NCBI GenBank assembly: GCA_016191235.1
Contig: JACPOZ010000011.1
Span: 1 to 64,000 of the forward strand
Direction of reading: 5' to 3'
From: Gammaproteobacteria bacterium
Lineage (GTDB): Bacteria > Pseudomonadota > Gammaproteobacteria > Ga0077554 > Ga007554
DNA length: 64,000 nucleotides
Part shown: one piece after another, positions 1-64,000 of the stretch
Numbering within the stretch: the first letter of the stretch is position 1
Layout of the letters: each line of letters opens with the position of its first letter
Position numbers and translations under genes: made by a program
The notes under the pieces: generated by a model
Told to the model about the DNA's origin: nothing
The model's database searches: none
The model's input: only the letters and a program-made list of their open reading frames with translations

Positions 1-64
1 GCTCGCAGATCAGCGTGTCTTTTTCGGCAACAGTGAGGTGGTCAAGTGTGGGTAAATCATTCAT
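1..64 (-). CDS. N-terminal fragment of a probable IS66-type transposase (runs off window)
   Basis: An open frame starts at the ATG at 64 and runs off the left edge. Its first residues, MNDLPTLDHLTVAEKDTLIC, resemble the LPDL..L...EKDALI opening of IS66-family TnpC proteins. Only 21 residues are visible, so this is recognition from a short motif. No tnpA/tnpB-like ORF lies on its 5' side, where the rplU promoter begins, so it would be a tnpC-only element or a remnant. In many proteobacteria this position is taken by a divergent ispB, but the residues do not look like the start of an octaprenyl diphosphate synthase. Confidence 0.4.
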   Translation of the reverse strand, partial: MNDLPTLDHLTVAEKDTLICE

Positions 65-160
65 CGCCGAATTATCGCTTATGCCAACTATTTTTCAAAC
101 CAGAAATTGCATCGCTATTTTGGGGTACCTGAGTAGTTACGTTTGTTTTAGGATTATCGT

Positions 161-189
161 TTGACCTTTCTCCCGCCGGACGTTAGAAT
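161..189 (+). promoter_or_regulatory. Sigma-70 promoter of rplU-rpmA
   Basis: TTGACC at 161-166 and TAGAAT at 184-189 are separated by 17 bp, close to the sigma-70 consensus. The site is about 80 bp upstream of the rplU start. No other gene on this strand intervenes, so it most likely drives rplU and rpmA. Confidence 0.75.
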
Positions 190-270
190 TAGCCTTTTAT
201 CAAAGCCCGAAGGCGAAAAACCGTTTGCGCCGGGGCTTGGTTATGCACAAGAATTTGGAGAAAAGAATTT

Positions 271-585
271 ATGTACGCGGTGATTATCAGCGGCGGAAAG
301 CAGTACCGGGTTACCGAAGGCGACGTTTTGAAGGTTGAGACACTGGCGGCTGAAGAAGGTGCCTCGCTCGACTTTGACCAGGTGTTAATGGTCGCCAATG
401 GTGATGATATCAAAATCGGCACCCCTTATGTTGCTGGCGGCAAGGTAACGGCCACCGTCAAATCGCACGGGCGCGGCGAAAAGATCAAAATCGTCAAGAT
501 GCGTCGCCGCAAGCATTACCGCAACATCACCGGGCATCGCCAGAATTACACGGAATTACAGATCACCGGCATCAGCGCCGGTTAA
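271..585 (+). CDS. rplU: 50S ribosomal protein L21
   Basis: The 104-residue product has the normal L21 length and the family opening [14 protein letters not shown]. Its basic C-terminal half ([20 protein letters not shown]) binds 23S rRNA; L21 contacts L20 and domain I of the rRNA in the large subunit. A GGAGAA ribosome-binding site lies a suitable distance before the ATG. The gene leads the universal rplU-rpmA-obgE order, with rpmA following after a 41-bp gap, and a strong promoter lies just upstream. Nothing in it is unusual. Confidence 0.98.
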
Positions 586-626
586 GCTCCTAAAGTTATC
601 AAATCAGTTACTGAGGTCATACACAA

Positions 627-2122
<1,496 letters not shown>

Positions 2123-2131
2123 GCGTTGGAT

Positions 2132-5100
2132 TCAGTGCTCCTGGCCCGTTAGTAACTTTTCCTGCCACCAAAGATAGGCGACAGGGATTACGATCAATGA
2201 AAGAAAGGGGGCCGTGATCATCCCTCCAATCAAGGGTGCGGCGATTCGCTTCATCGCATCTGTTCCTATTTCCTGGCCGTACATTACGGGTAAAAGACCG
2301 GCTATGATCACGGAAACCGTCATCATCTTGGGGCGTAGTCTTAGCACCGCGCCCTGAACAATCGCCTCCTTGAGCATCTGGGCATTGGTCAGGCGCCCGG
2401 ATTCGCGGAATGATTCGATCGTCTTGTCGAGGTAGAGCAGCATCACCACGCCGAATTCCGTGGCCACGCCAGCCAGCGCGATGAACCCCACGACAACCGC
2501 CACGGAAACCGGGTATCCAAGCAGGTAAACGAACCATACACCCCCGACAAGCGAAAATGGCAGGCACAGCAGTACCAGCAGCACTTTCCCAAAATTCCTG
2601 AAATGAAGATAGAGAAGCGCACAAACCAGAAACAGCGTAATCGGGATTACCCCGTAGAGACGCTTCCGGGCATGTTCAAGATTGGCGTATTGACCTGACC
2701 AGTCGATTGCATAGCCGGGCCTGGATTTGACCGATGCTTCGATTTGGCTTTTGGCCTCTTTGACATAGCCGCCCAGGTCGCGGTTTTCGGTATTGATATA
2801 AACGTAGCCGACAAGTCTTCCATTTTCGCTCTTGATCTCGGTTGGGCCATCGTGGATGCTGATACTCGCCAAATTGCCCAGAGGAATGCTTTCCCCGTTG
2901 GGTATCGTCACCCTGCTTCCCAACAGTGCCCCGGCGGAATCCCGAAACGATCTCATGTAGCGCAGATTGATGGGAAAGCGCTCACGCCCCATGACCATCG
3001 TGGAAATATTTTTCCCGCCGACGGCGCTTTCGATGAGCTGCTCGACATCCGCAACCGTGACGCCATATCTTGCTGCCTTTTCCCGGTCAACCTCGATGTC
3101 GAGATAATGTCCTCCTTCGATACGCTCGGCAAACACGCTACGGGTTCCCGGAATGTGCCGCAACACGGCTTCAATCTCTTGCGCCAGCTCCGAAACCCCC
3201 TTTGATTCAGGCCCGGTAATCTTGATTCCCAAGGGGGTGCGAATGCCCGTGGAAAGCATGTCGATTCTCGTGCGTATGGGATAACCCCAGGAATTGGTCA
3301 GGCCGGGAAGGCTCACTTCCCGATCAAGCTTTTTGATGAAATCCTCGACGCTTTCTCCTTGCGGCCATTCACTCATGGGCTTCAGGCGGATCACCGTTTC
3401 AAACATCGACAGCGGGGCGGGATCAAGTACCGTATCCGCCTTTCCTGCCTTGCCGTAAACATGCTCAACTTCAGGCATCTGGCGAATCAGGCGATTCGTG
3501 ATCTGCAATATGTTGGCCGCTTCATCTATGGAAATACCAGGCAGGGTCGTCGGCATGTAGAGCAGATCGCCTTCATACAAGGGCGGCATGAACTCGCTCC
3601 CGATTTTGCTTGCAGACCAGAGAGCGCTCAACAATAAAACGATGACGAAGACACCCAGTGCAATTTTGTGCCTGAAGCCATAATTCAACAGCGGTTGATA
3701 CACCGCCTGCATCATTCGGTTAAGTGGATTCCGTTTTTCCTCTTTAATTTTTCCCCGGACAAAGTAACCCATCAAAACCGGCGTTAGCGTAATGGCCAGA
3801 AAGGCAGCGGCAGCCATGGCGTAGGTTTTGGTGTAGGCAAGGGGCGAGAAAAGCTTTCCTTCCTGTCCCGTGAGCACAAATACAGGAAGGAAAGAAACAG
3901 TGATAATGAGAAGCGAAAAGAACAGCGCGGGGCCGACTTCACAGGCGCTTTCCCTGACAACTTGCCAGTAATCCACTTTCTCGCCGAGGCGTTCGAGATG
4001 TTTGTGCATATTCTCGATCATCACAATCGCGGCATCGACCATCGCCCCGATCGCAATCGCAATCCCGCCCAAAGACATGATGTTGGCGCTCACCCCTTGC
4101 GCATTCATGATCGCAAAGGCAACCAGGATGCCGACGGGCAGGGTCATGATGGCAACCAGGGAAGAGCGGAGGTGCAACATAAAAATGAGACACACCAGTG
4201 CGACCACAACGGACTCTTCGATCAGTTTGTTTTGCAAGGTATTGACTGCACCCCGGATCAAACCGGAACGGTCATATGTCACGACGATTTCGACTCCGGG
4301 TAGCAATCCCGACTTGATCTCTTCGAGACGTTTTTTGACGCCCTCTATGGTATCCAGCGCATTGGCACCGTAGCGCATCACGACAATCCCGCCGACCGCC
4401 TCCCCTTCACCATCGAGGTCGGCCACGCCCCTTCTCGGTTCTGGGCCGATACTGACATGCGCGATATCCCGTAAAAAAACCGGAACGCCATTGTTGTTGA
4501 GCAAAACAGGAACGTTGCCGATATCTGCCAGTGATTTGAGATACCCTTTTTTGCGCACCATAAATTCTGAGCGCCCCATTTCGATCACTGACCCGCCACT
4601 TGCTGAGTTGCTGTCGCGCACGGCCTTCGCCACCTGTTCCAGGGTGATGCGATAGGCGGCGAGACGGTTGGGATCGATCTCTATCTGGAACTGCCGCACT
4701 ACGCCGCCAACGCTGGCCACTTCCGACACGCCTGGCAAACTTTGCAACTCGTATTTCAGGTAGTAATCCTGTATGGCGCGTAATTGATCCTGATCGTAAC
4801 GATGATTCCGATCGACAAGCGCATATTGGAAAATCCAGCCTACCCCGGATGCATCAGGCCCTAATGCCGGCAGCACACCTTGCGGGAGGCGAGGCGCAAT
4901 CTGGATCAAATATTCCAAAACTCGCGAACGCGCCCAGTAGGGATCTGTCCCATCCTTGAAAATAATGTAAATATAGGACTCGCCGTACATTGAGAAGCCG
5001 CGCACGGCCGTCGAACCGGGAATCGAGAGAAACGCTGAGGTAAGCGGGTAAGTAACCTGATCTTCGACAATATCCGGGGACTGGCCCGGATAAGCAGTTT

Positions 5101-5266
5101 TGACGATCACTTGGGTGTCAGAGAGATCAGGAATGGCATCAATCGTCATGACGCTCAACGAATAGGCACCCCATAGCGCCAATCCGAGCGAAAGAAACAG
5201 AATGAGCAGTCGGTTGCGCAGAGACCAGTCGATGACTCGTTTGATAAGGAAGCCATCATTCTGCAT
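2132..5266 (-). CDS. cusA: CusA-type heavy-metal RND efflux pump (inner-membrane subunit)
   Basis: This 1044-residue protein is a full-length HME-RND permease that uses the proton gradient to export metal ions. It shows the N-terminal signature around DAIPDLSDTQV, the two RND repeats with large periplasmic loops, and the GVATEFGVVMLLYLD segment in the second membrane half. Methionines in LLYMPTTLPG, PLSMFETVIRL and RIDMLSTGIRT correspond, by alignment from memory, to the three substrate methionines of E. coli CusA, which favours Cu(I)/Ag(I) over Zn/Co. The start overlaps the end of the adaptor gene by 11 bp. No CusC-like outer-membrane channel or CusF lies beside it. Metal choice is inferred; the family is certain. 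Confidence 0.93.
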   Translation of the reverse strand: MQNDGFLIKRVIDWSLRNRLLILFLSLGLALWGAYSLSVMTIDAIPDLSDTQVIVKTAYPGQSPDIVEDQVTYPLTSAFLSIPGSTAVRGFSMYGESYIYIIFKDGTDPYWARSRVLEYLIQIAPRLPQGVLPALGPDASGVGWIFQYALVDRNHRYDQDQLRAIQDYYLKYELQSLPGVSEVASVGGVVRQFQIEIDPNRLAAYRITLEQVAKAVRDSNSASGGSVIEMGRSEFMVRKKGYLKSLADIGNVPVLLNNNGVPVFLRDIAHVSIGPEPRRGVADLDGEGEAVGGIVVMRYGANALDTIEGVKKRLEEIKSGLLPGVEIVVTYDRSGLIRGAVNTLQNKLIEESVVVALVCLIFMLHLRSSLVAIMTLPVGILVAFAIMNAQGVSANIMSLGGIAIAIGAMVDAAIVMIENMHKHLERLGEKVDYWQVVRESACEVGPALFFSLLIITVSFLPVFVLTGQEGKLFSPLAYTKTYAMAAAAFLAITLTPVLMGYFVRGKIKEEKRNPLNRMMQAVYQPLLNYGFRHKIALGVFVIVLLLSALWSASKIGSEFMPPLYEGDLLYMPTTLPGISIDEAANILQITNRLIRQMPEVEHVYGKAGKADTVLDPAPLSMFETVIRLKPMSEWPQGESVEDFIKKLDREVSLPGLTNSWGYPIRTRIDMLSTGIRTPLGIKITGPESKGVSELAQEIEAVLRHIPGTRSVFAERIEGGHYLDIEVDREKAARYGVTVADVEQLIESAVGGKNISTMVMGRERFPINLRYMRSFRDSAGALLGSRVTIPNGESIPLGNLASISIHDGPTEIKSENGRLVGYVYINTENRDLGGYVKEAKSQIEASVKSRPGYAIDWSGQYANLEHARKRLYGVIPITLFLVCALLYLHFRNFGKVLLVLLCLPFSLVGGVWFVYLLGYPVSVAVVVGFIALAGVATEFGVVMLLYLDKTIESFRESGRLTNAQMLKEAIVQGAVLRLRPKMMTVSVIIAGLLPVMYGQEIGTDAMKRIAAPLIGGMITAPFLSLIVIPVAYLWWQEKLLTGQEH

Positions 5267-6563
5267 CGTGCGTCCCTGACCTCATACGTTCAGCGGCGGC
5301 ACTCATGGATGCCGCCGAGTCAAGCAGAAACTGGCCGTTGACCGCGACTTCAGCGCCTTCAAGCAGGCCACCGACGATTTCGATCCACTCGCCGTTTTCG
5401 ATGCCAGTTTCTATGTGGGCGGGCAGGAAATGGCCGTCGCCCCGCGACAGCATAACTCTGTCTCCATCGCCGCCACGCAGCACTGCCGAGCGTGGCAACA
5501 CGAGTGCCGCGCGGGGCTGGGCGTGGATGGTCACGTCAACAAAGCTGCCGGGGCGCAGACGTAGCTTGGCGTTATTGATCGCAACTCTGGCGTTGACCTT
5601 GTTGTTGTCGGCGATGGGATTGATAAAGTCGAGCCGGGTGTTGATGCTCTGCCCGCCAGCGGCGGCAATGGTGACCTCATCGCCGCTTTTTACCCGGCCT
5701 GCCTGGTCTGGATAGAGTGTGATATCAACCCATACCCTGGCGACATTGGCCAGCGTAAACAGTGTGGCGGCAGGTTCGACGAAGCTGCCCTCCCTTGCAT
5801 TGATCTGCGTCACCACGCCAGAGTGTGCGGCCAGAATCTTCACCACCTCAACGGCCTGTTTGTCATCTTCGAGTTGGCGCACGGTTTCGATGCCGATATC
5901 CTCGTGGAGGAACCTCGTCCTCTCCCTGGAGAGTTCCTGTAGCAGGTCCATCACATACTCATTTTCCTGCAATGAAACGTTGCCCATGGTTTGCAGAATC
6001 TGGTTGCGCCGCGCCATGAACCTTAAATACTCTTTCTGGCGCATGATCAGATCGGGAGAGTAGAACTCGTAGATCACCTGCCCCTTCTCGATACGCTGTC
6101 CGACAGAATGGATGTGGACCTTTTTGATCCAGCCCTCATATTTGCTGTGGACGTTATAGAGCGTCCCTGCGTCAACCGTGACATTGCCGTAGACCAGGAT
6201 CTCCTCGCTGAGGGTGGTTTTTTTTATGCTGGCCAATCTGACGCCGAGCTTCTGGAGGGTGGTGCTATCGACACGGATGCCGTGGTCATGGTTTGCGTGG
6301 TTCTGCGACTCCACCAGCTCCATGCCGCAAATCGGGCAGGTCCCAGGGTGGTCCTGCATGATCTCAGGATGCATCGGGCAGACGAAGATTTTTTCCTGTG
6401 CGGTTTTGTTGAGGCCAGGCAAGACCAGCGCACTGATGGCGGGCGCTGTGGTTGCTGTGGTTGCGGTGTCGTACCATGAAATGGAGAGATGCTGACTGAT
6501 AAAATAGGAAGCAAAAATGACGATGCCCAATAGCGCGATGCCAGCCGCTTTTTTCTTCGTCAT
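5256..6563 (-). CDS. cusB: CusB-type periplasmic adaptor with N-terminal metal-binding motif
   Basis: The 435-residue product is the membrane-fusion partner of the downstream pump. An N-terminal membrane anchor (about 8-24) is followed by a small heavy-metal-binding domain, with CPMHPEI at 62-68 and CPICGMEL at 76-83. The hairpin, lipoyl-like and beta-barrel regions of a periplasmic adaptor come next (VTVDAGTLYNVHSKYEGWIKK in part, then VTQINAREGSFVEPAATLF). The CPMHPEI/CPICGMEL domain is common on adaptors of copper and silver pumps and supports that substrate. The gene lies directly downstream of copper-enzyme genes on the same strand, separated from nirK by a terminator-like hairpin, and is translationally linked to cusA. 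Confidence 0.92.
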   Translation of the reverse strand: MTKKKAAGIALLGIVIFASYFISQHLSISWYDTATTATTAPAISALVLPGLNKTAQEKIFVCPMHPEIMQDHPGTCPICGMELVESQNHANHDHGIRVDSTTLQKLGVRLASIKKTTLSEEILVYGNVTVDAGTLYNVHSKYEGWIKKVHIHSVGQRIEKGQVIYEFYSPDLIMRQKEYLRFMARRNQILQTMGNVSLQENEYVMDLLQELSRERTRFLHEDIGIETVRQLEDDKQAVEVVKILAAHSGVVTQINAREGSFVEPAATLFTLANVARVWVDITLYPDQAGRVKSGDEVTIAAAGGQSINTRLDFINPIADNNKVNARVAINNAKLRLRPGSFVDVTIHAQPRAALVLPRSAVLRGGDGDRVMLSRGDGHFLPAHIETGIENGEWIEIVGGLLEGAEVAVNGQFLLDSAASMSAAAERMRSGTHDAE

Positions 6564-6589
6564 GTGTGTCGTCCGATGTGGCTAAAGGG

Positions 6590-6618
6590 GGTAAAAAGAA
6601 GGGAGGCCAACGCCTCCC
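6590..6618 (-). terminator. Terminator or attenuator between nirK and cusB
   Basis: GGGAGGC (6601-6607) and GCCTCCC (6612-6618) form a seven-pair stem with a four-base loop. Read on the minus strand it is followed by a T-rich run (CTTCTTTTTA). It lies just after the nirK stop and before the cusB start, so it ends most nirK transcripts or attenuates read-through into the efflux genes. Confidence 0.75.
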
Positions 6619-6636
6619 TTTAACACTACAACAACT

Positions 6637-7581
6637 TTACTTGATCAGGATCTGTTCGCCACGGCCTTTTTTAGGATCAGCATCAGGCTTGTTCATCAGA
6701 ACGGTGATGGCGCCGCGCAGTGCTGCACCCATCGCATGGTCAACGATTGCAACATTAGTTGCACGGTCGGCAGGTGACACAATGTCAAAGGTGCTGCCTT
6801 CCGCTACCGCTACGTTGTAGGTTTGAATTCCGTACAGCGTATTTTTCGGATTGCCGTTGATGTAGACACGATCCCAGATTCCTGCAATTGGATGCAGGGC
6901 AACCGGATTGTTGATGTTCGCATTGACGAAGAAGATACGGACACGCTCACCTGGCTTGGCTTCCAGTACCTGAGTTGCATTTGGCTCATGCACAGGGTCG
7001 TAATGGAACAGCTTGCCGTTGATAAGAGAACCTTTCCACTCTGCGTTTTCAAGCAGGGCAGGGACGTTCTCGGTGTTGGGGAAGTATTGCTGCTGAATCA
7101 GGACATATTCACGGTCAGCCTTGGGATAGTTCTTTTTATCCTTGGGTTCGACGATGATCATTCCGTACATGCCCTTGGCGATATGTTGAACCATTGGGCC
7201 TGCGCCGCAGTGGTACATGAATACACCCGGAACCTTGGCTTCAAACTTGAAGTGTTTGCTTTGGCCAGGCTTGACTTCGCCGAATTCGTTCAGCACGTCA
7301 ACCTGCGCCGCATGGAAATCCATGGCGTGCGAGTTTTTGTTTTCGGCTGGATTGATCAGCGTGAAATCAACAATGTCGCCCTCTTCAACGCGAACAGGCT
7401 TGCCAGGAATGGAGCCATCAAAGGTCCAGGCTGCCATCGTCACATCGCCCTTGTTGTTTACGGCCAGTTCAACTTCCTTGGCAGTCATGGTGACTTCAAC
7501 GGTTTTTGCTGAAGCCTGCTGTGCCGACATCAGCGCAGCGGCCGTCATTACAGCAATTGTTGCCTTTTTAAATAAATGCAT
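6637..7581 (-). CDS. nirK: Copper-containing nitrite reductase (NirK/AniA type)
   Basis: A 314-residue periplasmic enzyme reducing nitrite to nitric oxide. A signal peptide ends near AQQASA (about 25). Type 1 copper ligands are visible as His85, Cys125, His133 and Met138; type 2 ligands as His90, His124 and His282; the catalytic pair is Asp88 (AMDFHA) and His230 (ALHPIAG). All key positions are therefore present. The start at 7581 was chosen because an AGGAGGGG ribosome-binding site precedes it and the signal peptide begins there; the longer frame to 7629 adds residues ahead of the signal peptide. It is the last gene of an ncgABC-nirK-like unit and probably under NsrR control. Confidence 0.93.
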   Translation of the reverse strand: MHLFKKATIAVMTAAALMSAQQASAKTVEVTMTAKEVELAVNNKGDVTMAAWTFDGSIPGKPVRVEEGDIVDFTLINPAENKNSHAMDFHAAQVDVLNEFGEVKPGQSKHFKFEAKVPGVFMYHCGAGPMVQHIAKGMYGMIIVEPKDKKNYPKADREYVLIQQQYFPNTENVPALLENAEWKGSLINGKLFHYDPVHEPNATQVLEAKPGERVRIFFVNANINNPVALHPIAGIWDRVYINGNPKNTLYGIQTYNVAVAEGSTFDIVSPADRATNVAIVDHAMGAALRGAITVLMNKPDADPKKGRGEQILIK

Positions 7582-7656
7582 CGGTATTCCCCTCCTAAAA
7601 AAGTTAACCACAAACAACCTCTCCTCCATACAGGTTACTTCTCCCTGCTACTACCA

Positions 7657-8010
7657 TCAGGATCCGAATTTGCACTTGCACAATATGCGCAAATGCTGCA
7701 CCAGATCCTTGATCTCTTCATCACTCAAGGTGTCACCCCAGGGCGGCATCAATATCGATTTATCAATGGCGGGGCCGCCCTCCTTGATGGCTTTGAACAG
7801 CGTCTCATCCGAGCGGCCTGACATGGACTTGACGTCGGTATGATCGCGCGGGACGACCGACATGTCGCGGATGTTCACGCCGTTGCCGTCTCCTCGCAGG
7901 CCGTGGCACTGGACGCAATAGGCCTTGTAGTTGTCGGCGGCGCTCTCTTTGGCTTGGGCTTGCAGCGAAAGAACTGTTAATAGAAGCACCAGCCAGGATT
8001 TAGTTGGCAT
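7657..8010 (-). CDS. ncgC: Small monohaem c-type cytochrome (NcgC-like)
   Basis: The 117-residue secreted protein has a signal peptide (MPTKSWLVLLLTVLSLQAQA) and one haem-binding motif, CVQCH at 32-36. A class I cytochrome c fold follows, with a likely axial methionine in SILMPPWGD. The C-terminus, ILCKCKFGS, carries two extra cysteines. The ATG at 8010 is preferred over the longer frame to 8067 because it begins the signal peptide. It overlaps the end of the upstream cytochrome gene by 34 bp in another frame, which suggests translational coupling. By position it equals ncgC of Nitrosomonas, where ncgABC supports NirK and tolerance of nitrite or NO. It probably passes electrons in the periplasm; the exact partner is not shown by the sequence. 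Confidence 0.82.
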   Translation of the reverse strand: MPTKSWLVLLLTVLSLQAQAKESAADNYKAYCVQCHGLRGDGNGVNIRDMSVVPRDHTDVKSMSGRSDETLFKAIKEGGPAIDKSILMPPWGDTLSDEEIKDLVQHLRILCKCKFGS

Positions 8011-8519
8011 TTGTCTGGCCCAGAGAAACCACCATATTCTGGCTCGATCAGGTGGCAGGCCATGCAACCCAGGAATTTGTTGAAAGTCATTTCGCCCATC
8101 TGTTTTGAAATCGTAACGGACTCGATTTTTTCCTTGGCAATTAGCGCATCATGCGGCTTCATCTGCATCAACTCGGCGGCAACCGCAGTGGCATCGTCCT
8201 TGGAGAGGGTGACGTGATTCGTGAGCGTCGCAGAGTCGATCTCATCACCCTTTGCGCCAGCCTTGATATGGTTGCCGTAATAGATTCCCGTTGGGCGGAT
8301 CCGTTGTGGTTTTTGCAGCCACGATACCAGCCACTCCTGGCGATATTTGTTGCCGGCGTAAAAGAGCGCCGGCCCCTTTTGTTCAAAGGCATCTTTCAAG
8401 GTCTGCGCCGCTGGCCCTGTCATGTTGTGACAGGAGACACACTCCTTCTGGAGTATTCCGCCTTCGGCGAAGGCGGCTCCAGAGAAGCTGAGCAGGGCTG
8501 CAACAATAATTCGCTTCAT
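7977..8519 (-). CDS. ncgB: Dihaem c-type cytochrome (NcgB-like)
   Basis: The product has 180 residues with a signal peptide (MKRIIVAALLSFSGAAFA) and two CxxCH haem sites: CVSCH at 27-31 and CMACH at 152-156. The long spacing between them suggests two small haem domains joined by a helical linker. It begins 2 bp after the multicopper oxidase stop and overlaps the next cytochrome gene, so the four genes form one transcription unit. The order oxidase, dihaem cytochrome, monohaem cytochrome, nirK matches ncgABC-nirK. Electron transfer between the copper oxidase and NirK is inferred from that context. Confidence 0.83.
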   Translation of the reverse strand: MKRIIVAALLSFSGAAFAEGGILQKECVSCHNMTGPAAQTLKDAFEQKGPALFYAGNKYRQEWLVSWLQKPQRIRPTGIYYGNHIKAGAKGDEIDSATLTNHVTLSKDDATAVAAELMQMKPHDALIAKEKIESVTISKQMGEMTFNKFLGCMACHLIEPEYGGFSGPDKCQLNPGWCFY

Positions 8520-8521
8520 CT

Positions 8522-9577
8522 TTATCTCCGCTTTCTTGCCTGCTCGACAGGTTTGCCCATGAAGGGGACGCTATTGAAGAGTCCGTAGCCCTGTGTCAGC
8601 GATACGCTGTAGAAGAAGTTGGGGTCGTACACCTTATCTTTCCAGGCATACCAGTCATCCATTTTCACCCCTTCATATTCGAAAACGGTCATCGGTCCGC
8701 CCATCATGGCGCCGTTGTTGGTCATGTGTTTGTCGACATGGTCGTGCATCACGAAATAGCCGGGATTGTTCATCTCCACGATCACGTCGTAACGCTCGCC
8801 GGGACCTACCGGAACAGTGTCTACGTAGTAGGGGTTGGCGAGTGGATAGCCGTCTTTGTGGGTGACGAGCATGTCGTGGCCGTGCATGTGCATCATGTGG
8901 GTCTCGTCGCCCGCGCCATACATGCGCATTCTCAGGACATCGCCCTTCTTGACCCGGATCGGTTGGGTGTAGGGGAAGGATTTGGCGTTCACCGAAAAGT
9001 AGTCGGCCACATCCTGCGGCATTCCGCCCTTGCCATAGCTGTTGGCGTATTGCGATTCCCAGGTGCTCATCATCAGGATGGAGTCCTTGGTCACCCGCTT
9101 TTCGAGGGCGCCCGGCTCTTTGGGATCGACGACCAGCGGACCCCACATGCCACGTGTCGCCACATGCTCCCAGACATTGACATGGCAGTGGTACCAGAGG
9201 CTGCCGGGGCGGTCGACGTTGAATTTATAGGTGAAGGATTCGCCGGGCTGTATCGCTTCTTTCTGCGATACCCCTGGAACACCATCCATGTGCCAGGTGT
9301 TGATCTGGTTGATACCGTGCCAGTGGATGGTGTGGGGGAGTGTGGTGTTGTTGGTTACATGGACGGTTACATCGTCGCCTTCCTTGACGTGGATCAAAGG
9401 GCCAGGGACCTGTCCGTTGAAAGCGAATACCTTGTTGGTGAAGCCCGGAGCCACATCAATCGAAACTTCGTCGATGGTCATGCTGAATTCGCGCTTCTCG
9501 GCCCAGCTCATTGCTGGCAAGATTAAGAACAGGAAGAAGACCATTACTTTCCGAATCGGCACAGTAAAGTTTTTCAT
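8522..9577 (-). CDS. ncgA: Two-domain multicopper oxidase (NcgA/blue copper oxidase type)
   Basis: The 351-residue periplasmic protein has a signal peptide (cut near MSWAEKRE). Domain 1 holds HTIHWHG (82-88), YHCH (129-132), His138 and Met144, which give a type 1 copper site plus trinuclear ligands. Domain 2 has MMHMHGHD (228-235) and MHDHVDKH (277-284), where the cysteine of a type 1 site is replaced by Asp279. This is the layout of type C two-domain laccases, such as the Nitrosomonas enzyme, in which the electron-accepting copper is in domain 1. It heads the ncg-nirK operon. A GAGGGG ribosome-binding site precedes the ATG, which overlaps the stop of a short upstream ORF. Confidence 0.9.
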   Translation of the reverse strand: MKNFTVPIRKVMVFFLFLILPAMSWAEKREFSMTIDEVSIDVAPGFTNKVFAFNGQVPGPLIHVKEGDDVTVHVTNNTTLPHTIHWHGINQINTWHMDGVPGVSQKEAIQPGESFTYKFNVDRPGSLWYHCHVNVWEHVATRGMWGPLVVDPKEPGALEKRVTKDSILMMSTWESQYANSYGKGGMPQDVADYFSVNAKSFPYTQPIRVKKGDVLRMRMYGAGDETHMMHMHGHDMLVTHKDGYPLANPYYVDTVPVGPGERYDVIVEMNNPGYFVMHDHVDKHMTNNGAMMGGPMTVFEYEGVKMDDWYAWKDKVYDPNFFYSVSLTQGYGLFNSVPFMGKPVEQARKRR

Positions 9578-9678
9578 ATCAGCCCCTCAATGGTCAGATT
9601 GAATTCGCGCTTCCCTGCCCCCGCGCAAGACAATAAAAACAACAAGATACGTTTATTTTGTGTGGTTACTGCACGCAT
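9574..9678 (-). CDS. Short ORF upstream of ncgA, resembling the NcgA N-terminus
   Basis: A 34-codon frame starts at ATG 9678 behind a GGAGA-type site and ends at TGA 9574-9576, which overlaps the ncgA ATG (ATGA). Its product begins MRAVTTQNKRILLLFLLSC, like a signal peptide, and ends KREFNLTIEGLI. The mature start of NcgA reads KREFSMTIDEVSI. The DNA agrees too: TGAATTCGCGCTTC occurs on the plus strand at about 9484 and again near 9600. It is either a decayed second copy of an ncgA 5' end or a leader peptide coupled to ncgA translation. No experiment supports expression. Confidence 0.5.
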   Translation of the reverse strand: MRAVTTQNKRILLFLLSCAGAGKREFNLTIEGLI

Positions 9679-9731
9679 TTTGATGGGTCTCCATGCAAGC
9701 AAATCGCGGTACTACACCGGAAAAGGCCCTT

Positions 9732-9780
9732 AATATGCATTTACAATATACATTAATAACATCCATTGTCAATACATGTT
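9732..9780. promoter_or_regulatory. Two tandem candidate NsrR operators
   Basis: The known NsrR site is a 23-bp palindrome made of two AANATGCATTT half-sites. AATATGCATTT at 9732-9742 is a perfect half-site, followed by a weak second half (to 9754). A second 23-bp site spans 9758-9780: it starts AACATCCATT, ends AATACATGTT, and is a near-perfect palindrome with R/Y changes. Both lie between ncgA and nsrR and would let NsrR repress the ncg-nirK operon until NO damages its iron-sulphur cluster. Confidence 0.6.
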
Positions 9781-9861
9781 ATGTGGCTTGTCCGGTTCTT
9801 TGTGTAGCTATTCGTCAAGTGAAGCTATAGAATTTTGCGTGAGGTGGGATGCGCATCCGTT

Positions 9862-9958
9862 ATGCAGTTAACTGCTATCGGATAATCATGATCTGCATAC
9901 CGATTATTCTTTGCGAGTACTGATGTACCTTGGCGTGCATGCAGATAGAAAAGCGGAC
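9862..9958 (+). pseudogene. Truncated second copy of the nsrR 5' end
   Basis: ATGCAGTTAACT at 9862 matches the start of nsrR (MQLT). After an unrelated stretch of about 19 nt, which shifts the frame and brings a stop, the frame from 9893 reads HTDYSLRVLMYLGVHADRK. The intact gene reads YTDYSLRVLIYLGIHKDEK. Similarity stops at about 9958, where AGAACCTGTTC (9961-9971) begins; the same 11 bases end two of the dispersed repeat elements. It is a broken, truncated Rrf2-type regulator copy. Confidence 0.7.
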
Positions 9959-10046
9959 TTAGAACCTGTTCTTAATCATTCTTTGCAGTGCTGCATAGAT
10001 ACACTAACTCTGGAAGACTGGGTAAATATCAGCTACCCTAGCAATC

Positions 10047-10562
10047 ATGCAACTAACCTTATATACCGATTATTCGCTTCGGGTGCTGATTTATCTCGGT
10101 ATACACAAAGACGAGAAGGCGACCATCAGCGAGATCGCGGATTATTTCAAAATCTCGCGCAACCACCTGGTTAAGGTGGTGCATAACCTCGCCAACTGCG
10201 ATTACATCCATACCATGCGCGGCAAGGGCGGAGGAATGTACTTGGCACGTCCCCCTGAAGAGATCAATATCGGCGACGTCATCCGGCATACTGAACCGAA
10301 TTTCCACGTTGTCGAGTGCTACAACACCCAGGCCAGCCATTGCCCGGTTATCAAGATGTGCAGTCTGATTGGCGTGTTAAATAGTGCCCTAACCAGTTTC
10401 TTCTCCGTTCTAGACCAACATACCCTCGCGGATCTTCTGAAAAAGCAGGATGTCATTAGCGCGCCGCTCCAGTTCATACCCTCTCCCTCGCGCGCCACGG
10501 CACATCCTGTCATCGAAATAAAGCGAGAGGAAAGTGTTGCCGGCCAAAAACAGAAACATTAA
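10047..10562 (+). CDS. nsrR: Rrf2-family NO-sensing repressor NsrR
   Basis: The 171-residue protein has an N-terminal winged helix (about 1-70; TDYSLRVLIYLG and the wing RGKGGGMYLARP) and three cysteines, Cys91, Cys99 and Cys105, spaced as in NsrR to hold an iron-sulphur cluster. Nitrosylation of the cluster releases the repressor from DNA. It is divergent from the ncg-nirK operon with candidate NsrR sites between them, which supports NsrR over IscR or other Rrf2 members. The C-terminal tail (about 140-171) is longer than usual and low in order. The ATG at 10047 gives the conserved MQLT start. Confidence 0.9.
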   Translation: MQLTLYTDYSLRVLIYLGIHKDEKATISEIADYFKISRNHLVKVVHNLANCDYIHTMRGKGGGMYLARPPEEINIGDVIRHTEPNFHVVECYNTQASHCPVIKMCSLIGVLNSALTSFFSVLDQHTLADLLKKQDVISAPLQFIPSPSRATAHPVIEIKREESVAGQKQKH

Positions 10563-10588
10563 TTTTCGGGCTGAAGCCGCGCACAACA

Positions 10589-11428
10589 TCATCTTTGGAT
10601 TTGCTTTCGCAACTCCTCAATCACCGGCACTGTCTGCGGACGCACCCCTCGCCACAGAAAAAACGCTTCGGCGGCCTGTTCCACCAGCATCCCCAGACCA
10701 TCCAGCGCCTGGCGCGCGCCATGTTGCATGGCCCAAAGCATGAAGGGTGTCGGCTCTGCACCGTACATCATGTCATAGCACCAGCAACCTTCACTGAGCA
10801 CGGTAGCAGGCAGCGGCGGCACCTCTCCCTTCAGGCTGGCAGCCGTGCCGTTAATGATAAGATCAAACCGTTGTGCGTCAATATCTTGATAGCCACATCC
10901 GTAAACCGGCCCAAAATCCGTCAATTCTTTGGCTAATGCGATTGCCTTGTCCGCTGTGCGATTGGCAATGACCAGTTGAACGGGATATTCTTCCAGCAGC
11001 GGGCCAAGCACACCGCGTACCGCGCCACCGGCTCCGAGCAATAAGACGCGCCGGTTGGCAATCTCTACGCCATGATTGCCACGCAGGTCGCGTACCAGTC
11101 CGACACCATCGGTGTTGTCGCCGTAACTCGTGCCATCCGCACGAAACAACAAGGTGTTCACCGCCCCCGCTCGTTCCGCACGTGCGCTGCGCTCATCGGC
11201 CAGATCCCACGCCTCCCGCTTGAACGGCACGGTGATGTTAAGCCCCTTGCCACCGCCCGCCACAAAGGCGGATACGGCTTCAGCGAAATGGCCTTGCTCG
11301 ACCAGAATAGCGGTGTACACCAGATCCTGGCCAGTCTGGTGTGCGAACAGAGTATGAATCTGCGGCGACTTGCTATGGGCGATGGGATTACCCATCACGG
11401 CATAATGATCGGTTTTTGCGTGTATCAT
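10589..11428 (-). CDS. aroE: Shikimate dehydrogenase
   Basis: This 279-residue enzyme makes shikimate from 3-dehydroshikimate with NADPH in aromatic amino-acid synthesis. It shows the substrate motif VMGNPIAHSKSPQIH, the catalytic Lys in NITVPFKREAW, the NADP site GAGGAVRGV, and NRTADKA, which binds the adenosine phosphate. The ATG at 11428 is preferred because it starts 10 residues before the conserved VMGNPI motif; the longer frame to 11482 would reach the edge of an inverted repeat. It converges on nsrR with a 26-bp gap and appears monocistronic. Confidence 0.95.
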   Translation of the reverse strand: MIHAKTDHYAVMGNPIAHSKSPQIHTLFAHQTGQDLVYTAILVEQGHFAEAVSAFVAGGGKGLNITVPFKREAWDLADERSARAERAGAVNTLLFRADGTSYGDNTDGVGLVRDLRGNHGVEIANRRVLLLGAGGAVRGVLGPLLEEYPVQLVIANRTADKAIALAKELTDFGPVYGCGYQDIDAQRFDLIINGTAASLKGEVPPLPATVLSEGCWCYDMMYGAEPTPFMLWAMQHGARQALDGLGMLVEQAAEAFFLWRGVRPQTVPVIEELRKQIQR

Positions 11429-11484
11429 TCCAACAATCCTTGCGTTTGTATGATGGACAATAAAAATGATACCGTAGCACAAGG

Positions 11485-11591
11485 CTAGTGTAGTGAGTCA
11501 CACAAAATGGGACAAATAAAACGGATGGATTTTGGTCTGGGGCAAGGCGCGAGGAGGCGTCATTCCCATTTTGTGTGACTCACTACACTAG
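11485..11591. repeat. Element with perfect 28-bp inverted repeats
   Basis: The left arm at 11485-11512 (starting CTAGTGTAGTGAGTCACAC) is the exact reverse complement of 11564-11591. The 51-bp centre includes GGGGCAAGGCGCGAGGAGGCG-like sequence. It has no coding capacity and lies between divergent aroE and the PstS-like gene. The size and perfect arms fit a MITE or a strong hairpin. It shares only loose likeness with the four-copy family elsewhere in the window. Confidence 0.85.
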
Positions 11592-11654
11592 GTATGGATT
11601 TTGCTAGTACCTGCTAAAAGGAAAAGTTACAATTCAATTTCAGGTGTCGATGCA

Positions 11655-12137
11655 GTGGATTGCAACATAGCCCCAAGGGCGTGGCGGAAATTGATCGGTC
11701 TCTGTTGCCTGGGGCTGCTGTTCATGACCTTTAACCATGCCGCTGCGGATCAGGCACGGCATATGGTACTGGTTGCTGGCGCCAACGCCTATGTCCCGCC
11801 GCTCACTCCCGCCGATGTGCGCAAACTGTTCCTGGGGGTCGTCATAACCAAGGATGGCCAGCGCATTGAGCCACTACTCAATCTGACTGATCCTTTGCTG
11901 CACGAAGTATTCCTGCAAAAAGTCGTATTTATGTCATCTGAAAATTACCAGCGCCAGTTGCTTGCGCGGATAGGCCATTTGGGTGATCCGCGCCCACAGG
12001 AATACTCCGACTCCTGGCAGTTAATCAGCGCCCTGCGCAGCCGGCCCGGCGCGGTCAGCTATATGTGGGCGCAGGATGCCCGTCCCCGGCTGGGCCTGAA
12101 GATAGTGCAAGAGCTATGGCAAAGCCGACAGGAATAG
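11655..12137 (+). CDS. Secreted PstS-like (phosphate-binding-type) domain protein
   Basis: The 160-residue product has a signal peptide (RAWRKLIGLCCLGLLF, cut near HAAADQ) and a short domain with VLVAGANAYVPPLTPADVRKLFLG, like the small PstS-type periplasmic modules often coded next to GGDEF/EAL genes. It is too short for a full transporter-binding protein. The frame is open from a TTG at 11601. The GTG at 11655 is preferred because it has an AGGTG site and leads straight into the signal peptide. It overlaps the next gene by 22 bp, so it probably acts as the periplasmic input for that signalling protein. Ligand unknown. Confidence 0.65.
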   Translation: MDCNIAPRAWRKLIGLCCLGLLFMTFNHAAADQARHMVLVAGANAYVPPLTPADVRKLFLGVVITKDGQRIEPLLNLTDPLLHEVFLQKVVFMSSENYQRQLLARIGHLGDPRPQEYSDSWQLISALRSRPGAVSYMWAQDARPRLGLKIVQELWQSRQE

Positions 12138-14044
12138 CGCGCCTTTCCAAGGGACTGATCGGCCGCCTGATGATGGTGGTGGTGGCCATCCACACTATCC
12201 TGGTCCCTTTACTGTTTGTCGGCGTGCTGTATATCGTGAAGCAGGGCTATGAATCCCTGTTTATCAACCAGGCGCGCTCCGACTCCCACATGATCGCCGT
12301 ACTGGCCGGACGGGACCTGCGTCCCGCCCGGTTACGGATGCTTTTCGAAGAAGTGGCGTTGAGCGGCAGCGTGGTTTTTTGGGCAATCGCCGATACATCG
12401 GGGCAAACCATCGCCAGCGCTCGCGGGGCAGATGTGCATGCGAGTTTTCAGGAAGATTTTTTCTTTAACGAACATGGAGATACGACATACTACGTCTCTG
12501 TCCCTGTCAACGATGAAGCCGGCATACTGCGCGGCGTACTCCGGCTGGGTTATGATGAGACACCAACCCGAGAACAGATCGACAACACCTACCACCGCGG
12601 TTTCTACCTGGCGATAGGATACATCTTGCTTACCCTGTTCCTGGCGATTTCCGGCGGCAGAATCCTCAATCTGATGCGCAAAGAGTTGGTGACACAGGCC
12701 AACGCACTCGAACACCAGGCGCTGCATGACACCTTGACCGGCCTGCCCAACCGCGCCTTGCTGCATGACCGGCTAAAGCAATCCATTCTCGCCAGTCAGC
12801 GCGAACACGCACCGTTCGCCCTGTTCCTGATGGATCTGGACCGCTTCAAGGAAGTAAATGACACCCTGGGGCACCAGGCAGGTGATGTGATACTGCAACA
12901 GACCGCCACACGCCTGCGTGAAGCAGTACGGGAGTCCGACACCGTCGCGCGGCTGGGAGGGGATGAATTCGCAGTGGTGCTGCCCAAGGTTGATGTGGAT
13001 GGTGCGGTTCTGATTGCCGAGAAGATACTCAGAACGCTACAGGAGCCTTTCGTGGTGGAGAGCAGGACACTACCAATTGGCGCCAGCATTGGTATTGCGC
13101 TATTTCCCAGCCATGGCGAAGATGCTGCCAGCCTGTTGAGCCGCGCCGATGTGGCGATGTATGCCGCCAAACATGCGGGCGGCGGCCTGACCGTATATGA
13201 CCCCGATCTGGACCGGCACAGCATGGATCGTCTCACCCTGACAGCGGAGCTGCGCCAGGGCGTCGAACACGATGAAATCGAGGTGTATTACCAGCCCAAG
13301 GCCGATCTCCATACCGGAGAGATCTGCGGCGTTGAAGCCCTGGCACGCTGGCGGCATCCACGGCTGGGGCTTATCCTCCCCGAAGAATTCATTCCGCTAG
13401 CCGAACGGGCGGGCGTCATCAACGCACTGACATTGCGCGTCATCGAAGCAAGCGCCCACCAGTGTGTGCACTGGTCCAGTAGTGGCACGAAAATAAGCAT
13501 TGCGGTGAACGTCTCACCTTTGAGCCTGCTCGACGCAAAGTTTTCGGAAAAGGTTGGAGATATCCTGCGCAACTGCGACCTGTCCGCCTGCACGCTGATC
13601 CTGGAAGTCACCGAAGGCGCGATCATGGCCGATACGCCACAGGTGCAGGAACTGTTTACACGCCTCGACGCCATGGGCGTGCGAATTTCTATCGACGATT
13701 TTGGCACAGGCTATTCCTCACTTGCCCGGCTGAAGAAACTGCCGGTGTCAGAGGTGAAGATCGACAAATCCTTCGTGATCGACATGCTTACCGATGACAA
13801 CGACGCCGCCATCGTGCGCGCCACCATTGATTTGGCGCACAACCTCGGCCTTAAAGTAGTGGCGGAAGGCGTCGAGACACAGGGACACCTGGAGATGTTG
13901 GCGACCTTTGGCTGTGATATGGCGCAAGGCTACCACATCAGCCGGCCATTGCCGACGCTTGAAGTTCGGCACCTTCTGGCCACCAACAGAAAGATTATCA
14001 CTATCGGAAGAAATGAGGACAAGCCACTGTTCAGCGGGCTGTAA
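12116..14044 (+). CDS. Membrane GGDEF-EAL protein for cyclic di-GMP turnover
   Basis: The product has 642 residues. A first membrane segment (about 18-42), a periplasmic sensor region (about 45-160) and a second membrane segment (162-184) precede a GGDEF domain with an intact GGDEF motif (281-285) and an inhibitory RxxD site (RESD, 272-275). The EAL domain keeps EAL (407-409), NVSPLSL and DDFGTG (527-532). Both synthesis and breakdown of c-di-GMP look possible. The ATG at 12116 is chosen over one at 12065 because the latter lies deep inside the upstream gene. The overlap with the PstS-like gene suggests one operon and a shared signal. Confidence 0.9.
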   Translation: MAKPTGIARLSKGLIGRLMMVVVAIHTILVPLLFVGVLYIVKQGYESLFINQARSDSHMIAVLAGRDLRPARLRMLFEEVALSGSVVFWAIADTSGQTIASARGADVHASFQEDFFFNEHGDTTYYVSVPVNDEAGILRGVLRLGYDETPTREQIDNTYHRGFYLAIGYILLTLFLAISGGRILNLMRKELVTQANALEHQALHDTLTGLPNRALLHDRLKQSILASQREHAPFALFLMDLDRFKEVNDTLGHQAGDVILQQTATRLREAVRESDTVARLGGDEFAVVLPKVDVDGAVLIAEKILRTLQEPFVVESRTLPIGASIGIALFPSHGEDAASLLSRADVAMYAAKHAGGGLTVYDPDLDRHSMDRLTLTAELRQGVEHDEIEVYYQPKADLHTGEICGVEALARWRHPRLGLILPEEFIPLAERAGVINALTLRVIEASAHQCVHWSSSGTKISIAVNVSPLSLLDAKFSEKVGDILRNCDLSACTLILEVTEGAIMADTPQVQELFTRLDAMGVRISIDDFGTGYSSLARLKKLPVSEVKIDKSFVIDMLTDDNDAAIVRATIDLAHNLGLKVVAEGVETQGHLEMLATFGCDMAQGYHISRPLPTLEVRHLLATNRKIITIGRNEDKPLFSGL

Positions 14045-14061
14045 CTCCATACCCACCAGGT

Positions 14062-14206
14062 ATTGTACTGTGTCACAAGGCGATCAAGGGATGCAGTGCA
14101 AGGCAAAATCGGGCGAAAAAGCGGAGTTTACAGGTAGTAAATGAGCATTTTGAGTCCGATTTTAACGCCGCAATGCGCCCTTCAGCGCTTTGTGACACAG
14201 TACAAT
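14062..14206. repeat. Dispersed palindromic element, copy A (no internal unit)
   Basis: The 145-bp element is bounded by ATTGTACTGTGTCACAA (14062) and its exact complement ending at 14206. The halves are imperfectly complementary through AAAATCGG/CCGATTTT towards a central GTTTAC..GTAAAT hairpin. It carries GCAAGGCAAAATCGGGCG, CGAAAAAGCG and AACGCCGCAATGCGCCC, shared with the three other copies, but has none of the GCGAAGGGTT units. It lies between convergent genes. Confidence 0.85.
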
Positions 14207-14244
14207 TAAGTATTCCCCCTCCCCGCGCGCAGGGAGAGGGACCC

Positions 14245-15270
<1,026 letters not shown>

Positions 15271-15338
15271 TCAACTGCTTGCCTCCCCTGGCAAGCCACC
15301 GAGGAGGCGGCCTGCCAGGAAGGCCATAAGTAATACGC

Positions 15339-16796
15339 CTATTTCTTCTTGGCGGCTTTCTTGGCTACACCCTTTTTCTTGGGAGCAGCTTTTGCCGGCG
15401 CAGTCTTCTTGGGCGCGGCTTTCTTTGGTGCAGCTTTCTTCATCACACCTTTTTTGGGCGCCACCTTTTTAGGTACGGCTTTCTTAGGCGCTGCCTTTTT
15501 TACTATGGCTTTTTTCTTTGGAGCCACCTTCTTGGCCGGAGCCTTTTTCGCAGGGGCTTTTTTGGCGGGCGCCTTCTTGGCAGGCGCTTTCTTTACAGGA
15601 GGCTTCTTGACTGGGGCCTTTTTGGCAGGCGCTTTTTTGGCCGGGGCGGCTTTCTTGGCGGGCGCTTTTTTCACAGCGGCCTTCTTCGTTACGGCCTTCT
15701 TGACGCTGGCAACAGCTTTTTTCGCGGCCTTTACTACTTTCTTCTCGGCGACCTTCACCGTCTTCGCAACTACCTTCGCCTCTTTCTTGGCACCCGCAAT
15801 CGCCTTTTTGGTGGCTGTGACCACTTTCTTCTCGGCCTTCATCACGGCCTTCTTGGCAATCGCGACATCCTTCTTTGCAGTGGCAACGGCCTTGGTTGCG
15901 GCCTTGCTTGCCGCCTTGGCGACTTTCTTCTCAACGTCTTCGACAGTTTTCACGATGGCTTTTACCTCTTTCTTGATGGTGGCAACAGTTTTTTTCGCGG
16001 CGGGCGCCACTTTTTCCTCAGCTTTTTTCTCGACCGCCTTGGCGGCTTTTTCAACTACCTTGGCGACAGGCTCCGCCTTTGGCACAACAACCGGTTTTTT
16101 CACGGCGGCAGGTCTGGCGGCTGGGGCAGGCTTTACCACAGGGGCCGGTGCAGGCTCGCTGATGGCCTTTTGAATTGCCGCGAAAATGTCGGAAATCTCG
16201 CCCACGCCCTGCACTGTGCGCAGCTTGCCCTGGTTGCGGTAATACGCCGCCACGGGTGCGGTCTGCGCCTCATAAACTCGCAGCCGGTTGCCAATGGTTT
16301 CTTCGTTGTCATCGGCACGATGACGCAAGTTGCCGCCGCACTTGTCGCAACGGTCATCGAGCTTGGAGGGTGAGGTGTAAATGTTATATGTCTGGCCGCA
16401 TGACTCGCAGGTACGCCGGCCTGTCAGACGCTGCAAGAGAATCTCGAAGTCGAGATCGATCAGCAGGGCAATCTCCAGGGACTGCTGGAGTTTTTCCAGC
16501 ATCGCATCCAATGCCTCTGCCTGAGGGATATTGCGCGGGAAACCATCCAGGATAAATCCCTCGCGCGCATCCGGCTGGGATAGCCGTTCCGCGATCATGC
16601 CTAAAACGATGTCATCGGATACCAGCTGCCCGGATTCCATCACTGCCTTGGCTTGAAGTCCCAGCGGCGTTCCCGCCGCCACTGCGGCGCGCAACAAATC
16701 ACCCGTGGAGATTTGCGGGATATGAAGTTTTTCGACGAGCAGCTTGGCTTGCGTGCCTTTCCCCGAGCCAGGCGCACCTAACAGTACAATTCTCAT
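15339..16796 (-). CDS. adk: Adenylate kinase fused to a histone H1-like Lys/Ala/Pro tail
   Basis: The 485-residue product is about twice the normal length. Residues 1-213 are a complete adenylate kinase: P-loop GAPGSGKGT (7-15), DGFPRN (84-89), and a LID with four cysteines (Cys130, Cys133, Cys150, Cys153) that should bind zinc, as in Gram-positive enzymes. Residues from about 214 to 485 are a long basic tail: first Ala/Pro/Val/Lys-rich, then a coiled-coil-like stretch with many KKAV and KKEV units, then repeated KKAPAKKAP-type units like AlgP or eukaryotic H1 tails. No stop or frameshift separates the parts. The enzyme keeps the ATP+AMP/2 ADP balance; the tail may bind DNA or RNA, which is inference. 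Confidence 0.93.
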   Translation of the reverse strand: MRIVLLGAPGSGKGTQAKLLVEKLHIPQISTGDLLRAAVAAGTPLGLQAKAVMESGQLVSDDIVLGMIAERLSQPDAREGFILDGFPRNIPQAEALDAMLEKLQQSLEIALLIDLDFEILLQRLTGRRTCESCGQTYNIYTSPSKLDDRCDKCGGNLRHRADDNEETIGNRLRVYEAQTAPVAAYYRNQGKLRTVQGVGEISDIFAAIQKAISEPAPAPVVKPAPAARPAAVKKPVVVPKAEPVAKVVEKAAKAVEKKAEEKVAPAAKKTVATIKKEVKAIVKTVEDVEKKVAKAASKAATKAVATAKKDVAIAKKAVMKAEKKVVTATKKAIAGAKKEAKVVAKTVKVAEKKVVKAAKKAVASVKKAVTKKAAVKKAPAKKAAPAKKAPAKKAPVKKPPVKKAPAKKAPAKKAPAKKAPAKKVAPKKKAIVKKAAPKKAVPKKVAPKKGVMKKAAPKKAAPKKTAPAKAAPKKKGVAKKAAKKK

Positions 16797-17223
16797 AGCG
16801 GCGTTTACACTCCCTTCACTGGGTTTGTTGGTTATTGATAACTCGATTTATCATCAGCATTCGACCCTCATCATGATGTTGCCGGCGGTGCCGTCCCTAT
16901 GCTTCGCCTGCGCTTTTCGACGCAGGCTGGCAGGGTTCACCCTCACTGCGTTAACACACCCGAAGCCTCATGCATTAAGTGTACATCGTGATGTTGCCTA
17001 AACTACCCCGAGTCATATGTCTAAGTCAATGAACCTCATGATAATAAAACATCATTAACATGTTTTTTTTCACGCAACACACTCCAGAAGTACCGCAACG
17101 CGTCAATTCACGGGCGACACAACGCACAAAATGGAGTTCACACATCGGTATTCCTCATCGCCATATCTCGTTATAATGCGGTTTCAACTTCAACATATCA
17201 TTTCAACACGAAGGATATTTTCC
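16797..17223 (+). other. 427-bp intergenic region between divergent adk and ppa
   Basis: No gene is visible. It holds a GCCTGCG/CGCAGGC hairpin near 16907-16930 without a T run, AT-rich stretches around 17030-17075, and a good -10 box, TATAAT, at 17172-17177. That box is 47 bp before the ppa start and has no strong -35 at the usual spacing. Confidence 0.5.
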
Positions 17224-17760
17224 ATGAGCTTCCACAACGTTACCCCTGGACGCGACGTCCCCAACGACATCAATGTCATCATCGAAATCCCCGCGCAAAG
17301 TGACCCGGTGAAATACGAGGTCGACAAGGAAAGCGGCGCGCTGTTTGTGGACAGATTCATGGCCACCGCCATGTTCTATCCCTGCAACTATGGTTACGTC
17401 CCCAGCACCTTGTCGGAAGACGGCGACCCGGTGGATGTGCTGGTTGTCACGCCAGTGCCCTTGATCAGCGGCTCGGTGATCCGCTGCCGTCCGATCGGCA
17501 TGCTCAAAATGACCGATGAATCGGGCGTCGACGCCAAAATCCTCGCCGTTCCTGTTGACAAGCTCTCCCCTATATACAAAAAAGTCCAATCGCCGGAAGA
17601 CATGCCTTCTCTGCTGCTGGCGCAAATCTCCCACTTCTTCGAGCACTACAAGGATCTTGAACCCGGCAAATGGGTCAAGGTTGATGGCTGGGTAGGCGCC
17701 GCCGAGGCCAAGGCTGAGATACTGGCCAGCGTTGATCGTTACAACAGCGCTTCCGCTTAA
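17224..17760 (+). CDS. ppa: Inorganic pyrophosphatase (family I)
   Basis: The 178-residue cytoplasmic enzyme splits pyrophosphate from biosynthesis. The family I active-site block is intact: [16 protein letters not shown] and [10 protein letters not shown] with the metal-binding aspartates, followed by [13 protein letters not shown] and KVQSPEDMP. Residues line up closely with the E. coli enzyme. The frame is open to 17131, but the ATG at 17224 has an AAGGA ribosome-binding site and gives the conserved N-terminus. Confidence 0.97.
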
Positions 17761-17775
17761 CACCCCATGTCAAAA

Positions 17776-17798
17776 GGGGCGGGCTTGAAGCCCGCCCC
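17776..17798. repeat. Perfect GC-rich 9-bp hairpin after ppa
   Basis: GGGGCGGGC (17776-17784) and GCCCGCCCC (17790-17798) flank the five-base loop TTGAA. No T run follows on the plus strand; four T residues follow on the minus strand. It may limit read-through or protect the ppa mRNA 3' end. Confidence 0.5.
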
Positions 17799-17823
17799 TG
17801 CCCTCAGCATTAGACCTTCCCCG

Positions 17824-18732
17824 ATGAGCGCGCACCACCACGCAGACCATCATCACGCTCACCACACCGGCAATCATCTCCTGGGTGCGCTGCTCTTTAC
17901 CCTGGCGTTCGCCGTTGTTGAGGCACTTGCAGGGTGGTGGTCGGGCTCGCTGACCCTGCTGGGCGATGCGGGACACATGGTATCGGACGCCACCTCACTG
18001 GGACTGGCGGCCTTTGCGGCATGGATCGCCAAACGCCCGCCATCGGCACGGCACTCGTATGGTCTTGGGCGCGCCGAGGTGATCGCCGCACTGGTCAACT
18101 CGATATTCATGCTGGCGGTGGTGACCGCAATCGTAGTCGCCGCCATTCAGCGCCTGCAAGCACCGCACCCCGTTGCTGGTGGCGTGGTAATAGGGGTCGC
18201 CGCGCTGGGGTTGTTGGTGAACATCATCGTCGCCTGGATGCTGAGCCACGGCGAGAAGACACTCAACACCCGCGCGGCGTTATTGCATGTGCTGGGGGAT
18301 CTGCTGGGTTCAGTGGCAGCGTTGATCGCCGGCGTGGTAATCTATTTCACTGGCTGGACGGCTATCGATCCGATCCTGTCGCTGGTGATCTGCGCATTGA
18401 TCCTGTTTTCCGGTTTCAACCTGCTGCGCGAGGCCTTGCATGTGCTGATGGAAGGCGTACCCGCCTCGCTGGATCTACCCGAGATCGGGTTGGCCATGGC
18501 GAGGACGCCGGGAGTGGGTTCAGTGCATGACCTGCATATCTGGGCCTTATCTTCCGGCACGGTCATGCTCTCCGCCCACATCGTCATCAAGGATATGGCA
18601 CGCTGGCAGGAAGTCCTCGCAGCGCTGAAGGAGCTGCTGCATGACCGTTATGACATCGAGCACATCACCCTGCAACCCGAGCCTCCGGTAACACACATCA
18701 TCAACCCGATGCTGCTGAAACCAGTCAAATGA
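17824..18732 (+). CDS. Cation diffusion facilitator (CzcD/ZitB-type metal exporter)
   Basis: The 302-residue inner-membrane antiporter exports divalent metals, usually Zn(II), for protons. A His-rich N-terminus (HHHADHHHAHH) precedes six membrane helices. Transport-site motifs are visible in helix 2 (DAGHMVSDA) and helix 5 (HVLGDLLGS). The cytosolic C-terminal domain has HDLHIWALSSGTVMLSAH. The ATG at 17824 is preferred over the one at 17767 because the latter would place the 9-bp GC hairpin in the coding region, and family members start with a short His-rich stretch. Neither start has a strong ribosome-binding site. Confidence 0.9.
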   Translation: MSAHHHADHHHAHHTGNHLLGALLFTLAFAVVEALAGWWSGSLTLLGDAGHMVSDATSLGLAAFAAWIAKRPPSARHSYGLGRAEVIAALVNSIFMLAVVTAIVVAAIQRLQAPHPVAGGVVIGVAALGLLVNIIVAWMLSHGEKTLNTRAALLHVLGDLLGSVAALIAGVVIYFTGWTAIDPILSLVICALILFSGFNLLREALHVLMEGVPASLDLPEIGLAMARTPGVGSVHDLHIWALSSGTVMLSAHIVIKDMARWQEVLAALKELLHDRYDIEHITLQPEPPVTHIINPMLLKPVK

Positions 18733-18798
18733 CCCCTGCCGCTCCTGCGATCTTCCGTGATAGACTGCTTGATTACTGACAAAGCCTGGCTTCGAGAC

Positions 18799-19629
18799 AT
18801 GTTAATCAACTTCACGAAAATGCACGGATTAGGCAACGACTTTGTCGTGATCGACGCCACGGCCCGGCGCGTTGCGCTGACACCGGCGCAGATCCGCAAA
18901 ATAGCCGACCGGCATTTTGGTGTGGGTTGCGATCAGGTGCTACTGGTGGAAACGGCGCACGACCCAAACGTTGATTTCCGCTACCGCATCTATAACGCCG
19001 ATGGTGGAGAAGTGGAGCAGTGCGGTAATGGCGCGCGTTGCTTTGCCCGTTTTGTGCTGGATCATCGCCTGACCTCGAAACGCGAGATTACCGTGGAAAC
19101 AGCGGGCGGCATCATCCGCCCGCGCATCGAATCTGACGGCCAGGTGACCGTCAACATGGGCGTGCCGCGCTTTGCTCCTGCGGACATCCCCTTCGTGGCG
19201 GATGCAACGTCCGATACGTATGCGCTGGAAGTAGCAGGACAACGATTAACAGTGGGAGCGGTGTCGATGGGCAATCCGCACGCGGTTTTATTGGTCGACA
19301 ATGTCGATACCGCACCGGTCGCCGAACTGGGGCCGCTGATCGAGAAACACGAACGTTTCCCCAATCGTGTCAACGCGGGGTTCATGCAGATCATCGCCAG
19401 CAACCACATCCGGCTGCGCGTCTACGAGCGCGGCACCGGAGAAACGCTGGCTTGCGGCACGGGCGCCTGCGCAGCGGTAGCGGTGGGCCGGAAGCTGGGC
19501 ATGCTGGATCAAAAAGTAAAGGTGGACTTGCCGGGCGGGACACTTCTGATACGCTGGGAGGGAGGAGAAACCCCGGTGTGGATGACGGGTCCGGCGACGT
19601 ATGCGTTTGAGGGGAAAATGGAATTATGA
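18799..19629 (+). CDS. dapF: Diaminopimelate epimerase
   Basis: The 276-residue enzyme converts LL- to meso-diaminopimelate for lysine and peptidoglycan. It begins [19 protein letters not shown]; the two catalytic cysteines are Cys75 (QCGNGARC) and the one in LACGTGACA near the C-terminal third. The frame reaches 18757, but the ATG at 18799 fits the family start. Its stop overlaps the DUF484 gene (ATGA), and xerC follows: the standard gammaproteobacterial dapF-DUF484-xerC order. Confidence 0.97.
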
Positions 19630-20366
19630 ATACACCGTATAACAAGCAAGAACTGCCGGGCGCAATGATGTCGGATGCGGCTGTCGCTGAACATCTGCGT
19701 GCCCACCCCGATTTTTTCGCCAAATATCCCGATACATTAATGGAATTGGCTCTGCAACATCCCAGTGGATCAGCGGTGTCACTGATCGAACGCCAGGTTG
19801 CGGTGTTGCGTGAACACAACCGGAAACTCAAGCATCAACTGAAGGACCTGGTGCAGATCGCCCGCGACAATGATCGCCTCAGTGAGCGCATGCACCGGTT
19901 AACGCTGGCCTTGATAGATTGCACGAGCCTGGAAGAAGTTTTCATTGCTCTGCATGACAGCCTGCGCAATGAATTCCAGGCAGATGCAGTCACACTCCGG
20001 CTCATCGCCCTCCCCCTGCAATCCACGGCTGACAAGCGAGATGGATTTTCCGTGGACATTTTGTTTGCGGACAAAGATGATGCTTCATGGAGCGCTTTCA
20101 AGGGCATAATGAGCAGTGGCAAACCTGTCTGCGGCACGCTGAATGCGGCACAGTTGAACCACCTGTTCGGAGACCAGGCCATGGACATCGCTTCGGCGGC
20201 GCTGATACCGTTGGCGAACTCCTCCTCCGACAGGGCTACGCCCTCGCTGGGAATTGTAGCCATCGGCAGTTACGACGCCGAGCGCTTTCATCCGGGCATG
20301 GGTACACACTTCCTGTCTCAGATGGGCGAGCTTATCAGCCGCGCCATCCGTCCCTATCTATTATAA
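19626..20366 (+). CDS. DUF484 family protein (GAF-like)
   Basis: The 246-residue product matches DUF484 by its N-terminal region ([38 protein letters not shown] in part), a short coiled coil ([19 protein letters not shown]), and a C-terminal GAF-like domain from about 95 with [21 protein letters not shown]. The family always sits between dapF and xerC. Its role is unknown and may relate to XerC or cell division. The start overlaps the dapF stop by 4 bp. Confidence 0.92.
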
Positions 20367-20392
20367 AAGCAGGTTTTAAACAGCCTACGGAC

Positions 20393-21319
20393 GTGTCCGA
20401 CACCAAAACCGAGTGGCTCAACAAGTTCCTCGCGCACTTGCGCGATGAGCGGCGTCTCTCGCCGCTCACGGTAGAGAGTTACCAGCGCGACCTTGGCAAG
20501 GTCGTAACGTTTTGCCATCAACAACAAATCGATCATTGGCCGGTGCTCACCAGCCATCACGTGCGCGCGCTGGTGGCTGCCCAGCATCGCCTCGGCCTGG
20601 GAGGACGCAGCCTGCAACGCCTGCTGTCCGCGTTGCGTTCACTCTGCGATTATCTGATCCGCCAAAATATCATCGCCCATAACCCGGCAAACGGCGTCCG
20701 CGCACCAAAATCACCGCGCAAACTGCCGGAAACTCTGGATGCAGATCAAATGGGACGCCTATTGACGATGGATAGCGTAAAGAATGTTGCGGGAGAGATT
20801 GGAGCACTATTAACCTTGCGCGACTGCGCCATCATGGAGCTGATGTATTCCTCCGGTCTGCGCCTGAGTGAATTGACCAACCTCGATTGCGCCGAAATAA
20901 ACCTCGCCGACGCCACCGTGCGCATTACCGGAAAAGGCGCTAAAACCCGCATCGTGCCGGTGGGCCGCTATGCGCGGGAAGCGGTACAAACATGGATTGA
21001 GGCGCGTACCGCGCTGGCTGCACCCGATGAGCCCGCCCTGTTCGTGGGGCAACGCGGCAAACGCCTTACGCCGCGCGCCGTGCAATTGCGCATGAGTGAG
21101 TGGGCAATCAAACAGGGTGCCGCCACGCATGTCCACCCGCACATGCTGCGCCACTCCTTCGCCAGCCACTTGCTGGAATCCAGCGGCGATCTGCGCGCAG
21201 TGCAGGAGCTGCTCGGCCATGCCGATCTATCCACAACCCAGATCTACACCCACCTCGACTTCCAGCATCTGGCCACGGTCTATGACCGTGCCCACCCACG
21301 GGCGAAAAAACGCTCCTGA
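20393..21319 (+). CDS. xerC: Tyrosine recombinase XerC
   Basis: About 308 residues. With XerD it resolves chromosome dimers at dif. The N-terminal SAM-like domain ([25 protein letters not shown]) and the catalytic domain are complete: Arg in SSGLRLSEL, Lys in [22 protein letters not shown], the second His in [10 protein letters not shown], and the nucleophile Tyr in IYTHLDF. The frame is open back to 20087 inside DUF484, which is not credible as a start. A GTG at 20393, 26 bp after the DUF484 stop, is the best candidate, though its ribosome-binding site is weak. Confidence 0.93.
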
Positions 21320-21730
21320 TTACTTCCCATAACCGCTGGTGATGTGATTGATGGTCATTTGCAGCAATTCGCGCCATTCTTTTTCGATTTCCGGGCCGAA
21401 CTGTGGATCGGTCTCCGAGACCGCCTTTATAAAGCTATCAAGCCAATAAGAATACTGGCCAGGCTCAATGTTCATTTTTGTTGCGCTGTGGGTATCACGG
21501 ATCCGCGAGATTCCGCTCGCCCCGATAGGGTTGCCCTCGGCATACATGATCGCCAGATTTATCCCGTTTTTAAGCAGCGCTTTTTGCGCGCTCATATCCG
21601 TATTGGCAAACCTTGGCGAAATTGAAGGATGGCTCACCAAAAATATGTCATAAAATTTTCCAAATAAATCATTCCCGCTGTTGATACACCGCCCCAGGCT
21701 GGTCTTGGCCTGTGTAAAATTTCTTGCCAT
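21320..21730 (-). CDS. Small bacterial globin
   Basis: The 136-residue product reads as a globin-fold protein: LFGKFYDIFLVSHPSISPRFAN (B-C-D region in part), AQKALLKNGINLAIMYAEG (E helix), a likely proximal His in IRDTHSATKMNI (F8), and a G-H region with YSYWLDSFIKAVSE and WRELLQMTINHI. The ATG at 21730 is chosen because GGAG lies 9 bases upstream; an in-frame ATG 15 bases earlier is possible. It abuts the converging xerC stop. It may bind O2 or NO, which would fit a genome with nirK and nsrR, but the ligand is not known. Confidence 0.75.
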   Translation of the reverse strand: MARNFTQAKTSLGRCINSGNDLFGKFYDIFLVSHPSISPRFANTDMSAQKALLKNGINLAIMYAEGNPIGASGISRIRDTHSATKMNIEPGQYSYWLDSFIKAVSETDPQFGPEIEKEWRELLQMTINHITSGYGK

Positions 21731-21877
21731 AGATAAAAACTCCATTTCTGAAAAACATCTCGGTTTTTGATCAACGCCATGGGGCGATACGCGACAACCC
21801 CCATACAGTGATACCGCTATTAGCGGCACGCCAGATTAAAATATAAGGATTTTCCATCGCCCCCATTACACCCTTTA

Positions 21878-22085
21878 AGAACCTGTTCAAGATCTCGATC
21901 AAGGGAAGAGCGCGAGCGAAGGGTTTAGCGCAAGCGAAGGGTTTAGCGAAGCGAAGGGTTCCAGTGCAAGACAAAATCGAACGAAAAAGCGGAGCATACA
22001 TGAAGCTTGCCGCTTCTCGGCCCCGCATTTTGAGTTTGATTTTAACGCCGCAATGCGCCCTTCAGCGAGATCTTGAACAGGTTCT
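21878..22085. repeat. Dispersed palindromic element, copy B (three internal units)
   Basis: The 208-bp element has exact 20-bp ends: AGAACCTGTTCAAGATCTCG at 21878 and its complement ending at 22085. After GATCAAGGGAAG it carries three tandem units of the type AGCGCAAGCGAAGGGTTT (about 21905-21962), then the core shared with the other copies and a central GC-rich hairpin (GAAGC..GCTTC). No gene is visible in 21731-21877 upstream of it. Confidence 0.85.
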
Positions 22086-22486
22086 AATTCGAATTCTATT
22101 TCAAAACGCGAATAACTATGTGGGGTGCGATCCCACTATTGATTTAGAAATGGAATTACTTCCCCAGCGCCACAGCAACGTTGTCACCACCCATCCCGGT
22201 CGGCGATTCATTCTTTCTTTTAAAACAATTAGTTATTAACTCAAAAAACATCCCTGGAGCAATCTCGCCAGTGGTCATGAAAATCGAACGTAAAAACTAC
22301 TAAAGCTTGATTACGATGCGCCGATAACCTTGACGAGGGTATTAATACCCGCAGGCGAGTCCATGGATGGGCGAGGTAGAGCAACGCAGGGAGCAGTTGC
22401 CGAATTTGTACCCGTCTTTGTGGAGAGAAGCGGCAGGAGCCCATCTCTAATTTTTTATTAAATCTCACATGTGAGGAGAGATGATT
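22086..22486 (+). other. 401-bp untranslated region before the secreted-protein gene
   Basis: No credible gene. A short palindromic stretch (GGGTATTAATACCC, near 22338) and a strong GAGGAG ribosome-binding site at the end are visible. The region was checked for the c-di-GMP-I riboswitch pattern, which is absent. Confidence 0.4.
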
Positions 22487-23440
22487 ATGCGTAACGTACT
22501 AAAAGCATTAAGTTCCGCCGGTTCCCTGGCACTTGTCCTTTCGGGAACGGCAATGGCAGCCCCCCCTGTCGGCGGCTTCGACAACTGGAGCGTCAACAGC
22601 TCCGGCGTGATATCAGCAACCACAGGAATATGTGCCACCGCCGGCTACACCTGCGCCACAGTAGTTGACGGCGCTGGTTTTCTTCAGCAGGAAATAACCA
22701 AAACCGCCGACGGCACGAGATACATCCGGACCATGATTGGTGAAGGATATTCCGCGACAAACACAACGCCCGGTAGCCTGACATTTGCATCGGAAGATTT
22801 CGTGCAGATGGGAGGTGCCCAGGGCCTGGCCTCAAAGATGAACATCAGGGAAGGCGTTTTGTCTCCAACCGGCACCGCCGCCGCCAGCATTGATACCGGT
22901 TTTGGCTCAGGCGCGACGATATTGACCGGTTGGGCCGTCAATAACGGCGCCAATAGTGCCGAAGCTGTGCTGACCCTGGGCCTGTCCGACAGGGGCGCTG
23001 GTGCTGTTGGTACAGCCGGAGGTGATGAGTTCCTCACCAGCTTCAGTGTAACCACCAACACACTGGTGGCCGGCACAAATGTCACTTCGGCCTTAGGTGT
23101 CGATCAGACGATCTTTGTAGGCGGCACAACCAATCCCGCTGACAAACAGCGTTTCGTCACCATGATTGATACTGCCGCCGCCGCCCAGACTAATTTCAAG
23201 TTTGCTGCCACCAATGCAGCCGATCCGGGCGTCACCTATGCCCTGGGAGATAAGATCCAGGTAGTATGGGCAGGTCAGGACATCAATGGCGCTGGTGCAT
23301 TCAGCACGCAGAGCCTGATCAAGGTTTCCGACGGCTCTGCCGTGCGGGCATCTAACCTGACTTCCGCAGCTCCGTTTGAATGGACCTCGGCACCAGCTAC
23401 TGTTCTTAACTCGGAGTTCGGAGCCGCACCCGCATTCTGA
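22487..23440 (+). CDS. Secreted protein of unknown function
   Basis: The 317-residue product has a clear signal peptide (MRNVLKALSSAGSLALVLSG, cut after AMAA). The mature part is rich in Gly, Ala, Thr and Asn, has few charged residues, and contains two nearby cysteines (GICATAGYTCATV) that may form a disulphide. Beta-rich extracellular or surface structure is likely. There is no C-terminal sorting motif or membrane anchor. The ATG at 22487 is better spaced from the GAGGAG site than the one at 22481. A strong terminator follows, so it is a single-gene unit. I do not recognise the family. Confidence 0.75.
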   Translation: MRNVLKALSSAGSLALVLSGTAMAAPPVGGFDNWSVNSSGVISATTGICATAGYTCATVVDGAGFLQQEITKTADGTRYIRTMIGEGYSATNTTPGSLTFASEDFVQMGGAQGLASKMNIREGVLSPTGTAAASIDTGFGSGATILTGWAVNNGANSAEAVLTLGLSDRGAGAVGTAGGDEFLTSFSVTTNTLVAGTNVTSALGVDQTIFVGGTTNPADKQRFVTMIDTAAAAQTNFKFAATNAADPGVTYALGDKIQVVWAGQDINGAGAFSTQSLIKVSDGSAVRASNLTSAAPFEWTSAPATVLNSEFGAAPAF

Positions 23441-23478
23441 GCTTTGTTCCACCAGGAAGCGTAGGATAGGAAATCAGG

Positions 23479-23517
23479 AAAAGAGAAGGGCAACCCCCTT
23501 CTCTTTTCTTTTTTTGG
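23479..23517 (+). terminator. Strong Rho-independent terminator
   Basis: AAAAGAGAAGGG (23479-23490) pairs fully with CCCTTCTCTTTT (23496-23507) around a five-base loop, followed by C and a run of T residues. It ends the secreted-protein transcript. The A-rich left side could also stop the converging dehydrogenase transcript. Confidence 0.9.
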
Positions 23518-23527
23518 GGGAGCAGTC

Positions 23528-24892
23528 TCACCTAATCCATATTGTTTTGGCATTAAGAAACTCGCGCATGCCGTGGTGAGACAGTTCACGCCCATAACCG
23601 GAGGCCTTGATGCCGCCGAACGGCAGGCGCGGGTCGCTCTTTACCATGCCGTTGACGAAGCAGGCGCCCGCCTCGACCCGTAGCGCCAAGGCCTCGCCGC
23701 GCTGGCTATTGCGCGTCCAGATGCTGCCGGCAAGGCCAAAACGCGAACCGTTTGCCAGGCGCAGGGCGTGCTCTTCGTCACGGGCGCGGATCACTATCGC
23801 CACGGGGCCAAACAGCTCCTCGCCGAAGGCGCGTTGTTCGGCTGTTACATGATCGATAATCGACGCCTGGTAATACGCCCCCGGCCCATCATGCGGGGCG
23901 CAGCCGGTGACGGCCACAGCACCTTGACAGATGCTGTCCGTGACCTGCTGGTGCAGTTCATCACGCAGATCAGGGCGCGCCATCGGGGCAAGTGTGGCGG
24001 CCTCATCCAGCGGATCGCCCGGCGCAAGCCGCTCCACCGCCGCCTTGAATTGCTCGACGAATACATCGGCAATCGCGTCCACCACGATAAAGCGCTTGGC
24101 AGCGATGCAGCTTTGCCCGGCATTGAGAAAACGCGAGGCCACGGCGTTTTTCACGGCAAGCTCCAGGTCGGCATCTTCCAGCACAATAAAGGCATCCGAT
24201 CCTCCCAGCTCCAGCACCAGTTTTTTCAGATGGATTCCGGCGCAAGCTGCCACTGCACGCCCTGCCGCCTCGCTGCCGGTGAGCGTCACGGCGTGAATGC
24301 GCGGATCGGCGATGACCCGCTCCACCTGGCTGCTTGCGATCATCAGGGTGCGAAACACGCCCTGCGGAAATCCGCATGCCTGGAATACCTGCTCGATAGC
24401 CAATGCGCACTGCGGCACGTTGGAGGCGTGTTTCAGGACGCCGGTATTGCCCGCCACCAGCGCGGGGGCTGCAAAACGGAATACCTGCCAGAAAGGAAAA
24501 TTCCATGGCATTACCGCAAGCACGGTGCCCAGCGGTTGGTAGGCGACATAGCTTTTAGCCGCATCGGAGACGATAAGCTCATCCTCCAGGAATGCCGGAC
24601 CGTGCTCCGCGTAGAAATCACATGCCGCAGCGCATTTTTCCACCTCGGCGCGGGCCTCTTTGATCAGCTTGCCCATTTCGAGAGTGATGATGCGCGCCAA
24701 GCGGTCGCGGTGATCGCGCAGATAGTGCGCGGCCTTGCGCATCAACCGGCAGCGCTCTTCCAGCGGGGTTGTAGCCCACGCTGGCGTGGCATTGGCGACT
24801 TCGCGCAGCGCGGCATCCAGTTGCGCGTCATTCCATACCGCAAATTCCTGAAGTGCCGCACCATTGGCCGGGTTGATGGATTTGAACGACAT
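23528..24892 (-). CDS. NAD(P)-dependent aldehyde dehydrogenase, succinate-semialdehyde type
   Basis: The 454-residue cytosolic enzyme oxidises an aldehyde to the acid. Landmarks are PWNFPFWQVFRFAAPALVAGN (cofactor and Asn region), the general-base Glu in VLELGGSDAF, the nucleophile Cys in NAGQSCIAAKR, and EELFGPVAIV. Length and the LPFGGIKASGYGRELS ending fit the Sad/GabD branch, so succinate semialdehyde is the best substrate guess. It is monocistronic; an ATACTA/TAGTAT hairpin lies about 20 bp upstream of its start. Confidence 0.88.
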   Translation of the reverse strand: MSFKSINPANGAALQEFAVWNDAQLDAALREVANATPAWATTPLEERCRLMRKAAHYLRDHRDRLARIITLEMGKLIKEARAEVEKCAAACDFYAEHGPAFLEDELIVSDAAKSYVAYQPLGTVLAVMPWNFPFWQVFRFAAPALVAGNTGVLKHASNVPQCALAIEQVFQACGFPQGVFRTLMIASSQVERVIADPRIHAVTLTGSEAAGRAVAACAGIHLKKLVLELGGSDAFIVLEDADLELAVKNAVASRFLNAGQSCIAAKRFIVVDAIADVFVEQFKAAVERLAPGDPLDEAATLAPMARPDLRDELHQQVTDSICQGAVAVTGCAPHDGPGAYYQASIIDHVTAEQRAFGEELFGPVAIVIRARDEEHALRLANGSRFGLAGSIWTRNSQRGEALALRVEAGACFVNGMVKSDPRLPFGGIKASGYGRELSHHGMREFLNAKTIWIR

Positions 24893-25008
24893 GATGGTAC
24901 TCTCTCTAATATACTATTGCGGTAGTATAGTCCGTTTGCCGGCATTCTTGTGCGGCTGCAAAAGCGCTCAGTGCGCTACGATTATTAGCTTTTGATCCGA
25001 GTCCATAA

Positions 25009-25965
25009 ATGAAAAAACGTATGATCTGTATCCTGGGCGGCAGCGGCTTTGTCGGCCGTCACCTGGTTAATCAACTGGCCAAGGCGGGCCATCACGTGCG
25101 TTTGATTACGCGCCGTATCGAACGTCAGCGGGATCTTTTGATTTGGCCCACGGTCGATGTAGTGGAAGCCAACATTCACGACGCACAAGCACTGCACACG
25201 CACTTTGCGGGCTGCGACACGGTCATTAATCTGGCCGCCATTCTCAATGAGAGCAAAAAAGCCACGTTTCAAGCCGTTCATGTCGATCTGTCGCGCAACG
25301 TGGTACAGGCCTGTCTTGCCCAAGGCGTCAAACGCCTGCTGCACATGAGCGCACTCAACGCCGACGCCAGGCAAGGCGCCAGCGCTTATCTGCGCAGCAA
25401 GGGTAAAGGTGAAGATATCGCGCACAGCGCGGCAGAACACGGCCTGCGCGTAACCAGCTTCCGGCCTTCGGTGATCTTCGGCCCCAATGATCACCTCTTC
25501 AACCGCTTAGCTGGCGTGCTCAGGTATGCACCCATCATCCCACTGGCCTGCCCCGGCGCACGCTTCGCGCCGGTGTATGTCGGCGATGTTGTGCATGCCT
25601 TCATGGTGGCGCTCGATGAGCGCGCCACCATCGGTCAGCGTTATGATCTGTGCGGCCCACGCACCTACACGCTGAAAGAGCTGATGGAATACGCCGCCTC
25701 CGTCATCGGCGTAAAGCGCCCGATCATCGGCCTGGGTGACACCCTGTCGCGCATCATGGCGGGGATTATGGAGCATGCGCCCGGCAAACCACTGACCCGC
25801 GACAATTATCTGTCGATGCAGGTAGACAGCGTGTGCCACGGCGAATTTCCTGCGGTGTTCGGCACACAGCAAACCAGCGTTGAGACTGCTGCGCCTTTAT
25901 ACTTGAACCGGCGTGACCAGCGTGCGCGCTATTACGATTTCCGGCGCGTCGCGGGGCGTGATTAA
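25009..25965 (+). CDS. NAD(P)-binding Rossmann protein of the NDUFA9/epimerase-like group
   Basis: The 318-residue product begins with a dinucleotide-binding motif, ILGGSGFVGRHLVNQLAK, followed by VIEANIHD-like and TVINLAAILNE segments and LLHMSALNADARQGASAYLRSKGKGE, where the usual YxxxK of short-chain dehydrogenases is weak. The C-terminal part (YTLKELMEYAASVIG) fits the atypical SDR family related to complex I subunit NDUFA9, which is common in proteobacteria as a stand-alone gene of unclear role. It is not next to nuo genes here. Confidence 0.8.
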   Translation: MKKRMICILGGSGFVGRHLVNQLAKAGHHVRLITRRIERQRDLLIWPTVDVVEANIHDAQALHTHFAGCDTVINLAAILNESKKATFQAVHVDLSRNVVQACLAQGVKRLLHMSALNADARQGASAYLRSKGKGEDIAHSAAEHGLRVTSFRPSVIFGPNDHLFNRLAGVLRYAPIIPLACPGARFAPVYVGDVVHAFMVALDERATIGQRYDLCGPRTYTLKELMEYAASVIGVKRPIIGLGDTLSRIMAGIMEHAPGKPLTRDNYLSMQVDSVCHGEFPAVFGTQQTSVETAAPLYLNRRDQRARYYDFRRVAGRD

Positions 25966-26060
25966 CGTATGATCGACAATAATTCTGTAGGCCCGCGACA
26001 AGAAAAAAGGGAAGTAATGGTATACGTGAGGAGATTAACGGCAGAGTAGTGAGGCGAAAA

Positions 26061-26094
26061 TCAGGGATCAGAGCCAGTCATCTCCGATCCCTGA
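26061..26094 (-). terminator. Terminator of the 36-residue membrane-protein gene
   Basis: TCAGGGATC (26061-26069) pairs with GATCCCTGA (26086-26094). On the minus strand the stem is followed by TTTT, 19 bp beyond the small-gene stop. Its presence supports that the small ORF is a real transcription unit. Confidence 0.7.
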
Positions 26095-26112
26095 CAGGTA
26101 ATACTTTTTTGC

Positions 26113-26223
26113 TTAGTGGCCAGCCGGGAAATGCGCCAGGCTCATGCCCAACACATACAGGAAGGTAACCATCCCGAACAAGTACGCCGGAATCAACATG
26201 TCGCCTTTAGTTGCACTCTTCAT
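26113..26223 (-). CDS. 36-residue single-pass membrane protein
   Basis: The frame reads from ATG 26223 to TAA 26113-26115. The product has a short charged N-terminus (MKSATKGD), one hydrophobic helix (about 9-30, MLIPAYLFGMVTFLYVLGMS) and a polar HFPAGH end. A strong AGGAG site lies seven bases upstream, and a terminator follows the stop. Small one-helix proteins of this kind are often accessory subunits of membrane complexes. The sequence does not say which, and no respiratory operon is adjacent. Confidence 0.75.
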   Translation of the reverse strand: MKSATKGDMLIPAYLFGMVTFLYVLGMSLAHFPAGH

Positions 26224-26527
26224 AAATAATCTCCTCTCTCAGGAATTTTTACACGTAAATGTCAGCACCAAAGTTAATTTCCATAGAACCTTGGTGGAAA
26301 AACCATATCAAAATAGTTGGGTATTATGCAATACCCCTTTAAAAATATTTTTTCCGCAAAATACCTTGTTTTTATTATGGTTTTTTAAGTGAATCCCACG
26401 TAAAAACCATGGTAATTTTCGGGCCTACTCACATCGAAACCATCATTTTCAGCAGAGTGATTGCCATAACGGGTGGGCTGATACAAAATCAATGCCTTAT
26501 AAATCGCAGCTTGATCGTTCATTTTTG
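26224..26527 (+). other. 304-bp AT-rich intergenic region before argA
   Basis: It is clearly richer in A+T than the neighbouring genes. It holds a GGGTATT/AATACCC hairpin (26319-26336) followed by TTT and an AT-rich run, and the upstream region of the small membrane gene on the minus strand. No gene is seen. The argA frame is open from an ATG at 26492. Confidence 0.4.
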
Positions 26528-27877
26528 ATGCCAACCCATACTATTCAAAAAAAATCCCTGGCCGGCGGGCACGATGAATCACAGTTCGTCGCCTGGTTCC
26601 GTGGCTCATCCCCCTACATCAACGCCTTCCGTGGCCGCACGTTTGTCATCATGTTCGGGGGCGAGGCGGTGGCGGATGAGCGCTTTGCCAACCTGATTCA
26701 TGATGTCGCCCTGCTCAACAGCCTGGGGGTGCGGCTGGTGCTGGTACACGGCGCCCGTCCGCAAATCGAGCAGCGGCTGCGCGCCTCCGGCACCGCCATC
26801 GAGTATGCCGGCGGCCTGCGGGTTACCGGCGACGCAGCGCTGACCGGCGTCAAAGAAGCCGTCGGTATGCTGCGCGTGGAGATTGAGGCGCTGCTGTCGA
26901 TGGGGCTGGCCAATTCGCCCATGGCGGGCGCGCGGATTCGCGTAGCATCGGGCAATTTCGTGGCTGCAAAACCGCTGGGGGTCCGTGATGGGGTCGATTA
27001 TTGCCATACCGGCGAAGTGCGCCGCATCGATGCCGAGGCAATACGGCAGCGCCTGGACGATGGCGCCATTGTGTTGCTCTCGCCACTTGGCTATTCACCC
27101 ACCGGGGAGGTGTTTAATCTCACCGCCATCGAAGTGGCCACAGCCACGGCGGCGGCACTCAACGCCGACAAGCTGTTGTGCCTGGTGGAAACAGGCGGCC
27201 TGATGGATGCGCACAAAGATCTGGTACGGCAACTAACACTGGCCGAGGCGGAAAAATGGCTATCAACACAGCCTGTTGACGAAGAATTGGCAGCTTATTT
27301 TAACGGTGCGGTGCGGGCATGCCGCCAAGGTGTGCGCCGCGCCCATCTGGTCGACAGACATATCGACGGCGCACTGTTGCTGGAACTCTTCACACGTGAC
27401 GGCATTGGCACGCTAATCACGGCAGACACCTACGAGGACACACGCAAGGCCACTATTGATGACGTGGGCGGCATTCTGGAGCTGATTGCCCCATTGGAGG
27501 CGGAAGGCGTGCTGGTGCGCCGCTCTCGCGAACGGCTTGAAACGGAAATCGAGCACTTCACGGTGGTGGAGCGCGACGGTATGATTATCGCCACTGCCGC
27601 GCTATACCCATTCGCGGCGCAAGGCATGGGCGAACTGGCCTGCCTTGCCGTCCACCCTGCCTACCGCAACACGGGCAGGGGCGAGGCGCTGCTCGGCTAT
27701 ATTGAACATGTTGCTGTGCAGCAGGGAATACACCAACTGTTCGCACTCACTACACGCACGCCCCACTGGTTCCAGGAGCGCGGCTTCCAGCCGGGGGAAA
27801 TCAACGATCTGCCCATCGCACGACAGCGCATGTACAACTACCAGCGCAAATCAAAGGTATTTATCAAGGGTATATAA
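26528..27877 (+). CDS. argA: N-acetylglutamate synthase (ArgA type)
   Basis: The product has 449 residues. It catalyses the first arginine step, acetyl-CoA plus glutamate. Residues about 20-300 are an amino-acid-kinase-like regulatory domain (FVIMFGGEAVADERFANL, LVLVHGARPQIEQRL, GVDYCHTGEVRRID), which carries arginine feedback. The C-terminal GNAT domain has MGELACLAVHPAYRNTGRGEALL with the acetyl-CoA loop, and WFQERGF. The ATG at 26528 is 12 codons inside the longest frame (26492); neither has a clear ribosome-binding site, so the start is uncertain. Two small membrane-protein genes follow on the same strand. Confidence 0.94.
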   Translation: MPTHTIQKKSLAGGHDESQFVAWFRGSSPYINAFRGRTFVIMFGGEAVADERFANLIHDVALLNSLGVRLVLVHGARPQIEQRLRASGTAIEYAGGLRVTGDAALTGVKEAVGMLRVEIEALLSMGLANSPMAGARIRVASGNFVAAKPLGVRDGVDYCHTGEVRRIDAEAIRQRLDDGAIVLLSPLGYSPTGEVFNLTAIEVATATAAALNADKLLCLVETGGLMDAHKDLVRQLTLAEAEKWLSTQPVDEELAAYFNGAVRACRQGVRRAHLVDRHIDGALLLELFTRDGIGTLITADTYEDTRKATIDDVGGILELIAPLEAEGVLVRRSRERLETEIEHFTVVERDGMIIATAALYPFAAQGMGELACLAVHPAYRNTGRGEALLGYIEHVAVQQGIHQLFALTTRTPHWFQERGFQPGEINDLPIARQRMYNYQRKSKVFIKGI

Positions 27878-27882
27878 GCAAG

Positions 27883-28077
27883 ATGAAAGAGATACTGGTT
27901 TACCTGTTTGTCGCCATTAGCTCGCTGCTGTTGTGGACTTATGTTGTGCATATGCTTATTGGGGGACTGGTGAGTCCGGAAACCGAGCTGTGGGTGATGA
28001 TTGCGGCCGTGGCGGTCGGCGCTGTTGTTATGGGCGCCATGGCATGGGATGTGGTCCGGCGGCGGCGGAAAAGATAA
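27883..28077 (+). CDS. 64-residue membrane protein of unknown function
   Basis: Two predicted helices (about 4-28 and 37-56) and a basic end (RRRRKR) give an inner-membrane protein with a cytoplasmic tail. It begins 5 bp after argA and is probably cotranscribed. I do not recognise the family. Confidence 0.65.
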   Translation: MKEILVYLFVAISSLLLWTYVVHMLIGGLVSPETELWVMIAAVAVGAVVMGAMAWDVVRRRRKR

Positions 28078-28137
28078 GAGCCTGCCCGAAAACAAAAATA
28101 ACACATACTGTCATGAAGCATAGTGGACTTACACGAT

Positions 28138-28812
28138 ATGGATAATGATCCTGGCGATCACGCCGCCGACTCCGCACTTGAACATTCAAGCCGCAGCACG
28201 CGCTCGGCCACCCGTCGCGGTTCACGTAGCCGACATCATATACATAGCCGCCGGAGCAGCCAGCGCCTGGCGGTGATAATTGTCTGGCTCGGCCTCTTTC
28301 TTGCCACGCTGCTGGTGCTCACAATTTATTTAGGATTGGAGCTTGCGCAGGCCACGAAACACGCCAACAAGCTGGCTGCGGAATTGACTGATGCAAAACT
28401 GGAGTTATCCAGCCTGAAACCGCGGCGGGAGGAAGCCTGGCAAGGCCCGCTACAGATCGCCAAGGAGCAGCCCCCTGCGCTCATTGACATACAGTTCGAC
28501 AAGGTGATCCCGATAAACAAAGGGTACTTGAAGAATATTATGTTCTCGGTCGTCAACCGCAACGGCCAAAAGAGATACGAATACCGGCTGGTGTTCGAGA
28601 ACACCACAAGCCGCCGGGTCTACCCTCACGCCCGGGTAACTCTATTCAATAAAAGCCAAAAGCAGATCGGCATGGATGAGATTAGCGATTATGCCGAGCT
28701 TGCACCCGGAGAAAGCCGCTCTCACTCCGCGCTGATGACACATTTGGCAGATCAGGAACCACACCGCTTTTCAGTCGACACCAAAGATGGGGTGGATTTG
28801 CCTGGCCCGTAA
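28138..28812 (+). CDS. Membrane-anchored protein of unknown function
   Basis: About 224 residues. A basic, Ser/Arg/His-rich N-terminus (SRSTRSATRRGSRSRHHIHS) is followed by one membrane helix (about 44-66), a short coiled coil (ATKHANKLAAELTDAKLELSS) and a soluble domain from about 100 with KNIMFSVVNRNGQKRYEYRLVFENTT and YPHARVTLFNK. That pattern of beta-strands recalls an immunoglobulin-like periplasmic domain. Starts at 28123 and 28138 are both possible; the second is favoured by its position. It follows the small membrane gene and ends next to repeat copy C. Confidence 0.65.
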   Translation: MDNDPGDHAADSALEHSSRSTRSATRRGSRSRHHIHSRRSSQRLAVIIVWLGLFLATLLVLTIYLGLELAQATKHANKLAAELTDAKLELSSLKPRREEAWQGPLQIAKEQPPALIDIQFDKVIPINKGYLKNIMFSVVNRNGQKRYEYRLVFENTTSRRVYPHARVTLFNKSQKQIGMDEISDYAELAPGESRSHSALMTHLADQEPHRFSVDTKDGVDLPGP

Positions 28813-28813
28813 T

Positions 28814-28997
28814 CCTGCTGTGTTACAAAGCGATCAAGGGAAGAGCGCAAGCGAAGGGTTCCCAGTGCAAGGCAAAATCGGGCGAAAAAGCGGAGTTTAC
28901 ACGGAGTTTGCCGCTTCACGGCCCCGCATTCCGAGTCCCCTTTTATATCAAGGGCCAACGCAGCAATGCGCCCTTTAGCGCTTTGTAACACAGTAGG
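28814..28997. repeat. Dispersed palindromic element, copy C (one internal unit)
   Basis: The 184-bp element is bounded by CCTGCTGTGTTACAAAGCG at 28814 and a near-complement ending at 28997 (one mismatch). It carries one GCGCAAGCGAAGGGTTCCC unit, the shared core (GCAAGGCAAAATCGGGCG) and the longer central hairpin. Both ends read GTGTTACAA where copy A reads GTGTCACAA at both ends. It lies between convergent genes. Confidence 0.85.
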
Positions 28998-29022
28998 AGT
29001 AACAGGGGGCAGATTTTCAGTT

Positions 29023-29412
29023 TCACTTGACGACTTTCAACGCGGGCCGGCGTGGCTTCTCGGGTGGCGCAGGTTCAGTGGGTTGTCCGCCGTCTTCCTC
29101 CTCACCAAACACCATGCCCTTGCCGTTCTCCTTGGCATAGATGGCAAGCACGGAACCGGGTGGCACGGCGACGTTCATCGGTTTTCCGCCGAAGCGGGCA
29201 CTGAAGTGGATCATGTCATTGTCCATCACCAATGCCTGCACGGCATGGGGGGCCACATTGAGAATGATCTTACCGTTTTCGACGAACTGTGTGGGGACGC
29301 TCACCGCAGTGGATTGTGCGCTCACCAGGATGTGGGGTGTCATGCCATTTTCGACTATCCATTCATAAATGGCGCGGATCAGATAAGGGCGGCTGGAAGT
29401 CATGCTCATCAT
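29023..29412 (-). CDS. sspB: ClpXP adaptor, stringent starvation protein B
   Basis: The 129-residue protein delivers ssrA-tagged peptides to ClpXP. The substrate-binding domain begins SSRPYLIRAIYEWIVENGMTPHI; a flexible acidic linker (about 100-118) leads to the ClpX-docking tail ALKVVK. The ATG at 29412 overlaps the sspA stop (ATGA); another in-frame ATG is three codons later. The sspA-sspB order is standard in beta- and gammaproteobacteria. Confidence 0.95.
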   Translation of the reverse strand: MMSMTSSRPYLIRAIYEWIVENGMTPHILVSAQSTAVSVPTQFVENGKIILNVAPHAVQALVMDNDMIHFSARFGGKPMNVAVPPGSVLAIYAKENGKGMVFGEEEDGGQPTEPAPPEKPRRPALKVVK

Positions 29413-30032
29413 CTTATTTCACGTTCGGCAGAGGACAGGCTGGCGCGGAAAGCTTCCCGCGCAAACATGCGCTCGGCGTATTGCATGAGTGGTTTGGCCT
29501 GCACCGGCAGTTCAATACCGTAGGACGGAAGCCGCCACAGCAAGGGGGCAAGACTGCAATCAGCCAGGGAAATCTCGTCACTCATGAAAAACGGTTTCTG
29601 TTTAAAGGTAGGGGCGACCACCGTCAGGCTATCGCGCAGGGCGTTGCGCGCCTTGCCCGCCGCCTTTTCGTCGCCGCCAGCAATGTCATTCAGCATGCTG
29701 TACCAGTCATGATCGATACGATACAAAAAGAGCCGGGTGCGCGCCTTCGACACCGGGTCCACCGGCATAAGAGGCGGATGCGGGTAACGGTCTTCCAGAT
29801 ATTCCATGATGATCTGCGAATTATAAAGCACCAGATCACGGTCGGTCAGTGTCGGAAGCGTGTTGTACGGGTTAAGGTCGAGCAGATCCTCCGGCAAACT
29901 GGCGCCGTCAATATTGATGATGTCGACGCTGACGCGCTTTTCCGCGAGCACCATGCGCACCCGATGGCAATAGGGGCATGTCGCCCGCGAATACAACGTC
30001 ATCACCGATCGTCTGCTGGCAGGTAGCGCCAT
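29409..30032 (-). CDS. sspA: Stringent starvation protein A (GST-like RNA polymerase partner)
   Basis: The 207-residue product has a thioredoxin-like N-terminal domain (MTLYSRATCPYCHRVRMVLAEK) and an all-helical GST C-terminal domain with FFMSDEISLADCSLAPLLWRL. SspA binds RNA polymerase and acts in stress and stationary phase rather than as a transferase. The ATG at 30032 has a GGAG site; the frame open to 30104 is rejected for that reason. Translation is coupled to sspB. Confidence 0.95.
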   Translation of the reverse strand: MALPASRRSVMTLYSRATCPYCHRVRMVLAEKRVSVDIINIDGASLPEDLLDLNPYNTLPTLTDRDLVLYNSQIIMEYLEDRYPHPPLMPVDPVSKARTRLFLYRIDHDWYSMLNDIAGGDEKAAGKARNALRDSLTVVAPTFKQKPFFMSDEISLADCSLAPLLWRLPSYGIELPVQAKPLMQYAERMFAREAFRASLSSAEREIR

Positions 30033-30110
30033 TGCGTGATTCTCCACCCGAACCTTCGAGTCTCGGCGCATTATAGCGTAATGCAGCCATCGGCGTCTGC
30101 GCATTCCAGG

Positions 30111-31304
30111 CTAGGAAACGCCTTCGAGTCCGCGCTGTAAATCCGCCTGAATATCCGCGACATCCTCCAGCCCCACGGCGATACGCACCAATCCTTCGGT
30201 GATGCCCGCCGCCGCGCGCGCTTCGGGGCTGATACGTCCATGGGTGGTGGTCGCCGGGTGAGTGATGGTGCTCTTGCTGTCGCCCAGATTGGCTGTGATA
30301 GAGATCAATCGCACGGAATCAATGAGCTTCCACGCCGCTTCGCGCCCTCCTTCCAGATCAAAAGACAGCACGCCGCCGAACGCTGTCTGCTGACGCGCTG
30401 CCAGCGCATGCTGGGGATGCGATGCAAGGCCGGGATAATTGACTCGCGTGACGCCCGGCTGTTCTTCCAGCCATTGCGCCAACTGCAAGGCGCTTGCGCA
30501 ATGCGCCTGCATGCGTATACGCAAGGTCTCAAGTCCCTTCAGGAATACCCATGCGTTGAATGGACTCATGCTTGGCCCCGCCGTGCGCAAAAAGCCATAG
30601 ATACCCCCCCCCACCAGCGCTTCGCTGCCCACCACCGCGCCGCCGATACAGCGGCCCTGTCCGTCGATATACTTGGTGGCGGAATGGATGACGATATCGG
30701 CACCCAGAGACAGGGGCCGTTGCAGGGCGGGCGTACAAAAACAGTTATCCACCGCCAGCCAGCAACCATGCCGGTGCGCCACATCCGCCAACGCTGCGAT
30801 ATCCGCCACCTCGATCAGGGGATTCGAGGGTGTCTCCAGAAACAGCAACCGGGTATTCGGGCGTATCGCCTTCTCCCAGGCATCGACATCGGTCTGTGGC
30901 ACGAAGGTGGTCTCCACGCCGAAACGCGCCAGTATCGTATTGAACAGCAACACCGTGGGGCCAAAGATGCTGCGCGAGGCAACAATATGATCCCCCGCCT
31001 TCAGCAACCCCATGCACGTGGTCAGGATCGCCGCCATGCCCGATGAAGTAGCCACGCAGCGCTCGCCCCCCTCCAGGGAGGCAAGACGCTGCTCAAAGAC
31101 GCGCACAGTGGGATTAGTGAAACGCGAGTAGATGTTGCCGGTCGTAGCACCGGAGAAGCGCGCAGCAGCTTCAGCGGCGCTACCGAAGGTGTAACTGGAT
31201 GTGGCAAAAATCGGCTCGGACTGCTCGCCTTCATTGGTGCGCACGTGTCCTGCGCGCACGGCGCGGGTGTCGAAACCATAGTCATCGAAATCAAAGTGTG
31301 GCAT
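30111..31304 (-). CDS. metZ: O-succinylhomoserine sulfhydrylase
   Basis: The 397-residue PLP enzyme makes homocysteine directly from O-succinylhomoserine and sulphide. It belongs to the Cys/Met-metabolism fold: substrate motif YSRFTNPTVRVFEQRLASLEG, SSGMAAI, and the PLP lysine in HSATKYIDGQGRCIGG, which is typical of MetZ rather than MetB. The ATG at 31304 has a GGAGAAA site; the frame open to 31361 would run into the riboswitch terminator. A SAM-II-like aptamer and terminator precede it, so methionine status likely controls it. Confidence 0.94.
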   Translation of the reverse strand: MPHFDFDDYGFDTRAVRAGHVRTNEGEQSEPIFATSSYTFGSAAEAAARFSGATTGNIYSRFTNPTVRVFEQRLASLEGGERCVATSSGMAAILTTCMGLLKAGDHIVASRSIFGPTVLLFNTILARFGVETTFVPQTDVDAWEKAIRPNTRLLFLETPSNPLIEVADIAALADVAHRHGCWLAVDNCFCTPALQRPLSLGADIVIHSATKYIDGQGRCIGGAVVGSEALVGGGIYGFLRTAGPSMSPFNAWVFLKGLETLRIRMQAHCASALQLAQWLEEQPGVTRVNYPGLASHPQHALAARQQTAFGGVLSFDLEGGREAAWKLIDSVRLISITANLGDSKSTITHPATTTHGRISPEARAAAGITEGLVRIAVGLEDVADIQADLQRGLEGVS

Positions 31305-31360
31305 GCCGCTTTTCTCCCTGGAGTTGGATGTTATGCACGAGGCAGAGGGATTTTCAGGCA

Positions 31361-31397
31361 TAAAAAAACCCGCTTACAGCATTCGCCAAAGCAGGTT
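31361..31397 (-). terminator. Intrinsic terminator of the metZ riboswitch
   Basis: AACCCGCTT (31367-31375) and AAGCAGGTT (31389-31397) pair on the minus strand with one G-U pair, followed by seven T residues in the transcript. It lies directly after the SAM-II-like aptamer and before metZ, as expected for an expression platform acting at transcription. Confidence 0.8.
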
Positions 31398-31449
31398 CCC
31401 CTCTTTAGCTGCATTTATTACGCGCCCGCAAGCTGAATCAAATCGGCGC
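31398..31449 (-). promoter_or_regulatory. SAM-II riboswitch aptamer upstream of metZ
   Basis: Read on the minus strand, the stretch contains GGCGCCGATTTGATT, then CTTGCGGGCGCG, then TAATAAATGCAGCTAAAGAG, ending with GGG. This follows the SAM-II consensus: a 5' GCGC strand, the GATTTAA-like segment, the 3' strand of P1, TRATAAATG, and AGCTAAA(A/G)AGGG closing the pseudoknot. The predicted transcription start lies at its 5' end and a terminator follows it. SAM binding would favour termination and turn metZ off. Confidence 0.85.
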
Positions 31450-31455
31450 AGGAGA

Positions 31456-31484
31456 AGAATAGGAAATCAGGGGGTAAAAGTCAA
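31456..31484 (-). promoter_or_regulatory. Promoter of the metZ riboswitch transcript
   Basis: On the minus strand, TTGACT (31484-31479) and TATTCT (31461-31456) are 17 bp apart. Transcription would begin about 31449, exactly at the 5' edge of the aptamer. Confidence 0.75.
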
Positions 31485-31640
31485 CTTTACATTACGGAGT
31501 GGGGAGGGTCTATAAATACGAAACACGCCCCCTTGCATGCGCGCTTTTTGCGGCCTATAGTTTAACAACAAGGGCGTGGTTCAGCAGATGGACTGCCCCT
31601 TGCACATAGTTACATTTGCTGCGCTTATAGGGAGGTCACC

Positions 31641-32333
31641 ATGAAACACCAAGGGATGATGCACAAAAGAATCGCTTCAGGCATTATTGCCGCAACCTCT
31701 GCGCTGGGGATCTGTTATTCTGCCCAGGCCGCCGAATTTACCTTCGACAGCACTTTCGTTCAAAGCGGCAGCACTGCAGCCGTCACGTTTCCGCTCCAGT
31801 TCTCCAACGTGCAACAAAACCAAATCACCGCATATTCGATCCAGAGAAGGTCTCAAGGCAGCACCGTATGGACCGATGTGACACTATCGGGCTGCGGCGT
31901 ATCATCATCGTACTCGATGGCGTCAAGCTTTATCGCCAGCTCAGGCGGTGTCAACGGCAATTTCGTTGCCACCTGCGGCTCCGGCGTCAATGCGGGCGAT
32001 GCGGCCCGGCTGTTGGTCACCGTCAATCCGCAACAACCGCTGATATTGGTCGCGGGGCCTCGCACATTGGCATCGAACAGCACCACCAAGCTGGCCTGGT
32101 TACACAGCGGCGGTTATTTTCAATGCCAACCGTATACGCTTAACAACCAACATCCCGTCTGGAATCCGGGAAACTTTGCTTTGACGAGCCAGATCTCAAC
32201 GTCGACACAGGGCGACATCAGCCTGGTGGCATCGTCTTCGCCGAAGACCGTGTCTTTCGCCTTGCAATGCATCCCATCCTCCTTCGGGTTCAGCATACCA
32301 CCCGTGGCCGTGGTGAACGTGGCAGTAAACTAA
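31641..32333 (+). CDS. Secreted protein of unknown function
   Basis: The 230-residue product has a signal peptide (IASGIIAATSALGICYSAQA) and a mature part rich in Ser, Thr, Gly and Val, with four cysteines that could make two disulphides (SGCGVSS, ATCGSG, FQCQP, LQCIP). Beta-sandwich structure is likely. GGGAGG lies just before the ATG. Right after the stop, another frame encodes PFPTLPLLVMLGMIL, which looks like a lost C-terminal sorting tail. Family not recognised. Confidence 0.75.
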   Translation: MKHQGMMHKRIASGIIAATSALGICYSAQAAEFTFDSTFVQSGSTAAVTFPLQFSNVQQNQITAYSIQRRSQGSTVWTDVTLSGCGVSSSYSMASSFIASSGGVNGNFVATCGSGVNAGDAARLLVTVNPQQPLILVAGPRTLASNSTTKLAWLHSGGYFQCQPYTLNNQHPVWNPGNFALTSQISTSTQGDISLVASSSPKTVSFALQCIPSSFGFSIPPVAVVNVAVN

Positions 32334-32472
32334 CTTGTAATCTATCTCTCGCCTGCCCAGCCCGGCGCCCCTCAATGCAGGGTGCGCCGCGCGCACCAAC
32401 TACACACATTAACGTAACACCATTCCCGACACTCCCTTTATTGGTTATGCTTGGGATGATTCTCAACTAAAC
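32334..32472 (+). other. Possible frameshifted remnant of an IPTL-CTERM-like tail
   Basis: The frame through 32420-32470 reads NVTPFPTLPLLVMLGMILN and then stops. The Pro-Thr-Leu plus hydrophobic helix pattern resembles IPTL-CTERM and related sorting signals, but it lacks the basic end and is not in frame with the secreted-protein gene. It may be chance. Confidence 0.25.
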
Positions 32473-32490
32473 CGTCAGGAAAAATCCCCT

Positions 32491-33498
32491 TTGAACGTGG
32501 AGCAAAATACCCGCATCGCTGCCTGGATTGTTGTCGCACTATTGTTGTTTATAGCGCTTAACAACCACCTTCTTCCGGCACTGCTGGCGGGATTGCTTGT
32601 ATATGAACTGGTTCACCTGCTCGCCCCGCGCATCCGGCTAAAACAGTTGCAGGGCGGCAAGGCCAAAATCGCGGTGATTGCCCTGATTGCCGCTTTGATC
32701 GTTGGCGGGCTATCGGCGCTGATCGTTGGGACAGCGGTGTTCTTTCGCGGCGATGCCGAAAACATTCCCATGCTTCTGCAAAAAATGGCCGAGATTCTGG
32801 AAAGCTCCAGAGCCATGCTGCCGCCCTCGCTGGTACATTACCTTCCAACTGACGTGGATGCGCTCAAAGATACCGTTGTGCATTGGCTAAAGGAGCATGC
32901 CGGTGAGCTGCAAACGGTAGGAAAAGAGACGGGCCGCATGGCCGCACACATCCTGATCGGCATGGTCATCGGCGCGATGATCTCACTCAGGGAGGTGACG
33001 GAGGATCACAGGCATGGACCGTTTGCATCCGCGCTCATCGAACGCGCGTCGCGGCTTGGCGCTTCGTTTCGCAGGGTGGTTTTCGCCCAGGTGAGGATTG
33101 CCGCGCTCAACGCCACCTTTACCGGGATTTACCTGGCCGTAATCCTGCCTTTGGCTGGCGTTGATTTGCCGCTGGTCAAAACGATGGTGGCGCTCACCTT
33201 CCTGCTCGGGCTGCTGCCTGTGATCGGGAACCTGCTGTCAAACACCATCATTGTCATCGTCAGCCTGAGCCTATCGGTTAATGTTGCTCTCGGCTCCCTG
33301 GCATTCCTGATTGTGATCCATAAACTGGAATATTTCCTAAACGCGCGCATCGTCGGAACGCAGATACGGGCATCCGCCTGGGAATTATTGCTGGCTATGC
33401 TAATAATGGAATCCATCTTCGGATTAGCGGGCGTGGTGGCCGCGCCCATCTACTATGCCTATATCAAGGACGAGCTGGCAGCGAGAAAGCTGATTTAG
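32491..33498 (+). CDS. AI-2E family transporter (PerM-like)
   Basis: The 335-residue protein has about eight membrane helices and the C-terminal family region GLLPVIGNLLSNTIIVIVSLS and MESIFGLAGVVAAPIYYAYIKDEL. Members are transporters of varied substrate (AI-2, sodium/proton, others), so the cargo is unknown. The start is a TTG at 32491 with AGGA nine bases upstream; a GTG two codons later is an alternative. It seems to stand alone between the secreted-protein gene and a convergent gene. Confidence 0.85.
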   Translation: MNVEQNTRIAAWIVVALLLFIALNNHLLPALLAGLLVYELVHLLAPRIRLKQLQGGKAKIAVIALIAALIVGGLSALIVGTAVFFRGDAENIPMLLQKMAEILESSRAMLPPSLVHYLPTDVDALKDTVVHWLKEHAGELQTVGKETGRMAAHILIGMVIGAMISLREVTEDHRHGPFASALIERASRLGASFRRVVFAQVRIAALNATFTGIYLAVILPLAGVDLPLVKTMVALTFLLGLLPVIGNLLSNTIIVIVSLSLSVNVALGSLAFLIVIHKLEYFLNARIVGTQIRASAWELLLAMLIMESIFGLAGVVAAPIYYAYIKDELAARKLI

Positions 33499-33526
33499 CG
33501 CGCGCAAAATTCATTAAAAATTCCGC

Positions 33527-33946
33527 TCAAAAACGCAAGGCCTCATCCAGCGCCCTGCGCAACGCGTCCTGATCCTGCGCACCACTCTCACCATTAACAA
33601 CGCCCAAACGGCGGCCATCCCGCGCAAACAATATCAGCGAAGCGCTAGACGCCTGATGCTTTTCGGCAAATGCCAGTCCTTCCCTGGTGTTGGCATCGGC
33701 GACACGAAACTCTATCCGATCCGCATATTCGCCCCGCACCTTATTGACCATCGACATGAGGTTCATGCTTTGCACACCCTCTTTGTCATGCACCACTACC
33801 ACAACATTCTTTCCCTGGCCGATAACGGATAAGTCCTCACTGAAACCACGGGGCAGTTTGACCACCACAAACGCGAGCGCCGCGATGATCAGAAGCAACG
33901 TCAGCCATTTCGACCAGGGTTTATTTATCTTTTTTGCATCACTCAC
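33527..33946 (-). CDS. Membrane-anchored protein with a possible thioredoxin-like domain
   Basis: The 139-residue product has one N-terminal membrane helix (about 14-29) and a periplasmic domain with KNVVVVVHDKEGVQSMNLMSMVNKV and a SLILFARDGRRLGVVNG strand pair, which recalls a thioredoxin fold without the CxxC motif. It converges on the AI-2E gene and lies downstream of lptFG on the same strand. Function unknown. Confidence 0.6.
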   Translation of the reverse strand: MSDAKKINKPWSKWLTLLLIIAALAFVVVKLPRGFSEDLSVIGQGKNVVVVVHDKEGVQSMNLMSMVNKVRGEYADRIEFRVADANTREGLAFAEKHQASSASLILFARDGRRLGVVNGESGAQDQDALRRALDEALRF

Positions 33947-34003
33947 AGCTCATCCCTCACACTAAAATTGAACAACACGCGACGATTGGCAGGGCACGGC
34001 CTG

Positions 34004-35068
34004 TCAACGCACCCGGCGCATCAACAGCACCCCCGCCGCAAAAAACGCTGCCACGGGAAACACCGCGCTGAACAACGGGTTCATGTCATACAGCAGGCCA
34101 ACATAGCCGAAGGTCTGGTTGAACAGGTAGAACCCGATGCCTACCAACGCGCCGACCAGTATTCTCTGCCCTATTCCTACCGAACGCAGCCCCCCGAACA
34201 CGAAAGGGATGGCGAGGAACACCATCACGCCAGTGGCGAGTGGCGAGATGATCTTTTTCCAGAAGGCAAGCTCATAACGCTCGGCACTCAGGCCGTTGCC
34301 ATGCAGATAATCAATGTACTTATACAGGCCCCACGCCGAGAGCTTTTCGGGTTTGACTGCCACAACGCCAAGCACCGTGGGACTGAGTAGCGGACCCCAT
34401 TCTACACGCGGCAGGTGATCTGTGGTCACACCACTTTCGCTGATCGTACTGCGCTCTACATCCTGCATCTGCCATTTGCTGTTCTGGTAGGAGGCCGCGC
34501 CTGCATGGGTCACTACCTGCAGGCGTTGCCTGGCATCAAAGTCATAGACTGAAATATCACGCAGATTGCTGTCGGGAAGGATGTCGCGGACATGAATAAA
34601 GCTCTGTCCATCGCGCGCCCAGAAGCCGGTTTGCGTTTTCAGGGATATGCGCTCCGCCAGTGCGCTGGAGCGCATGGTTTGGGCGTATTGCTCGGCTTTC
34701 GGAGCGATCCATTCACCAACAATCAGGGCTACCAGCATGAGCAGCACGCCCACTTTCATCACCGACAATATAATCCGCGCCATGGAGACACCCGCAGCAC
34801 GCACCACGATCAACTCATTGTTGCTGGCGAGCGTGCCGAGACCGATCATGCTGCCTATCAACGCCACCGGCGGGAACAACTGGTAGATAAGGCTGGGCAG
34901 CGTGAACAACACATACAGCGCGGCCTGCGGCAGGCCGTAGTTACCCTTGCCGACGGAATCCATCTCACCAACAAAATTGGCAAAACAAAACAGCGCCAGG
35001 AATACCAGCATTACCACTACGGTATGACTGGCGACGGTAACGCCGATATAGCGGTCGATTATTTTCAT
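34004..35068 (-). CDS. lptG: LPS export permease LptG
   Basis: The 354-residue inner-membrane subunit of the LptB2FG transporter pulls lipopolysaccharide from the membrane towards LptC/LptA. It has six helices around a periplasmic beta-jellyroll (about 130-270) and the ending VFGGLRSVGIGQRILVGALVGIGFYLFNQ, which is LptG-like. The ATG at 35068 overlaps the lptF stop by 4 bp (ATGA); the longer frame to 35107 lies inside lptF. Confidence 0.94.
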   Translation of the reverse strand: MKIIDRYIGVTVASHTVVVMLVFLALFCFANFVGEMDSVGKGNYGLPQAALYVLFTLPSLIYQLFPPVALIGSMIGLGTLASNNELIVVRAAGVSMARIILSVMKVGVLLMLVALIVGEWIAPKAEQYAQTMRSSALAERISLKTQTGFWARDGQSFIHVRDILPDSNLRDISVYDFDARQRLQVVTHAGAASYQNSKWQMQDVERSTISESGVTTDHLPRVEWGPLLSPTVLGVVAVKPEKLSAWGLYKYIDYLHGNGLSAERYELAFWKKIISPLATGVMVFLAIPFVFGGLRSVGIGQRILVGALVGIGFYLFNQTFGYVGLLYDMNPLFSAVFPVAAFFAAGVLLMRRVR

Positions 35069-36165
35069 GGTTTTACTGTCCGGCCTGTGGCTGTAGCGAA
35101 AAACCACTTAATCCCCACCTGCTGCAACAGCAAGGCCGCAACACCCAGCAGCAGCAGGCCATGCACCCACCACAGGCCGACCCAGGCAGGCACCACACCA
35201 CGCTCCAGCCACGCGCGCGCGACACCTAGCAGGTTGTTATACACCACGTAAATCAGTATCCCGGCAAACAGCTTGGCATAACGGCCCTGACGCGGATTGC
35301 TGCGGCTTAACGGCACCGCCAGCAGGGCCAGCAGCACGACGGAGACGGGCATGGCGATACGCCATTGAATCTCCGCGCCCGCACCCGGCTCGGTTGATTG
35401 CCATAAGGCCTGCGTCGGAACCGCCGCCAATTGGCGCGTCGCAGGCGCCACCGCCTTCTCCTCGATGCGCACGGCATGCTCTTTATATTGGACGATCTTG
35501 AAATCGGCATTGCCGGGTGCGCCTTCGTAGCGATAACCGTTCATCAGCACCACAAACCGGTCGCCGGTTTTGGGATCGGTACGTTGATAGGCGCTGGGCG
35601 CCGTGATAATCGTTTGTCTGCCCTTCTTCTCGCTCTGGATAAACACGTTGTTCATCGTTCGCCGGTCTGGCGTTAGCCCCTCGATATAGACGATCAAATC
35701 CCCACTGCTGGATTCCCTGAAACTGCCGGGTGTGATGGTGCTGATATCGGAAACTGACTTGGCGCGATCCATAAGCTGGTAGCTGCGTTCCCCGGCCCAT
35801 GGTCCGGCATACAGCGATACCCCGGCCACGAGTACCGCGAACAGCAGGCCAACCCCAAGGATATTCCTTAGCATCCGCCCCGGACCCACCCCGCAGGCGA
35901 CCAGGGCGGTCATTTCGCTGTCCTTATACAAACGTCCAAAGGCGAGCATGATGGACAGATAGAGGGCCAGCGGCAGCAGCAGCACCATGGCATTCAGCGA
36001 CTGCAGTGAGAGCAGCTCGACCACCATGCTGGCGGGCAAGGCGCCCGCATCGGCCTCGGTCAGAAAACGCACAAAACGGTTGCTGACGTAAATGAGGGAC
36101 AACACGCCCGTCACCGCCAGCAGTGTTTGCAACACTTCCTTCAACAAATAACGTTCAATTATCAA
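35065..36165 (-). CDS. lptF: LPS export permease LptF
   Basis: The 366-residue partner of LptG has the family start IIERYLLKEVLQTLLAVTGVL, the EMTALVACGVG coupling-helix region that contacts LptB, and the jellyroll domain (about 125-250). The start codon is TTG at 36165 with a weak GTGAG site; no ATG lies at a better place. It is divergent from pepA with a 182-bp gap, the usual gammaproteobacterial layout, and is translationally coupled to lptG. Confidence 0.94.
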   Translation of the reverse strand: MIIERYLLKEVLQTLLAVTGVLSLIYVSNRFVRFLTEADAGALPASMVVELLSLQSLNAMVLLLPLALYLSIMLAFGRLYKDSEMTALVACGVGPGRMLRNILGVGLLFAVLVAGVSLYAGPWAGERSYQLMDRAKSVSDISTITPGSFRESSSGDLIVYIEGLTPDRRTMNNVFIQSEKKGRQTIITAPSAYQRTDPKTGDRFVVLMNGYRYEGAPGNADFKIVQYKEHAVRIEEKAVAPATRQLAAVPTQALWQSTEPGAGAEIQWRIAMPVSVVLLALLAVPLSRSNPRQGRYAKLFAGILIYVVYNNLLGVARAWLERGVVPAWVGLWWVHGLLLLGVAALLLQQVGIKWFFATATGRTVKP

Positions 36166-36347
36166 CAGGTCTCACCCGAAAGGAAAAATGCGTTTTCTAT
36201 ATGGAAAAAGGGAGTATTTCAGGTAAACTTGAAATAAGGCCTGTTTTACAATATTTTCCTTATAGCCTCCGCTACAGGATAAATATCAAACATCAAAGAA
36301 ATGCAATTATCCACTGATTTATAGCCATTTGTCTTTAGGAGTTCGGC

Positions 36348-37850
36348 ATGGAGTTCACAGTAAAAAGCGGCGATCCCGAAAAACAGCGCACAGCCTGCAT
36401 CGTCATGGGGGTGTTCGAACCACGGCGGCTCTCACCCGTGGCGGAGAAACTGGATGACATCACCGGCGGTTATTTGTCCAAATTGATCCGGCGCGGCGAC
36501 CTGGAGGGCAAAATCGGCCAGACGCTGCTGCTGCACGATGTTCCGAATACGCTGTGCGACCGCATCCTGCTGATCGGCTGCGGGCGCGAGCGCGATCTGG
36601 GCGACACCCAGTATCGCAAAATCGTCGCCACTGCTGTCAACACCCTGAATGAGATCGGCGCGATGGAGGCCGTTTGCTACCTGACCGAATTGCACATTAA
36701 GCAGCACGATGTACCGTGGAAGGTGCGCCAAACGGTGGAGGCCGCGCAAAATGCCCTGTACCGTTTCGACCAACTCAAAAGCAAAAAGGACACTGAGCGG
36801 CGCCCGTTGCGTAAACTGGTGCTGAGCGTACCGAGCCGCCGCGATCTCACAGAGGGCGAACGGGCGCTTGAGGTCGGCCTCGCTATTGCTGCGGGCGTGT
36901 CGCTGACCAAAGACCTGGGCAACCTGCCTGCCAATATCTGCACACCCACGTACCTTGCCGAGCAGGCCAAGGAACTGGGCAAGCGTTACAAGAACATCAA
37001 GGTCGACGTGCTTGAAACCGCCGACATGGAAAAACTCAAAATGGGCTCGCTGTTATCCGTGTCACGCGGCAGCGATCAACCCCCGAAGCTGATCACCCTC
37101 GAATACAGCGGCGGCAAAAAGCATGACAAGCCCGTGGTACTGGTCGGCAAGGGAGTCACCTTCGATTCCGGCGGCATTTCAATCAAGCCCGCCGACAAGA
37201 TGGACGAAATGAAATATGACATGTGCGGCGCAGCCAGTGTGCTGGGCACCTTGTCCGCCGTGGCCGAAATGAAACTGCCCATCAACGTGGTCGGCATCAT
37301 CCCCGCCACGGAGAACCTGCTCAATGGACAGGCCACCAAGCCAGGCGATATCGTCACCAGCCTGTCCGGCCAGACCATTGAGATCCTCAACACAGACGCG
37401 GAAGGCCGCTTGATCCTGTGCGACGCGCTAACCTACGCCGAACGCTATGAACCGGACGCCGTCATCGACATCGCCACACTCACCGGCGCCTGCGTCATTG
37501 CCCTTGGCAGACACGCCAGCGGTCTGCTGAGCAATCACAGCCCATTGACACACGACCTGCTCAACGCGGGCAAGGCCAGCGGCGACCGCGCCTGGGAGCT
37601 ACCATTGTGGGATGAATACCAGGATCAGCTCAAAAGCAACTTTGCCGACATGTCCAACGTCGGCGGGCGCGAGGGTGGCACCATCACCGCCGCCTGCTTC
37701 CTGGCGCGCTTCACCAAGAAATTTCATTGGGCGCATCTCGACATCGCCGGCACCGCCTGGCTGTCAGGCGACAAGAAGGGCGCCACCGGACGGCCCGTGC
37801 CGCTGCTGACACAGTATTTGATGGACAGGTGTGAGGAGAAGCGGGCATAG
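36348..37850 (+). CDS. pepA: Leucyl aminopeptidase (cytosol aminopeptidase, M17)
   Basis: The 500-residue enzyme removes N-terminal residues. In some bacteria it is also a DNA-binding partner in Xer recombination. Metal ligands and the active site are intact: [17 protein letters not shown], the KYDMCGAA block, and [14 protein letters not shown]. Length matches E. coli PepA (503). It leads pepA-holC-valS, but 432 bp with repeats separates it from holC. Confidence 0.97.
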
Positions 37851-38282
37851 CGGTAAAAAAACGAAGGAGCTGCATGTCATATCCGAATGGAGTTTCATCT
37901 GTAAAAATATGTGCAGAATTCATCAATCAACTCTTTCCGGAAAAGGGAAGTTCACTCGAATTCCATTTCAATAGGAGAATAGACAATCCCCTCACCCCGC
38001 TTACGGGGAGAGCGAAGCGAGGGGCCGGGTTAGCAGGGGGGATTTCTTCCCAGCAATAGCGATAATGTCAGGGGGTTATGGATGCCGGATGAATAAAATC
38101 CCCCTTGATCCCCCTTTTTCAAAGGGGGAGACCAATGATGCTGAATAGTTACAATATTTTTCATATTTCTTTCCACCCTCTCCCCGACCCTCGGGAGTAA
38201 ATTCACCTTTGAAGCAGAAATGGAATAACATGTCGTTCATGTGGTGCGTAAGACGCACCCTACGTTGATTTGAACCTAAAAA
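37851..38282 (+). other. 432-bp repeat-bearing gap between pepA and holC
   Basis: A short frame (37874-38059) has no recognisable product. The stretch CCCGCTTACGGGGAGAGCG near 37998 and the palindrome CCCCCTTTTTCAAAGGGGG at 38110-38128 are of kinds scattered in many bacterial genomes. The second could act as a terminator-like hairpin. No promoter of good quality was seen. Confidence 0.45.
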
Positions 38283-38842
38283 ATGACCCGTATCGACTTC
38301 TATATCCTCCCCGACAGCGCATCGAGCAGCAGGCCGTTGCTCGCCTGCCGCCTGGCGGATAAGGCCTACCGGCTGGGCCATCGTGTTTATATCCATACCG
38401 AATCCCAGGAGCAGGCCGCCTACATGGATGATTTACTGTGGACGTTCAGCCAGGGCAGTTTTCTGCCCCATGCGCTAGTGGAAGCAACTGGCGAGCCGCC
38501 GCCGGTATTGATCGGCCATGACACCGACGACGCACAGGGAAGAGCGGAAGCGAAGGGTTCTGCTAGTGCTGCGGGCGCAGGACGCGCAGGAGCAGCCGAC
38601 GCACAGGGAAGAGCTAGTGCTGCGGGAGGCGGGATGCCGGGAGCAGCCCCGTTGGCCGGCACGGATGTGTTAATCAATCTGGCAGGCAGCGTACCGTCAT
38701 TTGTCAGCCGCTTCGAGCGTGTCGTGGAGATCGTCGATCAAAGCGATACGCAAAAACAGGTGGCGCGAGAACGTTACCGCTTTTATCGTGATCGCGGTTA
38801 TGCTTTGCAATCGCATAACGTTCCAACACCAGGCATTGAGAC

Positions 38843-38846
<4 letters not shown>
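38283..38846 (+). CDS. holC: DNA polymerase III chi subunit with an internal low-complexity insert
   Basis: The 187-residue product is about 40 longer than E. coli HolC (147). The family parts are clear: [64 protein letters not shown] and [15 protein letters not shown]. Chi links the clamp loader to SSB. Residues about 82-125 are an Ala/Gly-rich insert ([19 protein letters not shown] and a second [11 protein letters not shown] part), made by an imperfect tandem duplication whose first half contains the GGGAAGAGCGGAAGCGAAGG unit of the dispersed repeats. It overlaps valS by 4 bp. Confidence 0.9.
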
Positions 38847-42004
<3,158 letters not shown>

Positions 42005-42032
42005 CGCCAATAGTTTTTCAACCTAAAAAAGC

Positions 42033-42136
42033 AAGTTAGCCACAGAGAAAAACCATGGGTTACCGTGGATTCTTCCCTCACCCGCCCGGTGATCAGGAAA
42101 AACAGTATCACCTCCGTGCTCTCTGTGGCTTACTTT
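42033..42136. repeat. CCACAGAG-type inverted repeat, copy 1
   Basis: AAGTTAGCCACAGAGA (42033) and a near-complement containing TCTCTGTGGCTTACTT (to about 42136) flank 70 bp. It lies just after valS. Related copies are at 46622 and 50229. Confidence 0.7.
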
Positions 42137-42153
42137 AATCCAAGATTGTCCTT

Positions 42154-42357
42154 AGAACCTGCTCACGATCTCGATCAAGGGAAGAGCGAAGCGAAGGGTT
42201 TAGCACAAGCGAAGGGTTCCCAGTGCAAGGCAAAATCGCACGAAAAAGCGCAGCATACACGCAGTTTGCCGCTTCCCGGCCCCGCATTTTGAGTGCGCCC
42301 CAATATATTAAGGGTAACGCCGCAATGCACCCTTCAGCGAGATCGTGAACAGGTTCT
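42154..42357. repeat. Dispersed palindromic element, copy D (two internal units)
   Basis: The 204-bp element has ends AGAACCTGCTCACGATCTCG (42154) and a complement ending at 42357 with one change. After GATCAAGGGAAG it has two GCGAAGGGTT units, the shared core with CGAAAAAGCG, and the central GC-rich hairpin. Both ends read CACGATC where copy B has CAAGATC at both ends. It lies between convergent valS and dedD. Confidence 0.85.
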
Positions 42358-42382
42358 TAGGCGAAATAGTGAGCGTATACCG

Positions 42383-42441
42383 CCGTTCGTGGTGAGCGTG
42401 TCGAACCATGAGTGGCCCTTCGACAGGCTCAGGGCGAACGG
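42383..42441. repeat. Inverted repeat CCGTTCG..CGAACGG
   Basis: A 59-bp imperfect hairpin has arms of about 23 bp (CCGTTCGTGGTGAGCGTGTC and the complementary side with TTCGACAGGCTCAGGGCG) around CCATGAGTGGCCC. The same kind of sequence is scattered in many unrelated bacterial genomes. Its origin is unknown. Confidence 0.75.
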
Positions 42442-42514
42442 TTTTGGGGCGTGGGACACTCCGGGTTAGTTGGGAAAATGTTTTTTCTCTATAACTTCCA
42501 TGAGTCTGCGTTTC

Positions 42515-43186
42515 CTATTGGTGCCGCATCACGATACCCTTCAGCTTCATGTCCTGCTCCAGCTTCTGTTGTAATGCCTCTGCGTTGGACCTTAACAGTT
42601 CAGGGCCGATACGCACCCGGATGGCCGTCCCCTCCCCCTCTGTAATACGTTCAACAAACGCGGCATAGCCTTTGGCGCGCAGCCGGTCACGCAGCGCCAG
42701 GGCGTTTTTCTCGCTGGAAAAACTGCCAAGCTGCACTACCCATGCAGTGGGTGCGGTGGCAGGACTCGCGCTGGGATGGGCTTTTGCCACCGGCTTTGAC
42801 TCTGCCGTTTTAGGCGCCACGGCTTTTTGCTTCGCGGGCTTGGGTTCAACCGGTTCCGAGGACTCGGATGCGGGGATTGAGGTTATGGATGGCTTTGGCT
42901 CGGCGGGGGATGGCGTTGGGGTTGCCGAGTCCACAACAGTGTCTGACGTAACATCCATAGCGGGGGCGCTTTCGTCTGGCGCGCTGCCATCCGCATCTCC
43001 CGGCGCAGGAAAGGCTTGCGCAACAGTGCCCTGATCCGGCACGGAAGGCACGGGAGGAATAGCAGCAAGCGACGCGGGTCCCTGCTCTTTTTCATTATCA
43101 GGAAGGAACAGCAGAATAAGTATGGCAGCCAGCGAAACCAGCACCAGCGCGCCTATCAAACGATGTTTCAATTGATTTTTTTCCAT
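42515..43186 (-). CDS. dedD: SPOR-domain cell-division protein (DedD-like)
   Basis: The 223-residue protein has a short cytoplasmic start, one membrane helix (about 11-28), a long Pro/Ala/Ser/Glu-rich periplasmic linker (about 35-145) and a C-terminal SPOR domain (about 146-223; WVVQLGSFSSEKNALALRDRLRAKGY). SPOR domains bind denuded septal peptidoglycan. Its place downstream of folC, as in accD-folC-dedD-cvpA-purF, supports DedD. A 241-bp gap to folC shows no gene. Confidence 0.88.
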   Translation of the reverse strand: MEKNQLKHRLIGALVLVSLAAILILLFLPDNEKEQGPASLAAIPPVPSVPDQGTVAQAFPAPGDADGSAPDESAPAMDVTSDTVVDSATPTPSPAEPKPSITSIPASESSEPVEPKPAKQKAVAPKTAESKPVAKAHPSASPATAPTAWVVQLGSFSSEKNALALRDRLRAKGYAAFVERITEGEGTAIRVRIGPELLRSNAEALQQKLEQDMKLKGIVMRHQ

Positions 43187-43427
43187 GGGTTATGATCCTA
43201 AAAACGGCAGTTGACCGCTTCTCTTGACGGCTAGCAATATGTTTTGTGAGACTTTATCGCGCCCTGCGGGTTCACCTGTTTGATGAAGCCCGCTACGGGG
43301 CGGATTGCACGATTTTCAGTGCGCATGGCAGCGTTGCAACTCCTTGGAATGGAACAACCATTCCGCGTCGTCGCGCCTTGCCCTGCACCCCGAAAACCGC
43401 ACACTCCACCCCGTCCACCTGCCGTTT

Positions 43428-44699
43428 TTAGGATGATTCCGCCTGCCTGATTGCCTCTGCCACAGTATAAAAGGAGCCGAAAACCACCACCCGATCCTGC
43501 GGCTGCGCGCCAGCAACGGCTTGAGTATACGCAGTGGCGACATCGGCGTAAGCATGTACGGGGGATTGCACGCCAGATGCCAGCAAACGTTCGGCAAGGT
43601 ATGCGCCCGACGCACCGCGCTTGACATTAAGGCCCGCCACATGCCACACATCAACAACATCACGCATGGCGCTGATCACGCCATCAATATCCTTATCCGC
43701 CAGCATCGCCAGCACCACATGAGTTTGACCCGTGCATGGATGAGCGCGCAGTGTTTCCGCCAGCACCTGTGCGCCGTGCGGATTGTGCGCAACGTCGAAT
43801 ATGCGTGTGACGCCGCCATCGGACATCACCTGAAAACGCCCCGGCAAGTGTACTGTCTCCAAGCCATGGCGCACGTCATTCTGGCTGACGGGCAGGTGGG
43901 CCTCCAGCAGCTCCAGCACCATCAGCACCGCCGCCGCATTCTGCAATTGAAAACCGCCGCGCAAGGCGGGGTGAGGCAATGCCGTGCGGCGGCGCGCAAC
44001 ACTCCACCATGACCATCCGGCACCTTCCACTGTATAGCCGAAATCACGCCCGGCGCGATACAGTGGCGTCCCAAGCGTTTCGGCATGTTGCAGCAGCGTT
44101 GCCGGGGGATCGAGGTCGCCACAGACGGCGGGCCGTCCGGGACGAAAAATCCCGGCCTTCTCACGCGCAATCGCCTCGCGGGTATTCCCCAGCCACTCGG
44201 CATGATCTATGCCGATGGATGTCACTAACGCCACATCGGCATCCAGCAAATTCACGGCATCCAGACGACCGCCCATGCCCACCTCAAGGATGGCGATATC
44301 CAGCATCGAGCGGGAGAAGATTTCCAGCGCCGCGAGCGTGCCGAATTCGAAATAGGTCAGCGAGGTACCATGACGCGCCTGGTCGACGCGCTCAAACGCC
44401 TCGCATAACGCGGAATCCCGAACTTCCACACCGCATATCCTGACACGCTCGTTATAGTGCAGCAGATGCGGCGAAGTATACACGCCAGTACGGTATCCGG
44501 CGGCTTCAAGGATGGACTCCAGCATGGCCACACTCGACCCCTTGCCGTTGGTGCCACCGACCGTCACCACGGTAAACGCGGGGCATCCCAGACCCATACG
44601 CTCCAGCACCGGCCGCACCCGCTCCAGGCCCAGCTCGATTTCCGCAGGGTGGAGTGTCTCTTGCCAGGCGAGCCATTCGTTGAGGGTAGTGAATCGCAT
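43428..44699 (-). CDS. folC: Dihydrofolate synthase/folylpolyglutamate synthase
   Basis: The 423-residue ATP-dependent ligase adds glutamate to dihydropteroate and to folates. It shows the Mur-ligase-like P-loop [19 protein letters not shown], the [15 protein letters not shown] folate loop, [11 protein letters not shown], the IDHAEWLG metal-binding His, and [10 protein letters not shown] in the C-terminal domain. It is divergent from recQ with a short shared promoter region (44700-44781). Confidence 0.95.
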
Positions 44700-44781
44700 C
44701 TCTCATAAAACCTTTGGTTGGATACGTGAATTATGTCATGAATCGGCATGGAATCCACCCGTGATGTTATCATTGACAACC

Positions 44782-46599
44782 ATGACCCCCGCCCTGCAAA
44801 CACTCCACGCCGTTTTTGGCTATAACGAATTCCGCGGCAATCAGGCTGCGATTGTCGAGCATATAATCAACGGCGGCGATGCGCTGGTGCTGATGCCGAC
44901 CGGCGGCGGCAAGTCGTTGTGCTACCAGATCCCGGCGCTGGTGCGGCGTGGCGTGGGGATTGTGGTATCGCCGCTGATTGCGTTGATGCAAAATCAGGTG
45001 GATGCCTTGTTGCAGGCTGGCGTCAAGGCTGCGTTCCTCAACTCCAGCCTGACCGGACAGGCGGCCTCACAGGTCGAACAGCAGTTACTGCGCGGCGATC
45101 TGGACCTGTTGTATGTCGCGCCGGAACGTCTCATGACGCCGCGCTTTTTGCAATTGCTGGAACGTGCCGAGCTTGCGCTGTTCGCCATCGACGAGGCGCA
45201 CTGCGTCTCGCAATGGGGGCACGATTTTCGCGCCGAATATCTGCAACTCTCCGTGCTGCACGAACGCTTCCCTGACGTGCCGCGCATTGCCCTCACCGCC
45301 ACCGCCGACACGCCTACCCGCCATGAGATCGTCGAGCGCCTGGGACTGTCCGAGGCGCAGCAATTCGTCTCCAGCTTCGACCGCCCCAACATCCGCTACC
45401 GCATCGTGCAAAAGGCCAACACCCGCCAGCAATTGCAGGCCTTTCTGGAGGCAGAGCATCGCGGTGACGCCGGGATTATCTATTGCCTGTCGCGCAAACG
45501 GGTTGAAGAAACCGCTGAATGGCTGGCGGAACGGGGCTGGGATGCCCTGCCCTACCACGCCGGGCTGGACAATGACACGCGTCAGAAAAACCAGCAGCGC
45601 TTTCTGCGCGAAGAGGGCGTCATCATGGTTGCCACCGTGGCTTTCGGCATGGGCATCGACAAACCCAACGTGCGGTTTGTCGCGCATCTGGATCTACCGA
45701 AAAGCATGGAAGGCTACTATCAGGAAACCGGACGCGCCGGACGCGACGGCCTGCCCAGCAATGCCTGGATGGCCTACGGGCTGGGCGATGTCATTACCCT
45801 GCGTCAGATGGTGGACAGCGGCGAGGCCAATGAGCAACGCAAGCGGCTGGAGCGGCAAAAGCTCGACGCCCTGCTCGGCCTGTGCGAAACCACGCTGTGC
45901 CGCCGCCAGGTGCTGCTCAACTATTTTGGCGAACAACACGCGCACCCCTGCGGCAACTGCGACAACTGCCTGGAACCCGTGCAGACCTGGGACGGCACCG
46001 TCGCCGCGCAGATGGGATTATCCTGCGTTTACCGCACTGGGCAGCGCTTCGGCGTGGGACATCTGACCGATGTGTTGCTCGGCAAATCCACCGACCAGGT
46101 GCAGCGTTTTGGCCACAGTAAACTAAGCACCTTCGGTATCGGCAAGGAATTCAGCCAAACGCAATGGAGCGGCATCTTCCGGCAACTGGTGGCAGCGGGG
46201 ATGCTGGCGGTGGACATGGAAGGACATGGCGGCCTGCGGCTGACCGATGAAAGTCGCCCCCTGTTGCGCGGCGAACAAAAAATCGCCTTGCGCAAAGACC
46301 CGGATTCACACGGCAAGAAAGCCAAAGCATCGCAACCCGCCCTTTCATCCAAAGCGGCATACCGCTTTGACTCACCCGAATCCGAGGCCTTGTGGCAGGC
46401 GCTCAAGGCAAAACGCACGGAACTCGCCCGCGAGCAGGGCGTTCCGCCCTATGTCATCTTCCACGACAGCACCTTAAAGGAGATGGTGGAGCGGCGCCCG
46501 CAACGGCTGGCACAACTCGCCGCCATCCCTGGCATAGGCAAACAGAAACTCGAACACTACGGCGAGGAGTTTTTGGAAGTGCTGGTGGATTTTGCTTAG
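44782..46599 (+). CDS. recQ: ATP-dependent DNA helicase RecQ
   Basis: The 605-residue 3'-5' helicase acts in recombination repair. Motifs are intact: Walker [33 protein letters not shown] (DEAH plus aromatic-rich loop), the motif VI region [13 protein letters not shown], the zinc site [18 protein letters not shown], the winged helix, and a C-terminal HRDC domain (about 527-605). The frame is open far upstream inside folC antisense sequence; the ATG at 44782 fits the family start (an ATG at 44764 is also possible). Confidence 0.96.
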
Positions 46600-46621
46600 G
46601 TCTTGACCAACGGACGTAGTT

Positions 46622-46672
46622 AGCCACAGAGTTCACAGAGAAAAAACAGTGTTCTCTGTGAACTCTGTGGCT
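46622..46672. repeat. CCACAGAG-type inverted repeat, copy 2 (perfect 21-bp arms)
   Basis: AGCCACAGAGTTCACAGAG.. at 46622-46642 pairs exactly with 46652-46672, with a nine-base loop. It sits between the convergent recQ and fpr genes and could act as a two-way terminator. Confidence 0.8.
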
Positions 46673-46687
46673 TATATCCGCAGTTTT

Positions 46688-47464
46688 TTATTTCTCAACA
46701 AAAGCACGCTCGATAACATAATGGCCTGGGTCGCCGATGCGCGGCGAGACGACAAATCCGCGCTTATCCAGCAACGTACAGGTTTCAGCAAGCATGCCGG
46801 GGCTGCCACAAAGCATCACTCGGTCATGTTCCGGACTCAGCGGGGGCAAACCGATATCTTCAAATAACTTGCCGTTTTCAATCAGATCAGTGAGGCGCCC
46901 CTGATTTTCGAAGGCTTCCCGCGTCACGGTGGGATAGTAAATAAGTTTCTCGCGCACGCTCTCGCCAAAGTATTCGTTTTGCGGCAGATGGTCTTTGATG
47001 AAGTCAGAGTAGGCCAGTTCGTTGACGTGGCGCACGCCATGCACCAGCACGACCTTTTCATACCTCTCGTAGGCTTCAGGGTCTTTGATGATGCTCATGA
47101 ACGCGGCCAGGCCTGTTCCGGTACTCAGCAGATACAGCGTTTTTCCGGGCAGCAGATCATCGAGCACCAGCGTGCCGGTGGGTTTGCGGCTGACAAACAG
47201 CGGATCCCCCACCTGCAAGTGTTGCAGGCGTGAGGTGAGCGGACCATCCGGCACCTTGATGCTGAAGAATTCGAGATGCTCTTCGTAATTTGCGCTGACG
47301 ATGCTGTAGGCGCGCATCAAAGGCCGCCCATTGACCTCCAGGCCAATCATGACGAATTGGCCATTCTCAAATCGTAGCCCTGGATCGCGCGTTGTAGTAA
47401 AACTGAACAGCGTGCTGTTCCAATGATGTACGCTCAATACGCGCTCAGTTGAATAAGTGGCCAT
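46688..47464 (-). CDS. fpr: Ferredoxin-NADP(+) reductase
   Basis: The 258-residue FAD enzyme moves electrons between NADPH and ferredoxin or flavodoxin. The FAD site RAYSIVSANYEEHLEFF, the NADP region LLSTGTGLAAFMSIIKDP and VMLCGSPGM, and the C-terminal HYVIERAFVEK match Fpr. It is 18 bp downstream of etfA on the same strand, so it is probably read with the electron-transfer flavoprotein genes. Confidence 0.93.
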   Translation of the reverse strand: MATYSTERVLSVHHWNSTLFSFTTTRDPGLRFENGQFVMIGLEVNGRPLMRAYSIVSANYEEHLEFFSIKVPDGPLTSRLQHLQVGDPLFVSRKPTGTLVLDDLLPGKTLYLLSTGTGLAAFMSIIKDPEAYERYEKVVLVHGVRHVNELAYSDFIKDHLPQNEYFGESVREKLIYYPTVTREAFENQGRLTDLIENGKLFEDIGLPPLSPEHDRVMLCGSPGMLAETCTLLDKRGFVVSPRIGDPGHYVIERAFVEK

Positions 47465-47482
47465 GTTTCAATCTCGACTATT

Positions 47483-48412
47483 TTAGAGGTTGTGTTCCAA
47501 TTCCTTTACCGTTTCAAACAGGTCAGCGACCAGCCCATAGTCCGCCCATTGGAAAATCGGGGCGTCCGGGTCGTGGTTGATTGCCACGATCACCCGGCTG
47601 TCCTTCATGCCCGCGAGATGCTGCACGGCGCCGGAGACGCCAACAGCGATGTAAAGATCCGGGGCGACGACCATGCCGGTTTGTCCGACCTGCCATTCGT
47701 TTGGGGCATAACCGGCATCGACCGCGGCGCGAGTTGCCCCAAGTGCCGCATTAAGTTTGGCCGCAAGCGGCGCAAGTACCTGCTGAAACTGCTCGGCGCT
47801 GCCCAACGCCCGGCCACCGCTGACGACGACGCGGGCAGTAGAGAGTTCCACGCGATCGGTCGGTTGAATTTCGGTGCTAAGCCATGTCGAAAGACCAGCA
47901 TCACCTGTCGCCGGCAGGGTATCGATTGCCGCGGCACCACCGTCGGGGGCGGCCGGAAACGAGGTCGCACGCACGGTGAGTACCTTGATCGCATCAGTGG
48001 TTTGCACCGTGGCGTTGAGATTGCCGGCGTATATCGGCCGCACAAAGGTGTTTTGATCCACAACCTGAGTGATTTCCGACACCATCGCCACGTCCAGCAA
48101 GGCGGCTACGCGTGGCAGCAGGTTTTTGCCAAAACTGTCGGCGGCCGCCATCACGGTGGTGTAATCCGGCGCGATGCGTACCAGCAGGGGGGCGAGGTTT
48201 TCCGGCAGGCCATGGGCGTAGGCCAGATCATCGGCTACCCGAACCCGTGTGACGCCCAGCACCTTGGCGGCGGCCTGGGCCACCTTCTCCAGGCCATGGC
48301 CGGTTACCAGAAGATGAATGTCGCCGCCCAAGGCCATCGCTGCGGTGACGGCCGAGCGGGTGGCGGGCTTGAGTTCGTGATGGTCGTGCTCGGCAACAAT
48401 GAGGATGGTCAT
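47483..48412 (-). CDS. etfA: Electron-transfer flavoprotein alpha subunit
   Basis: The 309-residue FAD-binding subunit accepts electrons from acyl-CoA or related dehydrogenases. The C-terminal FAD domain is clear: [44 protein letters not shown] and [22 protein letters not shown]. Its start overlaps the etfB stop by 4 bp. With etfB and the ETF-QO gene nearby it completes a path into the quinone pool. Confidence 0.95.
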
Positions 48413-49161
48413 GGCAACACCTTGGCTTCATTACGCAGTTTTTGCAGCAGTTCCGATACGCCGGACACTTTGACTCCCGGCGCTCGTGCAGGCGGCTCCG
48501 CCACCCGCAGCAGCTTCAGGCGAGGCGCCTGATCCATACCCAGGTCGGACGACTTCAGGGTTTCAATCGGTTTTTTCTTGGCCTGCATGAGGTTAGGCAG
48601 CTTAACGTAGCGGGGTTCATTGAGCCGCAAGTCGGTCGTGATCACGGCCGGCAACGGCAGCGACACCTTTTCCTGTCCGCCGCTGATTTCCCGCGTAACC
48701 ACCACGCGGTCGGCCGTCAATTCGAGCTTCGAGGCGAACGTGCCCTGCCCGACGTTGAGTAATGCTGCCAGCATTTGTCCGGTTTCGGCGGCGTCGTCAT
48801 CGATGGCCTGTTTGCCGATGAGGGTGAGCTGCGGCTGCTCACGCTGCACGACGGCCTTGAGTAGTTTGGCGGTTGCCAGCGGCTCAGTCACCGCGTCCGT
48901 TTCGACCAGGATCGCCCGATCCACGCCCATGGCTAGCGCGTGGCGCAAGACATCCTGGCTCTGGGCAGTGCCCACAGCCACGGCAACGACCTCAGTGGCA
49001 ATGCCCGCTTCCTTGAGGCGCAACGCCTCTTCCACGGCGACTTCGTCGAAGGGATTTATGCTCATTTTGACAGTGGCGATATCGACATCCGAACCATCTG
49101 CCTTGGGCCTAACTTTAATGTTGTAGTCAACAACACGCTTTATTGCAACGAGTAGCTTCAT
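48409..49161 (-). CDS. etfB: Electron-transfer flavoprotein beta subunit
   Basis: The 250-residue subunit carries the AMP site and contacts the donor dehydrogenase. It begins MKLLVAIKRVVDYNIKVRPK and has the signature VKMSINPFDEVAVEEALRLKE and the recognition-loop region LRLNEPRYVKLPNLMQAKKKPIE. The ATG at 49161 has a GGAG site; a TTG one codon earlier is not needed. It is divergent from the LysR gene over a very AT-rich 122-bp region. Confidence 0.95.
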   Translation of the reverse strand: MKLLVAIKRVVDYNIKVRPKADGSDVDIATVKMSINPFDEVAVEEALRLKEAGIATEVVAVAVGTAQSQDVLRHALAMGVDRAILVETDAVTEPLATAKLLKAVVQREQPQLTLIGKQAIDDDAAETGQMLAALLNVGQGTFASKLELTADRVVVTREISGGQEKVSLPLPAVITTDLRLNEPRYVKLPNLMQAKKKPIETLKSSDLGMDQAPRLKLLRVAEPPARAPGVKVSGVSELLQKLRNEAKVLP

Positions 49162-49283
49162 CAAAAACTCCAGTGGCCAAATGCCGCCGCGATAACGTAT
49201 TCCTGCTATTTACGGCAATTCTAATAGAGCGTATTATATTTGTTAAGTTCATTATATTTATATTATTAATCAATTTTATTGAT

Positions 49284-50210
49284 ATGAGATTCTCACTACG
49301 ACAACTTGAAGTTTTTGTCGCCATTAGCCGTTACGACAATGTCTCGCGTGCGGCGGAGGCGTTGTCGCTCAGCCAGTCCGCGACCAGTATGGCGCTGATC
49401 GAACTGGAAAAACAGTTTAATACTCACCTCTTCGACCGTGCCAGCAAACGGCTGCAACTCAACGAACTCGGCCACCTGTTGTTACCGAAGGCAATCGAAC
49501 TGCTGGATCGGACCAGGGATATCGAAAGCCTGTTGGCAGGCGATGCCGGGTTCGGGCCGCTGCGGATCGGCGCCTCGCTGACGATAGGAAATTATCTCGC
49601 CACCTTGCTGATCGGGAATTTCATGCAGCAGCATCCGAGCTGCCATGTCCATCTGGATGTAGCCAATAGCGCCACCATCATCCAGCGCGTAGCCCATTTC
49701 GATCTTGACCTGGGGTTGATCGAGAGCGATTGCCAGCACCACGACCTTGAAGTGATACCGTGGGTCGCAGACGAGCTGATGATCTTTGCGGCCCCGGAAC
49801 ATCCCCTCGCTCAACAGTCCGAGATCTCCTTGTCCGACCTCGTATCCGCCAAATGGATCGTGCGCGAGACGGGTTCCGGTACGCGCCAGACCTTCGATCA
49901 TGCGATGCGCAGCGTGCTCTCCCAGCTTAATATTCTTCTCGAACTGGAGCACACTGAAGCAATCAAACGCGCTGTGGAGTCGGGATTGGGGATTAGCTGC
50001 ATCTCCCGGCTCGCACTCAAGGATGCGTTCCGGCGTGGCAGTCTAGTGCCGCTGACGGTGCCGGGTCTGGATTTCGGACGCCATTTCCATTTCCTGCTGC
50101 ATAAACAGAAGTTCCGCACCCATGGTATGCAGGAATTCCTGGCGCTCTGTCAAAAGGTCTCGGTCAACGTCCGTTACAGCGACGAGATCGTCCTGCCACG
50201 ACCGGCATGA
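49284..50210 (+). CDS. LysR-type transcriptional regulator
   Basis: The 308-residue protein has an N-terminal HTH (MRFSLRQLEVFVAISRYDNVSRAAEALSLSQSATSMALIELE in part) and a periplasmic-binding-like effector domain (about 90-300; GPLRIGASLTIGNYL). LysR genes often control the divergent operon, here etfBA-fpr. The frame is open to 49143, but the ATG at 49284 fits the family start. Its effector is unknown. Confidence 0.9.
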   Translation: MRFSLRQLEVFVAISRYDNVSRAAEALSLSQSATSMALIELEKQFNTHLFDRASKRLQLNELGHLLLPKAIELLDRTRDIESLLAGDAGFGPLRIGASLTIGNYLATLLIGNFMQQHPSCHVHLDVANSATIIQRVAHFDLDLGLIESDCQHHDLEVIPWVADELMIFAAPEHPLAQQSEISLSDLVSAKWIVRETGSGTRQTFDHAMRSVLSQLNILLELEHTEAIKRAVESGLGISCISRLALKDAFRRGSLVPLTVPGLDFGRHFHFLLHKQKFRTHGMQEFLALCQKVSVNVRYSDEIVLPRPA

Positions 50211-50228
50211 GCGTCATACACAGATGCA

Positions 50229-50321
50229 AGCCACAGAGAACACAGAGCGAACAAGGGCGATATTTATGGCGCTTCACGGGCATCACGGGAAATCGTTTTT
50301 CCTCTGTGAACTCTGTGGCTA
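50229..50321. repeat. CCACAGAG-type inverted repeat, copy 3
   Basis: AAGCCACAGAGAACACAGAG at 50229 and a partner side containing CTCTGTGAACTCTGTGGCTA (to 50321) flank about 50 bp. It lies between the LysR gene and ETF-QO, read in the same direction. Confidence 0.7.
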
Positions 50322-50351
50322 ACTGCTTTTTATAAGATAATGGAGTGTAGT

Positions 50352-52001
50352 ATGAAACGTGAAGCTATGAGCTATGACGTGGTGATCGTTGGCGCCGGTC
50401 CGGCCGGGCTTGCTGCGGCGATTCTCCTTAAACAATTGGCAGTCAAGAGCGGACAGGAGCTTAGCGTCTGCATACTGGAAAAAGGCTCGGAAGTGGGCGC
50501 GCATATATTGTCCGGCGCCGTAATCGATCCTGTCGCACTGAATGAGTTCATTCCTGACTGGCAGGCCAAAGGGGCGCCACTCCATGCCCCTGTCACCGAA
50601 GAGCATTTTCTCGTTCTCACAGAAAGCAGCAGCTGGCGAGTCCCGAACGGGTTGCTGCCGCCATTGATGCGCAATCATGGCTGCTACGTCGCCAGTCTTG
50701 GCGACCTCTGCCGATGGCTCGCACGGCAGGCGGAGGAGCTTGGCGTGGAGATCTACTGCGGCTTCGCCGCAGCCGAGATCTTGTACGACGCCAACGGGGC
50801 CGTCACAGGTGTTGCGACTGGCGACATGGGAATCGCCAAGGACGGTAGCCACACTGCCAACTACACTCAAGGCATGGAGCTGCACGCGAAATACACCCTG
50901 ATTGCCGAGGGCGTGCGCGGATCGCTCGCACAGGAAATCGAACAGCGCTTCAAGCTGCGCGACGACGTGGAGCCGCAGAAATACGGGATAGGCTTTAAGG
51001 AGTTGTGGCGGATCGATCCCTCCCGGCACCAGTCTGGATTGGTATTACATTCACAAGGCTGGCCGCTCGGCAGTCATACAGGCGGAGGCTCTTTTCTCTA
51101 CCACTTGGCGGACAATATGGTCTCTGTCGGCTTCGTTGTGCATCTCAATTACGAGAACCCGCACCTTTCCCCTTACGACGAATTCCAGCGATTCAAGACC
51201 CACCCCGCGATCTGCGGCTTTTTCCAGGGCGGGCAACGACTCGCCTACGGCGCTCGCGCGGTGAACGAAGGCGGTCTGCAATCCATCCCCAAACTGTGCT
51301 TTCCGGGCGGCGCCTTGATCGGATGCTCGGCGGGCTTCGTCAATGTGCCACGCATCAAGGGCAGCCACAATGCCATGAAGTCCGGCATGCTGGCGGCGCA
51401 GGCCGTGGTCGACGCGATCATGGAAGGCCGTGCCAACGATGAGTTAATCGCCTACCCGGAGGCGCTTAGCACCTCGTGGGTTCAGAAAGATCTCTACAAG
51501 GTGCGCAATGTTAAACCGGCCTTGACGAAGTTCGGCAACGTGCTCGGCACGCTGTATGGCGGACTCGATATGTGGCTGCACTGCCTCGGCGTAAACGTGC
51601 CGTGGACGCTGAAACATGGCCAGCCAGATCATACCAGCCTGAAACCGGCCAGCGAGACGAACCCCATACACTACCCTAAACCGGACGGTGTGCTCACTTT
51701 CGACAAGCTCTCTTCTGTTTACCTGTCGAACACCAACCACGAAGAGAATCAGCCCTGCCACCTGCGCCTCAAGGATGCCAGCGTGCCGATTGCGGTCAAC
51801 CTCGCGCGCTTCGATGCGCCGGAGCAACGCTATTGCCCAGCCGGCGTGTATGAGATCGTAACGGAGAACAGTCAACCCCGCTTGCAGATTAACGCCCAGA
51901 ACTGCGTACACTGCAAGGCCTGCGACATCAAGGACCCAACGCAGAATATTATCTGGACGGTGCCGGAAGGTGGCGGCGGGCCAAACTATCAGGGTATGTA
52001 G
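50352..52001 (+). CDS. Electron-transfer flavoprotein-ubiquinone oxidoreductase
   Basis: The 549-residue membrane-bound flavoprotein passes electrons from ETF to ubiquinone. It shows an N-terminal FAD site (VVIVGAGPAGLAAAILLKQ), the quinone-binding region, and a C-terminal 4Fe-4S domain (CPAGVYEI..NCVHCKACDIKDP). The ATG at 50352 has a well-placed GGAG site; the ATG at 50340 does not. Together with etfBA just upstream on the other strand, this makes a complete ETF route. Confidence 0.95.
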   Translation: MKREAMSYDVVIVGAGPAGLAAAILLKQLAVKSGQELSVCILEKGSEVGAHILSGAVIDPVALNEFIPDWQAKGAPLHAPVTEEHFLVLTESSSWRVPNGLLPPLMRNHGCYVASLGDLCRWLARQAEELGVEIYCGFAAAEILYDANGAVTGVATGDMGIAKDGSHTANYTQGMELHAKYTLIAEGVRGSLAQEIEQRFKLRDDVEPQKYGIGFKELWRIDPSRHQSGLVLHSQGWPLGSHTGGGSFLYHLADNMVSVGFVVHLNYENPHLSPYDEFQRFKTHPAICGFFQGGQRLAYGARAVNEGGLQSIPKLCFPGGALIGCSAGFVNVPRIKGSHNAMKSGMLAAQAVVDAIMEGRANDELIAYPEALSTSWVQKDLYKVRNVKPALTKFGNVLGTLYGGLDMWLHCLGVNVPWTLKHGQPDHTSLKPASETNPIHYPKPDGVLTFDKLSSVYLSNTNHEENQPCHLRLKDASVPIAVNLARFDAPEQRYCPAGVYEIVTENSQPRLQINAQNCVHCKACDIKDPTQNIIWTVPEGGGGPNYQGM

Positions 52002-52040
52002 CACAGATCCATAGACCAATAATAACGACTAGCTAAAGCG

Positions 52041-55000
52041 CTATACCACCGCCTTTTTCACCCTGAACCACGCCGCATAAAGCACTGGCACGAAAAGAAT
52101 GGTGAGTGCCGTCGCGACCAGCAGGCCACCCATGATGGCATAGGCCATAGGCCCCCATAACACGCTGCTGGTGAGCGGAATCATGGCCAGTATCGCGGCG
52201 GCTGCGGTGAGGACGATGGGGCGAAAGCGGCGCAGTGTGGATTCGCGGATGGCGTCCCAAGGGGGCAAGCCTGCCGCGAGATCCTGACGAATCTGGTCTA
52301 CCAGGATCACGGTGTTGCGCATGATCATACCGCCCAGGGCAATGGTGCCGAGCATGGCGACAAAGCCGAAGGGCTGGTGAAACACCAGCAGGGCCAAAGC
52401 CACGCCGATGATACCGAGTGGCGCGGTGATCAGTACCATAATAGTGCGCGAGATGGATTTAAGCTGAATCATCAGCAGGCTGAGGATCACCGCCAGCATC
52501 AATGGCACACCCGCATTAATGGAGGCCTGGGCGCTCGCGCTCTCGCCGAGTGAACCGCCTACTTCGAAGCGATAGCCCGGCGGCAGATTTTTTCGAATTG
52601 CGGCAAATTTTGCATCAAGCTGCGCAGAGACATCCGGTGCCTGCACGCCGTCAATGTTGTCGGCACGCACGCTCATCATCAAATCGCGCGAGCGCCGCCA
52701 ATAGATGGGCTCTTCCATGGCCATCGTCACCTGCGCCACCTGGTTGAGGGGCACGCTATGCCCGGAGTCCGTTACAACATTCACCGAGGCCATCTGGTCG
52801 AGTACCATGGCTTCGTTACGCGGCGCGCGCAGAACGATATCAATGAGCTGATCACCCTCACGGAACTGTCCCACCGGCATACCCTCAATGACACCGTTGA
52901 GGGTACGCGCAATGTCGGCAGAGGAAACCCCGGCTACCCGCGCGCGATCCTGGTCTACGTCAACACGCAACGCCGGCGCCATGTCGCCCCAACTGGCATG
53001 GACATTACGCAGGCGATCATCCTGCTGCATTACCTTCCTTACTTGTTCGGCCAGACCTTTGAGCGTAGGCACATCATCGCCCAGCAGGCGAAACTCGATA
53101 GGGTAATCCACGGGCGGACCGAGCGGCACACGCAACACACGGACTCTTACGTTATTGAATCGCTCTGCCATTACGCCATGCAGGTATTCCATCACGCGCT
53201 CACGTGACGGCATGTCTTTGGTAAGCACCACAACCTGCGCATAATTGGGCCGGAACAACTGCTGGTTTAACGATAAAAAAAAGCGCGGCGAACTGTTGCC
53301 GACATAGCTGACATAGGTAGTAATGTCCTTGTTTTTGGCGAGCATGCTTCCCAATGTGTCAGCCACCTTTTCAGTGGCATGGATACTGGAACCCTCCGGC
53401 AGCCACAACTCGACCATGATTTCGGTGCGGTTTGACGAGGGAAAGAACTGCTTTTCAGTCAAACCCATGCCCACCACACCCAACACAAACGCAGCTAGCG
53501 TTGCGACAATGACACTCTTGCGGTGGCCAAGACACCACTCGATTACGCGCCGCAAACGTTTGTAGAACGGCGTGTCGAATACATCGTGCCCCGTTCCGGG
53601 ATGGGCTTTGAGAATATGAAAACCTACGAGTGGCGTAACAAATACAGCGGCGAGCCAAGACACGAGCAATGCCATGGAGATCACCGCAAACATGGCGAAG
53701 GTGTATTCGCCCGTGCCCGATTTCGCGGTTGCGATAGGCAGAAAACCGGCGACGGTGATCAGCGTGCCGGTCAGCATGGGAAACGCCGTGGCGGTATACG
53801 CAAAGGTGGCGGCGCGAAGACGATCAAAACCTTCTTCGAGTTTACGTACCATCATCTCGATCACAATCATCGCATCGTCCACCAACAGGCCGAGAGCGAT
53901 GATCAGCGCGCCTGTGGAAATGCGGTGCAGATCTATACCGAATTGACGCATCAACATAAAGGTGGCGGCCAACACCAGCGGAATGGTGACCGCCACCACG
54001 AGTCCGGCGCGCAGACCGAGGGCCAGGAAACTCATGACCAGAACGATGAAAACCGCCTCCAGAAACGTCTCCATGAATTCGCCTATGGCGGCTTTCACAA
54101 TGGCAGGCTGATCGGATACGCGGGCAAATTCGACACCCACCGGCAACTCGGCGCGCAATGCCGCCATTTCACGTTTCAGGTCCTCGCCCAAACGCAATAC
54201 ATCGCCACGTTGTTTCATGGCGATTGCCAAGCCGATGGCGGGTTTTCCGCCAAAACGCATGGTCATAGCCGGTGGATCGAGATAGCCGCGAGAGACCTCG
54301 GCCATATCGCCCAGACGTATTGTTCTGCCGTTGACACGCAAAGGCAGATTGGTAAGATCATCGATCTTTTCAAAATTACCTTTCACCCGCATCGGCACGG
54401 AATAATCGCCCGCGTTCAGGCGTCCGGAATCCTGCACAATGTTTTGGTTTTGTATGGCTTGCGCCATGGCCTTGGGTGAAATGCCCAGCGCCGCCAAGCG
54501 GTAGTTTGAAACGGTGATGGTGACCTGCTCCGGCTGCACGCCCACCAGATCAATCTTGGCAATATCCGGGAGTTTCAGCAGCCGCTGGCGGGCAAGCTCC
54601 GTATAATGGCGCAGCTCCGCAAGCGTAAACCCATCGCCCGTGAACGCATAAATAGAGCCAAATACATCACCGAATTCATCGTTGAAGGAAGGCCCGATCA
54701 CACCGGGGGGCAGCGTATGCTGAATGTCTCCAATCTTCTTGCGTGCCTGATACCACAACTGCGGCACTTGGGCGGGCGGCGCGGCATCCAGCAACTCCAG
54801 AATGATCAGCGACTCCCCGGCGCGCGAATAGCTGGTCATCACCTTGTAATAGGGAACTTCCTGAAGTTTTTTCTCGATACGGTCGGTAATCTCCTGATCG
54901 ACCTGCCGTGGCGTGGCACCTGCCCATTGGGTACGAATCACCATGGCGCGGAAGGTAAAATCCGGATCTTCGCGCTGACCAAGCTGCTGATACGCAATGG

Positions 55001-55088
55001 CCCCGGCGATGGCGATCATGGCGATAAAAAACCACGCCAACTGGCGCTGCCTTAGGGCCAGCGCGGTAAGATTAAAGCGGTCTTTCAT
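52041..55088 (-). CDS. RND efflux permease (hydrophobe/multidrug type)
   Basis: The 1015-residue inner-membrane pump has twelve-helix RND architecture with the charged helix-4 motif ALGLLVDDAMIVIE and FALGLRAGLVVAVTIPLV-type segments. It belongs with the AcrB-like but more divergent proteobacterial pumps that pair with RND adaptors and a TetR. The start overlaps the adaptor stop by 4 bp. No outer-membrane channel gene is adjacent. Substrates are unknown. Confidence 0.9.
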   Translation of the reverse strand: MKDRFNLTALALRQRQLAWFFIAMIAIAGAIAYQQLGQREDPDFTFRAMVIRTQWAGATPRQVDQEITDRIEKKLQEVPYYKVMTSYSRAGESLIILELLDAAPPAQVPQLWYQARKKIGDIQHTLPPGVIGPSFNDEFGDVFGSIYAFTGDGFTLAELRHYTELARQRLLKLPDIAKIDLVGVQPEQVTITVSNYRLAALGISPKAMAQAIQNQNIVQDSGRLNAGDYSVPMRVKGNFEKIDDLTNLPLRVNGRTIRLGDMAEVSRGYLDPPAMTMRFGGKPAIGLAIAMKQRGDVLRLGEDLKREMAALRAELPVGVEFARVSDQPAIVKAAIGEFMETFLEAVFIVLVMSFLALGLRAGLVVAVTIPLVLAATFMLMRQFGIDLHRISTGALIIALGLLVDDAMIVIEMMVRKLEEGFDRLRAATFAYTATAFPMLTGTLITVAGFLPIATAKSGTGEYTFAMFAVISMALLVSWLAAVFVTPLVGFHILKAHPGTGHDVFDTPFYKRLRRVIEWCLGHRKSVIVATLAAFVLGVVGMGLTEKQFFPSSNRTEIMVELWLPEGSSIHATEKVADTLGSMLAKNKDITTYVSYVGNSSPRFFLSLNQQLFRPNYAQVVVLTKDMPSRERVMEYLHGVMAERFNNVRVRVLRVPLGPPVDYPIEFRLLGDDVPTLKGLAEQVRKVMQQDDRLRNVHASWGDMAPALRVDVDQDRARVAGVSSADIARTLNGVIEGMPVGQFREGDQLIDIVLRAPRNEAMVLDQMASVNVVTDSGHSVPLNQVAQVTMAMEEPIYWRRSRDLMMSVRADNIDGVQAPDVSAQLDAKFAAIRKNLPPGYRFEVGGSLGESASAQASINAGVPLMLAVILSLLMIQLKSISRTIMVLITAPLGIIGVALALLVFHQPFGFVAMLGTIALGGMIMRNTVILVDQIRQDLAAGLPPWDAIRESTLRRFRPIVLTAAAAILAMIPLTSSVLWGPMAYAIMGGLLVATALTILFVPVLYAAWFRVKKAVV

Positions 55089-56146
55089 GGCAGCGGCCGC
55101 ACTTTCTGGCCTTCATGCAACAGATTGGCGCCCGCCACCACCACAACCTCGCCCGGACTCAAGCCGCTGTCGATTTGCCAGTCATTACCGTTGACCGCCC
55201 CGGTGGTGACAACGGCGGCACGCACGGTGGACGTGGCAGCGTCGAACCTCCATACCCGAGGCACTCCGTCGCGGGTAAAAACGGCCGGCAGCGGCAGGCG
55301 TATCGTCTGCGCACTGTTCTGGACTATTTGAACAGTCGCGCTCATGTTCAGGCTGAGTGCATCTTGTGCTGCATTTACCGTAATGCGCGCCGCATAGGTG
55401 CGTGTCGCAGGATCGGCCGCGGCCGCAAGTTCACGTAACGTACCGGGGTAGGATTGGTTCGGGCGGGCGTTGAGCGTGACTTCAAAGGCCTTGGCCGACT
55501 TGATACGCGCAAGCTCTCCTTCCGGTATATGAATCTCTACCTCACGCTCACCTGGGCGAGCAAGCCTCAACACCGGCTGTCCCGCAGCAACCACCTGTCC
55601 CACATTGAAATCCAGCGCCGTGACTACACCCGCCGAGTCGGCAATGAGCGTGGTGTAACCCACCTGCCTGTTGCTCTCGGACTGCATCGCCTCCGCCGCC
55701 TTCAGCCTGGCTCGGGCACTCTCCACCGCCGTCTTCTGCCGCGCCAGTTCCGCCTCAGTCACAAAACCCCGGGTGCGCAAGCCATTAAAGCGGTTCAGGT
55801 CGGTTTCGGCCAATGCCAGCTCGGCCCTGAAGCGTGCCACGTCAGCCGCTTGAGCATCGGCCCCGAGCTTATAGTCAATGGCCTCTATACGCCCAAGCAC
55901 CTGGCCCTGTCTCACATTGGCGCCCAACTCCACATTGCGCTCGATCACCTTGCCGCCAACCCTGAAAGCCAGCGGCGCCTCGTGACGGGCACGCACATCC
56001 CCCGCCATCGCCAGGCGGCTGGATTGGGACGCTGTTGTGATGGTCATCACCTTCACCGGACGGATGGGTTCGGGTGGCGCGGCCGCCTCCTCACGGCAGG
56101 CCGCCGCCGTCAGGCACATCAGCGAAAGTGCTAACAGCTTACGCAT
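55085..56146 (-). CDS. RND periplasmic adaptor, probable lipoprotein
   Basis: The 353-residue adaptor has an export signal (MRKLLALSLMCLTAAAC) with a lipobox-like TAAAC, so the mature protein is likely lipid-anchored at Cys17. A barrel/lipoyl region (RHEAPLAFRVGGKVIERNVELGANVRQGQ in part), an alpha-hairpin (about 95-160) and a beta-barrel follow. The ATG at 56146 has AAGGATG upstream and overlaps the tetR stop by 8 bp. It pairs with the downstream permease. Confidence 0.88.
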   Translation of the reverse strand: MRKLLALSLMCLTAAACREEAAAPPEPIRPVKVMTITTASQSSRLAMAGDVRARHEAPLAFRVGGKVIERNVELGANVRQGQVLGRIEAIDYKLGADAQAADVARFRAELALAETDLNRFNGLRTRGFVTEAELARQKTAVESARARLKAAEAMQSESNRQVGYTTLIADSAGVVTALDFNVGQVVAAGQPVLRLARPGEREVEIHIPEGELARIKSAKAFEVTLNARPNQSYPGTLRELAAAADPATRTYAARITVNAAQDALSLNMSATVQIVQNSAQTIRLPLPAVFTRDGVPRVWRFDAATSTVRAAVVTTGAVNGNDWQIDSGLSPGEVVVVAGANLLHEGQKVRPLP

Positions 56147-56789
56147 GGCTATCATCCTTAGAATTGAGCGTGCCGCGCCACAAGGCACGTAGCGCATTAT
56201 CGAGTTCAGTCAGGTAATCCGGTGACAGGGCTTCACCGTTGGCATATATCTGGCTACAACATGCGCTGCCCAGCAATTGCCAGAGTCCGAGCATCAAACC
56301 ATACGATTGCATTAGCAAACGCACACCCGCCGTCACATTTTCAAAATCAAAGTGACGGCACAGCAATGCACCGGCTGCGTTAAGACGCCCCGATTTGCGC
56401 TGCTCGAACGCCCTTACCACCTCCGGCGTCACGCTTTTGTCCAGCAAACTGCTTATCAACATTGCCAACGGCAAAAAGGCGGGGACTTCGACAATATGAT
56501 GCCTGGTCAAAGCGATCATATCGTCGAGGGTCATTCGCTCAGGCTGCTGGGCACGCTCCAGTAATGCATCAAAAAAAGCCTCTACATGGCGCTCATGCGC
56601 TGCCAGCAACAAGTCTTCCTTGGATTTGAAATAAAGATATACCGTACCCTTGGCGATACCGGCGGCCCTGGCAACATCACTTACATTAGAGACGCGCTCA
56701 GGATGCTCCACCCACAGGCGCATCGCCGCATCCAGCAGCGCTGTGCGGCGTTCTTCACGGGCTTCTTCAGTAGCGGGGCGGCGCGGCAT
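56139..56789 (-). CDS. TetR-family repressor of the efflux operon
   Basis: The 216-residue product has an HTH region (RRTALLDAAMRLWVEHPERVSNVSDVARAAGIAKGTVYLYFKSKEDLL in part) and a variable helical ligand domain. It is the first gene of a tetR-adaptor-permease unit. A palindrome lies between its own -35 and -10 boxes, so the repressor very likely controls the whole operon and is relieved by a pump substrate. Confidence 0.92.
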   Translation of the reverse strand: MPRRPATEEAREERRTALLDAAMRLWVEHPERVSNVSDVARAAGIAKGTVYLYFKSKEDLLLAAHERHVEAFFDALLERAQQPERMTLDDMIALTRHHIVEVPAFLPLAMLISSLLDKSVTPEVVRAFEQRKSGRLNAAGALLCRHFDFENVTAGVRLLMQSYGLMLGLWQLLGSACCSQIYANGEALSPDYLTELDNALRALWRGTLNSKDDSHA

Positions 56790-56822
56790 ATATACCGACT
56801 CATGGTCATGTTATTGAACCTG

Positions 56823-56851
56823 AGTATAATGACCACTGGTCAGGATATCAA
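56823..56851 (-). promoter_or_regulatory. tetR promoter with built-in operator palindrome
   Basis: On the minus strand TTGATA (56851-56846) and TATACT (56828-56823) are 17 bp apart. The spacer holds the perfect palindrome TGACCACTGGTCA (56830-56842, centre C). A TetR dimer bound here would block RNA polymerase directly. Confidence 0.8.
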
Positions 56852-57605
56852 TACTTTGGAGACGGTGAGTCACATGGAGTCTGTCAATGCGTGCATCCAT
56901 GCGGAAAACATCCTTGGCTAATATCCAAACCGATCACTGTTACGCTATGCATCTATGATTGATTCTTTCCTCCTCGCTCAGCGCGTGACTACTTCACCCG
57001 ATTGGCACATTACGATGCCGTATAAGAAGATGGAAGAGTCCGTCAGAATGGGGATCACGCACCACTACAGAAATCAACCCAATGGTACGCGCAGCGCAAC
57101 CTGCATTTACTACCGGCACACAGCATGATTAACCGTACGGCAGGCGCCACACTTTGGCATCATCGGGCCACCCTGTGACTGAAAAGCGGGGAGAAATTCC
57201 TCCTGCACCATTTGCCACCGTTGCATCAATTGCGCGCGTTGCGTAGCATTCCACCGTAAGATGGGAATGAGGTGGCAATGCCTCCTGGGCGTCCGATGCA
57301 GGTCTTGATAATTCACATCATACCCCAAGGGCAGGCTACGCGCTGCCAGCTATGGCGGCGCCCGCCTCTTCTTTTTTCGGTTTTACCCACCGAAAATCAC
57401 GCATCAATGGCGTGTTTTGCAAGAGCCTCAAGAACCCCAGATAAATAGGCACTTTCCTTCTGTGAGGAGGAGCATAAAATGCGATTAGGGTGTGCAGTGG
57501 CTGCGAGACTAACCCCCAGCAAACACGATGCGACGAATATGTTGTGGCTAGGGTGCGTGGGAATGAAATGCCGAGTTTGAAATTATCGCACTGGGAGAGC
57601 AAATA
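56852..57605 (+). other. 754-bp region before the Sel1 gene, no clear gene
   Basis: On the minus strand, two short frames (57110-57328 with HLIPILRWNATQRAQLMQRW, and 57336-57602) look like fragments of coding sequence but are not recognised. One arm of a direct repeat (57072-57123) is also here. The region may be the debris of a deleted gene. A GGAG-like site precedes the Sel1 start. Confidence 0.4.
57072..57123. repeat. Direct repeat flanking the Sel1 gene, left copy
   Basis: This 52-bp stretch (containing TCAACCCAATGGTACGCGCA and CTGCATTTACTACCGGC) matches 59089-59140 in the same direction. By eye, all differences are transitions. The Sel1 gene lies between the two copies. Confidence 0.65.
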
Positions 57606-59000
57606 ATGAAAAGGATTGTTATCACGCTTGTATTGACAGCCCTATTGCCGTTTGCTGTGCATGGGGACATGAAGGAAGCGGATATGGCTTACCAGAAAGC
57701 CGATTACACTGCTGCACTAAAGGAATATCGGCACCTTGCGGATAGTGGGGATGCCGAAGCGCAGTTCAAGCTTGGGCGAATGTACCACGATCTCCAAGGG
57801 GTACCTCCTGACTATTTTCAAGCCGACCAGTGGTATCGCAGGGCCGCCAATCAGGGCCATGTCGAGGCGCAGTTCAATATCGGACTGATGTTTATGTACC
57901 GCGAGGGCAGCGGAGGCATATACCAAGATTATACACAGGCTGCAGAGTGGTTTCACAAGGCCGCTGACCAAGGCCACGCCAAGGCACAGTTCAATTTTGG
58001 GTTGATGTACGCCGATGGCCGTGGAGTGCCGCAGGACTATACGCAGGCTGTGCAGTGGCTTCGCAAGGCTGCTGATCAAGGCCATGCTGAGGCGCAGAGC
58101 AATCTTGGGTTGATGTACGCCGATGGCCGTGGAGTGTCGCAGGACTATACGCAGGCTGTGCAGTGGCTTCGCAAGGCTGCCGATCAAGGCCACGCTAGGG
58201 CGCAGTTCAATATTGGATTGCTGTACGCCGATGGCCGAGGGGTGCCGCAGGACTATACGCAGGCCGCACAGTGGTATCGCAAAGCGGCTGATCAGAGTCA
58301 TGCCGAAGCGCAGAGCAATCTTGGATTGATGTACGTCGATGGCCGAGGGGTGCCGCAGGACTATACGCAGGCTGTGCAGTGGCTTCGCAAGGCTGCCGAT
58401 CAAGGCCACGCTAGGGCGCAGTTCAATATTGGATTGCTGTACGCCGATGGCCGTGGGGTGCCGCAGGGCCATTGGCAGGCCGCACAGTGGTATCGCAAAG
58501 CGGCTGATCAGAGTCATGCCGAAGCGCAGAGCAATCTTGGGTTGATGTACGTCGATGGCCGGGGGGTGCCGCAGGACTATTCGCAGGCCGTACAGTGGTA
58601 TCGCAAAGCGGCTGATCAGGGTCGTGCCGAAGCGCAGAACAGTCTTGGGTGGATGTACGAGCGCGGTTACGGCGTGAAACAGAATAAGCCCGAAGCACTG
58701 ACATGGTACCGCAAGGCTGCCGATCAGGGGTATGTAAAGGCTAAGCAAAACCTGGATACCCTCGCACAAAACCTGGATGCCCTCACAAAAGAGATGTCGC
58801 GTAAAGCTATAGAGCTTGCGATGTTCCGCAAGAAAATTCAAGTTGGCATGACAAGCCATTGCGGCTTGGTGGTCGAGGTGAAACCGCCCATTGCCAAAAT
58901 CCAAACGATGATTGGCGAGCACTGGTTGAAGATCGAGCAACTCTATCCGGAGGGCGAAATCTCTTGCAGTTTCGTCAATGGCAGGTACATCGAACCCTGA
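57606..59000 (+). CDS. Secreted Sel1-repeat (TPR-like) protein
   Basis: The 464-residue product has a signal peptide (MKRIVITLVLTALLPFAVHG) and about nine Sel1-like repeats of 36 residues (pattern AEAQ.NLGLMY.DGRGVPQDYTQA..W.RKAADQGH) from about 49 to 378, then a non-repeat C-terminal domain (about 395-464) with MTSHCGLVVEVKPPIAKIQTMI. Units 5-6 and 7-8 are a near-exact 216-bp DNA duplication (58194 and 58410). Sel1 proteins scaffold protein-protein contacts; the partner is unknown. It is flanked by direct repeats. Confidence 0.88.
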   Translation: MKRIVITLVLTALLPFAVHGDMKEADMAYQKADYTAALKEYRHLADSGDAEAQFKLGRMYHDLQGVPPDYFQADQWYRRAANQGHVEAQFNIGLMFMYREGSGGIYQDYTQAAEWFHKAADQGHAKAQFNFGLMYADGRGVPQDYTQAVQWLRKAADQGHAEAQSNLGLMYADGRGVSQDYTQAVQWLRKAADQGHARAQFNIGLLYADGRGVPQDYTQAAQWYRKAADQSHAEAQSNLGLMYVDGRGVPQDYTQAVQWLRKAADQGHARAQFNIGLLYADGRGVPQGHWQAAQWYRKAADQSHAEAQSNLGLMYVDGRGVPQDYSQAVQWYRKAADQGRAEAQNSLGWMYERGYGVKQNKPEALTWYRKAADQGYVKAKQNLDTLAQNLDALTKEMSRKAIELAMFRKKIQVGMTSHCGLVVEVKPPIAKIQTMIGEHWLKIEQLYPEGEISCSFVNGRYIEP

Positions 59001-59088
59001 CGAGACAACAAAGGGTACACGTAAGCGGTACGGGGTCGTGCTTTTTGCTATTTTGTCCATTAGAGTGCATCCCACACACCTCTACATA

Positions 59089-59140
59089 AGTCAACCCAAT
59101 GATGCGCACAGCGCGCCCTGCATTTGCTACCGGCGTGCGG
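59089..59140. repeat. Direct repeat flanking the Sel1 gene, right copy
   Basis: Matches 57072-57123 with about ten differences, all transitions by eye. It lies between the Sel1 gene and cca. Confidence 0.65.
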
Positions 59141-59178
59141 CAGGCGATGCCCGCCATGACTAACGACCGAGGAATTAA

Positions 59179-60405
59179 GTGAAAATTTATCAAGTCGGTG
59201 GCTCCGTGCGCGACAAACTGCTCGGTCTGCCCGTGCAGGACCGGGACTGGGTTGTTGTGGGCGCCACTCCGCAACAGATGCTGGATCGGGGCTTCAAGCA
59301 GGTGGGGCAGGATTTTCCGGTATTTCTGCACCCGGACACCCACGAGGAATACGCCCTCGCCCGCACCGAACGCAAGACTGGCCCTGGCTATAAAGGCTTT
59401 AGCGTGCATGCCGCGCCCGACGTCACCCTGGAAGATGACCTGGTGCGCCGCGACCTGACCATTAACGCCATGGCCGAAACCCCGGACGGCACGCTGATCG
59501 ACCCCTACGGTGGCGCCGAAGACCTGCGCCAGCGGCAGTTGCGCCACGTCTCGGCCGCCTTCGTCGAAGACCCGGTGCGCATCCTGCGCGTGGCGCGCTT
59601 TGCCGCGCGGTTTGCCCCTCTGGGCTTCCGTGTTGCCGATGAGACCAATGTCTTGATGCGCCAGATGGTCGAGTCAGGCGAGGTCGATGCGCTGGTGCCG
59701 GAACGGGTGTGGGCGGAGCTGGTGCGCGCGCTGGGCGAGGCGCTACCCTCGCGCTTTTTCGAGACGCTGCGCGATTGCGGGGCATTGGCACGGCTGTTCC
59801 CCGATATCGACCGCCTGTTCGGCGTACCCCAGCCGCCCGAACACCACCCCGAGATCGACACCGGCGTGCATGTGATGCTGGTGCTGGATCAGGCCGCGCG
59901 CCTGTCTCCCGATACGCAGGTGCGCTTTGCAGCGCTGCTGCACGACCTTGGCAAGGGCACCACGCCAGCGGAGGAATGGCCGCGCCACATCGGCCACGAG
60001 GCGCGTGGCGTGGATCTGGTGAAGGCGATGTGCAAGCACTGGCGCGTGCCTGGTGACTACCGTGATCTCGCCGTACTCACAGCAAAATACCATACCCACT
60101 GCCACCGCGCTGCCGAACTGCGCCCATCCACCTTGCTGGACACCCTGCAAGCACTCGACGCCTTGCGCCGCCCGCAGCGCTTCGAGAGTTTTTTGCTGGC
60201 CTGCGAGGCGGACTTCCGGGGCCGCCCCGGCTATGAGGACAAACCTTATCCGCAGGCCGACATCTTTCGCGCCGCCCTGCAGGCCGCGCAAACCATAGAT
60301 GCCAAGGCACTGGTGGCGGAGGGACTTGTGGGCGAGGCATTGGCCGAAAAACTGCGGCGCCAGCGCATCACGGCAATAGCCCGCATCTCAAAAGTACAAG
60401 AGTAA
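59179..60405 (+). CDS. cca: CCA tRNA nucleotidyltransferase with HD domain
   Basis: The 408-residue enzyme builds or repairs the CCA end of tRNAs. The class II nucleotidyltransferase head is intact ([45 protein letters not shown]). The HD domain ([14 protein letters not shown]) gives the phosphatase and phosphodiesterase activities of the gammaproteobacterial type. The start is GTG at 59179 with a GGA-containing site. YdcF-like gene follows after 3 bp. Confidence 0.96.
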
Positions 60406-60408
60406 AGT

Positions 60409-61179
60409 ATGAGTATTCTGCTGACGCGCGCCGTCGAATCACTGGTGCTTCCGCCTGCCATAAATCTGGTACTGGGTGTGATAGGGCTTATCCTGCTGCG
60501 CAAGCACAAACGCGCCGCCATCGCCCTGTTGGCGTTGTCGATGGTGACCTTATATATTTTCAGCATACCCTTCACTTCACTCTCGCTGATGCGCTCGCTG
60601 CAAACCTATCCTGCCCTCACCGCCAAAGATCTGCGCCATCCAGAAGCGCAGGCCATCGTTGTGCTCGGCGCAGGACGCAACTATGACGCGCCGGAATATG
60701 GCGGCGATACGGCGTCCAAACTCGCCCTGGAGCGCCTGCGCTACGGTGCGTATCTGCACCGCCACACCGGCCTGCCCGTGCTGGTTAGCGGCGGCGCCCT
60801 GCATGGCGAGGCATACTCCGAAGCACATATCATGAAAGATGTGATGGTCAACGACTTCCGCGTTCCGGTACGTTGGACAGAAGAGCGCAGCATCACCACC
60901 GCCGAAAACGCCGACTTCAGCCGCCCCATCCTTGCGCAGGCACACATCCAGCGCGTCTACCTCGTCACCCACGCCTGGCACATGCCACGTGCCGTGCAGG
61001 CATTCCAGCAGGCAGGGATTAACATCATTCCCGCCCCTACTGGCTTCACCACCCCCTGGCCGATCGAACGGGGCGGATTCGCCTGGCTGCCTTCCGCGCA
61101 CGCGCTGCAAACATCCAGCTACGCACTGCATGAACTGGGCGGGCGGCTATGGTATTGGCTGCGGGGATTAATTAATTAA
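60409..61179 (+). CDS. YdcF-like (DUF218) membrane protein
   Basis: The 256-residue product has two N-terminal membrane helices (about 12-28 and 35-52) and a DUF218 domain with AIVVLGAGRNYDAPEYGG, LPVLVSGGALHGEAYSEA, ERSITTAENADFS and VYLVTHAWHMPRAVQAFQQAG. Members include ElyC, which acts in cell-envelope precursor metabolism. It begins 3 bp after cca and is probably cotranscribed. Exact function unknown. Confidence 0.88.
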   Translation: MSILLTRAVESLVLPPAINLVLGVIGLILLRKHKRAAIALLALSMVTLYIFSIPFTSLSLMRSLQTYPALTAKDLRHPEAQAIVVLGAGRNYDAPEYGGDTASKLALERLRYGAYLHRHTGLPVLVSGGALHGEAYSEAHIMKDVMVNDFRVPVRWTEERSITTAENADFSRPILAQAHIQRVYLVTHAWHMPRAVQAFQQAGINIIPAPTGFTTPWPIERGGFAWLPSAHALQTSSYALHELGGRLWYWLRGLIN

Positions 61180-61189
61180 GGCGAGGACA

Positions 61190-61232
61190 ATAAAACGAAC
61201 GGCCCCGGCTTATAGAAAAACCAGGGCCGTTC
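61190..61232 (-). terminator. Terminator between the YdcF gene and a small membrane gene
   Basis: GAACGGCCC (61197-61205) pairs with GGGCCGTTC (61224-61232). On the minus strand GTTTTATTG follows, a T-rich tail. It would end the small gene's transcript and could hinder read-through from cca-ydcF. Confidence 0.65.
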
Positions 61233-61237
61233 CTAAT

Positions 61238-61375
61238 CTACAAGCTCGCGTATGACGTGACAAACCTTGCGAATGTCACCGCGACAACAAGGACTACCAG
61301 AATACCTGCGACGGTGGGAGCAATATCCTTCATGGGATAAAGATCCTTCACCTCCTTTTGTTTGCTTGGCTGCAT
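61238..61375 (-). CDS. 45-residue membrane protein
   Basis: MQPSKQKEVKDLYPMKDIAP is followed by one helix (about 21-40, TVAGILVVLVVAVTFARFVT) and a short end. A GGGAGGG site is well placed before the ATG at 61375, and a terminator follows the stop. The frame open to 61546 runs into a MITE and is rejected. Function unknown. Confidence 0.65.
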   Translation of the reverse strand: MQPSKQKEVKDLYPMKDIAPTVAGILVVLVVAVTFARFVTSYASL

Positions 61376-61423
61376 GACACATCCCTCCCAGATAAACACC
61401 ATAACAGTGACTAACCCAGTTGC

Positions 61424-61589
61424 TAGCCCGAATGTTTCATAAATTCGCGTGATGATCGCGCCGGATTTTGATTGATAGGGGAATTTTGTGAAGAAGCGCC
61501 GTAGTGATTCATACGGCCGACTGAACAAAATTACCATAGCGATCAAAAGACCAGCGAGGGCACGTGTAATTTATGAAACATTCGGGCTA
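61424..61589. mobile_element. MITE with 22-bp terminal inverted repeats
   Basis: TAGCCCGAATGTTTCATAAA.. (61424-61445) is the exact complement of 61568-61589. The 166-bp element has no transposase gene and an internal region of about 120 bp with imperfect self-complementarity. It lies just upstream of the 45-residue membrane gene and may supply its promoter. Confidence 0.75.
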
Positions 61590-61820
61590 AATGCATCGGA
61601 ACCTACCAAACCGCACCACCGGACTACAAAAGCTCCGCTGCACGAAGCAGTCTATAGCAAAAAACTCGGGTATTCCAAGAGAAATATTTCGGCGTACGAT
61701 TTGTTGGATATTATTTATATCTTATGAAATAAGCCCTTATTAACACAATAAATAAATGGTTATTGTCAAAAATAATTTCATGTCTTGATAAAAAATACGC
61801 GCGTTTCAACCCGAATTTTT
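61590..61820 (+). other. 231-bp AT-rich gap between the MITE and putA
   Basis: AT-rich towards putA (61680-61800). No gene, terminator hairpin or clear repeat was seen. Confidence 0.35.
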
Positions 61821-64000
61821 CTATAAAGACAGCAAAGCAGCATTTCCTCCAACCGCTGCTGTATTGGTGCTCACCACCCGTTCTGTGGCGAAACGTAGCA
61901 AGGTATGCGGGCCACCCGCCTTGGGTCCGGTGCCGGAGAGGCCTTCGCCGCCGAAGGGTTGCACGCCGACTACGGCGCCAATCATGTTGCGGTTGACGTA
62001 GATATTGCCGATGCGCGCGCGGTTTTGAATGCGACGTATGGTTTCCTCGATGCGACTGTGGATACCCAGGGTAAGGCCGTAACCAGTGTGGTTGATTGCG
62101 TCGATCACCTGATCAAGCTTGTCCGATGAATAGCGAAGGATATGCAGACAGGGTCCGAATACTTCGCGCTCTAATCTCTCCAACCGGTCTATTTCAAATA
62201 CACGCGGGGCGAAGAAGGTGCCGTACTCCGTGCCAGGGGGCAAGCTCAATTGATGGATGAGTTTGCCTTCACTTGCCATGCGTTGCGCATGTTTTTCCAG
62301 TGTTTCTCTGGCAGCAGCATCTATCACTGGCCCAATATCCGTCTCAAGCAATGCAGGGTCGCCGATGCGTAACTCATCCATTGCGCCTTGCAGAACGGAA
62401 AGCACACGCGGGGCAATTTCATTTTGCAGGAATAACACGCGCAACGCGGAGCAGCGCTGCCCCGCGCTGTTAAAGGAAGAACGAATGACATCATTCACTA
62501 CCTGCTCGACAAGCGCGGAGCTGTCCACAATCATTGCATTCTGCCCGCCGGTTTCGGCAATGAATGGCACGATGGCGCCAGGGCGAGCGGCAAGCGTTAG
62601 ATTGATGCTGCGCGCGGTTTCGGTAGCGCCGGTGAAGGCCACTCCGGCAATGCGCGGATCGGCGATGAGTTTGTTACCTACCACATCGCCCTTGCCGGGC
62701 AACAGGTGCAGCACATCGACTGGCACGCCCGCCTCATGCAACAGGCACACGGCGTGTGCGGCAATCAATGGGGTTTGGCTGGCGGGTTTGGCAATCACAG
62801 CATTGCCCGCGGCGAGCGCCGCAGTGATCTGGCCGGTAAAGATAGCCAGCGGAAAATTCCACGGGCTGATACAGGCAAACACGCCTCGCCCATGCAGGCT
62901 GAGTTGATTGCGTTCGCCCACGGGTCCAGGCAGCACCCTCGGCGCGGCAAAGTCGCGGCGCGCAAGGCAGGCGTAGTAACGGCAATAGTCCACCGCCTCG
63001 CGCACTTCCGCGAGCGCATCCGAAATCGTCTTGCCGCCTTCGCGCACGCACAAGGCGATAAATTCCGCCTGGCGCTGTTCAAACAAATCAGCCGCCCGCA
63101 GCAGACATTCTGCGCGCTTTTCCGCAGGCGTACCGTCCCAGCCATGAGCAGCATTCGAAGCACGTTGCAGCGCCTGTTCAACCATTCCAGTATCAGCCAG
63201 CACCACAGAACCCACTTCCCTGCGATTGTCATGCGGATCAACCACGCAGTGGGTTATGCCTGGGAGCATCTCACCACCAACCATGGGTGCGACAGACCAG
63301 TGACGCGCCAGCGGCTCGCACAACGCCTGGGACAGCCCTTCAATTTCCAGTGGATCAGAGAGATTGATGCCATACGCATTGCGTCGTTCTGTACCATACA
63401 AATCAGCCGGCAATGGCAGATACGGATGCGGTTTGATTTTTAAACTGCTCAACTCAATCGCCGGGTCTGCAATCACCTGCTCGATCGGCGCCCGCTCATC
63501 CGCAATGCGATTGACAAACGAGGTATTGGCGCCATTCTCCAGCAACCGCCGCACCAGGTAGGGAAGTAGATCCGTTTCATTACCCACCGGCGCATACACC
63601 CGGCATGCCACATTTAATTTGTCGGCCCCCACCAGCTCGCCGTACAAGGCTTCACCCATGCCATGCAGGCGCTGGAACTCAAAATTGCGATCCTGCCCTG
63701 CCAGTTCGAGGATATACGCCACAGTGTGCGCATTGTGCGTGGCGAATTGCGGATAAAAGGCATCACGCGCAGAGAGTAAGCGCTTGGCGCAAGCGAGATA
63801 AGAGACATCCGTGGCGGCCTTGCGGGTAAATACCGGATAGCTCACCAATCCTTGCACCTGTGCGCGCTTGATCTCGGTGTCCCAGTAGGCGCCCTTTACC
63901 AGGCGTAACGGGATACGGCGCTTCTCGCAGCGCGCCAGGCTTGCCAACCAATCCAGCACATAAGGCGCACGTTTCTGGTAGCTCTGCACGGCAAGGCCAA
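61821..64000 (-). CDS. putA: Bifunctional proline dehydrogenase/P5C dehydrogenase, 3' part
   Basis: The visible 726 residues continue past the right edge. They hold the C-terminal part of the FAD proline dehydrogenase barrel (RIPLRLVKGAYWDTEIKRAQVQG, ATHNAHTV, QRLHGMGEALY) and a complete aldehyde-dehydrogenase domain with PWNFPLAIFTGQ, general base Glu in IAETGGQNAMIV and nucleophile Cys in NSAGQRCSALRVL. PutA turns proline into glutamate in two steps with channelling. Whether the N-terminal DNA-binding domain is present cannot be seen. Confidence 0.94.
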   Translation of the reverse strand, partial: GLAVQSYQKRAPYVLDWLASLARCEKRRIPLRLVKGAYWDTEIKRAQVQGLVSYPVFTRKAATDVSYLACAKRLLSARDAFYPQFATHNAHTVAYILELAGQDRNFEFQRLHGMGEALYGELVGADKLNVACRVYAPVGNETDLLPYLVRRLLENGANTSFVNRIADERAPIEQVIADPAIELSSLKIKPHPYLPLPADLYGTERRNAYGINLSDPLEIEGLSQALCEPLARHWSVAPMVGGEMLPGITHCVVDPHDNRREVGSVVLADTGMVEQALQRASNAAHGWDGTPAEKRAECLLRAADLFEQRQAEFIALCVREGGKTISDALAEVREAVDYCRYYACLARRDFAAPRVLPGPVGERNQLSLHGRGVFACISPWNFPLAIFTGQITAALAAGNAVIAKPASQTPLIAAHAVCLLHEAGVPVDVLHLLPGKGDVVGNKLIADPRIAGVAFTGATETARSINLTLAARPGAIVPFIAETGGQNAMIVDSSALVEQVVNDVIRSSFNSAGQRCSALRVLFLQNEIAPRVLSVLQGAMDELRIGDPALLETDIGPVIDAAARETLEKHAQRMASEGKLIHQLSLPPGTEYGTFFAPRVFEIDRLERLEREVFGPCLHILRYSSDKLDQVIDAINHTGYGLTLGIHSRIEETIRRIQNRARIGNIYVNRNMIGAVVGVQPFGGEGLSGTGPKAGGPHTLLRFATERVVSTNTAAVGGNAALLSL

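Follow-up and report, generated by a model that had tools for sequence, protein, structure and literature searches.

The BOX repeats of Streptococcus are small and structured, with boxB tandem modules in variable number between their ends; these modules are predicted to fold with few contacts to the remainder, and S. suis has two end families around the same kind of boxB modules (PMC3049150). Likewise, a 23-nt minisatellite lies inside the BrickBuilt MITE of Porphyromonas gingivalis, a repeat of other sequence from another phylum, and the abstract of that report does not mention a core common to other end types (PMC4596501). ERIC/IRU is also an imperfect-palindrome MITE (PMC2229807, PMC10969869), with 5'TA at its termini (PMC2229807). 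The element described here shares with BOX the presence of variable internal tandem modules between conserved ends, but its sequence and phylum are others, and a hairpin core is common to its end types. With about 45 nt, the boxB module is also larger than the present unit.

Unit number in the four window copies

The window is a stretch of 64,000 nucleotides of contig C59 (JACPOZ010000011.1), which belongs to a 2.1-Mb draft gammaproteobacterial genome (G000) that is 79% complete. The four copies of the repeat and their units are as follows.

14063..14205, + strand: type B element, 0 units (AAGGG-ATG-CAGTGC at 14086-14099); DNA fold z -8.50; model R1 match at 14066-14202
21879..22084, + strand: type A element, 3 units; target duplication TAA at 21876-21878 / 22085-22087; DNA fold z -6.35, RNA fold z -6.64
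21906..21958, + strand: three-unit array (18, 18, 17 nt), AAGGG on one side, TTCCAGTGC on the other
28813..28998, + strand: type B element, 1 unit; target duplication GTAA at 28809-28812 / 28999-29002; DNA fold z -3.74 (span 28814-28999)
28841..28858, + strand: one unit
42155..42356, + strand: type A element, 2 units; target duplication TTA at 42152-42154 / 42357-42359; DNA fold z -4.81
42182..42216, + strand: two-unit array (17, 18 nt)

An earlier note on this DNA had counted 0, 1, 2 and 3 units in the copies at 14062, 28814, 42154 and 21878, respectively. These counts were confirmed by direct reading and, at 21878, by Tandem Repeats Finder, which reports 21909-21960 as a formal tandem repeat (period 18, 2.9 copies, 94% matches). 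The units are of the AGCGCAAGCGAAGGGTTT type, and both 17-nt and 18-nt forms occur. The copy at 14062 passes through AAGGG-ATG-CAGTGC with no unit, and the copy at 28814 has AAGAGCGCAAGCGAAGGG as its single unit at 28841-28858. The copy at 42154 has AAGAGCGAAGCGAAGGG and TTTAGCACAAGCGAAGGG at 42182-42216, and the copy at 21878 has AAGAGCGCGAGCGAAGGG, TTTAGCGCAAGCGAAGGG and TTTAGCGAAGCGAAGGG at 21906-21958. Adjacent units within the arrays of two or three differ from each other, and thus a fresh duplication is not seen. The span 21878-22085, to which the earlier note was attached, is an inverted-repeat element with 28-nt arms that are 93% complementary. Searches of Rfam at gathering thresholds and for tRNAs gave no match anywhere in the window.

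The copies are miniature inverted-repeat elements

The copies are inverted-repeat elements of about 140-210 bp with arms of about 28 nt, a size that is presumably too small to encode a transposase. They are non-autonomous inverted-repeat elements (MITEs): they are short, have terminal inverted repeats and target duplications, and have unoccupied counterpart sites, and type A alone has ends that match an autonomous element. The element is assigned to MITEs and not to ERIC or BOX; its behaviour resembles that of BOX and of the BrickBuilt MITE.

Type A ends (AGAACCTG) duplicate TNA, type B ends (GTGTYACAA) duplicate NTAN, and type C ends duplicate a 4-bp target; for all three types the duplication counts exceed all shuffles. 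Exact 3-bp duplications flank 39 of 53 type A copies (shuffles mean 17.6, max 27) and exact 4-bp duplications flank 32 of 44 type B copies (shuffles mean 6.4, max 15), in a set of 147 entries from which 49 that lack a second arm, often because of a contig end, were removed; of the remaining 98 copies, 97 were typed. Similarly, in a genus set of 122 copies with two recognised shells, which leaves out broken copies, L008 and L029, exact duplications were found in 62 of 79 type A, 12 of 31 type B and 7 of 11 type C copies (shuffle max 37, 9 and 5). Within the window, the element at 14063..14205 has no matching target duplication (GTAT versus TTAA), and the element at 28813..28998 sits at the stop codon of an ORF that ends at 28812.

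The element is absent from every congener site at which both flanks could be aligned (7/7 comparisons at three window sites). The empty sites are those of 21878 and 28814 in G001, G002 and G003, and that of 14062 in G003. These were the feasible 7 of 12 window-site comparisons, because only a single flank aligns for 14062 in G001 and G002 and for 42154 in all three congeners. The junction at the empty 28814 site is exact, with GGCCCATAACAGG in G001 against CCCGTAA-element-GTAACAGG in the window. At 21878 (G001, G002 and G003) and 14062 (G003), 31-93 bases lie between the flanks, and the junctions are diverged and inexact. Beside valS, near the counterpart of 42154, a separate type A copy lies between TTA duplicates in G001, and G002 and G003 have a single TTA at that site with the element absent. 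The proposal that the element is mobile is thus borne out by target duplications and unoccupied sites, together with an insertion sequence with matching ends that is described below.

Some copies have unusual forms or positions. By reading, L280 is an 82-bp type A derivative with hardly more than two arms. Type B copies in L079, L081, L104, L107 and other JACREB01 contigs often lie close to a contig end (about 95-135 bases away), which would fit assembly breaks at near-identical copies, and some JACREB01 type B copies have an extra 48-bp insert, possibly self-folding (the 185-bp form).

Hairpin structure and position of the unit

An alignment of 41 distinct unit-less copies of types A and B (137 columns) gives a structure of 54 pairs, in which 99.0% of cells are paired when scored on the same 41 sequences from which it was derived. 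Double changes occur at 23 of the 54 pairs, compared to at most 7 in slid controls (<=45.8% paired). Variation at several end pairs is also seen among just the 18 type A sequences, with 17 or 18 of 18 still paired at each. Additionally, the DNA folds of all four window copies beat every one of 200 shuffles each. The earlier suggestion of a structured element is therefore supported by a long hairpin whose changes are compensated.

The unit occupies a left-arm position directly inside the shell; AAGGG is repeated with each unit, and the right-arm CCCTT is single. In the predicted folds of all four window copies the outer stem is present and the interior varies by copy. For instance, in the RNA fold predicted for the 3-unit copy, the units make side hairpins and the main stem closes. 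In the DNA centroid folds predicted for the 1- and 2-unit copies, the outer stem is held and little else, with the interior rearranged. One further type A copy (L012 1466-1612) has lost both its unit tail and its left core; the deletion fits the repeated AAGCG.

Distribution of units across end types and genomes

At least 25 copies are present in G000 (15 type A, 8 type B and 2 type C), a tally to which L008 and L029 were added after reading by eye; copy numbers and genome counts are lower bounds throughout. Over these copies the unit number ranges from 0 to 3 in type A and from 0 to 1 in type B. A unit parse of the 97 type A and B copies, which omits L012, L019, L057, L171 and L174 and also has L008 outside it, found 0, 1, 2 and 3 units in 29, 15, 3 and 1 type A copies, and 0 and 1 units in 42 and 2 type B copies, respectively.

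The end types that the earlier note had given for the window copies (0 and 1 units in type B, 3 and 2 in type A) were correct, but its conclusion that unit number is independent of end type is not supported over the larger set. In G000 and G001, a unit is present in 26/46 type A and 4/18 type B copies (Fisher p 0.024 pooled, on copies that are not independent; p 0.056 and 0.15 for the two genomes separately, neither significant), and arrays of 2-3 units were seen in type A only. Types C and D have a unit in 0/12 copies over four genomes, and no unit was found by pattern recognition in 52 copies of G002 and G003.

Unit sequence, in contrast, differs between the unit-bearing genomes G000 and G001 and not between end types A and B. 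The form AGCGCAGCG accounts for 17/17 units in G001 (15 in type A and 2 in type B) and 0/18 units in G000. Since it is in both end types of G001, unit sequence is shared across end types inside one genome, a pattern drawn from two genomes. Similarly, the allele CACAAGAG is present in 7 type A and 2 type B copies, every one of them in G001. Unit-less cores behave otherwise: for 41 of these, the nearest neighbour is of the same end type at a frequency of 0.927 (shuffles 0.505) and of the same genome at 0.295 (shuffles 0.278). These cores follow end type, and therefore end types do not as a rule swap their cores wholesale. On this nearest-neighbour test, the idea that an entire core tracks its genome was rejected for unit-less cores; it is retained for unit form, in two genomes, and for the CACAAGAG allele. 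Between types A and B, the consensus ends agree at 12/32 positions and the cores at 93/105.

Unit differences at shared sites

When the 122 copies from four genomes were compared by their 70-nt flanks, four shared sites emerged. At the first, G001 (L299) has 1 unit and G003 (L290) has 0, an unpolarised difference; the surrounding 4 kb are 92% identical, and the two copies have unusual element letters in common. The second site, in G001 (L339) and G002 (L334), shows two differences: a 23-bp arm hairpin that is present in one copy and absent from the other, and a single compensated change that affects both ends (GAACCTG/CAGGTTC versus GAACCCG/CGGGTTC). The third (type B) differs between G001 (L265) and G003 (L068) in its centre as well as at other letters of the core. 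At the fourth, where flank identity is lower (73-82%), the copies in G000 (L021 1501-1654) and G003 (L314; also L440) are in opposite orientation and are possibly independent insertions. As an optional module, the 17-18 nt unit can vary from one related species to another at a single chromosomal site. The comparison at the same locus that the earlier note had proposed, made here between species, thus revealed a unit difference, limited to 0 versus 1 at one site. Its picture of a repeat that grows or shrinks inside the element agrees with that difference, whereas growth and shrinkage of arrays are surmised.

Very probably, these hairpin MITEs consist of a shell and a core, and the unit is an optional left-arm module of drifting number. 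The shell, the outer ~19-20 bp per side, would comprise the ends read by the transposase, and the core would be the conserved imperfect hairpin inside it. The AAGGG of each unit would be able to pair with the single right-arm CCCTT; because AAGGG is in every unit, the outer stem could form at any unit number, which would leave that number free to drift. Such drift might occur by slippage, by unequal exchange between short repeats, or by copying from another genomic element.

A compatible variant of this explanation, in which unit differences arose by gene conversion or recombination between copies and not by slippage, is a real possibility that stays some way short of probable. It would account for a unit form that tracks the genome across end types A and B, for non-identical adjacent units, and for L013, a type B copy whose unit, long centre and arm hairpin are like those of type A copies in the same genome. 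However, it sits poorly with unit-less cores that track end type and not genome, and the 0/1 difference at the shared site has no clear tract beyond ordinary divergence.

A candidate insertion sequence for type A ends

A PF13340 search of eight genomes of the order identified, in another genus of the same family (G004), an 865-bp element that has ends GAACCTATTCAATATCT, a TAA duplication, and ORFs that match DUF4096 and DDE_Tnp_1, as in IS5-family insertion sequences. The type A MITE L163 has GAGCCTATTCAATATCT, one letter off these ends. Matching ends and a TNA target tie type A to the IS5 family, and type A shells are thus likely to be the ends of an IS5-family insertion sequence. TNA and YTAR targets are typical of the IS1031 and IS5 groups. 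The G004 element shares the type A ends and TNA duplication, but the MITEs are without a transposase and the G004 element is, by eye, without the hairpin core. Both of its ORFs share a frame with an in-frame stop between them, and therefore this copy may be inactive.

None of the loci examined contained a transposase flanked by ends of type B, C or D. The ends of PF01609 transposases of the genus (30 loci) never match the elements, and a search of 249 loci for facing end pairs 350-4000 bp apart returned two (L127, composite, and L090, doubtful), neither shown to be an insertion sequence. A search of phage records with one type B copy gave no match. Plasmids showed only partial core matches, in Halomonas, Pseudomonas, Klebsiella and Fukatsuia. 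A 402-aa PF01609 transposase was observed in G003 in about 20 similar copies (L221 and further loci); the ends of two of these (L221 and L230) are CAGAAGTGTCCGG, unrelated to the MITEs.

A common core across the class and its possible relation to ERIC

At least 114 stretches match a degenerate 24-mer of the core in an exact search, and the 80 matches listed come from Nitrosomonadales, Nitrosomonas, Gallionella and other gammaproteobacterial MAGs. The element model R1 has matches in at least 58 of 185 genomes of the class to which the window belongs, G000-G002 included (E<=1e-8, strict filters). In the best locus of each of 27 of the other genomes, a 72-nt core is alignable in 27/27 (scores 53-123, no shuffled control), with the core base lacking in L420 and L423. 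Ends are legible in 22 of these loci (the end reading leaves out L402, L413, L418, L423 and L425; the core alignments take in all 27) and are widely different, for instance AGGTTGTTGAAAAACTC (G169), AACCTCTGATTTATTC (G039) and GTGCCTCTGATTAATTC (G165). By eye, 4-bp duplications flank at least six loci: TTAA (G039, G128 and G137), CTAG (G165 and G169) and CTAA (G028). Because the loci were chosen by R1, likeness to the model is expected, but covariation is not thereby expected; across 47 core sequences, 17/22 pairs are double-changed and 95.8% of cells are paired (slid at most 44.0%). A long hairpin of any kind could score with R1, but the core alignment also shows unpaired letters in common. 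Several end types have one 72-nt hairpin core in common.

ERIC may be a relative of this core. E. coli ERIC aligns to the core on the minus strand (28.5 points, versus 23 on the other strand). In 100 kb of E. coli, the two ERIC copies defined by BLAST (n=2) rank 1-2 of 11 in an unfiltered search with core model R2, the successor of R1 built without ERIC, with scores of 15.8 and 15.3 bits and weak E values of 0.48 and 0.62. Given these E values, the relatedness of the two copies, and the fact that ERIC itself is a hairpin, this ranking amounts to one suggestive datum. The two E. coli copies have CAAG/AAGGC..GGAGCTTACA..AGTAAGTGA..GAG in the order of the core, and one also has AACGCAG. An apical motif that was chosen after seeing ERIC has 2 matches versus 0 in 100 Markov resamples. 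The ends, however, are not those of ERIC, since here they are GAACCTG, TCCTACTG, GGGTGCC and GAGACC with TNA or 4-bp targets. No literature text with any of six core 14-15-mers was found, in a search that had most subscription papers outside its scope and does not thereby prove novelty.

A second hairpin repeat of about 238 bp was also observed (L270-L278; G000, G002 and G003), with ends that are mostly CCTAAAAACGGCAGTTG...CAACTGCCGTTTTTAGG. Four of its copies score 19-23 bits with the core model, and the match is limited to the core base.

It is tentatively proposed, as a reading that falls just short of probable, that the hairpin core has been inherited across Gammaproteobacteria while its shells were replaced by mostly IS5-type ends, that ERIC would be one re-shelled member, and that modules were added to the arms. 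As a rival to the shell-and-core explanation, compensated changes throughout the core could mean that the hairpin is kept for a job as transcribed RNA, in which a gene-end hairpin would govern how mRNA is processed or decays, with unit number as the adjustment. Such a role would suit the position of three of the four window copies between converging ORFs, and Correia and ERIC transcripts are reported in a MITE review to be RNase-processed (PMC10969869). However, arm-against-arm correction of hairpin DNA may also yield compensated changes, and both ends changed together at the second shared site. The absence of the element in every feasible congener comparison and of the unit in all 52 copies of G002 and G003 also argues against an RNA-level job, which is therefore unlikely. 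Less credible still is an ordinary neutral minisatellite that lies in the repeat by chance and is unrelated to the hairpin: its short, GC-rich, 17/18-nt period would fit, but the unit is at one hairpin position across unrelated insertion sites, two end types and several genomes, and other optional modules (arm and centre inserts) are at fixed positions too.

Overall, a hairpin MITE of shell and core with an optional left-arm module is the preferred explanation. MITEs are usually expected to keep their ends while the middle drifts. The pattern here is the opposite, in that the core is kept and the ends vary, and the same core occurs with still other ends across the class. Through the core, the exchangeable shells, the optional modules and one candidate transposase, the nature and the mover of ERIC-like hairpins are testable.
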